The translations under genes and the position numbers were made by a program. The notes below the pieces were generated by a model. That model worked only from the letters and a program-made list of their open reading frames with translations, was not told the origin of the DNA and made no database searches. A stretch of DNA of 35,864 nucleotides from IMG/VR virus record IMGVR_UViG_3300034061_002064, positions 1 to 35,864 of that record; one strand, 5' to 3'. Source of the DNA: a virus. This document shows, one piece after another, positions 1 to 35,864 of this stretch (its first letter is position 1; every line of letters starts with the position of its first letter).

Positions 1-773
1 TTTCCAGCCGATCCTTTGGGGTCGCCGGGAAATCGCAATCGCTCACCACCGACGATGAAATCCATGTCTTTGTCCACTCTTTGACCGTTTGCTTCATGGT
101 GGGTTGGCCGCACCCTTTGGTCTTCGGTCGATAACCATTCTTTTTCGAGCGCAAGCCCGGTAGCGTCCGCCGCTGCATCCGATCCGACATTTGCCGCCGT
201 GTGCGTTTCTGTTCGGGCTATCGTTTCAGCCCGGCGCTTGGCGATTAGCCCGCCTGTTTCGTCTTTGATGCGCCGCGCTAATACTCTAGGCGGCTCGTTT
301 TGCTCGTTGCCGCGAACGATAGCCTTGCGGATTTGCGTTCTGGTGTTTTCTAATATCTGGACGACTTTTGCCGCCGCATAGGACGTTAGCCACGACCGAA
401 CCGCAGCCTGCGCGATTTCAAACAAGGACAGAAACTTAGTCTCAAACCCTGCTTGCCCGCCCTTTTCGGCGCTTAATTCCTCAAACACCAATTTGGCGCT
501 TGCCATGGCGACTGTTTCAAGCCGCCCTTCAAATATCCGGGTTAGCCCCGCCTGATACGCGCCGACCACTTTGGTTGCTTGTTCAGGTGATCCGTCAGCC
601 ACATGCTTTGCAGCAGAACGAGAAATGCGGCGAAGAACCTTCTCAATATCGCTTGCCAAGCCTCGTTCATAAGCCGCAGCAAGCAATACATGACGCTGGA
701 CGCGCCGAAGGGTTTTATTCTTCGTCCTCGCCGTTACCACCGATATTGGTTTCTTCTTCGGTGGCTTCGCCAT
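1..773 (-). CDS. Phage head morphogenesis protein, Mu gpF-like (partial, C-terminus off window)
   Basis: Minor head protein thought to sit at the portal during prohead assembly. I read it by translating the reverse strand: it opens with MAKPPKKKP at 773, after AGGACG with 8 bases spacing, and stays open to base 1 (257 codons). The end seen here carries the Phage_Mu_F signature: an RAETIARTETHTAAN stretch, then W.ST.D.RVRPTHHEANGQ and VGGERLRFPGDP, which normally precedes an Asn-Cys-Arg-Cys ending lying beyond the edge. It overlaps the portal gene end by 59 bases in another frame. Portal followed by gpF-like protein is the standard order. The family call is from remembered motifs. Confidence 0.9.
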   Translation of the reverse strand, partial: MAKPPKKKPISVVTARTKNKTLRRVQRHVLLAAAYERGLASDIEKVLRRISRSAAKHVADGSPEQATKVVGAYQAGLTRIFEGRLETVAMASAKLVFEELSAEKGGQAGFETKFLSLFEIAQAAVRSWLTSYAAAKVVQILENTRTQIRKAIVRGNEQNEPPRVLARRIKDETGGLIAKRRAETIARTETHTAANVGSDAAADATGLALEKEWLSTEDQRVRPTHHEANGQRVDKDMDFIVGGERLRFPGDPKGSAG

Positions 774-2040
774 TGTTTACGTCCTGCGGTTCTGGGCCGC
801 CATCCGGCATAGTTCCGGCAACTTCCAGCGGAACCATAGAAGAAGGCACAAGAACAACATCGCCGCCCGGCACAGGCTCAAGCCCCATCCGTTCGCGCTT
901 TTCGTTGATCGTAAGGCTGTTGGATTGTTCGATACGTTGCCACTGCGCTTCGCGCTCGCCTGCAAAGACTTCAAGATCATCGCAATCCGGGTAAATCGTC
1001 AGGTCTGCGCCATAGGCAGGGCCAATCCACCAAGAAAAGGCGCGACACCACTGGTGAAGCAGCGGGATGACCGTCTGGCGGTAAAAGGCTTTATTGGCTT
1101 CGGTGTAGTTTGAATATGTATTGTCGCCCGGTATGCCAAGCATCAGCGGCGGGACGCCAAACGCCAGTGCGATCAACCGCGCCGACTCATGCAGCCCTTC
1201 ACCGAAATTCATGTCTTTGGGCGAGAAGCCCATTTCGCGCCAATCAAGCCCGCCGTCTAGCAGAATGGGTTTCCCGGCGTTCTTTTGGCCGGAGAAACTT
1301 TCATCCAGTTCGGCTTTGAGCCTTTGCCATTGATCTTCGGTGAGCTTGTCCCCTCCCTCTTTAGGAGCGTAGACAAGCGCGCCAGAAGGTTGCGCACCAT
1401 TGTTGAGAAGCGCATTGTTCCACCTCAAAGCGCCCGTGTGCATGTCGATAGCGAATGCAGCCGGGTCAATGTTTGGCATACCACGCCAATCATTGTTTGG
1501 GTTGTATTCTTTCACATGCAAAATGGGCAAAATGCCCTTCATCACATCAACCGGGAACGTCTTACGCGACTTCCCGTCATTGTAAGTGTAGCTTGCTGGA
1601 AAACCCTGCGGGCCGGGATCAACCGTCATCCGACCCGGATTGATGCGGTATAGCTCTTTCGGCCTTTTGCTTACCTCGACCTTTTCCGCGAAGAATTCGC
1701 CCGCGAGGAGCAAGTCACTAAGCGTGGCGATACGGAAGGCTTCGCCATCCTGCATCGGATTAGGGCGGTTAAGCAAAGCAGCAAGGTCAGGGACATCGAC
1801 TTCTTCCTCTCCCCGCTTGATTTCGAGCGGGATATTCGCCGCTGCCCTTGCGACCATATAGACGCAGGCGTTGACGATTGGATTTTGCTGATAACCTTCC
1901 TTGGCGATCTGCTCGAACTGACGCTGCGGCCATTGCGGGAGATTAAGCGCGCGCGTGGCGATCAGTGTCCCGACGCTGGAATATTTCTTTTCCGGCGCAG
2001 CTGGGGCTACCGGCTGCGGCTTGGAGAAAGGCCAAACCAT
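715..2040 (-). CDS. Phage portal protein (HK97/lambda-type family)
   Basis: Forms the dodecameric ring at one head vertex through which DNA is packaged and to which the tail attaches. It is 441 aa, the usual size for this family. The N-terminal part has NPIVNACVYMVARAAANIPLEI, split here as NPIVNACVYMVAR then AAANIPLEI (about residues 53-74), typical of Phage_portal proteins. The middle contains GLDWREMGFSPKDM and the conserved RLIALAFGVPPLMLG segment. The C-terminal 40 residues are acidic and Gly/Asn rich and look disordered. Its start touches the terminase stop, consistent with translational coupling in the packaging/head operon. Confidence 0.93.
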   Translation of the reverse strand: MVWPFSKPQPVAPAAPEKKYSSVGTLIATRALNLPQWPQRQFEQIAKEGYQQNPIVNACVYMVARAAANIPLEIKRGEEEVDVPDLAALLNRPNPMQDGEAFRIATLSDLLLAGEFFAEKVEVSKRPKELYRINPGRMTVDPGPQGFPASYTYNDGKSRKTFPVDVMKGILPILHVKEYNPNNDWRGMPNIDPAAFAIDMHTGALRWNNALLNNGAQPSGALVYAPKEGGDKLTEDQWQRLKAELDESFSGQKNAGKPILLDGGLDWREMGFSPKDMNFGEGLHESARLIALAFGVPPLMLGIPGDNTYSNYTEANKAFYRQTVIPLLHQWCRAFSWWIGPAYGADLTIYPDCDDLEVFAGEREAQWQRIEQSNSLTINEKRERMGLEPVPGGDVVLVPSSMVPLEVAGTMPDGGPEPQDVNNGEATEEETNIGGNGEDEE

Positions 2041-3239
2041 TAGATGCGCCTAATCGACGGCTGGGCGACCGAACGCCGCGCGCTTTCCAGCGCATAGCGG
2101 AGGGCGTCGATCACATGGTTTGATTTATCTTCCAGCACCGGCAAAACCTCATTGGTGAGCTTGTCGATCTTGTATGAATACAAGGAAAGCTCATCAATCG
2201 TGTGACGACAATCGGGATGCACCACGATGTCATGCGATTTAAGGAACTCAACGCCATCCTCAACGCTGCCCGCGCCCTTTAGAGCTGAGACAATGTTAAA
2301 GCCTTGGCGGTTCATGTAACTGATCGTTTCAGGTCTGGCGCTATCGGCCCTAATGGGCCATTTGCGGCAACCCGGTATTTTATCAAACAGGGCCGGAGTT
2401 GCGTCTATTTCGCAGCCGACTTTGTAGACTTCACGATCAACGTAGAGGGTTCGGCCCTCAAGATAACAGCGCACAAGGACGGTCGGATCGACCGAAAAGC
2501 CCCAATCGGCCCCGTAGTAGTAGCGCCTCGTCGGGTCTTCGGTGAACTCGTCCCGGTCGCCAACGCGCCAGTTCTTGAACACACGCGCTTCACTGTTGCT
2601 CTGGTATTCGCCAAGCCAAATGTGCCGGTATTTATCCGGGTCGCGGCGCTGATCCCAAAGCATTTCATCCCGAAGCACATCGGGAAAAAACGGGTTGCGG
2701 TCGTAGTTGACCCGCTTGATAACGGCGTTTGGCGGCGGCTCGCCGTTGCGGAACATATTATCCACCGGGTCAGTAGCGAACCGGGGATTCCAGCTAAACC
2801 ATAGTTCCGACCCCGGCTTTCTCAGGGTCGGTATCAAAATATCTAGCGAGGTTTGGGAGACTGTTGCCGCCTCCTCAACCCACGCAATGTCCAAACCTTC
2901 AGTTGATTTGACCGCTTCTGGATTAGAGCGAAGCCCACCGAAGATGAAAAGCGAGCCGTTCTTTCCGCGTATCTCATTTAATGTGGATTCAAAGAAGTCC
3001 GAATAACCAAGCGCGGCTATCTTGTCGTCCAGCAGCCGCTTTGACGAGTCCCGGATCGACTTCTGAATTTCACGGTAACAGGCAATGCGTAGTGGCTTCT
3101 GGCCTGCCATCAGCAACAGGGCAGTGGCTATACTGTGCGACTTGGCCGAACCGCGCCCACCGTAATAGGCTTTGTATCTGGCCGGGCTGAATAAGGGCCG
3201 GAACGACTTCGGAATGCTAACTTGCGGGCGTGTCGTCAT
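2040..3239 (-). CDS. terL: Terminase large subunit (PBSX/Terminase_3-type)
   Basis: ATP-driven packaging motor and headful or site-specific nuclease. Starting at ATG 3239 (MTTRPQVSIP) gives 399 aa. A longer in-frame start at 3263 exists, but 3239 has GGTGA just upstream and keeps a short overlap with the small subunit. Walker A is GGRGSAKS (residues 27-34), Walker B is in GLDIAWVEEA. The nuclease acidic residues are visible as YYGADWGFSVDPT, IRADSARPE and NHVIDALRYAL. Size and motif order fit the family. The neighbours terS and portal support the call. Confidence 0.93.
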   Translation of the reverse strand: MTTRPQVSIPKSFRPLFSPARYKAYYGGRGSAKSHSIATALLLMAGQKPLRIACYREIQKSIRDSSKRLLDDKIAALGYSDFFESTLNEIRGKNGSLFIFGGLRSNPEAVKSTEGLDIAWVEEAATVSQTSLDILIPTLRKPGSELWFSWNPRFATDPVDNMFRNGEPPPNAVIKRVNYDRNPFFPDVLRDEMLWDQRRDPDKYRHIWLGEYQSNSEARVFKNWRVGDRDEFTEDPTRRYYYGADWGFSVDPTVLVRCYLEGRTLYVDREVYKVGCEIDATPALFDKIPGCRKWPIRADSARPETISYMNRQGFNIVSALKGAGSVEDGVEFLKSHDIVVHPDCRHTIDELSLYSYKIDKLTNEVLPVLEDKSNHVIDALRYALESARRSVAQPSIRRI

Positions 3240-3612
3240 CGTCACCGACGAATACAATCTCAATAGATTGTTTGATCGGGCCTCCGTCCGGGCCGCTTAA
3301 CTCAACTGAATTTGTATCTTTCCAGCCAAGGCGGGTTTTAGCCCAGAAGATCGCTGCCGGGGTGGCCCTTGGATCGTCCTTGGTGGCTTGGCGGTATAGG
3401 TTGCCGACAACCATTGCATGAGCCTTGGAGCCGCCAGCCGCTAATTCATCGGCAAAGTATTTCCGCAGCGTATTATCCGAAATGCCAAGCGCATAAGCGA
3501 TAGCTAGTTGCTGGAAGCCGCCAGCAGACATGACATTTACAATCCGGCGCTGTTCTTCGGTCGGTTCAAAAGGTGGACGCCCGCCTTTGTTAGTTGGCTG
3601 CTGCTCGTCCAC
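3217..3612 (-). CDS. terS: Probable terminase small subunit (HTH, DNA recognition)
   Basis: 131 aa protein directly upstream of the large terminase and overlapping it. The N-terminal half is a helix-turn-helix: GGRPPFEPTEEQRRIVNVMS followed by QLAIAYALGISDNTLRKYF. The C-terminal half (AAIFWAKTRLGWKD, then an acidic tail) is the type found in small terminase-like phage proteins and would mediate oligomerisation and contact with the large subunit. It would bind the packaging start site. The call rests on HTH plus position. Phage HTH proteins with a packaging role are diverse, so the identity is a little less certain than that of terL. Confidence 0.82.
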   Translation of the reverse strand: MDEQQPTNKGGRPPFEPTEEQRRIVNVMSAGGFQQLAIAYALGISDNTLRKYFADELAAGGSKAHAMVVGNLYRQATKDDPRATPAAIFWAKTRLGWKDTNSVELSGPDGGPIKQSIEIVFVGDDDDTPAS

Positions 3613-4858
3613 TCTTTACCTCACTAAACGTCTGGCCCGTCGCCTCTAGGGTTGCTTCCTTGCCGGTGAAATCCTGCCAACGGGTAACAGCCACATCAAC
3701 ATAGGCCGGGTTAAGTTCGCAGGCGTGGATATGACGGCCTGTCATTTCGCCCGCTATGATTGTTGTGCCAGAGCCGCTAAAAGGCTCGTAAACAGCCTGA
3801 CCGGGCGATGAATTGTTTTCAATAGGGCGCTTCATGCACTCAACGGGCTTTTGTGTTGAATGGCCCGTTTCTGACTTTTGCGGCTTGTCTATTTGCCAAA
3901 GAGTGGATTGCTTGCGGCCACCATCATAATGGCCGTTAGCTCCGCTTTTTACCGCATACCAGCAAGGCTCATGATGCCAATGATAATCACCGCGGCCAAT
4001 AGCAAAATTATTCTTAGCCCATATAATTTGAGAACGAAGACCAAAGTTATTAGCAATCAAGCTATCAGCTACCGAGCCAGCATAAAGTCCTGCATGCCAA
4101 ACATAAGCAACATCACCGGGGAATAGCGCCCACGCCTCGCGCCAATCAGCTTTGTCGTCGTTAGCAACTTTACCAAGAGCTTTGCCACCTATCGGAGTTC
4201 CATCGGGTCTCTTAGCCTTATTACGCCAGTCAGCGTCGTATTCCACACCATAAGGCGGGTCTGTAACCATCAAATGCGGCTTAACGCCATTCAGCGCCTT
4301 ATCAACCGTTTCAACGCTTGTGCAGTCACCACAAACAAGCCTGTGATTACCAAGCAACCACACATCGCCAAGAACCGTTACCGGCTCTGCTGGAGGCTCC
4401 GGCACAGCGTCCGGGTCTGTAAGCCCTTCGGTCTTTTCGGCCATAAGGTCGGCCAACTCACCGCCGCCAAAACCCGTCAGGTCAATATCGAAATCAAGCG
4501 CCTTCAGGTCAGCCAATTCGACCCTCAGCAAATCCATATCCCAACCAGCGTTTAAGGCCAGCTTGTTATCAGCCAGCACATAAGCGCGCTTCTGGGCCTC
4601 AGACCAGCCTTTAGCGACCATCACCGGGATTTCATCGATCCCTAGCTTCTTAGCCGCCATAACGCGACCGTGGCCCGCTATAAGCCCGCCTTCCTCATCA
4701 ACCAGAACCGGCGTCGTCCAGCCCCATTCGCGGATGCTGGCGGCGATCTGGTCAACCTGTTCGGGGCTATGGGTGCGAGCGTTGCGCGCATACGGCACAA
4801 GAGACGCAACCTTGCGGCGCTCGACCTTATCGGCAGGCCAAGCTGTTTGTTTGGACAT
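3590..4858 (-). CDS. ParB-domain / DNA methyltransferase fusion (N4/N6, class beta)
   Basis: Amino-methylates DNA (N6-adenine or N4-cytosine) using SAM; target site not readable. 422 aa. Residues 14-100 form a ParB/Srx-like domain (LVPYARNARTHSPEQV, then GLIAGHGRVMAAKKLG). Residues 160-400 are the methyltransferase: catalytic DPPY at 200-203, then STQKPVE and the SAM-binding FSGSGTT at 360-366. DPPY before FxGxG is the beta-class order. The ATG at 4858 has AGGG 6 bases upstream. It overlaps terS by 23 bases. Such fusions are common beside terminase genes, where they may protect or mark DNA before packaging; that role is inference. Confidence 0.92.
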   Translation of the reverse strand: MSKQTAWPADKVERRKVASLVPYARNARTHSPEQVDQIAASIREWGWTTPVLVDEEGGLIAGHGRVMAAKKLGIDEIPVMVAKGWSEAQKRAYVLADNKLALNAGWDMDLLRVELADLKALDFDIDLTGFGGGELADLMAEKTEGLTDPDAVPEPPAEPVTVLGDVWLLGNHRLVCGDCTSVETVDKALNGVKPHLMVTDPPYGVEYDADWRNKAKRPDGTPIGGKALGKVANDDKADWREAWALFPGDVAYVWHAGLYAGSVADSLIANNFGLRSQIIWAKNNFAIGRGDYHWHHEPCWYAVKSGANGHYDGGRKQSTLWQIDKPQKSETGHSTQKPVECMKRPIENNSSPGQAVYEPFSGSGTTIIAGEMTGRHIHACELNPAYVDVAVTRWQDFTGKEATLEATGQTFSEVKSGRAAAN

Positions 4859-4896
4859 GATCGCCCTTTATAAACCGAAATAACTAGGGTTAGGCG

Positions 4897-4924
4897 TTGA
4901 CTGCGTTTGTTAACTGTGTATTAT
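4897..4924 (+). promoter_or_regulatory. Promoter of the toxin-antitoxin operon
   Basis: TTGACT (4897-4902), 16 bases, TATTAT (4919-4924). The predicted transcription start falls at about 4930-4932, on the toxin start codon, so the message would have essentially no leader. Confidence 0.6.
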
Positions 4925-4932
4925 ATTACACA
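4915..4932. promoter_or_regulatory. Palindromic operator over the toxin-antitoxin promoter
   Basis: Perfect dyad TGTGTA-N6-TACACA that covers the -10 box and ends on the A of the toxin start codon. Type II antitoxins commonly bind such a site to repress their own operon, so this is the likely autoregulatory site. Binding itself is inference. Confidence 0.6.
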
Positions 4933-5222
4933 TGCTTGAAGTGCAAACCACAGAATATTTTGATAAATGGCTGCACAAGCTACGTGACGTAACTGCCGCT
5001 AACGCCATTAAGGTTCGCATCGCCAATTTCCGCCGGGGATTGTTGGGCGATGTTAAGCCCGTTGGAGACGGAGTCTTAGAGGCTCGGCTACATTTAAGCG
5101 CCGGATACCGCATCTACTTCGTCAAACACGGGAATACGATGATCTTGCTGTTGTGCGGTGGCGATAAAGGCTCTCAAAAAGCTGACATAGCCAAAGCCAA
5201 GAAAATGCTCTTGGAGGAATGA
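4932..5222 (+). CDS. Type II toxin, RelE/ParE (HigB-like) addiction module killer
   Basis: 96 aa, basic, with the RelE/ParE fold pattern: TTEYFDKWLHKL helix, ARLHLSAGYRIYFVK strands and ILLLCGGDKGSQKADIAKAKK, the conserved end of the phage-type addiction module killer family. It would act as an mRNA interferase or gyrase poison; which one cannot be read from sequence. It precedes its antitoxin, the HigBA-like gene order, with a 4-base overlap. There is no Shine-Dalgarno sequence before ATG 4932 and the promoter places the start codon at the transcript's 5' end. It lies between two leftward operons, as an independent rightward module. Confidence 0.9.
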   Translation: MLEVQTTEYFDKWLHKLRDVTAANAIKVRIANFRRGLLGDVKPVGDGVLEARLHLSAGYRIYFVKHGNTMILLLCGGDKGSQKADIAKAKKMLLEE

Positions 5223-5224
5223 CA

Positions 5225-5560
5225 ATGCCGCTCAAAATAAAGCCATTCAATATTCTTGATCACCTCAAAACCCCGGAACAACGGGCGGGCTACCTTGAGG
5301 CCGCTCTTGCCGAAGGCGACGCGGGGACAATTGCCCTTGTCATTGGGGACATCGTGCGAGCTATGGGCGTAGCAAAGGTCGTAAAAGACACCGGGCTCAG
5401 CCGCGAAACGATTTACAAGAGCTTCAAAGCTGGCGGCAATCCAACGCTTTCTACCACCTTGAAAGTGGCTAAGGCGCTAGACTTGAAACTTGCGTTTCAA
5501 AGCACGGCAAAGTCAAAGCCAACCAAAACACGGGCTAAACCGATACAGGCGGCAGAGTAG
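5225..5560 (+). CDS. Antitoxin of the HigA/HI1420-type addiction module
   Basis: 111 aa partner of the upstream toxin. MPLKIKPFNILDHLKT then EQRAGYLEAALAEGD is the usual opening of this family. The HTH is VAKVVKDTGLSRETIYKSF followed by NPTLSTTLKVAKALDL. It should neutralise the toxin and repress the operon. An ATG at 5219 is in frame, but GGAGG at 5213-5217 leaves no spacing for it and exactly 7 bases for ATG 5225, so I choose 5225. The C-terminal tail is lysine rich. The pair could stabilise the lysogen or exclude other phages; that is inference. Confidence 0.9.
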   Translation: MPLKIKPFNILDHLKTPEQRAGYLEAALAEGDAGTIALVIGDIVRAMGVAKVVKDTGLSRETIYKSFKAGGNPTLSTTLKVAKALDLKLAFQSTAKSKPTKTRAKPIQAAE

Positions 5561-5719
5561 CGAAGCTGGATGATCGGGTCGGACAAGCCTAGTCGCCAAG
5601 GGGGTGCGGAGTGGTTAGCTGCCGCCCGATCAAACGAAAAACGCCCGCAGCAGTTAAGCCACGGGCGCATGTGTTCTAGTATCATCTTCTGACTAGCATA
5701 ACTTGATTATATTGTCAAG
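5561..5719. other. Intergenic convergence between toxin-antitoxin and early operon
   Basis: No gene is supported. Besides the terminator it holds an inverted repeat AACTTGA / TCAAGTT (5700-5706 and 5715-5721) that overlaps the stop codon of the leftward gene. I looked for a tRNA in the GC-rich part (5570-5630) and found no cloverleaf. Confidence 0.5.
5637..5667 (-). terminator. Rho-independent terminator of the leftward early operon
   Basis: On the minus strand, CGCCCGTGGC, loop TTAACT, GCTGCGGGCG forms a 10-pair stem (two wobble pairs) followed by TTTTT at 5641-5637. It lies just beyond the last early gene (stop at 5720). Confidence 0.85.
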
Positions 5720-6226
5720 TTATACCTTCCCCATCGCTTTCGCCAAAGCGACAAGCGCGTCGATAGTATGCCGCACCTCGAACATATGCCCTGCGAACTC
5801 CATGTTGTCGCAAACCATGTATTCGACTGATGCTGCGCCGTTCTTACCTCCGGCCCGCGCCATTTCACGACGCCATTCGGCTACATCGTCGCGCCATTTC
5901 CAGACGGTTTCTAATGGTAGGTCGCTGCCCGATCCGCCGTGACGCTCATCCCTTGGCGCACCCATAGCGGCAAGCCATTGGCCCCGTATGCGAGCGTATT
6001 GAATGCCCGCGTCATAGAGGGCGTTGTCGAGGCGGTAGAGCAGGACAAACCGGCCAAGGCTGCTTTCAGCCAATGGCGAGGTTTCGCCCTTCCTGTGTGG
6101 CTGGCTGCGAACCAACGCTATCTCAGCGTCGGCTTGCGCTCGGCTTAATTCATTTTGGCGTTCTTGCGCTGTTGACTCGCGCTGCAAACGGCCATTCGGT
6201 TCACGCCTTGGAGGGTTAATGTCCAT
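5720..6226 (-). CDS. Hypothetical protein, last gene of the leftward early operon
   Basis: 168 aa, not recognised. The N-terminal 50 residues are Arg/Gln/Glu rich and probably flexible. The rest is mostly helical, with LGRFVLLYRLDNALYDAGIQ and a C-terminal helical stretch FEVRHTIDALVALAKAMGKV. No membrane segment and no known catalytic motif. It begins 3 bases after the upstream gene and is followed by the operon terminator. Proteins in this position, just before late genes, are sometimes antiterminator-like late regulators, but nothing in the sequence proves this. Confidence 0.75.
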   Translation of the reverse strand: MDINPPRREPNGRLQRESTAQERQNELSRAQADAEIALVRSQPHRKGETSPLAESSLGRFVLLYRLDNALYDAGIQYARIRGQWLAAMGAPRDERHGGSGSDLPLETVWKWRDDVAEWRREMARAGGKNGAASVEYMVCDNMEFAGHMFEVRHTIDALVALAKAMGKV

Positions 6227-6229
6227 AGG

Positions 6230-6961
6230 TCAAATCCATTTCGCTCTGGCAGTGAACGCGCCCATTTTCTTACCCGTGAACCGCTCAAATGGCCGTTCGC
6301 CCTTGCTGGCCTTCTTGAACAAAGCGGCCAATTCAGGAGGGTCGTTGACGATGATTTTAGGTGATTGGCTACTAGGGTAGCGGGCCATAGCTTCCGCCAC
6401 CTCTGCGGCCCTTCTAGCCCGCGCTAAATCGCGTTTCTTTTTGTCATACTCCTTCTGCCATACACGGCGGCGAGCCTTGCGTTCTTCGGGAGTCATTTTT
6501 GGCGGTCTAGCGGCGGCGCGCTCTGCCTTGAGGCGTTCTTTTTCGGCCTTACGCTCGGCGCGCTGTTCTGCGGTTAAGCGATTGCCCGTAACCGGAGCGT
6601 CTAGCGGTATGCCTTTTTTCACCCGGCGTCGGTTACGCTCGGCGTCCAGCTTTGCCTGATAGGCTACCGGATCAGCTTTAAGCTGGTCGTATCTGCGCCT
6701 ATGACGGGCTAACTCCTGCTCACGGATGTGATTGGCGTATGCAGGATCGGCCGCCATGCGCTCTATCCGACGCTGATGATGTTTCTTCATCCGCTCAATA
6801 TGACGAAGCTGCTTTTCTTCCTCAGTCAAAGTCTCAGGCTTCTCGTAAGGCGGCAGCAACCCGATTTTGCGCGCCCAACGGCGTTTACGCTGTTCACGCA
6901 CCTTGTCTTGGTTTTCCGCGCGCCAGCGACGATAGCGTTCTTTGTCCTTTTCGCTTTTCAC
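6230..6961 (-). CDS. Highly basic coiled-coil hypothetical protein
   Basis: 243 aa with very high Arg/Lys/Glu/Ala content. It reads as long charged helices: KDKERYRRWRAENQDKVREQ at the start and repeated blocks such as RLTAEQRAERKAEKERLKAE and MTPEERKARRRVWQKEYDKK. The last 45 residues (PKIIVNDPPELAALFKKAS, then FERFTGKKMGAFTARAKWI) look like a small folded end. The charge suggests nucleic acid binding; no catalytic motif is visible. It has a 4-base ATGA overlap with the probable helicase loader upstream, so it belongs to the replication unit. Function unknown. Confidence 0.8.
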   Translation of the reverse strand: MKSEKDKERYRRWRAENQDKVREQRKRRWARKIGLLPPYEKPETLTEEEKQLRHIERMKKHHQRRIERMAADPAYANHIREQELARHRRRYDQLKADPVAYQAKLDAERNRRRVKKGIPLDAPVTGNRLTAEQRAERKAEKERLKAERAAARPPKMTPEERKARRRVWQKEYDKKKRDLARARRAAEVAEAMARYPSSQSPKIIVNDPPELAALFKKASKGERPFERFTGKKMGAFTARAKWI

Positions 6962-7362
6962 TTGGTCGCCCCACGATTAGAGCCGACGACGTTTGTTCTA
7001 TTGATGTCGCGCATCAGGGATTGATACATGGCCTGCACACGCGCGCGTTCTTCCGGCGACTTTTCAGACCTGACAGGATTCTGACTTGCCAGGCGCAACC
7101 GCTGTTCTTTGACGGCCTTGTCAGCCAGTTCGGCGCAGCGTTCGTAGATTTCCCCGGCGTTAGGAGCAAACCGGGTAGCGCGACGGCAAAATGCCCGGCA
7201 GGCTTCGTCAACGATTTGCGGCGTAAAGTTCGATAAGGTTTCCAGATACGCCGCCAGAGTCGCAGCCGCCGTCGCCTCGTTCATCAACTGCGAGCCTTGG
7301 AAATTCAGAAACATCCTTGTTAGCGAGTCGCGCTTCGCCTGATTGTGCATCGGTATATCCAT
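6958..7362 (-). CDS. Probable replicative helicase loader-type protein
   Basis: 134 aa. The central part, AAYLETLSNFTPQIVDEACR followed by RFAPNAGEIYERC, matches the helical pattern common to phage helicase-loading or lambda P-like proteins found next to DUF1376 initiators: a Y..L..f....V..A repeat and an F.P..gEi segment. It would bring the host DnaB helicase to the phage origin. The full frame overlaps the upstream gene by 155 bases; a start at 7284 (MNEATAAATL) would leave 78. Neither start has a strong ribosome binding site. The family assignment is by pattern and context only. Confidence 0.65.
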   Translation of the reverse strand: MDIPMHNQAKRDSLTRMFLNFQGSQLMNEATAAATLAAYLETLSNFTPQIVDEACRAFCRRATRFAPNAGEIYERCAELADKAVKEQRLRLASQNPVRSEKSPEERARVQAMYQSLMRDINRTNVVGSNRGATK

Positions 7363-8077
7363 TTGATTTTAACCACAGTGACGCAAAACCATTACGCGAA
7401 CTCGTATTATTTGCCGGGCTTCCACGCGCCTTGTCGGCCATCCATTCGGGCTTGAACCCCGTCCAGCCACGCGCGATCATCTCAGCCGCAGCCGCTTCCG
7501 GGTCGCCATGTGCGTTGAAGGCTTTGACCAGTTCCCGCGCTGCCCTTGCGGTCAGCTTGGCCTTTTTGGCCTTGCGGTGAGCGATAATATCGCTGGCAGT
7601 TTGCTCAGATAGGCATTCGGAAAGGATAGCGGCGGGCGTAGCCTCGCGCGTATTATCTTCGTTAGAAGATAATATATGTGATTGTGATTGTGATTGCTTG
7701 AGCATTGCCACGTTTTTGCTCTGGCATTGCTCTGGCATTGCTTTAGCATTGCTAGAACAATCGGCTTTGGCATAGCCACCACGACGGCCTGCGGCAGCGC
7801 GACGGTCATAAGCGGCCTGTGCGCTGACAAGCTCTTGGTCTATGCGCTTGTGCCGCCATTCCGCGTCAAAAAACCCTTTAAGGGTAATTCCAGCGTCATC
7901 CCATTCATCCGGCGTCATTCTGGCTATTCTAGCCAGCTTGCGCTCGTCGTTTGGCAGGCCGCCGTTCGACCAGTAGTGCATAATCAGGAGCAAATAGGCT
8001 CCATGCTCTGCGGTGGATAAATGCCCGGTGTCGGCAAGATAGTCGGCCACATAAAGCGGCATCCAGGCACGGCTCAT
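7208..8077 (-). CDS. DUF1376 family protein, probable phage replication initiator
   Basis: 289 aa. The N-terminal 90 residues are a clear DUF1376 domain: AWMPLYVADYLADTGHLSTA, GAYLLLIMHYWSNGGLP and DDAGITLKGFFD, followed by a basic linker RRAAAGRRGGYAKA. The C-terminal part is low-complexity and then helical (AKKAKLTARAARELVKAFNA). DUF1376 proteins occur in phage replication modules at the place of a lambda O-like initiator, so binding an origin inside or near its own gene is likely. The linker at 7670-7760 contains tandem short repeats (TGATTG and GCATTGCT type) that could be iterons; this is speculation. Confidence 0.85.
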   Translation of the reverse strand: MSRAWMPLYVADYLADTGHLSTAEHGAYLLLIMHYWSNGGLPNDERKLARIARMTPDEWDDAGITLKGFFDAEWRHKRIDQELVSAQAAYDRRAAAGRRGGYAKADCSSNAKAMPEQCQSKNVAMLKQSQSQSHILSSNEDNTREATPAAILSECLSEQTASDIIAHRKAKKAKLTARAARELVKAFNAHGDPEAAAAEMIARGWTGFKPEWMADKARGSPANNTSSRNGFASLWLKSNGYTDAQSGEARLANKDVSEFPRLAVDERGDGGCDSGGVSGNLIELYAANR

Positions 8078-8889
8078 GCGGCCTCTCTTGCCGCAATAGC
8101 GCGGCCAATCAGTTCTGGAATTTGCGGAACGACTGCGTTTCCTAGCGCTCTAAGTCGCTGTGACCTATTGGGAATCCCATTAGCCACTCGACCCACATCG
8201 GGTTCAACGCTCCACCAGCTTGAGCCGCTAAAGTTGGCGTGTTCCTGGTGTATTCTGCCGGATAAGCCGCCTCCTTGGCATTGTGAGCCGTTGGAGTAGG
8301 CCACATTCGAACGGCATGGCAGAGCATTATCTGTTTTATCTTGTCTATTCTGTTCTGGATATTCAACGTGTCCGATTTCGCTTCTGTTGTGGTTGGGGTA
8401 GGCCACAATCCAGATACGGTCGCGCTGGTGAGGAGCGCCGACACTGGACGCCGATATAACTTCCCATTCCGCATCATACCCGACCTCGGCCAAGGTTCTG
8501 AGAACCTCGTCAAGCCCTCGAGCAAGCAATGCTGAGACGTTCTCCACGATGACGTAGCGCGGTCTAACCTCGCTAATAATTCTGGCGTATTCAAACCAGA
8601 GGCCGGAGCGTTCACCGGCAAGCCCTGCGCCTTTTCCGGCTGTGCTGATGTCTTGGCACGGGAACCCGCCGCAGATTGCGTCAACGGCAATTCCATCGGC
8701 AGCAAGTCGATCTGCTGTGATTGTTCTAACGTCATTGTATATCGGCACCTTGGGCCAATGCTTCGCCAAAACCTTTTGACAATAAGGTTCAATCTCGCAG
8801 AACGCGACAGTTTCAAAAGCGCCGCTGCGCTCTAGTCCCAGGGAGAAACCGCCAATGCCGCTAAAGAGATCAAGCAAGCGCATTTTCAT
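8074..8889 (-). CDS. DNA cytosine-5 methyltransferase (short, Dcm-like)
   Basis: Methylates C5 of cytosine using SAM; probably shields phage DNA from host restriction. 271 aa, short for the family. Motif I is LLDLFSGIGGFS (residues 5-16), motif IV GGFPCQDIS with the nucleophile Cys78, motif VI VENVSALL (Glu116), motif VIII QRDRIW (155-160) and motif IX/X RLRALGNAVVPQI (245-257). Only about 85 residues lie between VIII and IX, leaving little room for a target recognition domain. ATG 8889 overlaps the upstream gene by 4 bases. Almost the whole gene is also open in the +1 frame (see 8142-8735). Confidence 0.95.
   Translation of the reverse strand: MKMRLLDLFSGIGGFSLGLERSGAFETVAFCEIEPYCQKVLAKHWPKVPIYNDVRTITADRLAADGIAVDAICGGFPCQDISTAGKGAGLAGERSGLWFEYARIISEVRPRYVIVENVSALLARGLDEVLRTLAEVGYDAEWEVISASSVGAPHQRDRIWIVAYPNHNRSEIGHVEYPEQNRQDKTDNALPCRSNVAYSNGSQCQGGGLSGRIHQEHANFSGSSWWSVEPDVGRVANGIPNRSQRLRALGNAVVPQIPELIGRAIAAREAA
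8142..8735 (-). CDS. Out-of-frame ORF nested in the cytosine methyltransferase gene (WPTPT-type phage protein)
   Basis: 197 aa from ATG 8735 (AAGGTG lies about 10 bases upstream); open to 8816 if TTG is used. It reads the methyltransferase gene in the +1 frame. It contains the elements I associate with a recurrent phage protein: TSSWRTSQ, FSEPWPRSGMMRNGKLYRR, two WPTPT motifs (GLWPTPTTTEAK, MWPTPTAHNAKE) and the ending LNPMWVEWLMGFPIG. The methyltransferase frame carries its own conserved motifs over the same bases. Whether it is translated, or is a shadow kept open by methyltransferase conservation, cannot be decided here. The family memory is unverified. Confidence 0.4.
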   Translation of the reverse strand: MTLEQSQQIDLLPMELPLTQSAAGSRAKTSAQPEKAQGLPVNAPASGLNTPELLARLDRATSSWRTSQHCLLEGLTRFSEPWPRSGMMRNGKLYRRPVSALLTSATVSGLWPTPTTTEAKSDTLNIQNRIDKIKQIMLCHAVRMWPTPTAHNAKEAAYPAEYTRNTPTLAAQAGGALNPMWVEWLMGFPIGHSDLER

Positions 8890-9119
8890 CTACGGATGTC
8901 CTCCCACATAGCTTCCGCAAGGTCGCGCGGGTCAATCTGCTTCCTAACAGGGCCAGCGTTCTTGGCATTGGCCTTGGCGACTATCCCGGCGTAGATGTCG
9001 CGGATTTCGCGCATAACCATGAGATGCCGCGATATAAGCGTTTTGTCCGGCACACGGCCCGATGACAAAATGCAAACCACGGCCTCACACACAGCCAAGC
9101 GTTCTTGATTTGAAGCCAT
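8886..9119 (-). CDS. Small hypothetical protein
   Basis: 77 aa, not recognised. Predicted helical with an N-terminal SNQERLAVCEAVVCILSSGR segment and a C-terminal acidic helix ending AEAMWEDIRR. No membrane segment. It is coupled on both sides: its start base is the last base of the DnaA-like gene and its stop overlaps the methyltransferase start (ATGA). Context places it in the leftward replication unit. Confidence 0.75.
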   Translation of the reverse strand: MASNQERLAVCEAVVCILSSGRVPDKTLISRHLMVMREIRDIYAGIVAKANAKNAGPVRKQIDPRDLAEAMWEDIRR

Positions 9120-9658
9120 TAAGCTCCCCAGTAAGTATTATCGCGCGGAGCATCCCAGAGCTTGCGCAGCGCGTAGCATTGTTCGGCAATGGGATCGCCG
9201 TTGAGAATTAACCCGTCAATTTTACGGATTCCGTGAAGGACAGTGGAATGGTCACGACCCATAAGGCGGCGGCCTATTTCCGGCAGGCTGTATTGAGTGA
9301 CTTCTCGGCACAGCCAGTAAAGAACATGGCGAGCCAAAATGACGTTTTTCGTCCGTCTTTGGCTAAGTAGCTCTAATTCGGAAACTGAAAACTGGTTAGC
9401 TACTATCCGAACAATTTCCTCAATCTTCTTTTTGCAATTATAGCTATCCCGAAAATATATGATTGGCCGCATATCAAGCGGCGTAACAGGTTCTTGCTTT
9501 GCCTCTAGCTTGGCCGCGTCCTCAACCTGTTCAAGAATAATCTGCGCCTCTATAGCCCGCTCAATAGCTTCTTGCTTTCGTTTGGCGGCAAGCAATTCAA
9601 GGCGCTTTTGTTCGCACTTGTAAAACAACGGCCCACGGCGCGCGGCGGAACTAAACAT
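9119..9658 (-). CDS. DnaA domain IV-only protein (phage origin-binding or DnaA mimic)
   Basis: 179 aa. Residues 75-165 form a DnaA C-terminal (domain IV) DNA-binding domain with the signature GRDHSTVLHGIRKI (134-147). The N-terminal 60 residues are a charged coiled coil (CEQKRLELLAAKRKQEAIERA, shown in part as RLELLAAKRKQEAIERA). There is no AAA+ ATPase module, so it should bind DnaA boxes without opening DNA. I use ATG 9658 because it has AGAGG 7 bases upstream and forms TAATG with the RusA stop; the frame is open to 9721. It may direct phage origin firing or block host initiation; both are inference. Confidence 0.88.
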   Translation of the reverse strand: MFSSAARRGPLFYKCEQKRLELLAAKRKQEAIERAIEAQIILEQVEDAAKLEAKQEPVTPLDMRPIIYFRDSYNCKKKIEEIVRIVANQFSVSELELLSQRRTKNVILARHVLYWLCREVTQYSLPEIGRRLMGRDHSTVLHGIRKIDGLILNGDPIAEQCYALRKLWDAPRDNTYWGA

Positions 9659-10041
9659 TACGCTACCTCTACTGTTTTGATGATTTGTACTTGAGTGATG
9701 TCTAAATCTGAGTGCTGGCATTCGACATGCTTAAGAAACCGCTTAGAGTCGCCTTCAATGACGCCATGCGCTGTAAGCAAATCGAGGTAGCTCTTGATAG
9801 GATTGTCAGCGTCTAGGCGGCACTTCTTCGCCAGCTTGATGCGCACAGATATGGCCCCCGGAACACAGGCCGGAGATTGCGTCTCTAACTCAGCGCCAGA
9901 AGCCTTTTGCCATTCGCGGTATTCGCGCGACTTGATATTACGGCCTTTGAAAGCCCGCCAAATAGCGTTCGTGCTAAATGGCAGGGTTTCAAAATACAGG
10001 GTTTGAGCCTGTGCCGATTTGCGCGGGTAGCAATCAATCAC
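9658..10041 (-). CDS. rusA: RusA-family Holliday junction resolvase
   Basis: Endonuclease that resolves branched recombination intermediates. 127 aa, normal for RusA. The acidic metal-binding set is visible in LDADNPIKSYLDLL (Asp77, Asp79, Asp87) and GVIEGDSK (Asp98). The N-terminus has the expected PFSTNAIWR strand-turn. The start is GTG at 10041 with GAGGA about 10 bases upstream. It lies in the leftward replication unit although the recombinases are in the rightward unit, so both units would be needed for late concatemer processing. Confidence 0.9.
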   Translation of the reverse strand: MIDCYPRKSAQAQTLYFETLPFSTNAIWRAFKGRNIKSREYREWQKASGAELETQSPACVPGAISVRIKLAKKCRLDADNPIKSYLDLLTAHGVIEGDSKRFLKHVECQHSDLDITQVQIIKTVEVA

Positions 10042-10044
10042 AGG

Positions 10045-10368
10045 TCAAACTTCCTCACGATCCAGAGCATTAACCGCTGCAACGATACGCGCACCAATCC
10101 AACTTTTCGCTTCAGTGAGCTTCCGCTCGTGGTCGAGCGCACTAACGGCGCTTCTAAGTTCTTTTTCATAGGCTGCTTCCAGCTTCTCAAATACGGAAAC
10201 ATACAAATCCTTTGGCGGCCTATATTTAAGCGCCCACAAAAGACTGTATGAGACTCCGTGACGGTTACTAAGGCGGCGCATTGCGTTGATAGTGTCGCCG
10301 GGACATTTAGCCTCCCGCTGCACCATCGAACTCACCCAATGCGCAGCCGCCTCGACTGCTTTACTCAT
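10045..10368 (-). CDS. Hypothetical protein of the early operon
   Basis: 107 aa from ATG 10368, which has GTGAGG about 7 bases upstream (the upstream GTG at 10380 is part of that site). Residues 5-60 (AAAHWVSSMVQREAKCPGD, then RRLSNRHGVSYSLLWALKYR) resemble a small DNA-binding helical domain that recurs in alphaproteobacterial prophages near cro and rusA. The rest is a charged helix. A transcriptional or replication-accessory role is possible. I do not know a named family. Confidence 0.75.
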   Translation of the reverse strand: MSKAVEAAAHWVSSMVQREAKCPGDTINAMRRLSNRHGVSYSLLWALKYRPPKDLYVSVFEKLEAAYEKELRSAVSALDHERKLTEAKSWIGARIVAAVNALDREEV

Positions 10369-10416
10369 GTTACGCCTCACTCTTTTTCTTCTTGGCGTTT
10401 GCTAAATCCGCAAAAA

Positions 10417-10695
10417 TTATTTGGCTCCCTTACAAATGGCTCCGTGGTTCATTGCGGGCATGAACAACACAGACCAACCCAACTGGACGAAGCTTGGCTT
10501 TGAGGCCGCGCAAATCGTCAAGAAACTCGAAAAAAATGCTGGCCCCCGGAACGCTCTGGGAGGGAAGCGCTCAACAGGAGCCAGCAAGTCAGCCGGGAGT
10601 AACGTCACGGAAACCCGGCAATGGTTGCGCCACTTGGCGCGAAAACAGGTCGTCGGCGCAAATGTGTATTGAGTATGTGCAGACGGCCTGTTCAT
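10417..10695 (-). CDS. Doubtful small ORF in the early operon
   Basis: 92 aa whose ATG overlaps the upstream stop as ATGA, the junction used throughout this operon, and which fills an otherwise 320-base gap. Against it, the sequence is Cys/Phe/Pro rich with no recognisable pattern. The opposite strand has a competing frame at 10436-10672 (MAPWFIAGMN, then LGFEAAQIVKKLEKNAG) with a more protein-like composition but no ribosome binding site and no promoter that I can see. One of the two may be real; I slightly favour the minus strand. Confidence 0.35.
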   Translation of the reverse strand: MNRPSAHTQYTFAPTTCFRAKWRNHCRVSVTLLPADLLAPVERFPPRAFRGPAFFSSFLTICAASKPSFVQLGWSVLFMPAMNHGAICKGAK

Positions 10696-10910
10696 TGTTG
10701 CATCCGGCGCGCGAGTTCGAGGGAAACAGCTTGCGCGTCGGCGTGATCAATTTCTGAATGGGTATATTCGCCAACCTGAATTGCGACACTGGAATAGGCG
10801 GCAAACCGTTCTTGGCGGTTGTGAATGTTCCGGCAATTACGAAGGGCAAAAGCGAAGTCGTCAGCCAGCGAACGGCTGATCATTTCGTCTGTAGCTGCTG
10901 CTTTGCTCAT
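10692..10910 (-). CDS. Small hypothetical protein, early operon
   Basis: 72 aa, not recognised. Helical, acidic N-terminal half (TDEMISRSLADDFAFAL) and a second helix rich in Ala and Glu near the end. No membrane segment. ATGA overlap with the gene upstream. Third gene after the Cro-like regulator, where phages often place small host-takeover proteins; function unknown. Confidence 0.7.
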   Translation of the reverse strand: MSKAAATDEMISRSLADDFAFALRNCRNIHNRQERFAAYSSVAIQVGEYTHSEIDHADAQAVSLELARRMQQ

Positions 10911-11128
10911 AGCGCCAACTCGCGTTTAAGTTTGCGGATATGAGACGCAGCAAGTTCTTCACCGTATTCCAGCGCGCAATCAGCGTATTCAGCGATAAGG
11001 CGCTTTGGCACCCACAACGGAATAAGAACGCCACGGGCAGCGGCATTCGTAATGGCTATGTCGTAAATCGACTTTGGGGTTTGCTTTGGCGGTATCGGCC
11101 AGCAGCCAAGTTGTTCGGCGGTAATCAT
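10907..11128 (-). CDS. Small hypothetical protein, early operon
   Basis: 73 aa, not recognised. It opens MITAEQLGCWPIPPKQTP and continues with IYDIAITNAAARGVLIPLWV and a basic helix ending SHIRKLKRELAL. ATGA overlaps at both ends tie it to the Cro-like gene upstream and to the 72 aa gene downstream. No catalytic or membrane signature. Confidence 0.7.
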   Translation of the reverse strand: MITAEQLGCWPIPPKQTPKSIYDIAITNAAARGVLIPLWVPKRLIAEYADCALEYGEELAASHIRKLKRELAL

Positions 11129-11349
11129 GCGGCTTCTCCATGCGTAGAAGCCGATGCTTGCGGGGGATAAATATCCGGGCGAAGTTCATGGCGTGGAACG
11201 CCGGTCAGGCGTTCAACTTCAAGAACACGCTCAACTGGGACACGTTGCCATTGGGATATGGCCTGTGCAGTAATACCAAGTTTTTGCGCCAGATCGCGGC
11301 GCTTAACTCGTTCGAATGCTAGTAGGAGTGCTTGATTATGAATATCCAT
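11125..11349 (-). CDS. Cro-like repressor, YdaS-type HTH
   Basis: 74 aa DNA-binding protein, first gene of the leftward unit and divergent from the CI-like repressor. The HTH is RRDLAQKLGITAQAISQWQR, followed by VPVERVLEVERLTGVPRHEL and RPDIYPP, the typical YdaS/Cro-type ending. It would compete for the operators at 11360-11396 and favour lytic growth. The ATG at 11349 lies at the predicted transcription start (-10 box at 11362-11357), so the message should be leaderless; no Shine-Dalgarno sequence is present. Confidence 0.88.
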   Translation of the reverse strand: MDIHNQALLLAFERVKRRDLAQKLGITAQAISQWQRVPVERVLEVERLTGVPRHELRPDIYPPQASASTHGEAA

Positions 11350-11356
11350 AAAGCCG

Positions 11357-11385
11357 ATATTAAGCGCGGCTTTACTTTAAGTCAA
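11357..11385 (-). promoter_or_regulatory. Leftward early (cro) promoter
   Basis: Minus strand: TTGACT (11385-11380), 17 bases, TAATAT (11362-11357). Transcription would begin near 11350. The operator at 11360-11374 lies in the spacer and -10 box. Confidence 0.8.
11360..11374. promoter_or_regulatory. Operator in the cI-cro intergenic region
   Basis: TTAAGCGCGGCTTTA matches the perfect palindrome at 12676-12690 at 13 of 15 bases. It lies over the cro promoter. Also embedded in a wider inverted repeat AAAGCCG / CGGCTTT (11350-11356 and 11367-11373). Confidence 0.65.
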
Positions 11386-11396
11386 GCGTCACTTGT
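11382..11396. promoter_or_regulatory. Second, weaker operator-like site
   Basis: TCAAGCGTCACTTGT matches the 12676-12690 palindrome at 10 of 15 bases and has its own CAAG-N5-CTTG dyad. Centre-to-centre distance to the first site is 22 bases, about two helical turns. It touches the -35 boxes of both the cro and repressor promoters. Confidence 0.5.
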
Positions 11397-11420
11397 TACC
11401 TTTGCCTGCCTGAATATTTT
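11393..11420 (+). promoter_or_regulatory. Repressor (cI-like) promoter
   Basis: TTGTTA (11393-11398), 16 bases, TATTTT (11415-11420). Predicted start near 11427 leaves a leader of only about 5 bases before ATG 11432. Weaker than the cro promoter. Confidence 0.5.
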
Positions 11421-11431
11421 ATAAATCAGCC

Positions 11432-12304
11432 ATGTCTTTAAGCGAGCGGCTCAAATCTATTCGCGGCACCCGAAGCCAGGTTGAATTTGCATCTTTGATG
11501 GGAGTTAGCGCTCAAGCCATATCTCAATGGGAAAATGGGAAAACTGAGCCTTCGCGGGAAAACCTAGAAAAACTTTGTGAACAAGAAAATTTAAATTTAG
11601 ATTGGCTGATAACAGGCAAGATCAGCCAAGCCGACGAAAATATTGCTGAACGCTTGAAGCTAGCGAGAGAAAGACAGGGGTTTAAGTCTGCCCGGCAAGC
11701 GTCCGACGCAATGAACATTCCATATGGCACCTATGCCGGACACGAAAACGGCAGCAGAGGCATTAAAAATCAAGAGATTATTAAATACGCCACCTTTTTT
11801 CACGTTTCCGCTGCTTGGCTTCAATTTGGCGCTGAAGAAGGCGATTTGTCGCAAGAAAAAACAGTTACAACCTATATGGAACCCATCACAACCCGTATAG
11901 AAGCCCCCCTTGGTGCGCGCGATCTGCCAGTGTTTGCGGCAGTGGAAGGGGGGGATGGTGATTTGGTTGTTTCTACAGAACCCGTCGATTTGGTTCCGCG
12001 CCCTTGGTATATGGGAGAAGTCAAAGAAGGCTACGCAGTCATTGTTACCGGCGAGTCAATGATCCCGGCGTATGACCCCGGCGACATGGCGATTGTAAAC
12101 CCGAAGCTACCTCATATGCGTGGCAAGGTTCATATTTTTACATGTGAAAGCGAGAATTCGCATTTTAAGGCTTCGATCAAAGTTTTGGTTAGAGCAACCG
12201 AAACTGAATGGATTGTCGAGCAGCACAACCCGCCGAAAACCTACAGCATGCCCCGGTCGGTTTGGACTCACGCCCGCCGCGTCGTCGGCAAGTATAACGG
12301 GTAA
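11432..12304 (+). CDS. CI-like repressor with two HTH domains and an S24 peptidase domain
   Basis: 290 aa lysogeny repressor. First HTH at about residues 13-34 (RSQVEFASLMGVSAQAISQW). A second HTH-like domain at 70-132 (NIAERLKLARERQGFKSARQ, then YGTYAGHENG). The C-terminal S24/LexA domain has Ser209 in TGESMIPAYDPGD and the probable partner Lys250 (KASIKVL). The expected Ala-Gly or similar cleavage site near residues 168-175 reads VFAAVEGGDGD, without a canonical Ala-Gly, so RecA-triggered self-cleavage is uncertain. It should bind the palindromes at 11360-11396 and 12623-12690 and silence both early units. Confidence 0.93.
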   Translation: MSLSERLKSIRGTRSQVEFASLMGVSAQAISQWENGKTEPSRENLEKLCEQENLNLDWLITGKISQADENIAERLKLARERQGFKSARQASDAMNIPYGTYAGHENGSRGIKNQEIIKYATFFHVSAAWLQFGAEEGDLSQEKTVTTYMEPITTRIEAPLGARDLPVFAAVEGGDGDLVVSTEPVDLVPRPWYMGEVKEGYAVIVTGESMIPAYDPGDMAIVNPKLPHMRGKVHIFTCESENSHFKASIKVLVRATETEWIVEQHNPPKTYSMPRSVWTHARRVVGKYNG

Positions 12305-12622
12305 TCCTAACCTATCTGCTCATTTGGTGAATGTTGCCGTGAAGGCGCAGGACGACTAGCCCACCGCAAGCGGTAGGTTAGCCCGCGCCCTCATGGTCAG
12401 CCTGCTCATTTGGAGCCATGCCGCCGTTTCAGGCCCGATACGCGGAACGCCCCGGTATCGGTTAGCCGTTGCTTGCGAGGAACTGCGCTTCCCCGGCGAT
12501 CCCCTCTCGGCCTTTCGGACTAGGGCTTGGCTATGATCGCGCCCAACGGTAGCCAAATCAGCAGCTTATCACCGCCAAACCAATCCGCCGCTGTCATACC
12601 AACCAGACTGGTCAGCTTGATA
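12305..12622. other. Region after the repressor without a confident gene
   Basis: Holds a hairpin (12356-12381), a 12-base direct repeat CTGCTCATTTGG at 12316-12327 and 12402-12413, an inverted pair CTAACCTA / TAGGTTAG at 12307-12314 and 12374-12381, and a dyad ACCAG-A-CTGGT at 12602-12612. A TTG-started 66-codon minus frame (12556-12356, with RGVPRIGPETAAWL) has no ribosome binding site that I trust and I do not call it. Confidence 0.5.
12356..12381. repeat. Strong hairpin downstream of the repressor gene
   Basis: CTAGCCCACCGC-AA-GCGGTAGGTTAG: 12 nearly complete pairs closing on a tiny loop. It is not followed by a T-run on either strand, so it is not an ordinary intrinsic terminator; it could stabilise the repressor message or be a protein site. 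Confidence 0.55.
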
Positions 12623-12637
12623 TAAAGCATCTCTTAA
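12623..12637. promoter_or_regulatory. Weak operator-like site upstream of the rightward promoter
   Basis: TAAAGCATCTCTTAA matches the main palindrome at 11 of 15 bases. Its centre is 21 bases from the next site, about two helical turns. Confidence 0.4.
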
Positions 12638-12643
12638 TTAAAT

Positions 12644-12658
12644 TCAAGCCTAGCTTAA
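12644..12658. promoter_or_regulatory. Weak operator-like site upstream of the rightward promoter
   Basis: TCAAGCCTAGCTTAA, a near-palindrome (AAGC-CTA-GCTT), matches the main palindrome at 10 of 15 bases. Its centre is 32 bases, about three helical turns, from the promoter operator. Confidence 0.45.
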
Positions 12659-12665
12659 TTTATGC

Positions 12666-12694
12666 TTGACACAACTAAAGCGCCGCTTTATGTT
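12666..12694 (+). promoter_or_regulatory. Rightward early promoter
   Basis: Consensus TTGACA (12666-12671), 17 bases, TATGTT (12689-12694). It drives the recombination/integration unit starting at 12730. The spacer is the operator palindrome. Confidence 0.8.
12676..12690. promoter_or_regulatory. Main operator: perfect palindrome in the rightward promoter spacer
   Basis: TAAAGCG-C-CGCTTTA, a perfect 15-base dyad filling the region between the -35 and -10 boxes. It occurs with two mismatches over the cro promoter, so the same repressor very likely binds both. Confidence 0.75.
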
Positions 12695-12729
12695 CGCTTC
12701 ATTGGCATTGAGCCGGTGGAGTTAAGCCC

Positions 12730-12837
12730 ATGTCGGAAGTTCAACTTGCAACGCTGATTTTTGCTGGCCCGTTTTTGGCTCTCAGCCTGATTTTTGCAAT
12801 CGGCTTGATTGTCATTTCCACATGGGAAGCGCGCTGA
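12730..12837 (+). CDS. Single-pass small membrane protein, first gene of the rightward unit
   Basis: 35 aa: MSEVQLATL, then a hydrophobic stretch of about 22 residues (IFAGPFLALSLIFAIGLIVI) and a short STWEAR tail. The ATG has GGTGGAG (12715-12721) 8 bases upstream, and the stop overlaps the next start as TGATG. Too short for routine gene callers. Function unknown; small early membrane proteins of phages sometimes alter host membrane or superinfection. Confidence 0.7.
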   Translation: MSEVQLATLIFAGPFLALSLIFAIGLIVISTWEAR

Positions 12838-13205
12838 TGTGCGCTTTTCCCGAAACCATCCAAATCCTCATGGATTACGGCAAGTTCGGCGTTGCTTTAA
12901 GTGAAGCTACGCCGGGCGCGACTTTTGACGAGGCTGTGCAGGACATCATCGACGGCAACTGCGGAGCCGGAACGCGCGTTATTGCCGTTTACCGCACCGG
13001 CCTTGGCATTGAGACAGCCGACATCAGCGAAGATATTTGTCAGGCTCTTATGGGCCGTGGCGAGCATGTCAATGATTTCTCAAGTGTCGCCAAGCAGTTT
13101 CTTAAAGACAACGGCTACGACGATTTCGTTGAAGAATTGGACAGCTACGATCCAGACGAAATGCGCGACAGACGCATCGAACGTATGCGGATTGGCTTGA
13201 TATGA
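12837..13205 (+). CDS. Hypothetical protein of the rightward early unit
   Basis: 122 aa, not recognised. Acidic, with helices ETIQILMDYGKFGVALSEA and TFDEAVQDIIDG and a C-terminal FVEELDSYDPDEMRDRRIER. No membrane segment or metal-binding motif. I use ATG 12837 (TGATG junction with the preceding gene) and not 12822, which would overlap it more. Its stop overlaps the next small gene as ATGA. Confidence 0.75.
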   Translation: MCAFPETIQILMDYGKFGVALSEATPGATFDEAVQDIIDGNCGAGTRVIAVYRTGLGIETADISEDICQALMGRGEHVNDFSSVAKQFLKDNGYDDFVEELDSYDPDEMRDRRIERMRIGLI

Positions 13206-13303
13206 CCGCCGCACTTTTCCTGCTTGGCCTGCTTTGGCCGACCACAATCTTTTACGCGGCAATGGCTGCATTTGCCGCGTTTGATTCACCTCTGGGAGAG
13301 TAA
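13202..13303 (+). CDS. Small membrane protein between the hypothetical gene and erf
   Basis: 33 aa, MTAALFLLGLLWPTTIFYAA followed by MAAFAAFDSPLGE: one hydrophobic helix of about 22 residues. The start overlaps the upstream stop (ATGA), and its last codons carry the GGGAGAG used by erf. The double coupling makes it credible despite the length. Confidence 0.6.
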   Translation: MTAALFLLGLLWPTTIFYAAMAAFAAFDSPLGE

Positions 13304-13305
13304 AA

Positions 13306-14058
13306 ATGTCAGTAATGAAAGCGGCCGTTGCGCCGCCAGTTGTTAGCGAAACAGCCGCCATTTTGTCAGTTATTGAACGCGCGGCTGCTAACCCGGACGT
13401 TGATTTGGATAAGCTAGAACGCCTCTTGGAAATGCGGGAGCGCGTCGAGGCGCAGCAAGCACGAAAGGCTTATTACAGCGGCATGGCTGAAATGCGCCCG
13501 GCGTTGCCTTCAATCAAAAAGGAAGGCGTGATTGACATTGGCCGTGGAAAGCCAATCAGCTTTGCTAAATGGGAAGACATAAACGACGCCATTGTGCCGG
13601 TTCTTAGCTCGTATGGCTTCTCAATATTTTTCATAACCGATGTGCTTGAAGGCAAGGTTAAAGTCACTTGTAAAGTGGCGCATGAAGCCGGGCATAGCGA
13701 AGAAACCAGCTTGCCGCTTCCGGCTGATACCAGCGGCAGCAAGAACGCCGTTCAAAGCATCGGGTCATCTGTTAGCTACGGCAAGCGCTATACCGCTGCG
13801 GCTTTGCTGAATCTTACCAGCCGCGACGGCGAGCCGGATCGTGATGACAATGGCATGGCTGGCGGCGGCACTGGCGAACTGGATTTTGTCGATAGCGAAC
13901 AGGTCAAAGTCATCAAAGACCTGATTAAACAGATTGGCACACCGGACGCCGAAAAGACTTTTTGCGACTTCTACAAGATTGAAACAATCTTTGATCTCCC
14001 GGCGTTCAAATACGCCCGCGCCGTTGCCGCCCTCAAGCAGAAGGTGACGCGCAAATGA
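13306..14058 (+). CDS. erf: ERF-family single-strand annealing recombinase
   Basis: 250 aa. Anneals complementary single strands in phage recombination and circularisation. The ERF core is recognisable at residues 50-175: ARKAYYSGMAEMRPALPSI, SFAKWEDINDAIVPVLSSYG and QSIGSSVSYGKRYTAAALL. The C-terminal 70 residues after a Gly-rich linker (GMAGGGTGE) form a small helical domain. GGGAGAG precedes ATG 13306. It overlaps the nuclease gene by 4 bases; the two should work as a Red-like annealase-exonuclease pair. Confidence 0.92.
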   Translation: MSVMKAAVAPPVVSETAAILSVIERAAANPDVDLDKLERLLEMRERVEAQQARKAYYSGMAEMRPALPSIKKEGVIDIGRGKPISFAKWEDINDAIVPVLSSYGFSIFFITDVLEGKVKVTCKVAHEAGHSEETSLPLPADTSGSKNAVQSIGSSVSYGKRYTAAALLNLTSRDGEPDRDDNGMAGGGTGELDFVDSEQVKVIKDLIKQIGTPDAEKTFCDFYKIETIFDLPAFKYARAVAALKQKVTRK

Positions 14059-14672
14059 TTGAGATATTCAACTACGACCAAAACTCACTCGAATGGTTAC
14101 AAGGACGCGCTGGCCTCTGGACATGCTCAAACGCCAAGGTTCTTCTTATGAAGGGCAGAGGCGGCGGCGAGTCTGAGACGCGAAAAAAGCTGCTTTACAC
14201 TACGGCTGGCGAGATCATTACCGGCAAGCCAACTGAAGGGTTTTCAAACGCCAATACGGAGCGCGGCCACGATAACGAAGGCCCGAACCGTGACCTGTAT
14301 GCGTTTATTCATGATGTCACGCCGGAGATTGTTGGCTTTGTTCGCAATGGCCGCATGGGCGGAAGTCCCGACGCCTTCATAGGCTCAGATGGCATTTTGG
14401 AATGTAAGAACCACCAGCCAAGCATTTTGATTCCGATGATTTTGGCTGATGAGTTCCCCGAAGAACACATGCCGCAATGCCAAGCGTTGCTTATGGTTTG
14501 TGAGCGCGAATGGGTTGATGTGTCTTGCTACTGGCCGGACATGCCGCTGTTTGTCAAGCGCACCTACCGCGACGAAGAATACATCAAGAAACTCAGAGCG
14601 GCTGTTGACCAGTTTAACGACGAACTCGACGCGCTGGTTGAGAAACTTCGCAATTATTCGGTGGCTGCGTAA
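14055..14672 (+). CDS. YqaJ-type phage exonuclease (lambda exo fold)
   Basis: 205 aa. Resects double-strand ends to supply the ERF annealase. It opens with SLEWLQGRAGLWTCSNA, the R-x-G helix-strand usual for YqaJ nucleases. ERGHDNEGPNRDLY gives the first acidic residue, GGSPDAFIGSDGILECKNHQ gives the catalytic Asp and the Glu-x-Lys pair, and HMPQCQALLMVCEREW follows as in the family. ATGA overlap with erf and TAATG with the next gene. Confidence 0.92.
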   Translation: MIEIFNYDQNSLEWLQGRAGLWTCSNAKVLLMKGRGGGESETRKKLLYTTAGEIITGKPTEGFSNANTERGHDNEGPNRDLYAFIHDVTPEIVGFVRNGRMGGSPDAFIGSDGILECKNHQPSILIPMILADEFPEEHMPQCQALLMVCEREWVDVSCYWPDMPLFVKRTYRDEEYIKKLRAAVDQFNDELDALVEKLRNYSVAA

Positions 14673-14884
14673 TGACGGCAAGCCATCTGACGACATTGCG
14701 GGACATTCTTGAAATCGCGTTGTCTATGGCGCGCACACCGGATGAACTACTCCAATGGGGAAAGGATAACGCCGAAGTCATTAATCAGGAAATGAGGGGC
14801 GACGACATGAAGCATTTGCGCAAAGCTTATCTGGATAAAATGCAAGAGTTGAAAGAAAGGGAAATCAATGGCGACAAGGTTTGA
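14672..14884 (+). CDS. Small helical hypothetical protein
   Basis: 70 aa, not recognised. Three probable helices: TTLRDILEIALSMARTPDEL, WGKDNAEVINQEM and a charged KHLRKAYLDKMQELKEREIN. Coupled to the nuclease by TAATG; its final codons contain GAAAGGG, the binding site for the next gene. Possibly an accessory of the recombination module. Confidence 0.75.
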   Translation: MTASHLTTLRDILEIALSMARTPDELLQWGKDNAEVINQEMRGDDMKHLRKAYLDKMQELKEREINGDKV

Positions 14885-15125
14885 TGTTTTATCACCAAGA
14901 CCCGGCAAAGACGGCAAAACGTATTGGCTAAAGGTTGGGTCGCAGTTCCCGTCAAAAGATGGTCGCGGCTGGACGGTTAAGCTGGAAGCGTTGCCGTTGC
15001 CTGACAAGGAAGGGAACATTTGGCTGTCTTGCCGTGAGCCAATTGCACGGGACAGCGCTGCGTCTACTCCCGCGTCGGGCGGGTCTTTGAGAAATCAATT
15101 AGACGACGACATTCCGTTCGGGTGA
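14868..15125 (+). CDS. Small beta-rich protein with an SSB-like C-terminal tail
   Basis: 85 aa. Residues 3-58 are strand-rich with the pattern KDGKTYWLKVGSQFPSKDGR, GWTVKLEALPLPDKEG and IWLSCREP, a short domain I have seen as a hypothetical protein in alphaproteobacterial phages and plasmids. A flexible linker then leads to DDDIPFG, which is the acidic tip by which bacterial SSB recruits replication and repair proteins, with one extra Gly. It may be a minimal SSB or an SSB mimic for the ERF/YqaJ pair; that is inference. AAAGGG lies 7 bases before ATG. Confidence 0.8.
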   Translation: MATRFDVLSPRPGKDGKTYWLKVGSQFPSKDGRGWTVKLEALPLPDKEGNIWLSCREPIARDSAASTPASGGSLRNQLDDDIPFG

Positions 15126-15129
15126 GACA

Positions 15130-15522
15130 ATGCCAAACTGGATTCCGATAGTCAGCGACATCGACAAGCGTAAAGTGCAGGGTTGGGTTTCTAAAGCCCC
15201 TCCCGGCACTATGATTGCGTTCAGAAAGCATGATGCGCGTTCTATTGAACAGAATGCGCTTTTATGGTCGCGTCTATCGGCAATCTCCGAACAGCTTCCT
15301 TGGCATGGCGAAATGCTTTCACCAATGGATTGGAAGGATATTCTGACGGCTGGCTTGCGGGAATATCGCGTTGTGCCGGGGCTTAATCCAAATACGCGCG
15401 TTCCACTTGGAATGCGAACCAGCAGCATGAGCAAGGCCGAAATGACGGCTTTGCTTGAACTTGTCGCAGCCTTTGCCGCGCAGCATGGCGTTAAATTGCC
15501 TGACGAGGAACTTGCCGCGTGA
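15130..15522 (+). CDS. ninB: NinB-family recombination protein
   Basis: 130 aa, the usual length. NinB (lambda Orf) modulates phage recombination by binding SSB-coated single-stranded DNA. The family core is visible: RSIEQNALLWSRLSAISEQL, WHGEMLSPMDWKDILTAGLR, then a Ser-rich turn and MSKAEMTALLELVAAFAAQH. It follows the SSB-tailed protein, a fitting partner. The stop overlaps the next GTG start. Confidence 0.92.
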   Translation: MPNWIPIVSDIDKRKVQGWVSKAPPGTMIAFRKHDARSIEQNALLWSRLSAISEQLPWHGEMLSPMDWKDILTAGLREYRVVPGLNPNTRVPLGMRTSSMSKAEMTALLELVAAFAAQHGVKLPDEELAA

Positions 15523-15917
15523 CAGACGTTGGCACTACACCGCGCAAACCTTTAACGCCGACGCAGCGATTAAAGCTGTTTGAGAAGCATAAGGGCATCT
15601 GCGTGCTGTGCCAGCGTGAAATTCGCACTGGCGAGAAGTGGATTGATGAACACTTACGCCCTTTAGGATTAGGCGGGACAAATGACGATCACAATAGAGC
15701 GCCAGTTCATGTGGCATGTGCTGAAGCTAAAACGCATGGGCCAACAGGAGACATCGCCAAAGTTGCGAAAGCGAAGCGCGCGAAAATGGCTTCTCTTGGA
15801 ATCCGCCGCGACGGGCCAAAAATCAAAAGTCAGGGCTTCCCGGTAAAACCTGAAAAGCCGGGCAAGATAGATAAAAGCAAACTTGAACCTTTGCCGCGCA
15901 GGAGCCTGTATCAATAA
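15519..15917 (+). CDS. HNH endonuclease
   Basis: 132 aa. Start is GTG within a GTGA overlap. Zinc-type HNH pattern: CVLCQ (first Cys pair), WIDEHLRPLGLGG (catalytic His region), NRAPVHVACAEAKTHG (Asn, His and Cys). The C-terminal 50 residues are basic (KVAKAKRAKMASLG, GPKIKSQGFPVKP). In this phage group such a gene in the NinB block probably acts as a recombination or junction nuclease and not as the packaging HNH protein, which usually sits beside terS; the role is inference. Confidence 0.88.
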   Translation: MTDVGTTPRKPLTPTQRLKLFEKHKGICVLCQREIRTGEKWIDEHLRPLGLGGTNDDHNRAPVHVACAEAKTHGPTGDIAKVAKAKRAKMASLGIRRDGPKIKSQGFPVKPEKPGKIDKSKLEPLPRRSLYQ

Positions 15918-16111
15918 TGCCTAGAACCGCAGCCAGAGTGACACAGGCCGACATAGCCCGCGCCGCCCGCGTGGCTAGACAAATGGGCGGGCTTACCGTT
16001 GAGGTGGCCCCAGACGGGACTATTCGGCTTGTCCCCAGTGAAAAGCAGGATTTTGGGCAAAATATAGTTAAGCCTAAGGTTGAAGATAAGCCATTTTTGT
16101 TGATGGCTTAA
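15917..16111 (+). CDS. Small hypothetical protein before the integrase
   Basis: 64 aa. VTQADIARAARVARQMGGLT then VEVAPDGTIRLVPSE is a helix-plus-hairpin pattern common just before integrase genes in alphaproteobacterial phages. It might be a small DNA-binding (excisionase-like) protein, but there is no clear HTH. TAATG junction with the HNH gene. Confidence 0.75.
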   Translation: MPRTAARVTQADIARAARVARQMGGLTVEVAPDGTIRLVPSEKQDFGQNIVKPKVEDKPFLLMA

Positions 16112-16117
16112 ATTCCG

Positions 16118-17143
16118 ATGACTCGCCCGCGCCCGCCATACCTAATCAAGCGGATCGCCCGAAACGGCGAAACGACTTGGTATGTCTGGAAGCGACCATT
16201 CCGCCAAATACGCATCCGTGGGGAATATGGCTCAGAAGCCTTTGTGGCCGCCTATCATGCGGCTCTTAATGGCAAGATGGAGGAAGTAGAGGAAAAGTCA
16301 AAACACGCGCCAGAGACGCTTGCGTGGCTTATTGAGAGATACCGCGAAACAAGCGCTTGGAGTGACCTTGCCGAAGCCACCAGACGGCAGCGCGAGAATA
16401 TTTTTAAGAACGTGATCAAATCGGCGGGCGATACGCCATACCAAACGGTCAAAAAAGCTAGCATCGTCGCAACCCGTGACTCCAAACGTCAAACGCCAAG
16501 CGCGGCAAATAATTTTATCAACACGATGCGCGGGTTGTTTGATTGGGCTGTTGACGCCGGGTTGATTGAAGCAAACCCAACGGTCGGCGTGAAGGGCGTG
16601 AAGCGGCCAAAGACGGGCGGCTTCCACCAGTGGACTGAAGATGAGATCGCAAAGTTTGAGGCGCATTGGAAACTTGGCACAAGAGAGCGGCTTGCTTTTG
16701 AGATCATGCTCAATCTTGGCTTGCGCCGGGGCGATGTTGCCACGTTAGGCAAACAGCATTTCAGCGGCGGAAGAATTCGCCTTGTGACAGAAAAGACGAA
16801 AACTTGGTTAGACCTCCCGGCCTCCCCCCGGATGCTTTCAGTGATTGCCGGAAGCCAAACCGGCGATCTTGTTCTTTTGTCTCACGCCGTTACGGGCCGC
16901 CCAATGACGAAGGAAGGGCTTGGCAACTGGTTTAGGAAGGCCGCTGTAGCCGCTGGCGTTGACGGGAATTGTCACGGACTCCGCAAGGCCGCAGCAACTC
17001 GTTTGGCGGAAGCTGGAGCCACCATACCGGAATTAAACGCGGTCTTTGGATGGACGGGAACCGCTATGGCTTCGCTCTACACAGAGAAGGCCAACCGGGC
17101 CAAGTTGGCGGATAACGCAGCGATGAAAGGCGGGAACAAATGA
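16118..17143 (+). CDS. int: Tyrosine recombinase integrase
   Basis: 341 aa site-specific recombinase. Catalytic residues are visible: Arg203 in NLGLRRGDVATL, Lys in the TEKTKTW beta-hairpin (225-228), HGLR (His286, Arg289), Trp312 in FGWTG and the nucleophile Tyr321 in MASLYTEKA. The N-terminal 60 residues are the basic arm-binding domain and 65-160 the SAM-like core domain. There is no clear ribosome binding site before ATG 16118. It is transcribed from the distant rightward promoter and lies immediately left of attP, which holds the matching arm and core sites. Confidence 0.95.
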   Translation: MTRPRPPYLIKRIARNGETTWYVWKRPFRQIRIRGEYGSEAFVAAYHAALNGKMEEVEEKSKHAPETLAWLIERYRETSAWSDLAEATRRQRENIFKNVIKSAGDTPYQTVKKASIVATRDSKRQTPSAANNFINTMRGLFDWAVDAGLIEANPTVGVKGVKRPKTGGFHQWTEDEIAKFEAHWKLGTRERLAFEIMLNLGLRRGDVATLGKQHFSGGRIRLVTEKTKTWLDLPASPRMLSVIAGSQTGDLVLLSHAVTGRPMTKEGLGNWFRKAAVAAGVDGNCHGLRKAAATRLAEAGATIPELNAVFGWTGTAMASLYTEKANRAKLADNAAMKGGNK

Positions 17144-17152
17144 AGTTCCTAT

Positions 17153-17343
17153 GTTACCGCACGATGATTTGCTGTTACCGCAGCCAAAATTGCCGCAGTA
17201 ATTTCAATCAGTTGCAAAAGAACAGAAATAGAATGGTGGGGGAAGCAGGACTCGCTTCTTCTAATCAAATCAACATTAACCGCGTTACCGCGTCAAATAG
17301 TCAGCCTTTAATTTCTTTGCGTCTTTTTGGACGCCGTTACCGC
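17153..17343. other. attP: attP: phage attachment site with paired arm sites
   Basis: Core at 17234-17254, flanked by four same-orientation GTTACCGC copies: two on the int side (17153-17160, 17174-17181, 21 bases apart, both followed by A) and two on the far side (17284-17291, 17336-17343, both followed by G). A degenerate TTAACCGC abuts the third (17276-17283). This is the layout of P and P' arms around a strand-exchange core. No gene is supported between 17144 and 17406. Confidence 0.85.
17234..17254 (-). other. attP core: copy of a tRNA 3' end
   Basis: Plus strand begins TGGTGGGGGAAGCAGGACTC. On the minus strand it reads as the last part of a tRNA gene: T-loop end CGAGT, T-stem half CCTGC, acceptor half TTCCCCC, discriminator A and CCA. 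Similarity stops at the T-loop. Integration would restore the tRNA. The tRNA species cannot be named from this. Confidence 0.8.
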
Positions 17344-17406
17344 GTTTTTCAGCGCGCAACACCCATCAGCACACCAGTTTGTCAGCGTTTAAAAGGAGTA
17401 GCGTCA

Positions 17407-17673
17407 ATGCGTCTGATCCACCTTTTCGATGATCCCGGTATGCGCGCCGCCATAGCAGCCGCAGAGGACGCCGCCTTTGAGCGGCTAACCCGTCTGACCA
17501 GACAGCAGCGGGCCGTTCTTGAACACATGCTTGAAGGCCATCCGAACAAGGTCATCGCCCACAAGCTAGGACTGAGCCAAAGAACCGTCGAAAATCATAG
17601 AGCCGAGATTTTTGAGCGGACAAACGCCAAGTCCTTAACCGCCCTCATTCGGCTCGTTCTCATGGCAGGGTAG
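17407..17673 (+). CDS. Small LuxR/GerE-type HTH regulator
   Basis: 88 aa. Residues 25-85 are a LuxR-type HTH: LTRQQRAVLEHMLEGHPNKV, IAHKLGLSQRTVENHRAEIF and a final helix SLTALIRLVLMAG. There is no receiver or ligand domain. The start at 17407 has AGGAG (17394-17398) 8 bases upstream; the frame stays open backwards through attP to 17140 but that stretch is the attachment site. First gene on the P' side, so integration separates it from int and from the rightward promoter. Confidence 0.88.
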   Translation: MRLIHLFDDPGMRAAIAAAEDAAFERLTRLTRQQRAVLEHMLEGHPNKVIAHKLGLSQRTVENHRAEIFERTNAKSLTALIRLVLMAG

Positions 17674-17675
17674 CT

Positions 17676-17825
17676 ATGCACCGACTGCGAAATTTCCTTG
17701 CCAGCTTCAAACATACCGGACGCCGGAATTTCGGTTCGCCGGGACGCCCTTTCGCGCCTTTGGCACCCCGCCGACCAAAGGTTCGGATTCGTATCCAAAT
17801 TGGCGGCAAGGAGATCACGCAATGA
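17676..17825 (+). CDS. Small basic hypothetical protein
   Basis: 49 aa, Arg/Lys/Pro rich (MHRLRNFLASFKHTGRRNF, then FAPLAPRRPKVRIRIQIGGK). It starts 2 bases after the LuxR-type gene and its stop overlaps the next start as ATGA; its end supplies the CAAGGAGA binding site of the next gene. Overlap and coupling are the main support. No known family. Confidence 0.6.
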   Translation: MHRLRNFLASFKHTGRRNFGSPGRPFAPLAPRRPKVRIRIQIGGKEITQ

Positions 17826-18154
17826 ACTTTGATAGCATTATGCAGAACGACCGGAATATTTCGCAGCTAACGATTGCGATTAATTCCATCATCGCTCAAC
17901 AGGTCAATGACCGTCGCGGCGACAAGCCTTGGATTTATGCCGACACGCGCCGGATGCTTTCGATTGCGTGGCACCTCAACCTCGATAGCCTTGGCGAGAC
18001 GCAGCAAAACGGCGACCATTACGGCCTCGTTTCCGACAATCAGGCTCCGGCAAATCCGAAGCTGGAAGCCATTGGCAAGCTGCTGGCGGACGATCTGGGC
18101 GTCCTAGACGAGCCGGTTAAGCTCAACGTCGCCAAAGCCAAGGTCGCTGCTTGA
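17822..18154 (+). CDS. Hypothetical protein
   Basis: 110 aa, not recognised. Soluble and largely helical: ISQLTIAINSIIAQQVNDRR, PWIYADTRRMLSIAWHLNLD, and a C-terminal ANPKLEAIGKLLADDLGVLD. AAGGAG precedes ATG 17822. Coupled on both sides (ATGA and TTGA). Confidence 0.75.
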   Translation: MNFDSIMQNDRNISQLTIAINSIIAQQVNDRRGDKPWIYADTRRMLSIAWHLNLDSLGETQQNGDHYGLVSDNQAPANPKLEAIGKLLADDLGVLDEPVKLNVAKAKVAA

Positions 18155-18345
18155 AGGGCGTAGCCGCCATTATAGAGGTCGTCGTTACCGGCCTCGTTAT
18201 CGGAACCGTCGCGCTAACCAGCGCGGCGCTTCTGGTTCACACGACTGCGGCCAAGCCAGAATATAGAGCCGATCTGGCTACGCCGCCTTCCCATATTCTT
18301 TGCCTTCAAGACCACGAAGGCCGATGCTGGATAAGGGGCAAATAA
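18151..18345 (+). CDS. Small membrane protein, TTG start
   Basis: 64 aa. One hydrophobic helix of about 25 residues (IIEVVVTGLVIGTVALTSAA) near the N-terminus, then a soluble tail with two Cys (ILCLQDHEGRCWIRGK). The start is TTG within a TTGA overlap with the preceding stop; the end overlaps the next gene as TAATG. Function unknown. Confidence 0.65.
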   Translation: MKGVAAIIEVVVTGLVIGTVALTSAALLVHTTAAKPEYRADLATPPSHILCLQDHEGRCWIRGK

Positions 18346-18455
18346 TGACTTACGTGGAAATGGTTTTCGACGCCTCGATTGACCTGTTCTTTTTTGGGTT
18401 TGGCGCTGTCTCTGCCGTGTTTGTGCAATTTGTGAACGAGCGGGCTGGCCGATGA
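18345..18455 (+). CDS. Very small membrane protein
   Basis: 36 aa: MTYVEMVFDAS, a helix IDLFFFGFGAVSAVFVQFV and NERAGR. TAATG on the left, ATGA on the right, and GGGGCAAA upstream. Shorter than usual annotation limits, but locked into the coupled gene chain. Confidence 0.6.
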   Translation: MTYVEMVFDASIDLFFFGFGAVSAVFVQFVNERAGR

Positions 18456-18688
18456 AAGAGGACATTCTTGACCGACTCCGCGCGCCACATGGGTATTTTG
18501 GCCGAACGATCCGCTGTCAGGCGGCAACGGAAATTGAGCGGCTGCGGGGGGCGCTAACGGCGGAAACAGAACGCTGCGCAAAAATTGCTGAAGGCTTTGA
18601 GAATAACCGAGCATGGGTGCCGGGAAGCCTATACGACACGCTGCGCCGCGAGGTTGCCGCCGACATAAGGAAAGCTCGCCGTGACTGA
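18452..18688 (+). CDS. Small hypothetical protein
   Basis: 78 aa. DILDRLRAPHGYF then AATEIERLRGALTAETERCA, a common arrangement in phage accessory proteins (short head, ERL coiled coil, CAKIAE-type helix). No catalytic motif. ATGA overlap with the membrane protein before it. Confidence 0.75.
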   Translation: MKEDILDRLRAPHGYFGRTIRCQAATEIERLRGALTAETERCAKIAEGFENNRAWVPGSLYDTLRREVAADIRKARRD

Positions 18689-18746
18689 CGCCATAATCAC
18701 CCGGCTGTGCGCCGCCCGCAAAGCAATGGAGAAGAAAGATGGCTGA
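18681..18746 (+). CDS. Possible 21-residue leader-like ORF
   Basis: GTG 18681 to TGA 18746, overlapping the preceding stop and the next start. Its end reads CAARKAMEKK, the same module as the ends of the two following genes. It may be a truncated copy of those genes or a translational coupler. Low confidence because of size and GTG start. Confidence 0.35.
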   Translation: MTDAIITRLCAARKAMEKKDG

Positions 18747-19316
18747 CTTCTCCAGCACCTACCCCGACCTTGTGAACGTCGAGGACTGGCTCAACGCAAA
18801 GGGCTACACGGGCGAAGCTGGTGCTTGTCATCAGGCGATGAGCCTTATCCGTAGCCAAGAGAAGCGTATCGCTGATTTGCGTAAAGAAGCTGACATGATG
18901 CACAGCGAATACAAGACAGCCATCACCCGCATAAACGAATTAGAAGCCGCATTAAAGCCGTTCGCTAACGTTGCAGAAGAAGTTAATGCAGACAAGCTCC
19001 GCTATCGCGACATTGAAATTTGGGTAGCGGTCGCAGACCTCCGCGCCGCCCGCGCCGCTTTGGAGAAGAAATGATGCTGCTCGACAAAGAATTTTTAGAA
19101 GTAGCTGCGGAGAACGGCAAATTACGCGCCCGCATCGCGGAACTTGAAGCGGAGAGCGTGGCGTTTAACGCCATATCTAAGGATATGTCTAAATATACTC
19201 AGCATATCATCAAGCTAGAACAAGCATTGCACGGCATGATTGATATGTCCCTAGGTCGTGCCGAACATGACGACATTACAATGATACGCGCCGCCCGCGC
19301 CGCTTTGGGAGAGAAG
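18709..19316 (+). repeat. Three dispersed copies of a gene-end/ribosome-binding module
   Basis: Copies at 18709-18738, 19043-19070 and 19288-19316 share GCGCCGCCCGC, then a GC..T stretch, then TGGAGAAGAA (GGGAGAGAAG in the third). All are in frame as xAARxALEKK-type endings, and in the first two GGAGAAG also serves as the ribosome binding site of the next gene. Confidence 0.75.
18739..19074 (+). CDS. Coiled-coil hypothetical protein
   Basis: 111 aa. Residues 1-35 are a small folded head (YPDLVNVEDWLNAKGYTGEA), 36-75 a coiled coil (RSQEKRIADLRKEADMMHSE, then NELEAALKPFANVAEE) and the end is RAARAALEKK. The ELEAALKPFA segment is frequent in phage accessory (Ead/Ea22-like) proteins. GGAGAAG upstream belongs to the repeated module at 18709-18738. 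Function unknown. Confidence 0.8.
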   Translation: MADFSSTYPDLVNVEDWLNAKGYTGEAGACHQAMSLIRSQEKRIADLRKEADMMHSEYKTAITRINELEAALKPFANVAEEVNADKLRYRDIEIWVAVADLRAARAALEKK

Positions 19317-19322
19317 GGCTAA
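19071..19322 (+). CDS. Coiled-coil hypothetical protein, related to its upstream neighbour
   Basis: 83 aa from ATG 19071 (ATGA overlap; GGAGAAG 19062-19068 upstream). Coiled coil LEVAAENGKLRARIAELEAE, then HIIKLEQALHGMIDMSLG, and the end IRAARAALGEKG, nearly the same as the end of the gene before it. Likely a diverged tandem duplicate. It meets the opposite-strand gene at 19319 with overlapping stop codons. Confidence 0.75.
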   Translation: MMLLDKEFLEVAAENGKLRARIAELEAESVAFNAISKDMSKYTQHIIKLEQALHGMIDMSLGRAEHDDITMIRAARAALGEKG

Positions 19323-19519
19323 TCCCGCCTTAACTCGCACCGCTGGCGGATATAATAGCCTTCGCCCGGCGAACGGGCTGACTGGACAATCTGCATGGTA
19401 GCCGGAACGCCACAAATGATGACGCCCGGCTCCGCCCTAAATGCCTGATAGTCGACGTAGTGGTTTTTATCGCAGGGCTGATTAGTTGCGCAAATCAGCA
19501 AGACGACATACAGCGTCAA
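19319..19519 (-). CDS. Small secreted Cys-containing protein
   Basis: 66 aa. Short hydrophobic N-terminus MTLYVVLLICATNQPC, then a compact domain with Cys36 (GVIICGVPATMQIVQSA) and a C-terminal CELRRD. This is a widespread small exported protein type in alphaproteobacteria and their phages, function unknown. ATGA overlap with the gene upstream; last gene of the leftward lysis-side operon. Confidence 0.72.
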   Translation of the reverse strand: MTLYVVLLICATNQPCDKNHYVDYQAFRAEPGVIICGVPATMQIVQSARSPGEGYYIRQRCELRRD

Positions 19520-19743
19520 TTACCGCGCCCGCCCTTTATGGCGCTTATACTGGCCTCGCGGAAGCCGATAGACAGGCGCAGCGCCTTTAGCATCTCAAGG
19601 CACTCCGCAAAAAGTTCCGGCTCTTTCACGTTGCGGCTCAATTCGACCAGCGTTGAATAAGCTAAAATTCGGGCTGATACCTTGTCCTGAAGCATAAATA
19701 CCTGACCGTCAGGGGCTTCAACAAAATCATAATCTTCATCCAT
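19516..19743 (-). CDS. Small hypothetical protein
   Basis: 75 aa, acidic start MDEDYDFVEAPDGQVFMLQD, then a helical part ELFAECLEMLKALRLSIGF. Not recognised. ATGA overlap with the exported protein downstream. Confidence 0.72.
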   Translation of the reverse strand: MDEDYDFVEAPDGQVFMLQDKVSARILAYSTLVELSRNVKEPELFAECLEMLKALRLSIGFREASISAIKGGRGN

Positions 19744-19745
19744 AA

Positions 19746-20012
19746 TCAGCCCCCATTAACCCATGAGTCGCCATTATCGACCGGCTGCGGGATGTATTTT
19801 GGCTTTCTTACGAACTTGCTCGTATCGGTTCGGACATAGCCCGCAGAGACGCCCCGCTCCGCTTTCTGTAGCTGTAGGTATAGCTCCGCAATCCAGCACA
19901 CCGCGTCGTCGTAGGCGTCTGCGAGGTCGAGGTTTTTGTCTAAAAGCGCATCATGAATACCGCCGACAAGATCATTGGTTTGATGCAGTTTTACGATTTC
20001 TTTTCGTGACAT
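19746..20012 (-). CDS. Small hypothetical protein
   Basis: 88 aa from ATG 20012, which has AAAGG 6 bases upstream; the longer frame to 20054 would overlap the previous gene by 83 bases. Helical: SRKEIVKLHQTNDLVGGIHD, then DLADAYDDAVCWIAELYLQL, and a Pro-rich end. Not recognised. Confidence 0.7.
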   Translation of the reverse strand: MSRKEIVKLHQTNDLVGGIHDALLDKNLDLADAYDDAVCWIAELYLQLQKAERGVSAGYVRTDTSKFVRKPKYIPQPVDNGDSWVNGG

Positions 20013-21057
20013 CTTCGGCCTTTCTTGCTTCATAATCGGTTCGGATGGCGTCAAGCAGCTTCACACCTAGCTCAACCGTAGGAGCGCACCACACGCGCGC
20101 CCGGCTTGTTTCTGGCTCGTCTGGATCAACGATAATCAGCGCGCTTGGGTGGATTTTCTGGGGCGGGAAATTTAGCTGCTTGGCGTAATGATCAACTTGC
20201 TTGTAGCCGCTAACCCGGACAAGCTGGCTAACCATGCCGTCGCCGTCTAGGCATAGCCCTTGATCGCCGCCGCTATGTAAATGGCCCGAAACAAGGATAT
20301 GGTCACGGTGGCCGAAAGCCAGTTCGCGCCTCATGCCGTGGTTGATATTGTATTGCGACCGACCGGGGAAATCATGCCGCGCATTGATCCGGGTAACGAC
20401 GCCATTCGGGGACTTCAGAGCGATCCGAACGCCATGTTCTTCAGTAACCCCGCCAGCGTGGCGCAATATCCAGTTTAATGGATTTTCTAATCCACTGCCC
20501 TGCCAGCTATCGTGATTGCCCAAAACGCAAAATAAATTGTCGTGCTGGGTTAGCAACCATTCCGCCAGCATGATTGCTTCGTGAACGCTTGTGGATTGGT
20601 GAGCATATAGCCGCGCAAGCCGACCAACCCAGAAATTCGCAATGTCTCCGATATGGCCGGATAAGATTGCTGGATGTTTAGCAAGCTCCACATGGCTACG
20701 CAGTAGCCGCATATTGCAGCCGTCAGCGTCAACGTGAGGATCACCCCAGACCCAAAGCCCGAACGGCCCTTCAATACGAACATCAATCGGGATAAGCGAT
20801 CTGGCTTCGTCCGCCTCAATAGACCTATCTCCTGCGGCGGTTCTTTGTTCCAGCAGTTCTTCAATAGTCGGGAGCGCGCTAGGGAGCCTTGGTGCTTCAA
20901 ATTGCTTCTTAACGAGATTATTGTTTTTGATGCGGTCGTGAAGCGTAGCCCGTGCTATCCCCAATTCAGATGCTGCTTTTGAAATATTCCAACTATTCCT
21001 TTGAAGCGCGGATTTGGTTTTTGCCACTTCGTCTGGCGACAAGGGAGGGGTCGGCAT
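19972..21057 (-). CDS. Metallophosphoesterase with N-terminal HTH
   Basis: 361 aa. Residues 10-45 are a Fis/NtrC-type HTH (NISKAASELGIARATLHDRI). The calcineurin-like phosphoesterase follows with all metal motifs: WGDPHVD (Asp, His), SGHIGDI, LGNHDSW, NARHDFPG and SGHLHSGG. It should hydrolyse phosphodiesters or phosphomonoesters, and the HTH suggests a DNA substrate or site. It is placed directly after the lysis genes. Phosphoesterases of this two-part type occur in alphaproteobacterial phages, function unproven. ATG 21057. Confidence 0.88.
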   Translation of the reverse strand: MPTPPLSPDEVAKTKSALQRNSWNISKAASELGIARATLHDRIKNNNLVKKQFEAPRLPSALPTIEELLEQRTAAGDRSIEADEARSLIPIDVRIEGPFGLWVWGDPHVDADGCNMRLLRSHVELAKHPAILSGHIGDIANFWVGRLARLYAHQSTSVHEAIMLAEWLLTQHDNLFCVLGNHDSWQGSGLENPLNWILRHAGGVTEEHGVRIALKSPNGVVTRINARHDFPGRSQYNINHGMRRELAFGHRDHILVSGHLHSGGDQGLCLDGDGMVSQLVRVSGYKQVDHYAKQLNFPPQKIHPSALIIVDPDEPETSRARVWCAPTVELGVKLLDAIRTDYEARKAEDVTKRNRKTASNQ

Positions 21058-21058
21058 A

Positions 21059-21289
21059 TCAGCCCTGTTTTGGAGGTTTTTGGAAATGCCACCACTTGTG
21101 GACGATCTGGCTACCTAGCCAAACACAGCCAAGTATCGGAAGCCAAAGAGCCGCCGTTTCTGATGTTTCTTTTAGGTGAAAAGCAGGACTAATAATTGCC
21201 GCTCCTGATATAGTCGCTGTGACCTTTTCGGTCGTCGTTTCGAATAATGCGTTAATAAAATTCCAGATCGGATGATCATTGTTTGTCAT
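21059..21289 (-). CDS. Two-helix membrane protein, holin-like
   Basis: 76 aa from ATG 21289 (ATGA overlap with the o-spanin stop). Two hydrophobic stretches: VTATISGAAIISPAFHL and AALWLPILGCVWLGSQIV, then a charged KWWHFQKPPKQG tail. Size and place suggest a holin or antiholin, but a second candidate lies at 21649-21828 and I cannot tell which forms the lethal hole. Confidence 0.6.
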   Translation of the reverse strand: MTNNDHPIWNFINALFETTTEKVTATISGAAIISPAFHLKETSETAALWLPILGCVWLGSQIVHKWWHFQKPPKQG

Positions 21290-21516
21290 TTCTTGCCCCA
21301 TCCACAAAGTTGGCCCACTTTATTGTGAGCTTTACTCTGCACCACTGTCTTGGGCGTATCTTTTTTGCTCCACCGGATGGGACGCGCGGCGTCGCAAAAT
21401 AGCAGAGAATTACTAATCGGGACGTTGGAACCCGTCGTCTGACATGACGCTAGAAGGGTCGCGCTCAAGAGCAGCGACAACGGCCTCGCGTATTTTAACA
21501 GATTGATGTGCGGCAT
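21286..21516 (-). CDS. Outer-membrane spanin (Rz1-like lipoprotein)
   Basis: 76 aa. Signal peptide with lipobox LLLSATLLASC (lipidated Cys24). The mature part CDAARPIRWSKKDTP, then QSKAHNKVGQLCGWGKK is the short Rz1-like type with an HN..... C ending common in alpha- and betaproteobacterial phages. It starts inside the i-spanin gene in another frame (104-base overlap), the nested Rz/Rz1 design. It would join the inner-membrane spanin to fuse the membranes at the end of lysis. Confidence 0.8.
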   Translation of the reverse strand: MPHINLLKYARPLSLLLSATLLASCQTTGSNVPISNSLLFCDAARPIRWSKKDTPKTVVQSKAHNKVGQLCGWGKK

Positions 21517-21652
21517 CGACTTGAGCTTTCAGGCTGTCTAGCTGCTGCGCTGTCTTGGCGAGATCGACCATCTGCTTTTGGTTCAGATAGTCGAAGATTT
21601 TACCGGCGAGCGCAAAGAGCCCGCCGATAAATTGAAGGATCGAAACGATCAC
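21413..21652 (-). CDS. Inner-membrane spanin (Rz-like)
   Basis: 79 aa from GTG 21652, which sits in a GTGA overlap with the upstream stop; this is why I do not use the longer frame to 21817. N-terminal membrane helix SILQFIGGLFALAGKIF and a periplasmic coiled coil (VDLAKTAQQLDSLKAQVDAA, then IREAVVAALERD). Short but with the expected i-spanin layout, and the Rz1-like gene is nested in its 3' end. Confidence 0.72.
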   Translation of the reverse strand: MIVSILQFIGGLFALAGKIFDYLNQKQMVDLAKTAQQLDSLKAQVDAAHQSVKIREAVVAALERDPSSVMSDDGFQRPD

Positions 21653-21828
21653 TTGGACGCCGGAGGAGTGGACGTGACGGAGCGCATAACCGCCATCATG
21701 ACTGACATCGCAATAATCGACCAACCGGCCTTCGGGTCTTGAAGGAACGAGTTCCAGTCTGCGATAGCAAGCGCGCCAAAAGCCGCCGTCAGAGCAGACA
21801 TAAGATAAGTGCGCCATCCGATAAGCAT
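21649..21828 (-). CDS. Small two-helix membrane protein, probable holin
   Basis: 59 aa. ATG 21828 has AGGAG 7 bases upstream. MLIGWRTYLMSALTAAFGAL with ADWNSFLQDPKAGWSIIAMS and MMAVMRSVTSTPPASK: two hydrophobic segments joined by a DW..FL.DP loop. This W-R-T...TSTPP pattern is common next to endolysins and is usually called holin or holin-like. Missed if only long frames are considered, because an out-of-frame ORF covers it. Confidence 0.72.
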   Translation of the reverse strand: MLIGWRTYLMSALTAAFGALAIADWNSFLQDPKAGWSIIAMSVMMAVMRSVTSTPPASK

Positions 21829-21838
21829 GTTCGTTCTC

Positions 21839-21985
21839 CTAGTTGCAGGGGTTAGAGGTGCGGTCGCGCGCGATACACTCCGCGTATTTGACAGACTCGC
21901 AGCCTGTTAAGAGTGCAGCCGCCCCAAATAGAGCGAAGCAAAAGATCGCCGTGACGATCAGAAAACGAATATCTTCCTGTCTCAT
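21839..21985 (-). CDS. Small lipoprotein of the lysis cassette
   Basis: 48 aa. Membrane signal RFLIVTAIFCFALFGAAALL ending in lipobox LLTGC (Cys29), then only 20 residues, with YAECIARDRTSNPCN (two Cys). ATG 21985 overlaps the endolysin stop (ATGA). Small lipoproteins with an AEC....NPC end recur beside phage endolysins. It is a second lipoprotein besides the Rz1-like one; role unknown. Confidence 0.7.
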   Translation of the reverse strand: MRQEDIRFLIVTAIFCFALFGAAALLTGCESVKYAECIARDRTSNPCN

Positions 21986-22371
21986 GTTTCAATCTGAACG
22001 TGAGGGCCGTCCACAATGGACTTCCAGTAAATCCCGTAAGTGATTTTATCTGTCAGCTTTAGTTCTTTAGCCGCAGCCTTAAATGCTTTCTCGACGATTG
22101 TTTTATAGTCTTTCAAATCCCATGAAACAGCACCGCTTGGTTTAGCAACAAAGTCGATTGCTTTGCCGCGTAAATGGTAGCTGTTCATCGTGCGGCTTTT
22201 GCCCGTTTTGACGAGATACCGCTGCCGCTCTTTTGTTCGAAGCCCCTCCGTTATCTCAAACGGGATCGGGCTTAATTCACGAGCGCGCTTGGCAAGTTTC
22301 ACCAAATCCGCGTCAACACCACGAAGGCGAACAAGCGACGTGCTATTCAGGGAAGGCTTATCAGTTCCCAT
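21982..22371 (-). CDS. Endolysin, M15-family peptidase
   Basis: 129 aa. Cuts the peptide cross-links of peptidoglycan. The LAS-type zinc ligands are in SYHLRGKAIDFV (His and Asp) and DGPHVQIE (second His), with EGLRTKERQRYL as the usual first motif. No signal peptide, so it needs a holin. It is the first gene of the lysis unit, after the terminator that ends the tail genes. Confidence 0.9.
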   Translation of the reverse strand: MGTDKPSLNSTSLVRLRGVDADLVKLAKRARELSPIPFEITEGLRTKERQRYLVKTGKSRTMNSYHLRGKAIDFVAKPSGAVSWDLKDYKTIVEKAFKAAAKELKLTDKITYGIYWKSIVDGPHVQIET

Positions 22372-22411
22372 CGAATGATCTTTCCTAAGTCAAAGAATAT
22401 ACGACAAAGAA

Positions 22412-22442
22412 AAAGGGCTGCACCGGCAAGGCACAGCCCTTT
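22412..22442 (-). terminator. Terminator between tail and lysis genes
   Basis: Minus strand: GGGCTGTGCC, loop TTGCC, GGTGCAGCCC, a 10-pair stem with two wobble pairs, followed by TTTTTCTTT. On the plus strand the flank AAAGGGCTG / CAGCCCTTT is a perfect 9-base repeat. It would end or attenuate tail transcription before the endolysin. Confidence 0.85.
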
Positions 22443-22468
22443 AACAAACTCAAAATCGTCAGGTCGCA

Positions 22469-22843
22469 CTATGCGATGACGCCAACGGTAGAGACGAAAT
22501 CAGGCGCAGGGGAACCGTCTGCTATGTTCACCCATCCTTCGGCCTGTTCGCTGTAGGCATACTGGACTATGGCGCTGGAGAACGTCGGCATGGTTTCAGG
22601 CGTGCCGTTCATGCGAAGGCGGCCAAAGTAGCCCGGACGTGCGACAGGCTGCGGCGGATTGTCTGGATCGACAGGGCCTTCGATGGGCTCATAGATCGTG
22701 CCGACGACATTGAGAAACCAACCACCGCCGGTTTCGAACGTGCCGTTGGTGACTATGGTGCCTTCAGCATCCACAAAGCCAAGTGACTCTGCGTCTGCTA
22801 ATAGTGTCGAATAGTCGCCGGAGTTAAAGATAATTTCAGTCAT
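22469..22843 (-). CDS. Tail-associated hypothetical protein
   Basis: 124 aa after the large fibre gene, sharing one base with it. N-terminal ITEIIF-like start (MTEIIFNSGDYSTLLADAES), a beta-rich middle with GGGWFLNVVGTIYEP, then YFGRLRMNGTPETMP. Probably a fibre-associated or fibre-assembly protein. No known family. Confidence 0.7.
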   Translation of the reverse strand: MTEIIFNSGDYSTLLADAESLGFVDAEGTIVTNGTFETGGGWFLNVVGTIYEPIEGPVDPDNPPQPVARPGYFGRLRMNGTPETMPTFSSAIVQYAYSEQAEGWVNIADGSPAPDFVSTVGVIA

Positions 22844-25800
22844 TAGTATGGTGCTCCGACAGTGGATTTTGCTTTCAGTGTAGCGTCTGGAAGGCGGGTG
22901 TTATAGAAAGCTGCTGAGGCTATCCACCCATTGATGGCATATCCGCTACCATAACCAATAGACACAGAAACAGCGGTTCCCATAGGCTGCGGTGAACCAG
23001 ACGAACCTTGAGTGCCGACCGTTCCGTTATTAGCTACGGTGCTAAACCCAATAGCGTCCCAACCAACTGCCGCACGGACAGGGCCGTTTGTCCAACCGCT
23101 ATGCGATGTGTTAGTTCCAAAAGCACCGTTATAGGATTGGACGATTGTGTTTGTTCCAGAGTTATAGAGCAAACGACGCAAGCTATAATCGCCAAGAATT
23201 GAGGTTGCTTTTGTCCCATAAAGCAACTTAGAGGTTTCAATTACCGCAGACGCAGTGTTTGAACCGGCAGCCGTAAGTGCGCCGCCACTAAGTTTAGGCG
23301 CATCAGCCACTCTCGTAACACTGGCAGTTGTCGTGGGGATGTAGCTGGTGGCGAAAGCGCCTGCTTCGAGTTGTGCGCCCCACAGGTAGATGCCGGAGAT
23401 GCCATCGCCTGTAAAAGTGCGGATGTTATCGGATGGAGCAGCAATCCATAAAACAGGTATTGACCCTGCTGGCGGTGTATATGTAACGCTACAACGATAC
23501 CACCCGTTTCCGACAGGAGTGATGCTATATGTAAATCCTGAGTAAGGCGTTGATCCAACCGTGCCATTAGCTAAGTTAAACCAAACTCCACGAGCGGCTA
23601 CTATTTCACACAAAAGCCAGTTATAGCCGCCAGCTTTTGCATATACTGTTGAAGTGTATGGTGTAGCACTCAATGTAGGCGATTGGTAAACACCTTTAGG
23701 GCTTGTAGTAGTATCAGCGCAGATGAAATCTGCTGTTTGCGTTCCATCCGGTGCTACAATAGCATTCGCAATAGACCCTGATCCAAACGCTAATATTCCA
23801 GCTTTCGTCCAGCTAGCGTTTTCAATTTGCTGACTATACGTAAGCAGGTTGACCCTACTCTCCTCAATCAGCATACCCCTCGCCGTCGCGGGCGTAGTGG
23901 ACGGATCGTAGTCATAGCGCGGCTGATACACCTCTGCGGTTGTGCTGACGCGATACTGCCTTGCAACGCTTTGATACGTTACGGCCTCAAACTGCGCTCC
24001 CCAGGCATATATTCCGCTTCCGCTTGTTCCGACATAGACGCCTGCTGCGTCTGCATTAGCGCAACCAAAGTCAAAGTAACGCGTGCCGGTATTCGTCACC
24101 GTCTTTTTTGCCGAAATGCGATACCAGCCGTTGCCTACATCGGTCACGCTGACAGAAACTCCACTTGCTACAGTCCCTACTGCTCCCGTCGAAAGATTAA
24201 CCCATGACCTAGATGAAGTGCCGTCATTAGGATCAATCCACATCCAATTCCGCTCTGCTGCCTTTGCATAGACCGACCATATATAGGAGTAGCCATCTGT
24301 CATCGTGCGGGTGCGATATACGCTATGCAAGGCATTAGTGGCATCTTCCGCAATCTTTATGGCGGTTGATGACCCATCAGGGGCTACAAATCCTGTCGTT
24401 AGTGTGACCCCGCGCTTCGTCCATGCGGCATTTGTGAAGTCTTGCGAATACATCAACATATTCGCCGGAGCCCACGTCAGCGTCCCGGTGCTGTCGTAAT
24501 ACATCCGGTTGCCCGTCGTGCCGCTGTTGTCGATCCACGACGGGGACGGGATGTCGCCAGCGTAGGCATTCGTGTATGCCCGCAGCGACGTGACCCAGCC
24601 AAATGTCGGCGGGTTGATGGTCACAGAACCGGAAGTAACCACAGTCTCAGGGAAGCTGCTGGATACGCCGGTTTCCTGATCGATCCAGTAGGCTTCCACA
24701 AGTCGGTTGGCGTAACCGGAGATTGTGAAGGTTTCTGCGGCGCGGGCGACTGTGGATGCGACTGTCGGGATGTAGGATGTGGGGAATGCGCCAGCTTCAA
24801 GCTGTGGCGCTGCAAAATAAAGACTTTCCGTTCCGGCAGCAGTCCCAAAATTGATAGAACCTGACGCGGTAGCAAAAGTATTGCCTGTAGCCGATGGCGC
24901 TAGTTCCAGAATAACTAAAGCCGTTGCCGGAGACACCGAACAAACCATTCCGACACGAAACCAGCCATTACCTACGTTCTGTTTGAATGTCGAAAAAATT
25001 GTTCCGCTTACCGAACCTACCGCTGTCTGAGATGCAACCGCAGTAACGGACGTTGATAGGTCAAATACAGCAGAAGCCCAGTATCCAGTCCCCGTCCCAG
25101 AAAGAGTAATGGCTGCGTAATTTAGAGTTCCTGCCTTAACATAGCAGGAGACTGTATATTGAGCATTACCGGTTATGGAGATGGAAGACGTCGTATAAAC
25201 CTGCGGTTGTCGCGCAGTTCCCGACGTTGCGGTAAGTTTCTGGGCGGCCGCGCCTGTTGGGTCGAGAGTTGTGTCTGTAGAAAACGCAGACTGAAAAACA
25301 CTCCATGCAGCATTGGTAAGAGCAGATGATTGAAGCAGCAGGTTCGTCCGCGTCCCCTCAACCAACAGCCCCTTTGCAGCAAGCGTTGACGGATCGTAGT
25401 CAAAGCGCGGGCCGTAGTAGGCGGCAGATGTCGTGGCGACGTAGGTGGACGGCGTGGTCTGGTAGGTGACGGCTTCGATCTGCACACCCCACAACAACAA
25501 GTCAATGCTGTCGGCAGCGGCAGGCGACTGTCCGCCATAAAGACCAAGACGAATACTGCCAGAAGCTGTTGCGGTTGCCGTGAAATTAAAGCGTTGCCAG
25601 CTATTTGTCACAGTCGGTAAAAGCTGTGACGCGCCGCCGATTAAGGCATACATTACCGCAGACGTGCCGGTGTTTAGTCTTGCATAAAACGAAACCACAT
25701 AAGTAGTGCCAACAACAAGGCTAAGGTTCTGGCTAACAAATGAACGGTCGGAGCTAGTCGTCCCTGCATTCAGCGCGCACTGAACACGCGTTGCCGTTGT

Positions 25801-26109
25801 CGTCCCATCTGGTGCAGCAGCGTGATTGTTTGTCAATGTCGCTAGTGAGCCAGCGCCACCGTTAGATGCAGCCCACGGCGACGTAGCCAAAGCCTGACTT
25901 TGTAAGACAAGATTACTCGGCGCATACGTCAGCTTGCCGGTGCTGTCATACATCATTGCATGACCGGCGCGGCTGATTGAGCCGCCGGATGGCATAGTGG
26001 TGAGCGTAGATAGCGTCTGCCAATCATAAAGGTCTTTAGCAAAAACAGAGGACACTTCCGGCGTCGGATAACTGCGATTGCTAAGGACTATGGCTGACGA
26101 TCCGCTCAT
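22843..26109 (-). CDS. Large tail fibre / receptor-binding protein with duplicated modules
   Basis: 1088 aa. Four related lectin-like beta modules begin at residues 66, 256, 550 and 754 with NLLxQS or NMLMYSQ-type openings, each with A.W.K, APDG, Y..S.YAKA, NGWYR and an ending like YLWGAQLEAGAFATSYIPT. They form two copies of an A-B pair: A follows YDSTG.LT.AP, B follows YDPST...G.L.E. Residues 940-1088 look like a LamG/concanavalin-type end domain. It should contact host surface glycan. No Shine-Dalgarno sequence precedes ATG 26109; a hairpin and U-run do. Confidence 0.85.
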   Translation of the reverse strand: MSGSSAIVLSNRSYPTPEVSSVFAKDLYDWQTLSTLTTMPSGGSISRAGHAMMYDSTGKLTYAPSNLVLQSQALATSPWAASNGGAGSLATLTNNHAAAPDGTTTATRVQCALNAGTTSSDRSFVSQNLSLVVGTTYVVSFYARLNTGTSAVMYALIGGASQLLPTVTNSWQRFNFTATATASGSIRLGLYGGQSPAAADSIDLLLWGVQIEAVTYQTTPSTYVATTSAAYYGPRFDYDPSTLAAKGLLVEGTRTNLLLQSSALTNAAWSVFQSAFSTDTTLDPTGAAAQKLTATSGTARQPQVYTTSSISITGNAQYTVSCYVKAGTLNYAAITLSGTGTGYWASAVFDLSTSVTAVASQTAVGSVSGTIFSTFKQNVGNGWFRVGMVCSVSPATALVILELAPSATGNTFATASGSINFGTAAGTESLYFAAPQLEAGAFPTSYIPTVASTVARAAETFTISGYANRLVEAYWIDQETGVSSSFPETVVTSGSVTINPPTFGWVTSLRAYTNAYAGDIPSPSWIDNSGTTGNRMYYDSTGTLTWAPANMLMYSQDFTNAAWTKRGVTLTTGFVAPDGSSTAIKIAEDATNALHSVYRTRTMTDGYSYIWSVYAKAAERNWMWIDPNDGTSSRSWVNLSTGAVGTVASGVSVSVTDVGNGWYRISAKKTVTNTGTRYFDFGCANADAAGVYVGTSGSGIYAWGAQFEAVTYQSVARQYRVSTTAEVYQPRYDYDPSTTPATARGMLIEESRVNLLTYSQQIENASWTKAGILAFGSGSIANAIVAPDGTQTADFICADTTTSPKGVYQSPTLSATPYTSTVYAKAGGYNWLLCEIVAARGVWFNLANGTVGSTPYSGFTYSITPVGNGWYRCSVTYTPPAGSIPVLWIAAPSDNIRTFTGDGISGIYLWGAQLEAGAFATSYIPTTTASVTRVADAPKLSGGALTAAGSNTASAVIETSKLLYGTKATSILGDYSLRRLLYNSGTNTIVQSYNGAFGTNTSHSGWTNGPVRAAVGWDAIGFSTVANNGTVGTQGSSGSPQPMGTAVSVSIGYGSGYAINGWIASAAFYNTRLPDATLKAKSTVGAPY

Positions 26110-26137
26110 AAAAAAGCGCGCCAGTTTCCTAGCGCGT
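26110..26137 (-). terminator. Terminator-like hairpin at the fibre gene start
   Basis: Minus strand: CGCGC (26136-26132), 10-base loop, GCGCG (26120-26116 with flanking C), then TTTTTT (26115-26110) directly before ATG 26109. Short stem, but all G-C. May attenuate fibre expression. Confidence 0.5.
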
Positions 26138-26170
26138 CCTCTGGTAAGTTAATGTTGCATTGATAGTAGA

Positions 26171-26611
26171 TTAGCTGAGATTTGCGCCGCTAATCACCCA
26201 AGTCGTCGTGCCAATTTTTATGGCAGAGGCCATACCATACGCATCAAGCGTTCGGCTTCCCGTTGTCGCCGCCGCGCCAGCTAGATACATCGTGTCAGTA
26301 TTAATGGCGATTGTGACTACACCGCCAGCATTTATGAATGTAATGACAGTTCCGACAGGATATTCGACACTGGCATTAGACGGGATCGTAAACGTCCGCG
26401 TCGTTGCATCAGTCGATGGATGCAAAATGTGCGTTCCAGCATCGGCAAGCGTCAGAGTATAGTCTGCGCTTTTGCTTGTCTGAGCGATACCTATGACATT
26501 GACGGCACGATACACAGATGGATTAGCCGACGATTGGCTGTCCGCACCAAAAAAGAACCCGTTGATCGAGATTGTAGTATCAACGGTTGCTGTTTTAAGA
26601 TCATAAGCCAT
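26171..26611 (-). CDS. Tail-associated beta-structured protein
   Basis: 146 aa. After an N-terminal 30 residues, it reads as a compact beta module: SADYTLTLADAGTHILHPST, TRTFTIPSNASVEYPVGTVI, TFINAGGVVTIAINTDTM and a final TTTWVISGANLS. This is the fold pattern often found at tips of tail fibres in alphaproteobacterial phages. Probably a fibre-tip or baseplate accessory. Confidence 0.75.
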   Translation of the reverse strand: MAYDLKTATVDTTISINGFFFGADSQSSANPSVYRAVNVIGIAQTSKSADYTLTLADAGTHILHPSTDATTRTFTIPSNASVEYPVGTVITFINAGGVVTIAINTDTMYLAGAAATTGSRTLDAYGMASAIKIGTTTWVISGANLS

Positions 26612-26620
26612 TGCGCCACC

Positions 26621-26974
26621 TTATTCCAGAAAATCGAGCATATAGAGCGTCTTCGCGTATATCGCGCAAATGCCCTGCAACTCATTTACAAGCTGCGGAT
26701 CGCCCTTTGTTAATTCCTGCGCATTGTCCATAATCCACTGACGCTGGGCGCGTATTTCTTCCGAAGGAAGGCTGGATCGGATCGCTATCGGGTTAATCTC
26801 CCCGATCAGGCCATAAAGCCCCTGATACTGTTCCACAAACGGGTCAATCGCATCAAGGATCGTTTCGTAGAAATACCCGAAGGCGCGATGCGCTTCCCCG
26901 TTTCGTGTTGTCCAGTGACGCAGATGCGCATAGTCGCGCAGCGCGAAAACGCGCGCGATCAGTTCCTCAATCAT
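26621..26974 (-). CDS. Helical phage protein, DUF5856/Dps-like type
   Basis: 117 aa. A four-helix pattern with IARVFALRDYAHLRHWTTRN, AHRAFGYFYETILDAIDPFV and EEIRAQRQWIMDNAQEL. I associate the opening with small phage proteins of the DUF5856 type that resemble Dps/ferritin-like helices. Key acid and His residues (Asp14, His17, His20, Glu27, His29) could bind a metal. Its placement among tail genes is odd for a cytoplasmic protein. Family call from memory. Confidence 0.65.
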   Translation of the reverse strand: MIEELIARVFALRDYAHLRHWTTRNGEAHRAFGYFYETILDAIDPFVEQYQGLYGLIGEINPIAIRSSLPSEEIRAQRQWIMDNAQELTKGDPQLVNELQGICAIYAKTLYMLDFLE

Positions 26975-26991
26975 TCAGAAAGCTCCGTTGA

Positions 26992-27921
26992 TTAGTTTAT
27001 GCGATACCACGTCGTATTCGCTAAGCGGTAAATATACCCAAGCACCTGTCCGGCAGTCGCAGATGTATGCGCGTGCGAAAAGGTGCCGTTAGATAAGGTC
27101 AGCGTTGTCACGGCGCTGCTACCTGCCGTAACGCCGGTCGCATTGATCGAAATAAACTGCGTCTGACCATTTACCGGCGTGGACGGGAAAGTGATTGTCA
27201 TCGCCGCATAGGCGGCTGAAAGCTGCGCGATATGGTAGGGCGTGGTCGCAGACAGGGTGACGGTCTGGCCCGTGGCGGTAATCGATGTAAAGCCGATCCC
27301 GGTATGGATTTCCTGCGCCGCCTGTGTAAACGATCCACCGGCGGAAAACGCCCCCGTGACAGACATGTCGCCCGCAAACGCAACGGATTTGTCCTGCTCA
27401 ACCGTAAAGGCGTCAGTAAGGGTGGTTGAACCATTTGGCGTCGTGGCGAAAACAATCTTGGTCCCGTGAGCGGTCGCGGTCCATGCCTGCGTCGCAACCA
27501 TTCTGATCTGAGCGCGAGGGCCAGCAGAATAGGCCGTAGCGCCAAAGCCAAGAACATCGACTGTGCCAAGAACGTCGCCAGAAGCTACCGCAGAGGCCGC
27601 AGCGCTAGTAATGTTGGCCCGGCGCAATCTAATGCCGGGAATACCACCAAAACCGTCAACCTCCATAAACTGATTGGCCGATGTGCCGTTACCAATCAGT
27701 CGGTAAATGTAACCGGCGTCGGCGGCAGGAGGAGATGTAACGGCTGTTGTATTGGCTGAAACGGTAAGCGGAGCCGCAAAGGCGGCTGTAACATACGCCT
27801 CAATCGTAGCGCCAAGCGCCCGGCAATCCGATTTTGCAACCTGTTTCACGCCAGAGCCGGAATTTCCGTCCGTATTATAATCCCTAAACGCACTAGAAAA
27901 TGCGGTTGATATTGTTCCCAT
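26992..27921 (-). CDS. Tail fibre protein
   Basis: 309 aa. The opening FRDYNTDGNSGSGVKQVAKS, DCRALGATIEAYV is a common attachment head of phage fibres. The middle is Ser/Ala/Gly/Thr rich beta structure, and the end (ITFPSTPVNGQTQFISINAT, then LGYIYRLANTTWYRIN) resembles the ends of fibre tips, like that of the 146 aa neighbour. It probably joins the tail tip to the larger receptor-binding fibre. Confidence 0.78.
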   Translation of the reverse strand: MGTISTAFSSAFRDYNTDGNSGSGVKQVAKSDCRALGATIEAYVTAAFAAPLTVSANTTAVTSPPAADAGYIYRLIGNGTSANQFMEVDGFGGIPGIRLRRANITSAAASAVASGDVLGTVDVLGFGATAYSAGPRAQIRMVATQAWTATAHGTKIVFATTPNGSTTLTDAFTVEQDKSVAFAGDMSVTGAFSAGGSFTQAAQEIHTGIGFTSITATGQTVTLSATTPYHIAQLSAAYAAMTITFPSTPVNGQTQFISINATGVTAGSSAVTTLTLSNGTFSHAHTSATAGQVLGYIYRLANTTWYRIN

Positions 27922-27934
27922 TGCGGATAATTCC

Positions 27935-30226
27935 TTACGGCACGGTTATTGATAACGGATCAGTCCATGACGATGCTTGGCCGTTTAGTCCGACATAGCG
28001 CATCTGTGTAATAACGACTGTTCCAGTTCTTAGGTATGGCGTTCTCAAAGTGCTGCGATCGAGACTAATCGTGTAAGGCATGAAGGTAACGCCGCCATCA
28101 ACTGAATACTGAGCGTCAACATCTAGCGTTTGCTCTTGAAGCAGGCCATTTTCGTAGATGTAGGAATCGCCACCAGTATTGTCGTAGGAATTAACGTCAA
28201 CGGTCGTCTTGATGTAACCGCCGTTTGTACCCTCTTTCACACCGCTAACCGTCATAAGTTTTGGCGGCGATATACTCGTCAAACCGACGACCTTTAGTGC
28301 GCTGATAGGATCAACAGGCGGCTTATCGTCTGCGAATACGCTGACATCTATTTCGCGTAGTGTCGCCTGCCACTGACGAAGCGATCCGTCAGGCGTCAAA
28401 GCCTCGACGCGCCAAGTGCCTGACAGGCCGAAATTCGGGGCGTCTATACCGATCACTCTCTGCTTGATCGCGAGCATACCGCGCGGGCCTAGAGTGATCG
28501 TGACCTTCTTTTTACCGTTGATCCTGCGGGCATGTCTTTGTGCGAGACGGTATGCCTGATTGGCCGAAGGAACCATATCGAAGGAAATAGAACTGATCTT
28601 TTTCCCAACCGATAGTTGGGAATCAGTATCTACCCACACCGGGGCTTCATACTTTTGATAGCCCTGTCTTGGCTCCGTGTAAGTAATATGGAACTCGTTA
28701 ATCGCTTCAGAGGCAGCTTCAACAAATTCTTCGGTAAATGAAGATATATCTGTTTCGTCGAATACTACAGCCGGGTCTTCCCATTTTCCGATCCACATCG
28801 TGAACCGGCCATCTTTATCCACCCCATACGTCCCGTCACAGGACGCCATGAGGTTAGATAGAAAGTCTCTTGGAGAACTATTGAAATAATAGACCCCGCT
28901 TATTCTGGCGAACGGTTCGTATGTTGTCTGACCATTCCCAAAATTGTTGCGGGTCGTAACTGATAACGCATCACAATCATCGGCTGCGGTAGCTATCGCT
29001 TCCCAATCGACACCTGTAATGGCTGTCATATTGTTTTCGATGAGCCATGATACGAAATGGCCGGCGACAAGCGCAGGGTTATCCGAATAATTCCACGTCG
29101 CGTTATACAGAGACCATTTGCCGCTGAGATTGTCGATATATGTCTGTTTTACCTTGCGCGGGTCATAAACTCGCGCACCTCGAACTATGACTGACCATTC
29201 CGGCCATGCGTTCGGAAAATACTTTAATCTATTTGATGTGCCGCCGGGATTATTCGAAGCAAATGTGTAAAGGCAAGTGATACCTTTACCCATATAATTG
29301 TTACCCCACAGACCCGCCGTAGCCGCGCCAGAATACGTCGGCATCAACGTGTTTAATATATATGAACTGTAGCCTTCTTCTGATCCGTAAACAGGTTCAA
29401 ACGCTACACATGATGCGTCTTTAATGTAGAGTTCTACAAGGCTCGTTGTATTGATTGTGTCTGTTACTGTAACCCATTTATTCGAATATCCAGCCGTGCA
29501 CTCATAATACACATATGGCCATGAGGACATTCTATACGGTGTCCAACCATCGCAACTATTCTGCAATTCTTGGCGCTGAACGTAGGAGGTCGTCGTTACC
29601 GTGCTAAAATTGCTTCTGATGTATTTCGTGCCACTTAACGGCACATATACGTTATCATTCCCGTCCAAAGAATTAGCGGATCGCCCATCGCCTGTTGACC
29701 CGGCTGTAAAAGCTTCATCGTCACATAGAACCGCATCAAAGCCATCAATTAGGCCATCACAAATATAAATGCCCTGATAAAGATTGAGTGCCGTAAAAGT
29801 ATTTGGCGTTACAGTTTTATCGACGACGAGATCAGTTTCATAGAAAAAGTAGCTGCCCGCCGTCTTAGTCCGGCCAAAGATAAAGCAGCGCGGCACATCG
29901 GACTGGCGGATCGTCTTCTTCAGCGGGACAGGCGGTGCGGCTTTAGGCGCAGCCGCTTGGCTGGAGGCTTGCTGTTGAGCAAGGATAAACGGGAGCCACG
30001 ACGCTGCACCCCCGCCGCCGCCGCCCATAAGATACTGCGCGCCCATAAGTCCCGCAGAAAGACCAGTAGCACCCCAACTTATTCCAGACGATATAGCGGC
30101 CAGACTTCCGAATACCCCCGCGCCTGCGGCCATCCCGCCGGCGGCCAACCATGCAGCGCCGCCTGTAGCAAGGCCCGCTCCGACAACACCAAGGCCCATG
30201 GCGACTTTGCCGATTACTTTTCCCAT
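27935..30226 (-). CDS. Tail tip / host specificity protein (gpJ-like hub)
   Basis: 763 aa from ATG 30226 (GGGGG 6 bases upstream; the frame is open to 30262). Residues 1-75 are Gly/Ala rich and hydrophobic, then RQSDVPRCFIFGRTKTAGSY starts the tip domain. Residues 420-660 contain the GTA/gpJ-like hub pattern (SNLMASCDGTYGVDKDGRF, RLAQRHARRINGKKKV). The C-terminal 120 residues are fibronectin-like. It closes the tail tube and carries fibres. Assigned by size, order and weak motifs. Confidence 0.8.
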   Translation of the reverse strand: MGKVIGKVAMGLGVVGAGLATGGAAWLAAGGMAAGAGVFGSLAAISSGISWGATGLSAGLMGAQYLMGGGGGGAASWLPFILAQQQASSQAAAPKAAPPVPLKKTIRQSDVPRCFIFGRTKTAGSYFFYETDLVVDKTVTPNTFTALNLYQGIYICDGLIDGFDAVLCDDEAFTAGSTGDGRSANSLDGNDNVYVPLSGTKYIRSNFSTVTTTSYVQRQELQNSCDGWTPYRMSSWPYVYYECTAGYSNKWVTVTDTINTTSLVELYIKDASCVAFEPVYGSEEGYSSYILNTLMPTYSGAATAGLWGNNYMGKGITCLYTFASNNPGGTSNRLKYFPNAWPEWSVIVRGARVYDPRKVKQTYIDNLSGKWSLYNATWNYSDNPALVAGHFVSWLIENNMTAITGVDWEAIATAADDCDALSVTTRNNFGNGQTTYEPFARISGVYYFNSSPRDFLSNLMASCDGTYGVDKDGRFTMWIGKWEDPAVVFDETDISSFTEEFVEAASEAINEFHITYTEPRQGYQKYEAPVWVDTDSQLSVGKKISSISFDMVPSANQAYRLAQRHARRINGKKKVTITLGPRGMLAIKQRVIGIDAPNFGLSGTWRVEALTPDGSLRQWQATLREIDVSVFADDKPPVDPISALKVVGLTSISPPKLMTVSGVKEGTNGGYIKTTVDVNSYDNTGGDSYIYENGLLQEQTLDVDAQYSVDGGVTFMPYTISLDRSTLRTPYLRTGTVVITQMRYVGLNGQASSWTDPLSITVP

Positions 30227-30567
30227 GGAAGCCCCCAAGCCCGTAGGATCGTCGGCTTCCAAACGGCTAGGCGGCCAAAGGAGCGAACCACACCGAACCC
30301 ACCTTCTGCAATGATTCCGAGAACCGCCGTGCCGTCCTGTTGCTCAAACACGGCTACGTCGCCGGCCCCGCCACGAGACGGACGCAGGCCCATAAATTCG
30401 GCCGCTAGGACCATCCCCATCTCAGGGCCATGATCCATCCACCAGCGGCGTGATTGACTATCGGTAGGCGTCTCTTTGACGCCATTGGCCCGCAGCCAAG
30501 CGTAGACCAGCGAATAACAGGGCGTAATCTTGGTTTCCTGCGCCCGCGCCAGTTCTATCGGCGTCAT
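30214..30567 (-). CDS. Tail-tip peptidase-like protein (NlpC/P60, DUF6950 type)
   Basis: 117 aa from ATG 30567 (ATGA junction). The motif ITPCYSLVYAWLRANG holds the expected catalytic Cys, and GAGDVAVFEQQDGTAVLGII matches the following strand pair of the DUF6950/NlpC-like family. A His is less clear, so activity is uncertain. It lies where lambda K-like cell-wall peptidases sit, just before the hub protein, and could help tail penetration. Confidence 0.72.
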   Translation of the reverse strand: MTPIELARAQETKITPCYSLVYAWLRANGVKETPTDSQSRRWWMDHGPEMGMVLAAEFMGLRPSRGGAGDVAVFEQQDGTAVLGIIAEGGFGVVRSFGRLAVWKPTILRAWGLPWEK

Positions 30568-31145
30568 TGGGACCAAAGCACCGTCTGGCGTCCGGCTAGC
30601 AAAGCGACGCGCTCGAATACCTTATCGCCCGGATATTTCCGCTGCTGATCTTGGTCGGTCATGTAAGAGGTGAGCGGCATGTTCTTGGTGTAGAAAAGCG
30701 GCTCCGCAGTCACCGTGATCGACATGGTGCGGGCTTCGCCATCAACCGACAATTCAGCCTTTTCCATCAGATACAGTTCGACCAGATACGGGTCGTCCAA
30801 CGGTTGCCAATTCTCGTCAAAACATAGGATGTAAACGCCACACCGCTTGCCCCTGATTTCCGAAGCCTGCGCGCGGGTAAGAGCCATCAGTTCTGGATCA
30901 AGGCCGGAAAGCGTGATCGTCACCGGCTCAATCGAAACGATAGCCGAAGCCTGAACGCCATCTATGGACGCCAGTTCGCCAAGGCCAAGCCATTCCGTAT
31001 TGTCGGCTGCGGTAAAAGTCCCGCGACCCGTCCAGCATCGTATCGTCTCGCTGGCGAATTCAAATTTGACACCAAGCGCGACATGGACATTGCGGCCCGA
31101 AACCATCTCTTGAACAGTTTGGGAGAAAAAGACTTCCTGCGTCAC
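30564..31145 (-). CDS. Distal tail / baseplate protein
   Basis: 193 aa. Beta-rich with IRCWTGRGTFTAADNTEWLG, IVSIEPVTITLSGLDPELMA and a strand-rich end. This W.G.G..T pattern is typical of the tail-tip protein encoded between the distal tail protein and the peptidase in siphoviruses of this type. ATGA overlaps on both sides. I avoid naming a Pfam family. Confidence 0.72.
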   Translation of the reverse strand: MTQEVFFSQTVQEMVSGRNVHVALGVKFEFASETIRCWTGRGTFTAADNTEWLGLGELASIDGVQASAIVSIEPVTITLSGLDPELMALTRAQASEIRGKRCGVYILCFDENWQPLDDPYLVELYLMEKAELSVDGEARTMSITVTAEPLFYTKNMPLTSYMTDQDQQRKYPGDKVFERVALLAGRQTVLWSQ

Positions 31146-31903
31146 CAGTTGGCCTCAATGAAATCTATTGAAACGCGCGATATGCGGCCAAATTCAACGC
31201 TTTGAGATAGCGCCCTTGAGTCCGTGACCAGATAAGCGACCATTCTGGGATCATCTATTTCTATCTGCGTTCCCGCGTCGTAGCTTGCGCGAAGAGGCGG
31301 CCATATAGACCATGTGTCGCCGTCTATGCCGTGAACAACATGCAATCTGCCGTTAATCTCAAAATAATCGCCAGCCTCGACGCTAGATGCAGTTGAGTTC
31401 TCAACCGAGATTGTTACATCACCACGCGCCGCAGCCGTCAGCAAATAACAATCACCGGTTGACTGCGTAAATGTTGCGCCGTCTTGAAACTCCGACCAAT
31501 CCGTAGCGTCATTGCCCCAAAAAAGCGGCTCTGATGTTCCCCAAAGAAGCTCATTTGCTCCCCAATAGAGCATATTCTTGAGTTGGCCTGTTTGGTCGAA
31601 ATAAGCGACATCAGGGCTAATGCCATTTCGTTTTGCCAGCATGTTCGGGGAGAACTCTGGCTTTACATAGATCGGCTTTGCAAACGCCCCTATCGCTGTC
31701 CAGATAGACCGGAACTGGCGGAACTTGTCGCCGTAAACGGGTATGCCCTCATACGAGATAAGCCAGCCGCCTGCGCTTGAAGAAACGACCTGTTCACGGC
31801 CATCCAGCGGCTTTGGCCCTTTGAATACGGGGCGATCAATCGTCGCCGTCATGTTTATCGGGGCTAAATTATCGGGCCATAAGGCGATGGTCGGGTCACG
31901 CAT
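31142..31903 (-). CDS. Distal tail protein
   Basis: 253 aa. First half: TIALWPDNLAPINMTATIDR, then RQFRSIWTAIGAFAKPIYVK; second half: GDVTISVENSTASSVEAGDY, GDTWSIWPPLRASYDAGTQI and ends VSIDFIEANW. The pattern WPPLR....G..V matches the beta barrel of phage distal tail proteins that follow the tape measure. Shares one base with it. Confidence 0.75.
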   Translation of the reverse strand: MRDPTIALWPDNLAPINMTATIDRPVFKGPKPLDGREQVVSSSAGGWLISYEGIPVYGDKFRQFRSIWTAIGAFAKPIYVKPEFSPNMLAKRNGISPDVAYFDQTGQLKNMLYWGANELLWGTSEPLFWGNDATDWSEFQDGATFTQSTGDCYLLTAAARGDVTISVENSTASSVEAGDYFEINGRLHVVHGIDGDTWSIWPPLRASYDAGTQIEIDDPRMVAYLVTDSRALSQSVEFGRISRVSIDFIEANW

Positions 31904-34512
31904 CAGAGCGAACGCCTCTGCGCTTCAGCCATGATATTCGGAACGCGCTTTAAGCCCGAATTGATCATTTGCTGCACGGTGACGATGATCTGTCCATCGC
32001 TCATTTGGCGGGCGTCCACCTGTGAGTTTGAATAATTATTGATGGTGATTTTCGGCTGGCCGCCGCCTGTAAGCGGAGTGATATTTGCCGGTCCCTGAAC
32101 AAGCTCAGGCCCGGCCTCGCCAGCGATACCCCATTTGCCTGACGGGATAGACCCGCCTTCAGCAAAGAAGCCCGCAAACAAGGACGATGCGCCCTTCGCC
32201 AACATGCCCAAAATGCCGCCGGTCTGGCCGCCTTTGCCGGACAGGCCCATCATCTGCCCGAAAATGCCCTGCCCTGTTAACGCGCCCTGAAGGGCGGAAC
32301 TGGAAAGCTGCCTGACAACATCCCTTAGAACATCGGACAGTTTTTTGCTTTTTGTGACCAGCCCGTCCAGGGCATTGATCGTAAAATCGGCAAATGAGCG
32401 CATCGCATCATTAAGCGCGCCCTGTGATGCTCTAAGCTGGTCAAGATTGTCTTTATATTTCTGCGTTGACGCCGTAATATTCTCGATCTCGGCGCGCTGC
32501 TGGGCGGTCAGCGTCTTGCCCTGTTCCTTGGCGATGTTTTCCGCCTTGATCAGCGCGGAGAACTTTTCCTTCTCCACATTGCCAAGGGTAAACGTATTCA
32601 CCTCTGTTTGTGCAAGCTGGTTCGCTTCTCGCAGGTTCTCAATATATTCTTTGAGCCGGTCCGCTTTATCCGCTTTGCCCGCTTTATTCGCGTCCTGCGC
32701 TGTCTGGTAAGACTTGCGCGTGTCGCCTGTTTTCTCACCGGCCAGCGTGCCGACGGTCGAAAGAAACATGTCGGACGGCTTGAATTCCGCCATCTGTCCT
32801 TTGCCAGACGCCGGAGTAAACCCGCCCGCAAGCATCGGTGTTTGTTTCTTGGATCTGAATGCTTCGGACGCTCCCGCTGCAATAAAATTATCTGCGGAAC
32901 GCGCCGCCTGATCATAAAGACCCTTCAGAATTTTAACGCCTTCAATCGCCTTGGCAATCTTGGCGCTCACGAAATCCCACGCATTCGTGAATATTGACAT
33001 CGGTCCTTGCAGCGTCGCAATAGCGCCGGCAAGATCGGTCTGAATGGCGTCAACGATTTCCGAGATTTGCGTTTTAAGGAAACTATACGCCTCACCCAAC
33101 CGGCTTTTTACATCAGCAAGGACGGAAATAAATTTTTCAACGTAAGGAATTGTGTCAGCAATTAATGACTTGATGTCTGTCCATAGCGTCGTGACGTTGC
33201 CAAGCGGCGTGGCTATTTTGGACAAAGAAACAAGAAGTCGTGAATTGACTTCCTCGTCAGCGGCGCTGATACGATTGCGCAAATCATTGGCTGAATTGGC
33301 GATATTATTAAATCCGCCTCCAGCAGCGTCAGCCGCGCGCTGGAATTCAGCCATCGAAAACTTACCCTGATTAATCAGATCAATAAATTTTGCCGCTTTG
33401 TCCGCCGGGAAAATGCTTTCAGCCAAATCCCGCGCCTGCGTTGCTGGCAGCGTGCGGATTTTATTTGCGACGACGTCAAGCCATTGGCTAAAGCTGGTTG
33501 TGCTATCCAGTGTCTTCAGAAATGATTTGTCAATTTCCTTGACGGTGCTGACGACGGCGCCTGCATTGCGCTTATAGTCCTCAAATGCTTTATTTGCGTT
33601 TTGCAGACCCGAAACAACATCGTCGTTGCTTAATCCGACTGTTGCGCCCTTTACCTGTGCGCCAAGAAGTTTTTCTGGCGTGACTGACGCGGATTTTGCC
33701 TGTTCTGCAAGGTCAGCCAGTTTACTCCGGGCAACCGACGCGCCGACTTCAATTCCCGTAAATATAGCGGCAAGGCCAGCGCCCATGCCACGCAGGCTAA
33801 ACACAACCTTACCAACAGCGCTGAGAACCTGACCGGCAAAACCGGCGATCGACCCCCTTGTGCTGGTAAACACGTCTGCAATTTGCGATCCCTGTTGCGT
33901 CAGGACCATAAATGGCGACATGCCGCCAGCAAGGGAAACGGCGACGTCATTAATCTGACGGCCAAGGTTAATCATTTCATGGCGGGCAAGGCCGGTCGCC
34001 CTGGCGGCTTTTTGCCCCATGACTTCCGCCTGCTGCCCGACGCTAGACATGCCTTCAGCAACGAGGCGACGTTGTTTTTGCCATTCCTGCCATTGGTTGA
34101 GCGCAGGGACGAAATTGACATTGTCATTGCGTGGGCTGGGGACAGATTTAGGAACGCCACCCGTCGTTGGCGGGGTTTTCCCCCCCATAGCTGGCATGGT
34201 TCCACCAGCAGAATTAACAGCCTTTTTAATTTCCTCCGACGCGCGTCTAAAATCATCCGATATTTTTGCGGCGCTTTGAGCGGCCTTATCGGCTAATTGG
34301 TCAAATGCCTTCCCGCCTTTCAGGACTTCAGGCGTAAGAGATTTTACAGCATTATTTGTTGTATTTTTCAGTCCATTAATTTCTGAAGCGCTTTGCTTAA
34401 CTTCAGACGACATTTTCTTGAAAGCATCTTGCGCTTTCGCAATTCCCGATTTCAGACCAGATGTGTCTGCGACGAAATCATATCTAAGGGCGCCGACAAC
34501 TGTTTCAGCCAT
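31903..34512 (-). CDS. Tail tape measure protein
   Basis: 869 aa from ATG 34512 (GGGGAAG upstream; frame open to 34542). It sets tail length and is ejected with the DNA. N-terminal LRYDFVADTSGLKSGIAKAQ and the following coiled coil are typical, and so are the hydrophobic centre (VVFSLRGMGAGLAAIFTGIE), VSLAGGMSPFMVLTQQGSQI and the C-terminal KGASSLFAGFFAEGG, then WGIAGEAGPELV. By the usual 1.5 angstrom per residue its length implies a tail of about 130 nm; this is an estimate. Confidence 0.93.
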   Translation of the reverse strand: MAETVVGALRYDFVADTSGLKSGIAKAQDAFKKMSSEVKQSASEINGLKNTTNNAVKSLTPEVLKGGKAFDQLADKAAQSAAKISDDFRRASEEIKKAVNSAGGTMPAMGGKTPPTTGGVPKSVPSPRNDNVNFVPALNQWQEWQKQRRLVAEGMSSVGQQAEVMGQKAARATGLARHEMINLGRQINDVAVSLAGGMSPFMVLTQQGSQIADVFTSTRGSIAGFAGQVLSAVGKVVFSLRGMGAGLAAIFTGIEVGASVARSKLADLAEQAKSASVTPEKLLGAQVKGATVGLSNDDVVSGLQNANKAFEDYKRNAGAVVSTVKEIDKSFLKTLDSTTSFSQWLDVVANKIRTLPATQARDLAESIFPADKAAKFIDLINQGKFSMAEFQRAADAAGGGFNNIANSANDLRNRISAADEEVNSRLLVSLSKIATPLGNVTTLWTDIKSLIADTIPYVEKFISVLADVKSRLGEAYSFLKTQISEIVDAIQTDLAGAIATLQGPMSIFTNAWDFVSAKIAKAIEGVKILKGLYDQAARSADNFIAAGASEAFRSKKQTPMLAGGFTPASGKGQMAEFKPSDMFLSTVGTLAGEKTGDTRKSYQTAQDANKAGKADKADRLKEYIENLREANQLAQTEVNTFTLGNVEKEKFSALIKAENIAKEQGKTLTAQQRAEIENITASTQKYKDNLDQLRASQGALNDAMRSFADFTINALDGLVTKSKKLSDVLRDVVRQLSSSALQGALTGQGIFGQMMGLSGKGGQTGGILGMLAKGASSLFAGFFAEGGSIPSGKWGIAGEAGPELVQGPANITPLTGGGQPKITINNYSNSQVDARQMSDGQIIVTVQQMINSGLKRVPNIMAEAQRRSL

Positions 34513-34702
34513 TAACTTCCCCATTGGCGTTAATAGCTGCAAACATTTCTTCGACCTCTTTTGATGTAAGTGGCGATATACCCGCCTCTTTGCTCACGCC
34601 TTTTGCTTCCAGATAGCCGTCTATTGCGGAAAAGAACTCCGGCAAAGACATTTTCCAGAAGTCATCTGGGCGCATCCGAAGATGGCCCAGACCTATTTTC
34701 AT
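34505..34702 (-). CDS. Tail assembly chaperone, rcc01693-like (GTA type)
   Basis: 65 aa. LGHLRMRPDDFWKMSLPEFF, then an Ala/Glu-rich end. The G..LRM.P.dFW.M...E signature belongs to the small tail assembly chaperone found next to the tape measure in gene transfer agents and related phages. ATGA junction with the GTA-gp10-like gene. Confidence 0.85.
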   Translation of the reverse strand: MKIGLGHLRMRPDDFWKMSLPEFFSAIDGYLEAKGVSKEAGISPLTSKEVEEMFAAINANGEVNG

Positions 34703-35073
34703 CCACGCTTTCCAGCGTTCCTTGCCGCTAAAGGGCGCTTTTCGGCCTTTTGCGCTTCATCCTGTTGTGCGCTAAAGCCAGAGCTTTGCAAGAGTTCCGT
34801 GATCATTTCCATGAACTCTTGAGGCGTCCAGCCAGCAAGTTCCTTCTCGCGGGCGGGGGTTAGATCAATGCCATTTCCCCGCAATAGTCCGCGCATGAAC
34901 TTTAAGAGGCGTCGGGCGCTGATCTTGCCATCTTCGCCAAAGTTCAACGCCTCCTCGAAAGACTCGACATCAAACTCGTTTTCAATTTCAGCCAGCGCGC
35001 CAAGGCCAAGACAAACCGTAAATGTCTCAGCCCCAATTTTAACGTCGCTATATCCGCGTGCTTTGTTAGCCAT
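34699..35073 (-). CDS. Tail assembly chaperone, GTA-gp10 family
   Basis: 124 aa. ANKARGYSDVKIGAETFTVC, then LGLGALAEIENEFDVESFEE and a helical end. This pattern is that of the GTA-gp10/TAC_11 family, placed between tail tube and tape measure. It works together with the next small gene in place of the lambda G/GT frameshift pair: here the two are separate genes with an ATGA overlap and no obvious slippery heptamer. Confidence 0.85.
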   Translation of the reverse strand: MANKARGYSDVKIGAETFTVCLGLGALAEIENEFDVESFEEALNFGEDGKISARRLLKFMRGLLRGNGIDLTPAREKELAGWTPQEFMEMITELLQSSGFSAQQDEAQKAEKRPLAARNAGKRG

Positions 35074-35083
35074 GTAGCCTCGT

Positions 35084-35764
35084 TTACGCCGGGACTGTCG
35101 CAGTTGGCGTATAGGTAATTGTTGGGGATGCGGTGCTTGTCAGCTTTACCGTGAAAGCCACAGCCTCATTATAGGTAGCGGTTATTTCGTATTCAGAAAC
35201 GACAAAGCTGCCAACAATTGATATGCCGGCGCTGGTCGCGCTCGAAAGAAGCTGGAATACCTGAGACGCGCCGGAAGCGACCAAAGATGGAAGCAAATGA
35301 GTTGGCGCATCTTTTTGATACAAACCAGCCCCAGATATTTCCAACTCTACGGTTCCTGTGTCACCTAAAAGAACCCGCCACCTATCTGTTGAAGCCGGGT
35401 TTGAGATAAGAATAGATTGGCTTCCGCTCGTAGGCGTCCCCGTAACCGTCGCAACCCTTGTTGTGCCATTATACGCCGTAATCGGGTATGATGTGCCACC
35501 AACAATGACGACTTCTCCGACATAATAGCTATTTACCGATGAGACGGTTGAGCCATCCGAAAAAGTCGTCGGAATAGTCACAGATGAGGACGAGATAGTC
35601 GCCAGACACGAAAAATACGTATCTGGCGCTGTTGTTGCATCTACAGGGTTGTTGTTGAGCTTGAATGATCTCGTTCGCAACCCTGCGATGTTTGCATAGA
35701 CAGGAGACGCACCGCCTGTCGTTCTCACGCCCAACGTCCAGAGCGTCCCCGTCTGCCCAGCCAT
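35084..35764 (-). CDS. Major tail (tube) protein with an internal beta insertion
   Basis: 226 aa. Hexameric rings of this protein build the tube. MAGQTGTLWTLGVRTTGGAS with IAGLRTRSFKLNNNPVDATT opens it and DRWRVLLGDTGTVELEISGA, then GLYQKDAP continue the usual TP901-1-type fold; the end is VKLTSTASPTITYTPTATVP. Between them about 75 residues (49-124) form an extra beta part with VNSYYVGEVVIVGGTSYPIT and AYNGTTRVATVTGTPTSGSQ. AGAGG lies 6 bases before ATG 35764. Confidence 0.85.
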   Translation of the reverse strand: MAGQTGTLWTLGVRTTGGASPVYANIAGLRTRSFKLNNNPVDATTAPDTYFSCLATISSSSVTIPTTFSDGSTVSSVNSYYVGEVVIVGGTSYPITAYNGTTRVATVTGTPTSGSQSILISNPASTDRWRVLLGDTGTVELEISGAGLYQKDAPTHLLPSLVASGASQVFQLLSSATSAGISIVGSFVVSEYEITATYNEAVAFTVKLTSTASPTITYTPTATVPA

Positions 35765-35795
35765 ATTTACCTCTTATTGATAACTATTCACCAAA

Positions 35796-35864
35796 TTAGG
35801 CCGGGGTCGTAGCAACCGGGCTGTAGGTGATCGTCGGAGCGCCCGTCGAAAGCAGCTTGACCGT
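35796..35864 (-). CDS. Second tail tube-like protein (partial, only C-terminus in window)
   Basis: The last 22 codons of a gene entering from the right edge: TVKLLSTGAPTITYSPVATT then PA. Its end is the same, with 16 of 21 residues matching, as the end of the neighbouring tail tube protein (VKLTSTASPTITYTPTATVP). This points to a tandem duplicate of the tail tube gene. Confidence 0.75.
   Translation of the reverse strand, partial: TVKLLSTGAPTITYSPVATTPA

Follow-up and report, generated by a model that had tools for sequence, protein, structure and literature searches.

Lee, Kam and Shaw are said to have found in 1995 that the small subunit of M.EcoHK31I, a methyltransferase of which M.EaeI is an isoschizomer, is nested in another reading frame. 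M.EcoHK31I (YGGCCR) is a cytosine-C5 methyltransferase of two polypeptides, the smaller of which has motif IX only, and a published account gives its target-recognition domain (TRD) a predicted location on the large subunit (PMC3404938). M.AquI (CYCGRG) is likewise an alpha/beta C5-methyltransferase, split partway through the variable region so that the small polypeptide has the distal variable region, motif IX and also motif X (PMC3404938). Bacillus phages SPR, H2 and their relatives encode multispecific single-chain C5-methyltransferases with tandem, exchangeable target-recognition domains (PMC8936443).

Here we analyze a 35,864-base IMG/VR virus record (the window), in which one stretch of DNA very probably encodes a two-polypeptide cytosine-C5 DNA methyltransferase, with a small chain (beta) nested in the gene for the large chain (alpha), as in M.EcoHK31I. 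Compared by published description, the two systems share a large chain with motifs I–VIII and X and a small chain with IX; the window's small chain is also encoded within the gene for the large one but out of frame with it, as is said of M.EcoHK31I. Unlike in the published description of that system, the recognition modules here appear to sit in the small chain, judging from selection (dN/dS of 1.33 in alpha and 0.29 in beta) and from relatives. We consider the window's system a likely member of the M.EcoHK31I type. It resembles M.AquI in having two predicted polypeptides, and split relatives (the Paraburkholderia locus L246 and phages Dylan, Samy and ICleared) divide their parts as M.AquI does, with X in beta; unlike in M.AquI, the window's motif X stays in alpha and its beta is fully nested. 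As in the Bacillus phage enzymes, a phage C5-methyltransferase appears to have tandem exchangeable modules, mostly two or three per beta where any are found and shared across divergent backbones, but here they would lie on a separate, overprinted subunit instead of a single chain.

Nested +1 genes of this kind have already been marked by annotators, as gp51 of Paenibacillus phage Rani ('g50 Internal gene', DNA methyltransferase) and as gp55 inside gp54 of Babsiella. These annotations give no function past 'DNA methyltransferase', and many other records annotate alpha only. Beta also matches the PHROG family phrog_1008, whose label, 'DNA methyltransferase', is silent on its being a +1-frame partner.

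The locus and its nested frame

The methyltransferase gene (8889-8074, minus strand, 271 aa; PF00145, 7.8e-51; TIGR00675, 2.1e-43) is coupled by ATGA overlaps to both neighbors, 8886-9119 before it and 7208-8077 after it, the latter a DUF1376 primosomal protein. Its motifs run in the order I (FSGIGG), IV (PCQ), VI (ENV), VIII and X, and residues P77, C78, Q79, E116, N117, R156, R158, G250, N251 and P255 are invariant. Elsewhere in the window, 3590-4858 (minus strand) encodes a second, different methyltransferase with a ParB-like N-terminal domain and an N6/N4 DNA methylase (phrog_498, 2e-145), and 9119-9721 (minus strand), two genes upstream of alpha, encodes a phage protein with a C-terminal DnaA DNA-binding domain (PF08299, 1.5e-25); a dnaA-like gene also lies near the nested methyltransferase of Paenibacillus phage Harrison. 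The features of the locus, with the evidence for each, are as follows.

8074..8889, minus strand: alpha, catalytic subunit with motifs I–VIII and X and without motif IX (PF00145, TIGR00675, M.HhaI, AF2)
8125..8145, minus strand: alpha motif X core, LGNAVVP (G250, N251 and P255 invariant; aligned to M.HhaI 'QFGNSVV')
8185..8376, minus strand: alpha residues 172-234, a spacer predicted to be disordered, without a target-recognition fold (pLDDT; alpha dN/dS 1.33)
8142..8735, minus strand: beta, nested +1 gene of 197 aa, the proposed DNA-recognition subunit; open upstream to 8831 (constraint, ATG, dN/dS)
8746..8751, minus strand: Shine–Dalgarno (SD)-like AAGGTG, 10 nt 5' of the beta ATG; GAGGT in many relatives (anti-SD energy)
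8463..8555, minus strand: conserved beta core, TSSWRTSQ...WPRSGMMRNG, overlapping alpha motifs VI–VIII (constraint 1.6-2.6 times expected)
8304..8405, minus strand: putative beta recognition module 1, WPTPTTTEAKSD... (cut at PTP motifs; TRD-region dN/dS)
8217..8303, minus strand: putative beta recognition module 2, WPTPTAHNAKEAAYPAEYTRNTPTLAAQA, exchangeable as a cassette (match to locus L014; 27-locus cluster)
8160..8207, minus strand: beta motif IX, LNPMWVEWLMGFPIGH (motif IX matrix; constraint up to 3 times expected; beta dN/dS 0.07)

An earlier note on this DNA had found the +1 frame of the methyltransferase gene open for 225 codons. Our reading agrees, with the count running from TTG (ORF 8816-8142, minus strand, 224 aa); from stop to stop the full opening is 229 codons (8831-8145, stop at 8142). 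The motifs that it paired over the same bases (AGKGAGL/PEKAQGL, IVAYPN/LWPTPT, NVAYSN/MWPTPT and EPDVGRVANGIP/NPMWVEWLMGFPI) read as claimed, whereas its list of the next-longest nested same-strand frames left out 123 codons at 27198-27569 and 108 at 23241-23567. In synonymous shuffles of the window's gene, which retain the protein and its codon usage, the longest +1 run averages 114 codons (p = 0.006-0.01 for the real run). Although the real run comes out on top among the window's 66 frame tests, its length is by itself non-significant because 66 tests need correction, and we dropped ORF length as proof of coding (p of about 0.01 among 66 tests). Second in the window is a 134-codon open run in the +1 frame of 19972-21057 (minus strand; p = 0.011 against synonymous shuffles), which is probably due to chance among these 66 tests.

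Coding signals across homologues

With the window alone insufficient, the case for coding comes from comparing homologues: 147 distinct alpha genes, drawn from 80 IMG/VR loci found via the +1 product, 80 found independently via the enzyme frame, and named phages. The longest open +1 run spans a median of 83% of the gene in alpha-found and 88% in beta-found homologues, versus 39% in synonymous shuffles, an excess well outside what chance would give, and the +2 frame of the 147 homologues has no excess openness over shuffles. Four-fold sites were compared where the amino acid is the same, between gene pairs at 40-65% alpha identity. Their identity was 0.301 before the beta start (expected 0.279), 0.504 in the overlap with motifs II–VIII (expected 0.279), 0.542 in the TRD region (expected 0.275), 0.930 over 'LNPMWVEWLMGFP', which is motif IX (expected 0.277), and 0.324 past the beta stop (expected 0.273). 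Across the 147 genes, synonymous codon choice is strongly conserved within the +1 ORF but random elsewhere in the gene. Frequent +1 stops in homologues and a lack of synonymous constraint were the findings that, according to the earlier note, would speak against a real +1 protein; neither was observed.

A sliding constraint profile stays flat at about 1.0 to alpha codon 52, climbs from codon 55, reaches its maximum of 3.0 at motif IX and fades beyond 8142. At alpha codon 55, the +1 frame reads ATG ACG TTA (MTLEQSQQ; ATG at 8735-8733), and an ATG occurs at the aligned beta start (-2 to 0) in 100 of the 147 genes, with about a third lacking one. The mean anti-SD duplex energy is -3.67 kcal/mol, compared with -2.19 kcal/mol in synonymous shuffles (130 genes). 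Because constraint begins at this ATG, we prefer it to TTG 8816, which we dropped as the start; the true beta start is likely to be ATG 8735-8733, with a predicted product of 197 aa. The earlier note had raised the possibility that the +1 protein is real, and this is borne out by synonymous constraint, by conservation of the start and SD and by dN/dS in the +1 frame (below). At the level of sequence, the comparison confirms that the +1 frame of the methyltransferase gene encodes a second protein.

All 165 of the +1 matches examined lie in the exact +1 register of a catalytic gene. This holds for 85 of 85 viral loci and for 80 of 80 from bacteria or archaea, which were found in GTDB genomes via a motif-IX pattern. 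Similarity in the +1 frame extends to at least 589 IMG/VR stretches, at least 319 genome stretches and at least 135 phage records, and no standalone +1 family was found in phages, plasmids, GTDB genomes or IMG/VR. The absence of any homologue outside a methyltransferase gene had also been proposed as a sign against the protein. That absence holds literally, as would be expected of a subunit, and relatives carry homologous parts in frame or as a partly separate gene.

Division of parts between the two frames

Selection was measured in each frame with an OLGenie-type count of dN/dS over 68 pairs of 80-98.5% nucleotide identity, the class quoted here, as values at 60-80% identity are less reliable from saturation. 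Across motifs II–VIII, dN/dS was 0.16 in alpha and 0.69 in beta, where selection on beta is weak; in the TRD region (alpha 166-228), it was 1.33 in alpha and 0.29 in beta; and at motif IX, 0.35 and 0.07, respectively. Among close relatives, the +1 frame of the region past motif VIII evolves like a protein, whereas its enzyme frame drifts neutrally. Selection at the protein level thus acts on both frames, in each across its own part, and from these frame-specific ratios we assign the catalytic motifs to the enzyme frame and recognition and motif IX to the +1 frame.

An AF2 model of alpha has pLDDT of 90-98 over most of residues 1-160 and 250-270 and below 50 at 172-214 and 219-234. Foldseek aligns the model with M.HhaI over 168 columns at 1.6 A, in the catalytic part only, and the sequence match to M.HhaI covers 3-177 (E=6e-23), plus a sub-threshold match at motif X. 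When we looked for a TRD and motif IX in the catalytic chain, alpha had no match to IX, and its residues 172-234 were predicted to be disordered. AF2 of beta alone (90-row alignment) reached pLDDT 60 and pTM 0.30 without a Foldseek match, the beta profile found no relative among PDB sequences, and Pfam and NCBIfam hold no family for it; we weighed the poor beta model and its lack of a Foldseek match neither for nor against beta as the putative small domain.

A motif IX matrix built from canonical single-chain methyltransferases, such as LTPRECARLMGFPDTF, has its best match at LNPxWVEWLMGFPxGW in beta and none in alpha; 62% of 90 betas exceed the 99% null, although the window itself scores only modestly (p=0.02). 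Ahead of motif IX lie the modules cut at PTP motifs, of which there are two in 65 betas, three in 19, four in 4 and one in 4, the simple pattern used for cutting giving none in 29. Module 2 of the window is 93% identical to a module in locus L014, whereas the surrounding beta backbone is 36% identical, and across the 27 loci of its cluster identity is 0.72 in the module and 0.44 in the backbone. This is the pattern of putative exchanged recognition cassettes, comparable to the tandem TRDs of Bacillus phages (PMC8936443). Since the window's beta has two modules, the enzyme possibly has two methylation targets. Because the +1 product carries motif IX as well as apparent target-recognition modules, beta would complete the enzyme; it is most likely the missing DNA-recognition half, a function that the earlier note overlooked.

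The same parts occur in other arrangements among relatives. In split relatives (Paraburkholderia L246, mycobacteriophages Dylan and ICleared and Streptomyces phage Samy), alpha ends past motif VIII, and beta continues through PTP modules, IX and X; when viral sequences were scanned with Samy's split beta, no relative turned up. Motifs I–VIII, PTP modules, IX and X share one frame in Babsiella gp54 (a Mycobacterium phage), Gordonia phage Jabberwocky gp4, prophiT49-1 gp22 and IMG/VR loci including L311, L312, L315 and L326, and L311 and L335-L337 are fused single-frame actinophage enzymes. In fused or split relatives, motif IX stands ahead of X. The CheeseTouch group has IX and X within alpha's frame and the modules in +1, and here constraint at IX equals the group baseline (about 1.2) while reaching 1.9-2.6 over the +1 'SETWPRTG' core; this drop at IX is an internal control.

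Two further observations concern these rearranged or damaged loci. In the fused enzymes L311 and L335-L337, the +1 core over motifs VI–VIII is still synonymously constrained; in fused enzymes, a stop sometimes precedes this core and leaves it as a mini-ORF of about 100 codons, which is where Babsiella gp55 is annotated. Four bacterial loci (L194, L198, L201 and L231) have a broken alpha frame and an open beta frame and are possibly decaying prophage genes or sequencing frameshifts.

Competing explanations and implications

In the proposed two-polypeptide enzyme, frame 0 would make alpha, the catalytic domain with the AdoMet-binding and catalytic motifs I–VIII plus X, and beta would start independently at the internal ATG with its own ribosome-binding-like site. 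Beta would carry at least one exchangeable target-recognition module, with motif IX behind it. Alpha and beta would then come together as a single enzyme, with beta serving as its small, target-reading domain. Could the +1 frame instead be untranslated, appearing open and conserved solely through the conserved alpha protein and its codon usage? Some of the similarity does arise in this way: a beta HMM trained on half of the loci scores synonymously shuffled alpha genes at a median of 102 bits, +1 runs in shuffles cover 39% of gene length, and the window by itself yields a p of only about 0.01 among 66 tests. Held-out real genes, however, reach a median of 260 bits, with 3 of 102 inside the shuffled 99% range, and the window scores 306 bits, whereas the best of its 20 shuffles reaches 164. 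The suggestion in the earlier note of a widespread shadow is right in that similarity is inflated but does not account for the scores of real genes or for the coding signals. An untranslated frame is highly improbable, given that four-fold sites are conserved inside beta only, that beta dN/dS is 0.07-0.29 while alpha is neutral in the TRD region, that constraint at IX is at baseline once IX is in alpha's frame and that 16 canonical methyltransferase ORFs have no beta-family +1 match above 20 bits. Because alpha conservation inflates +1 similarity, E-values in this frame need discounting, including that of beta against phrog_1008 (E=1.5e-24; 58 of 58 members of set A1 match too), and after the shuffle control we dropped phrog_1008 and tblastn E-values as proof.

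If beta is a real protein, it might have a separate job outside the methyltransferase (for example, as a regulator, an anti-restriction protein or a toxin-like protein), as would suit its lack of a fold from AF2 and Foldseek and of a Pfam family. We regard this as unlikely: in the loci examined, beta is never seen without the catalytic gene, alpha lacks exactly those parts that beta has, and fused and split relatives connect beta's modules and IX to motif X. The wide overlap of the frames could also serve programmed +1 frameshifting that joins N-terminal alpha and C-terminal beta in a single chain, and the existence of fused single-frame relatives proves a chain of this sort feasible. It is nonetheless very unlikely here because a shift past motif VIII would bypass the N-terminal half of beta, where constraint reaches 2.6-fold, and the beta ATG and SD are conserved; given how the window is laid out, the resulting chain would also be without alpha's motif X. 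Finally, the constraint acts at the nucleotide level and blastn similarity is confined to the overlap, as might be seen with an RNA or DNA element, but a constraint that runs for about 190 codons, keeps inside the limits of the +1 ORF and tracks +1 codon positions, with no Rfam match, leaves a vanishingly small chance of an element that is not a protein.

The two-subunit reading of this locus may extend to a larger group. With some reserve, we lean toward a large superfamily of C5-methyltransferases, in phages and prophages, whose catalytic gene holds the target specificity in a different frame from its own. Distant phages would exchange the recognition cassettes as DNA that has to remain open in two frames. 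In such a superfamily, the modules, IX and X would have been moved between frames by indels, yielding nested, split and fused forms, while the TSSWRTSQ/WPRSGMMRNG core would stay overprinted on motifs VI–VIII even when the enzyme is fused.

Judging from sequence, a nested-subunit arrangement known from few bacterial enzymes would here be found across many phages and bacteria. In many such records a single methyltransferase is annotated and half of the enzyme would be overlooked; with that half unannotated, expressing the annotated product alone, or predicting its target, would fail. Database families built on the +1 product are partly real and partly shadow. The locus and its relatives offer a broad sample of long overprinting on one strand with a clear division of labor, which helps in testing how two proteins share DNA, and they suggest that the specificity of such enzymes sits in the hidden frame.
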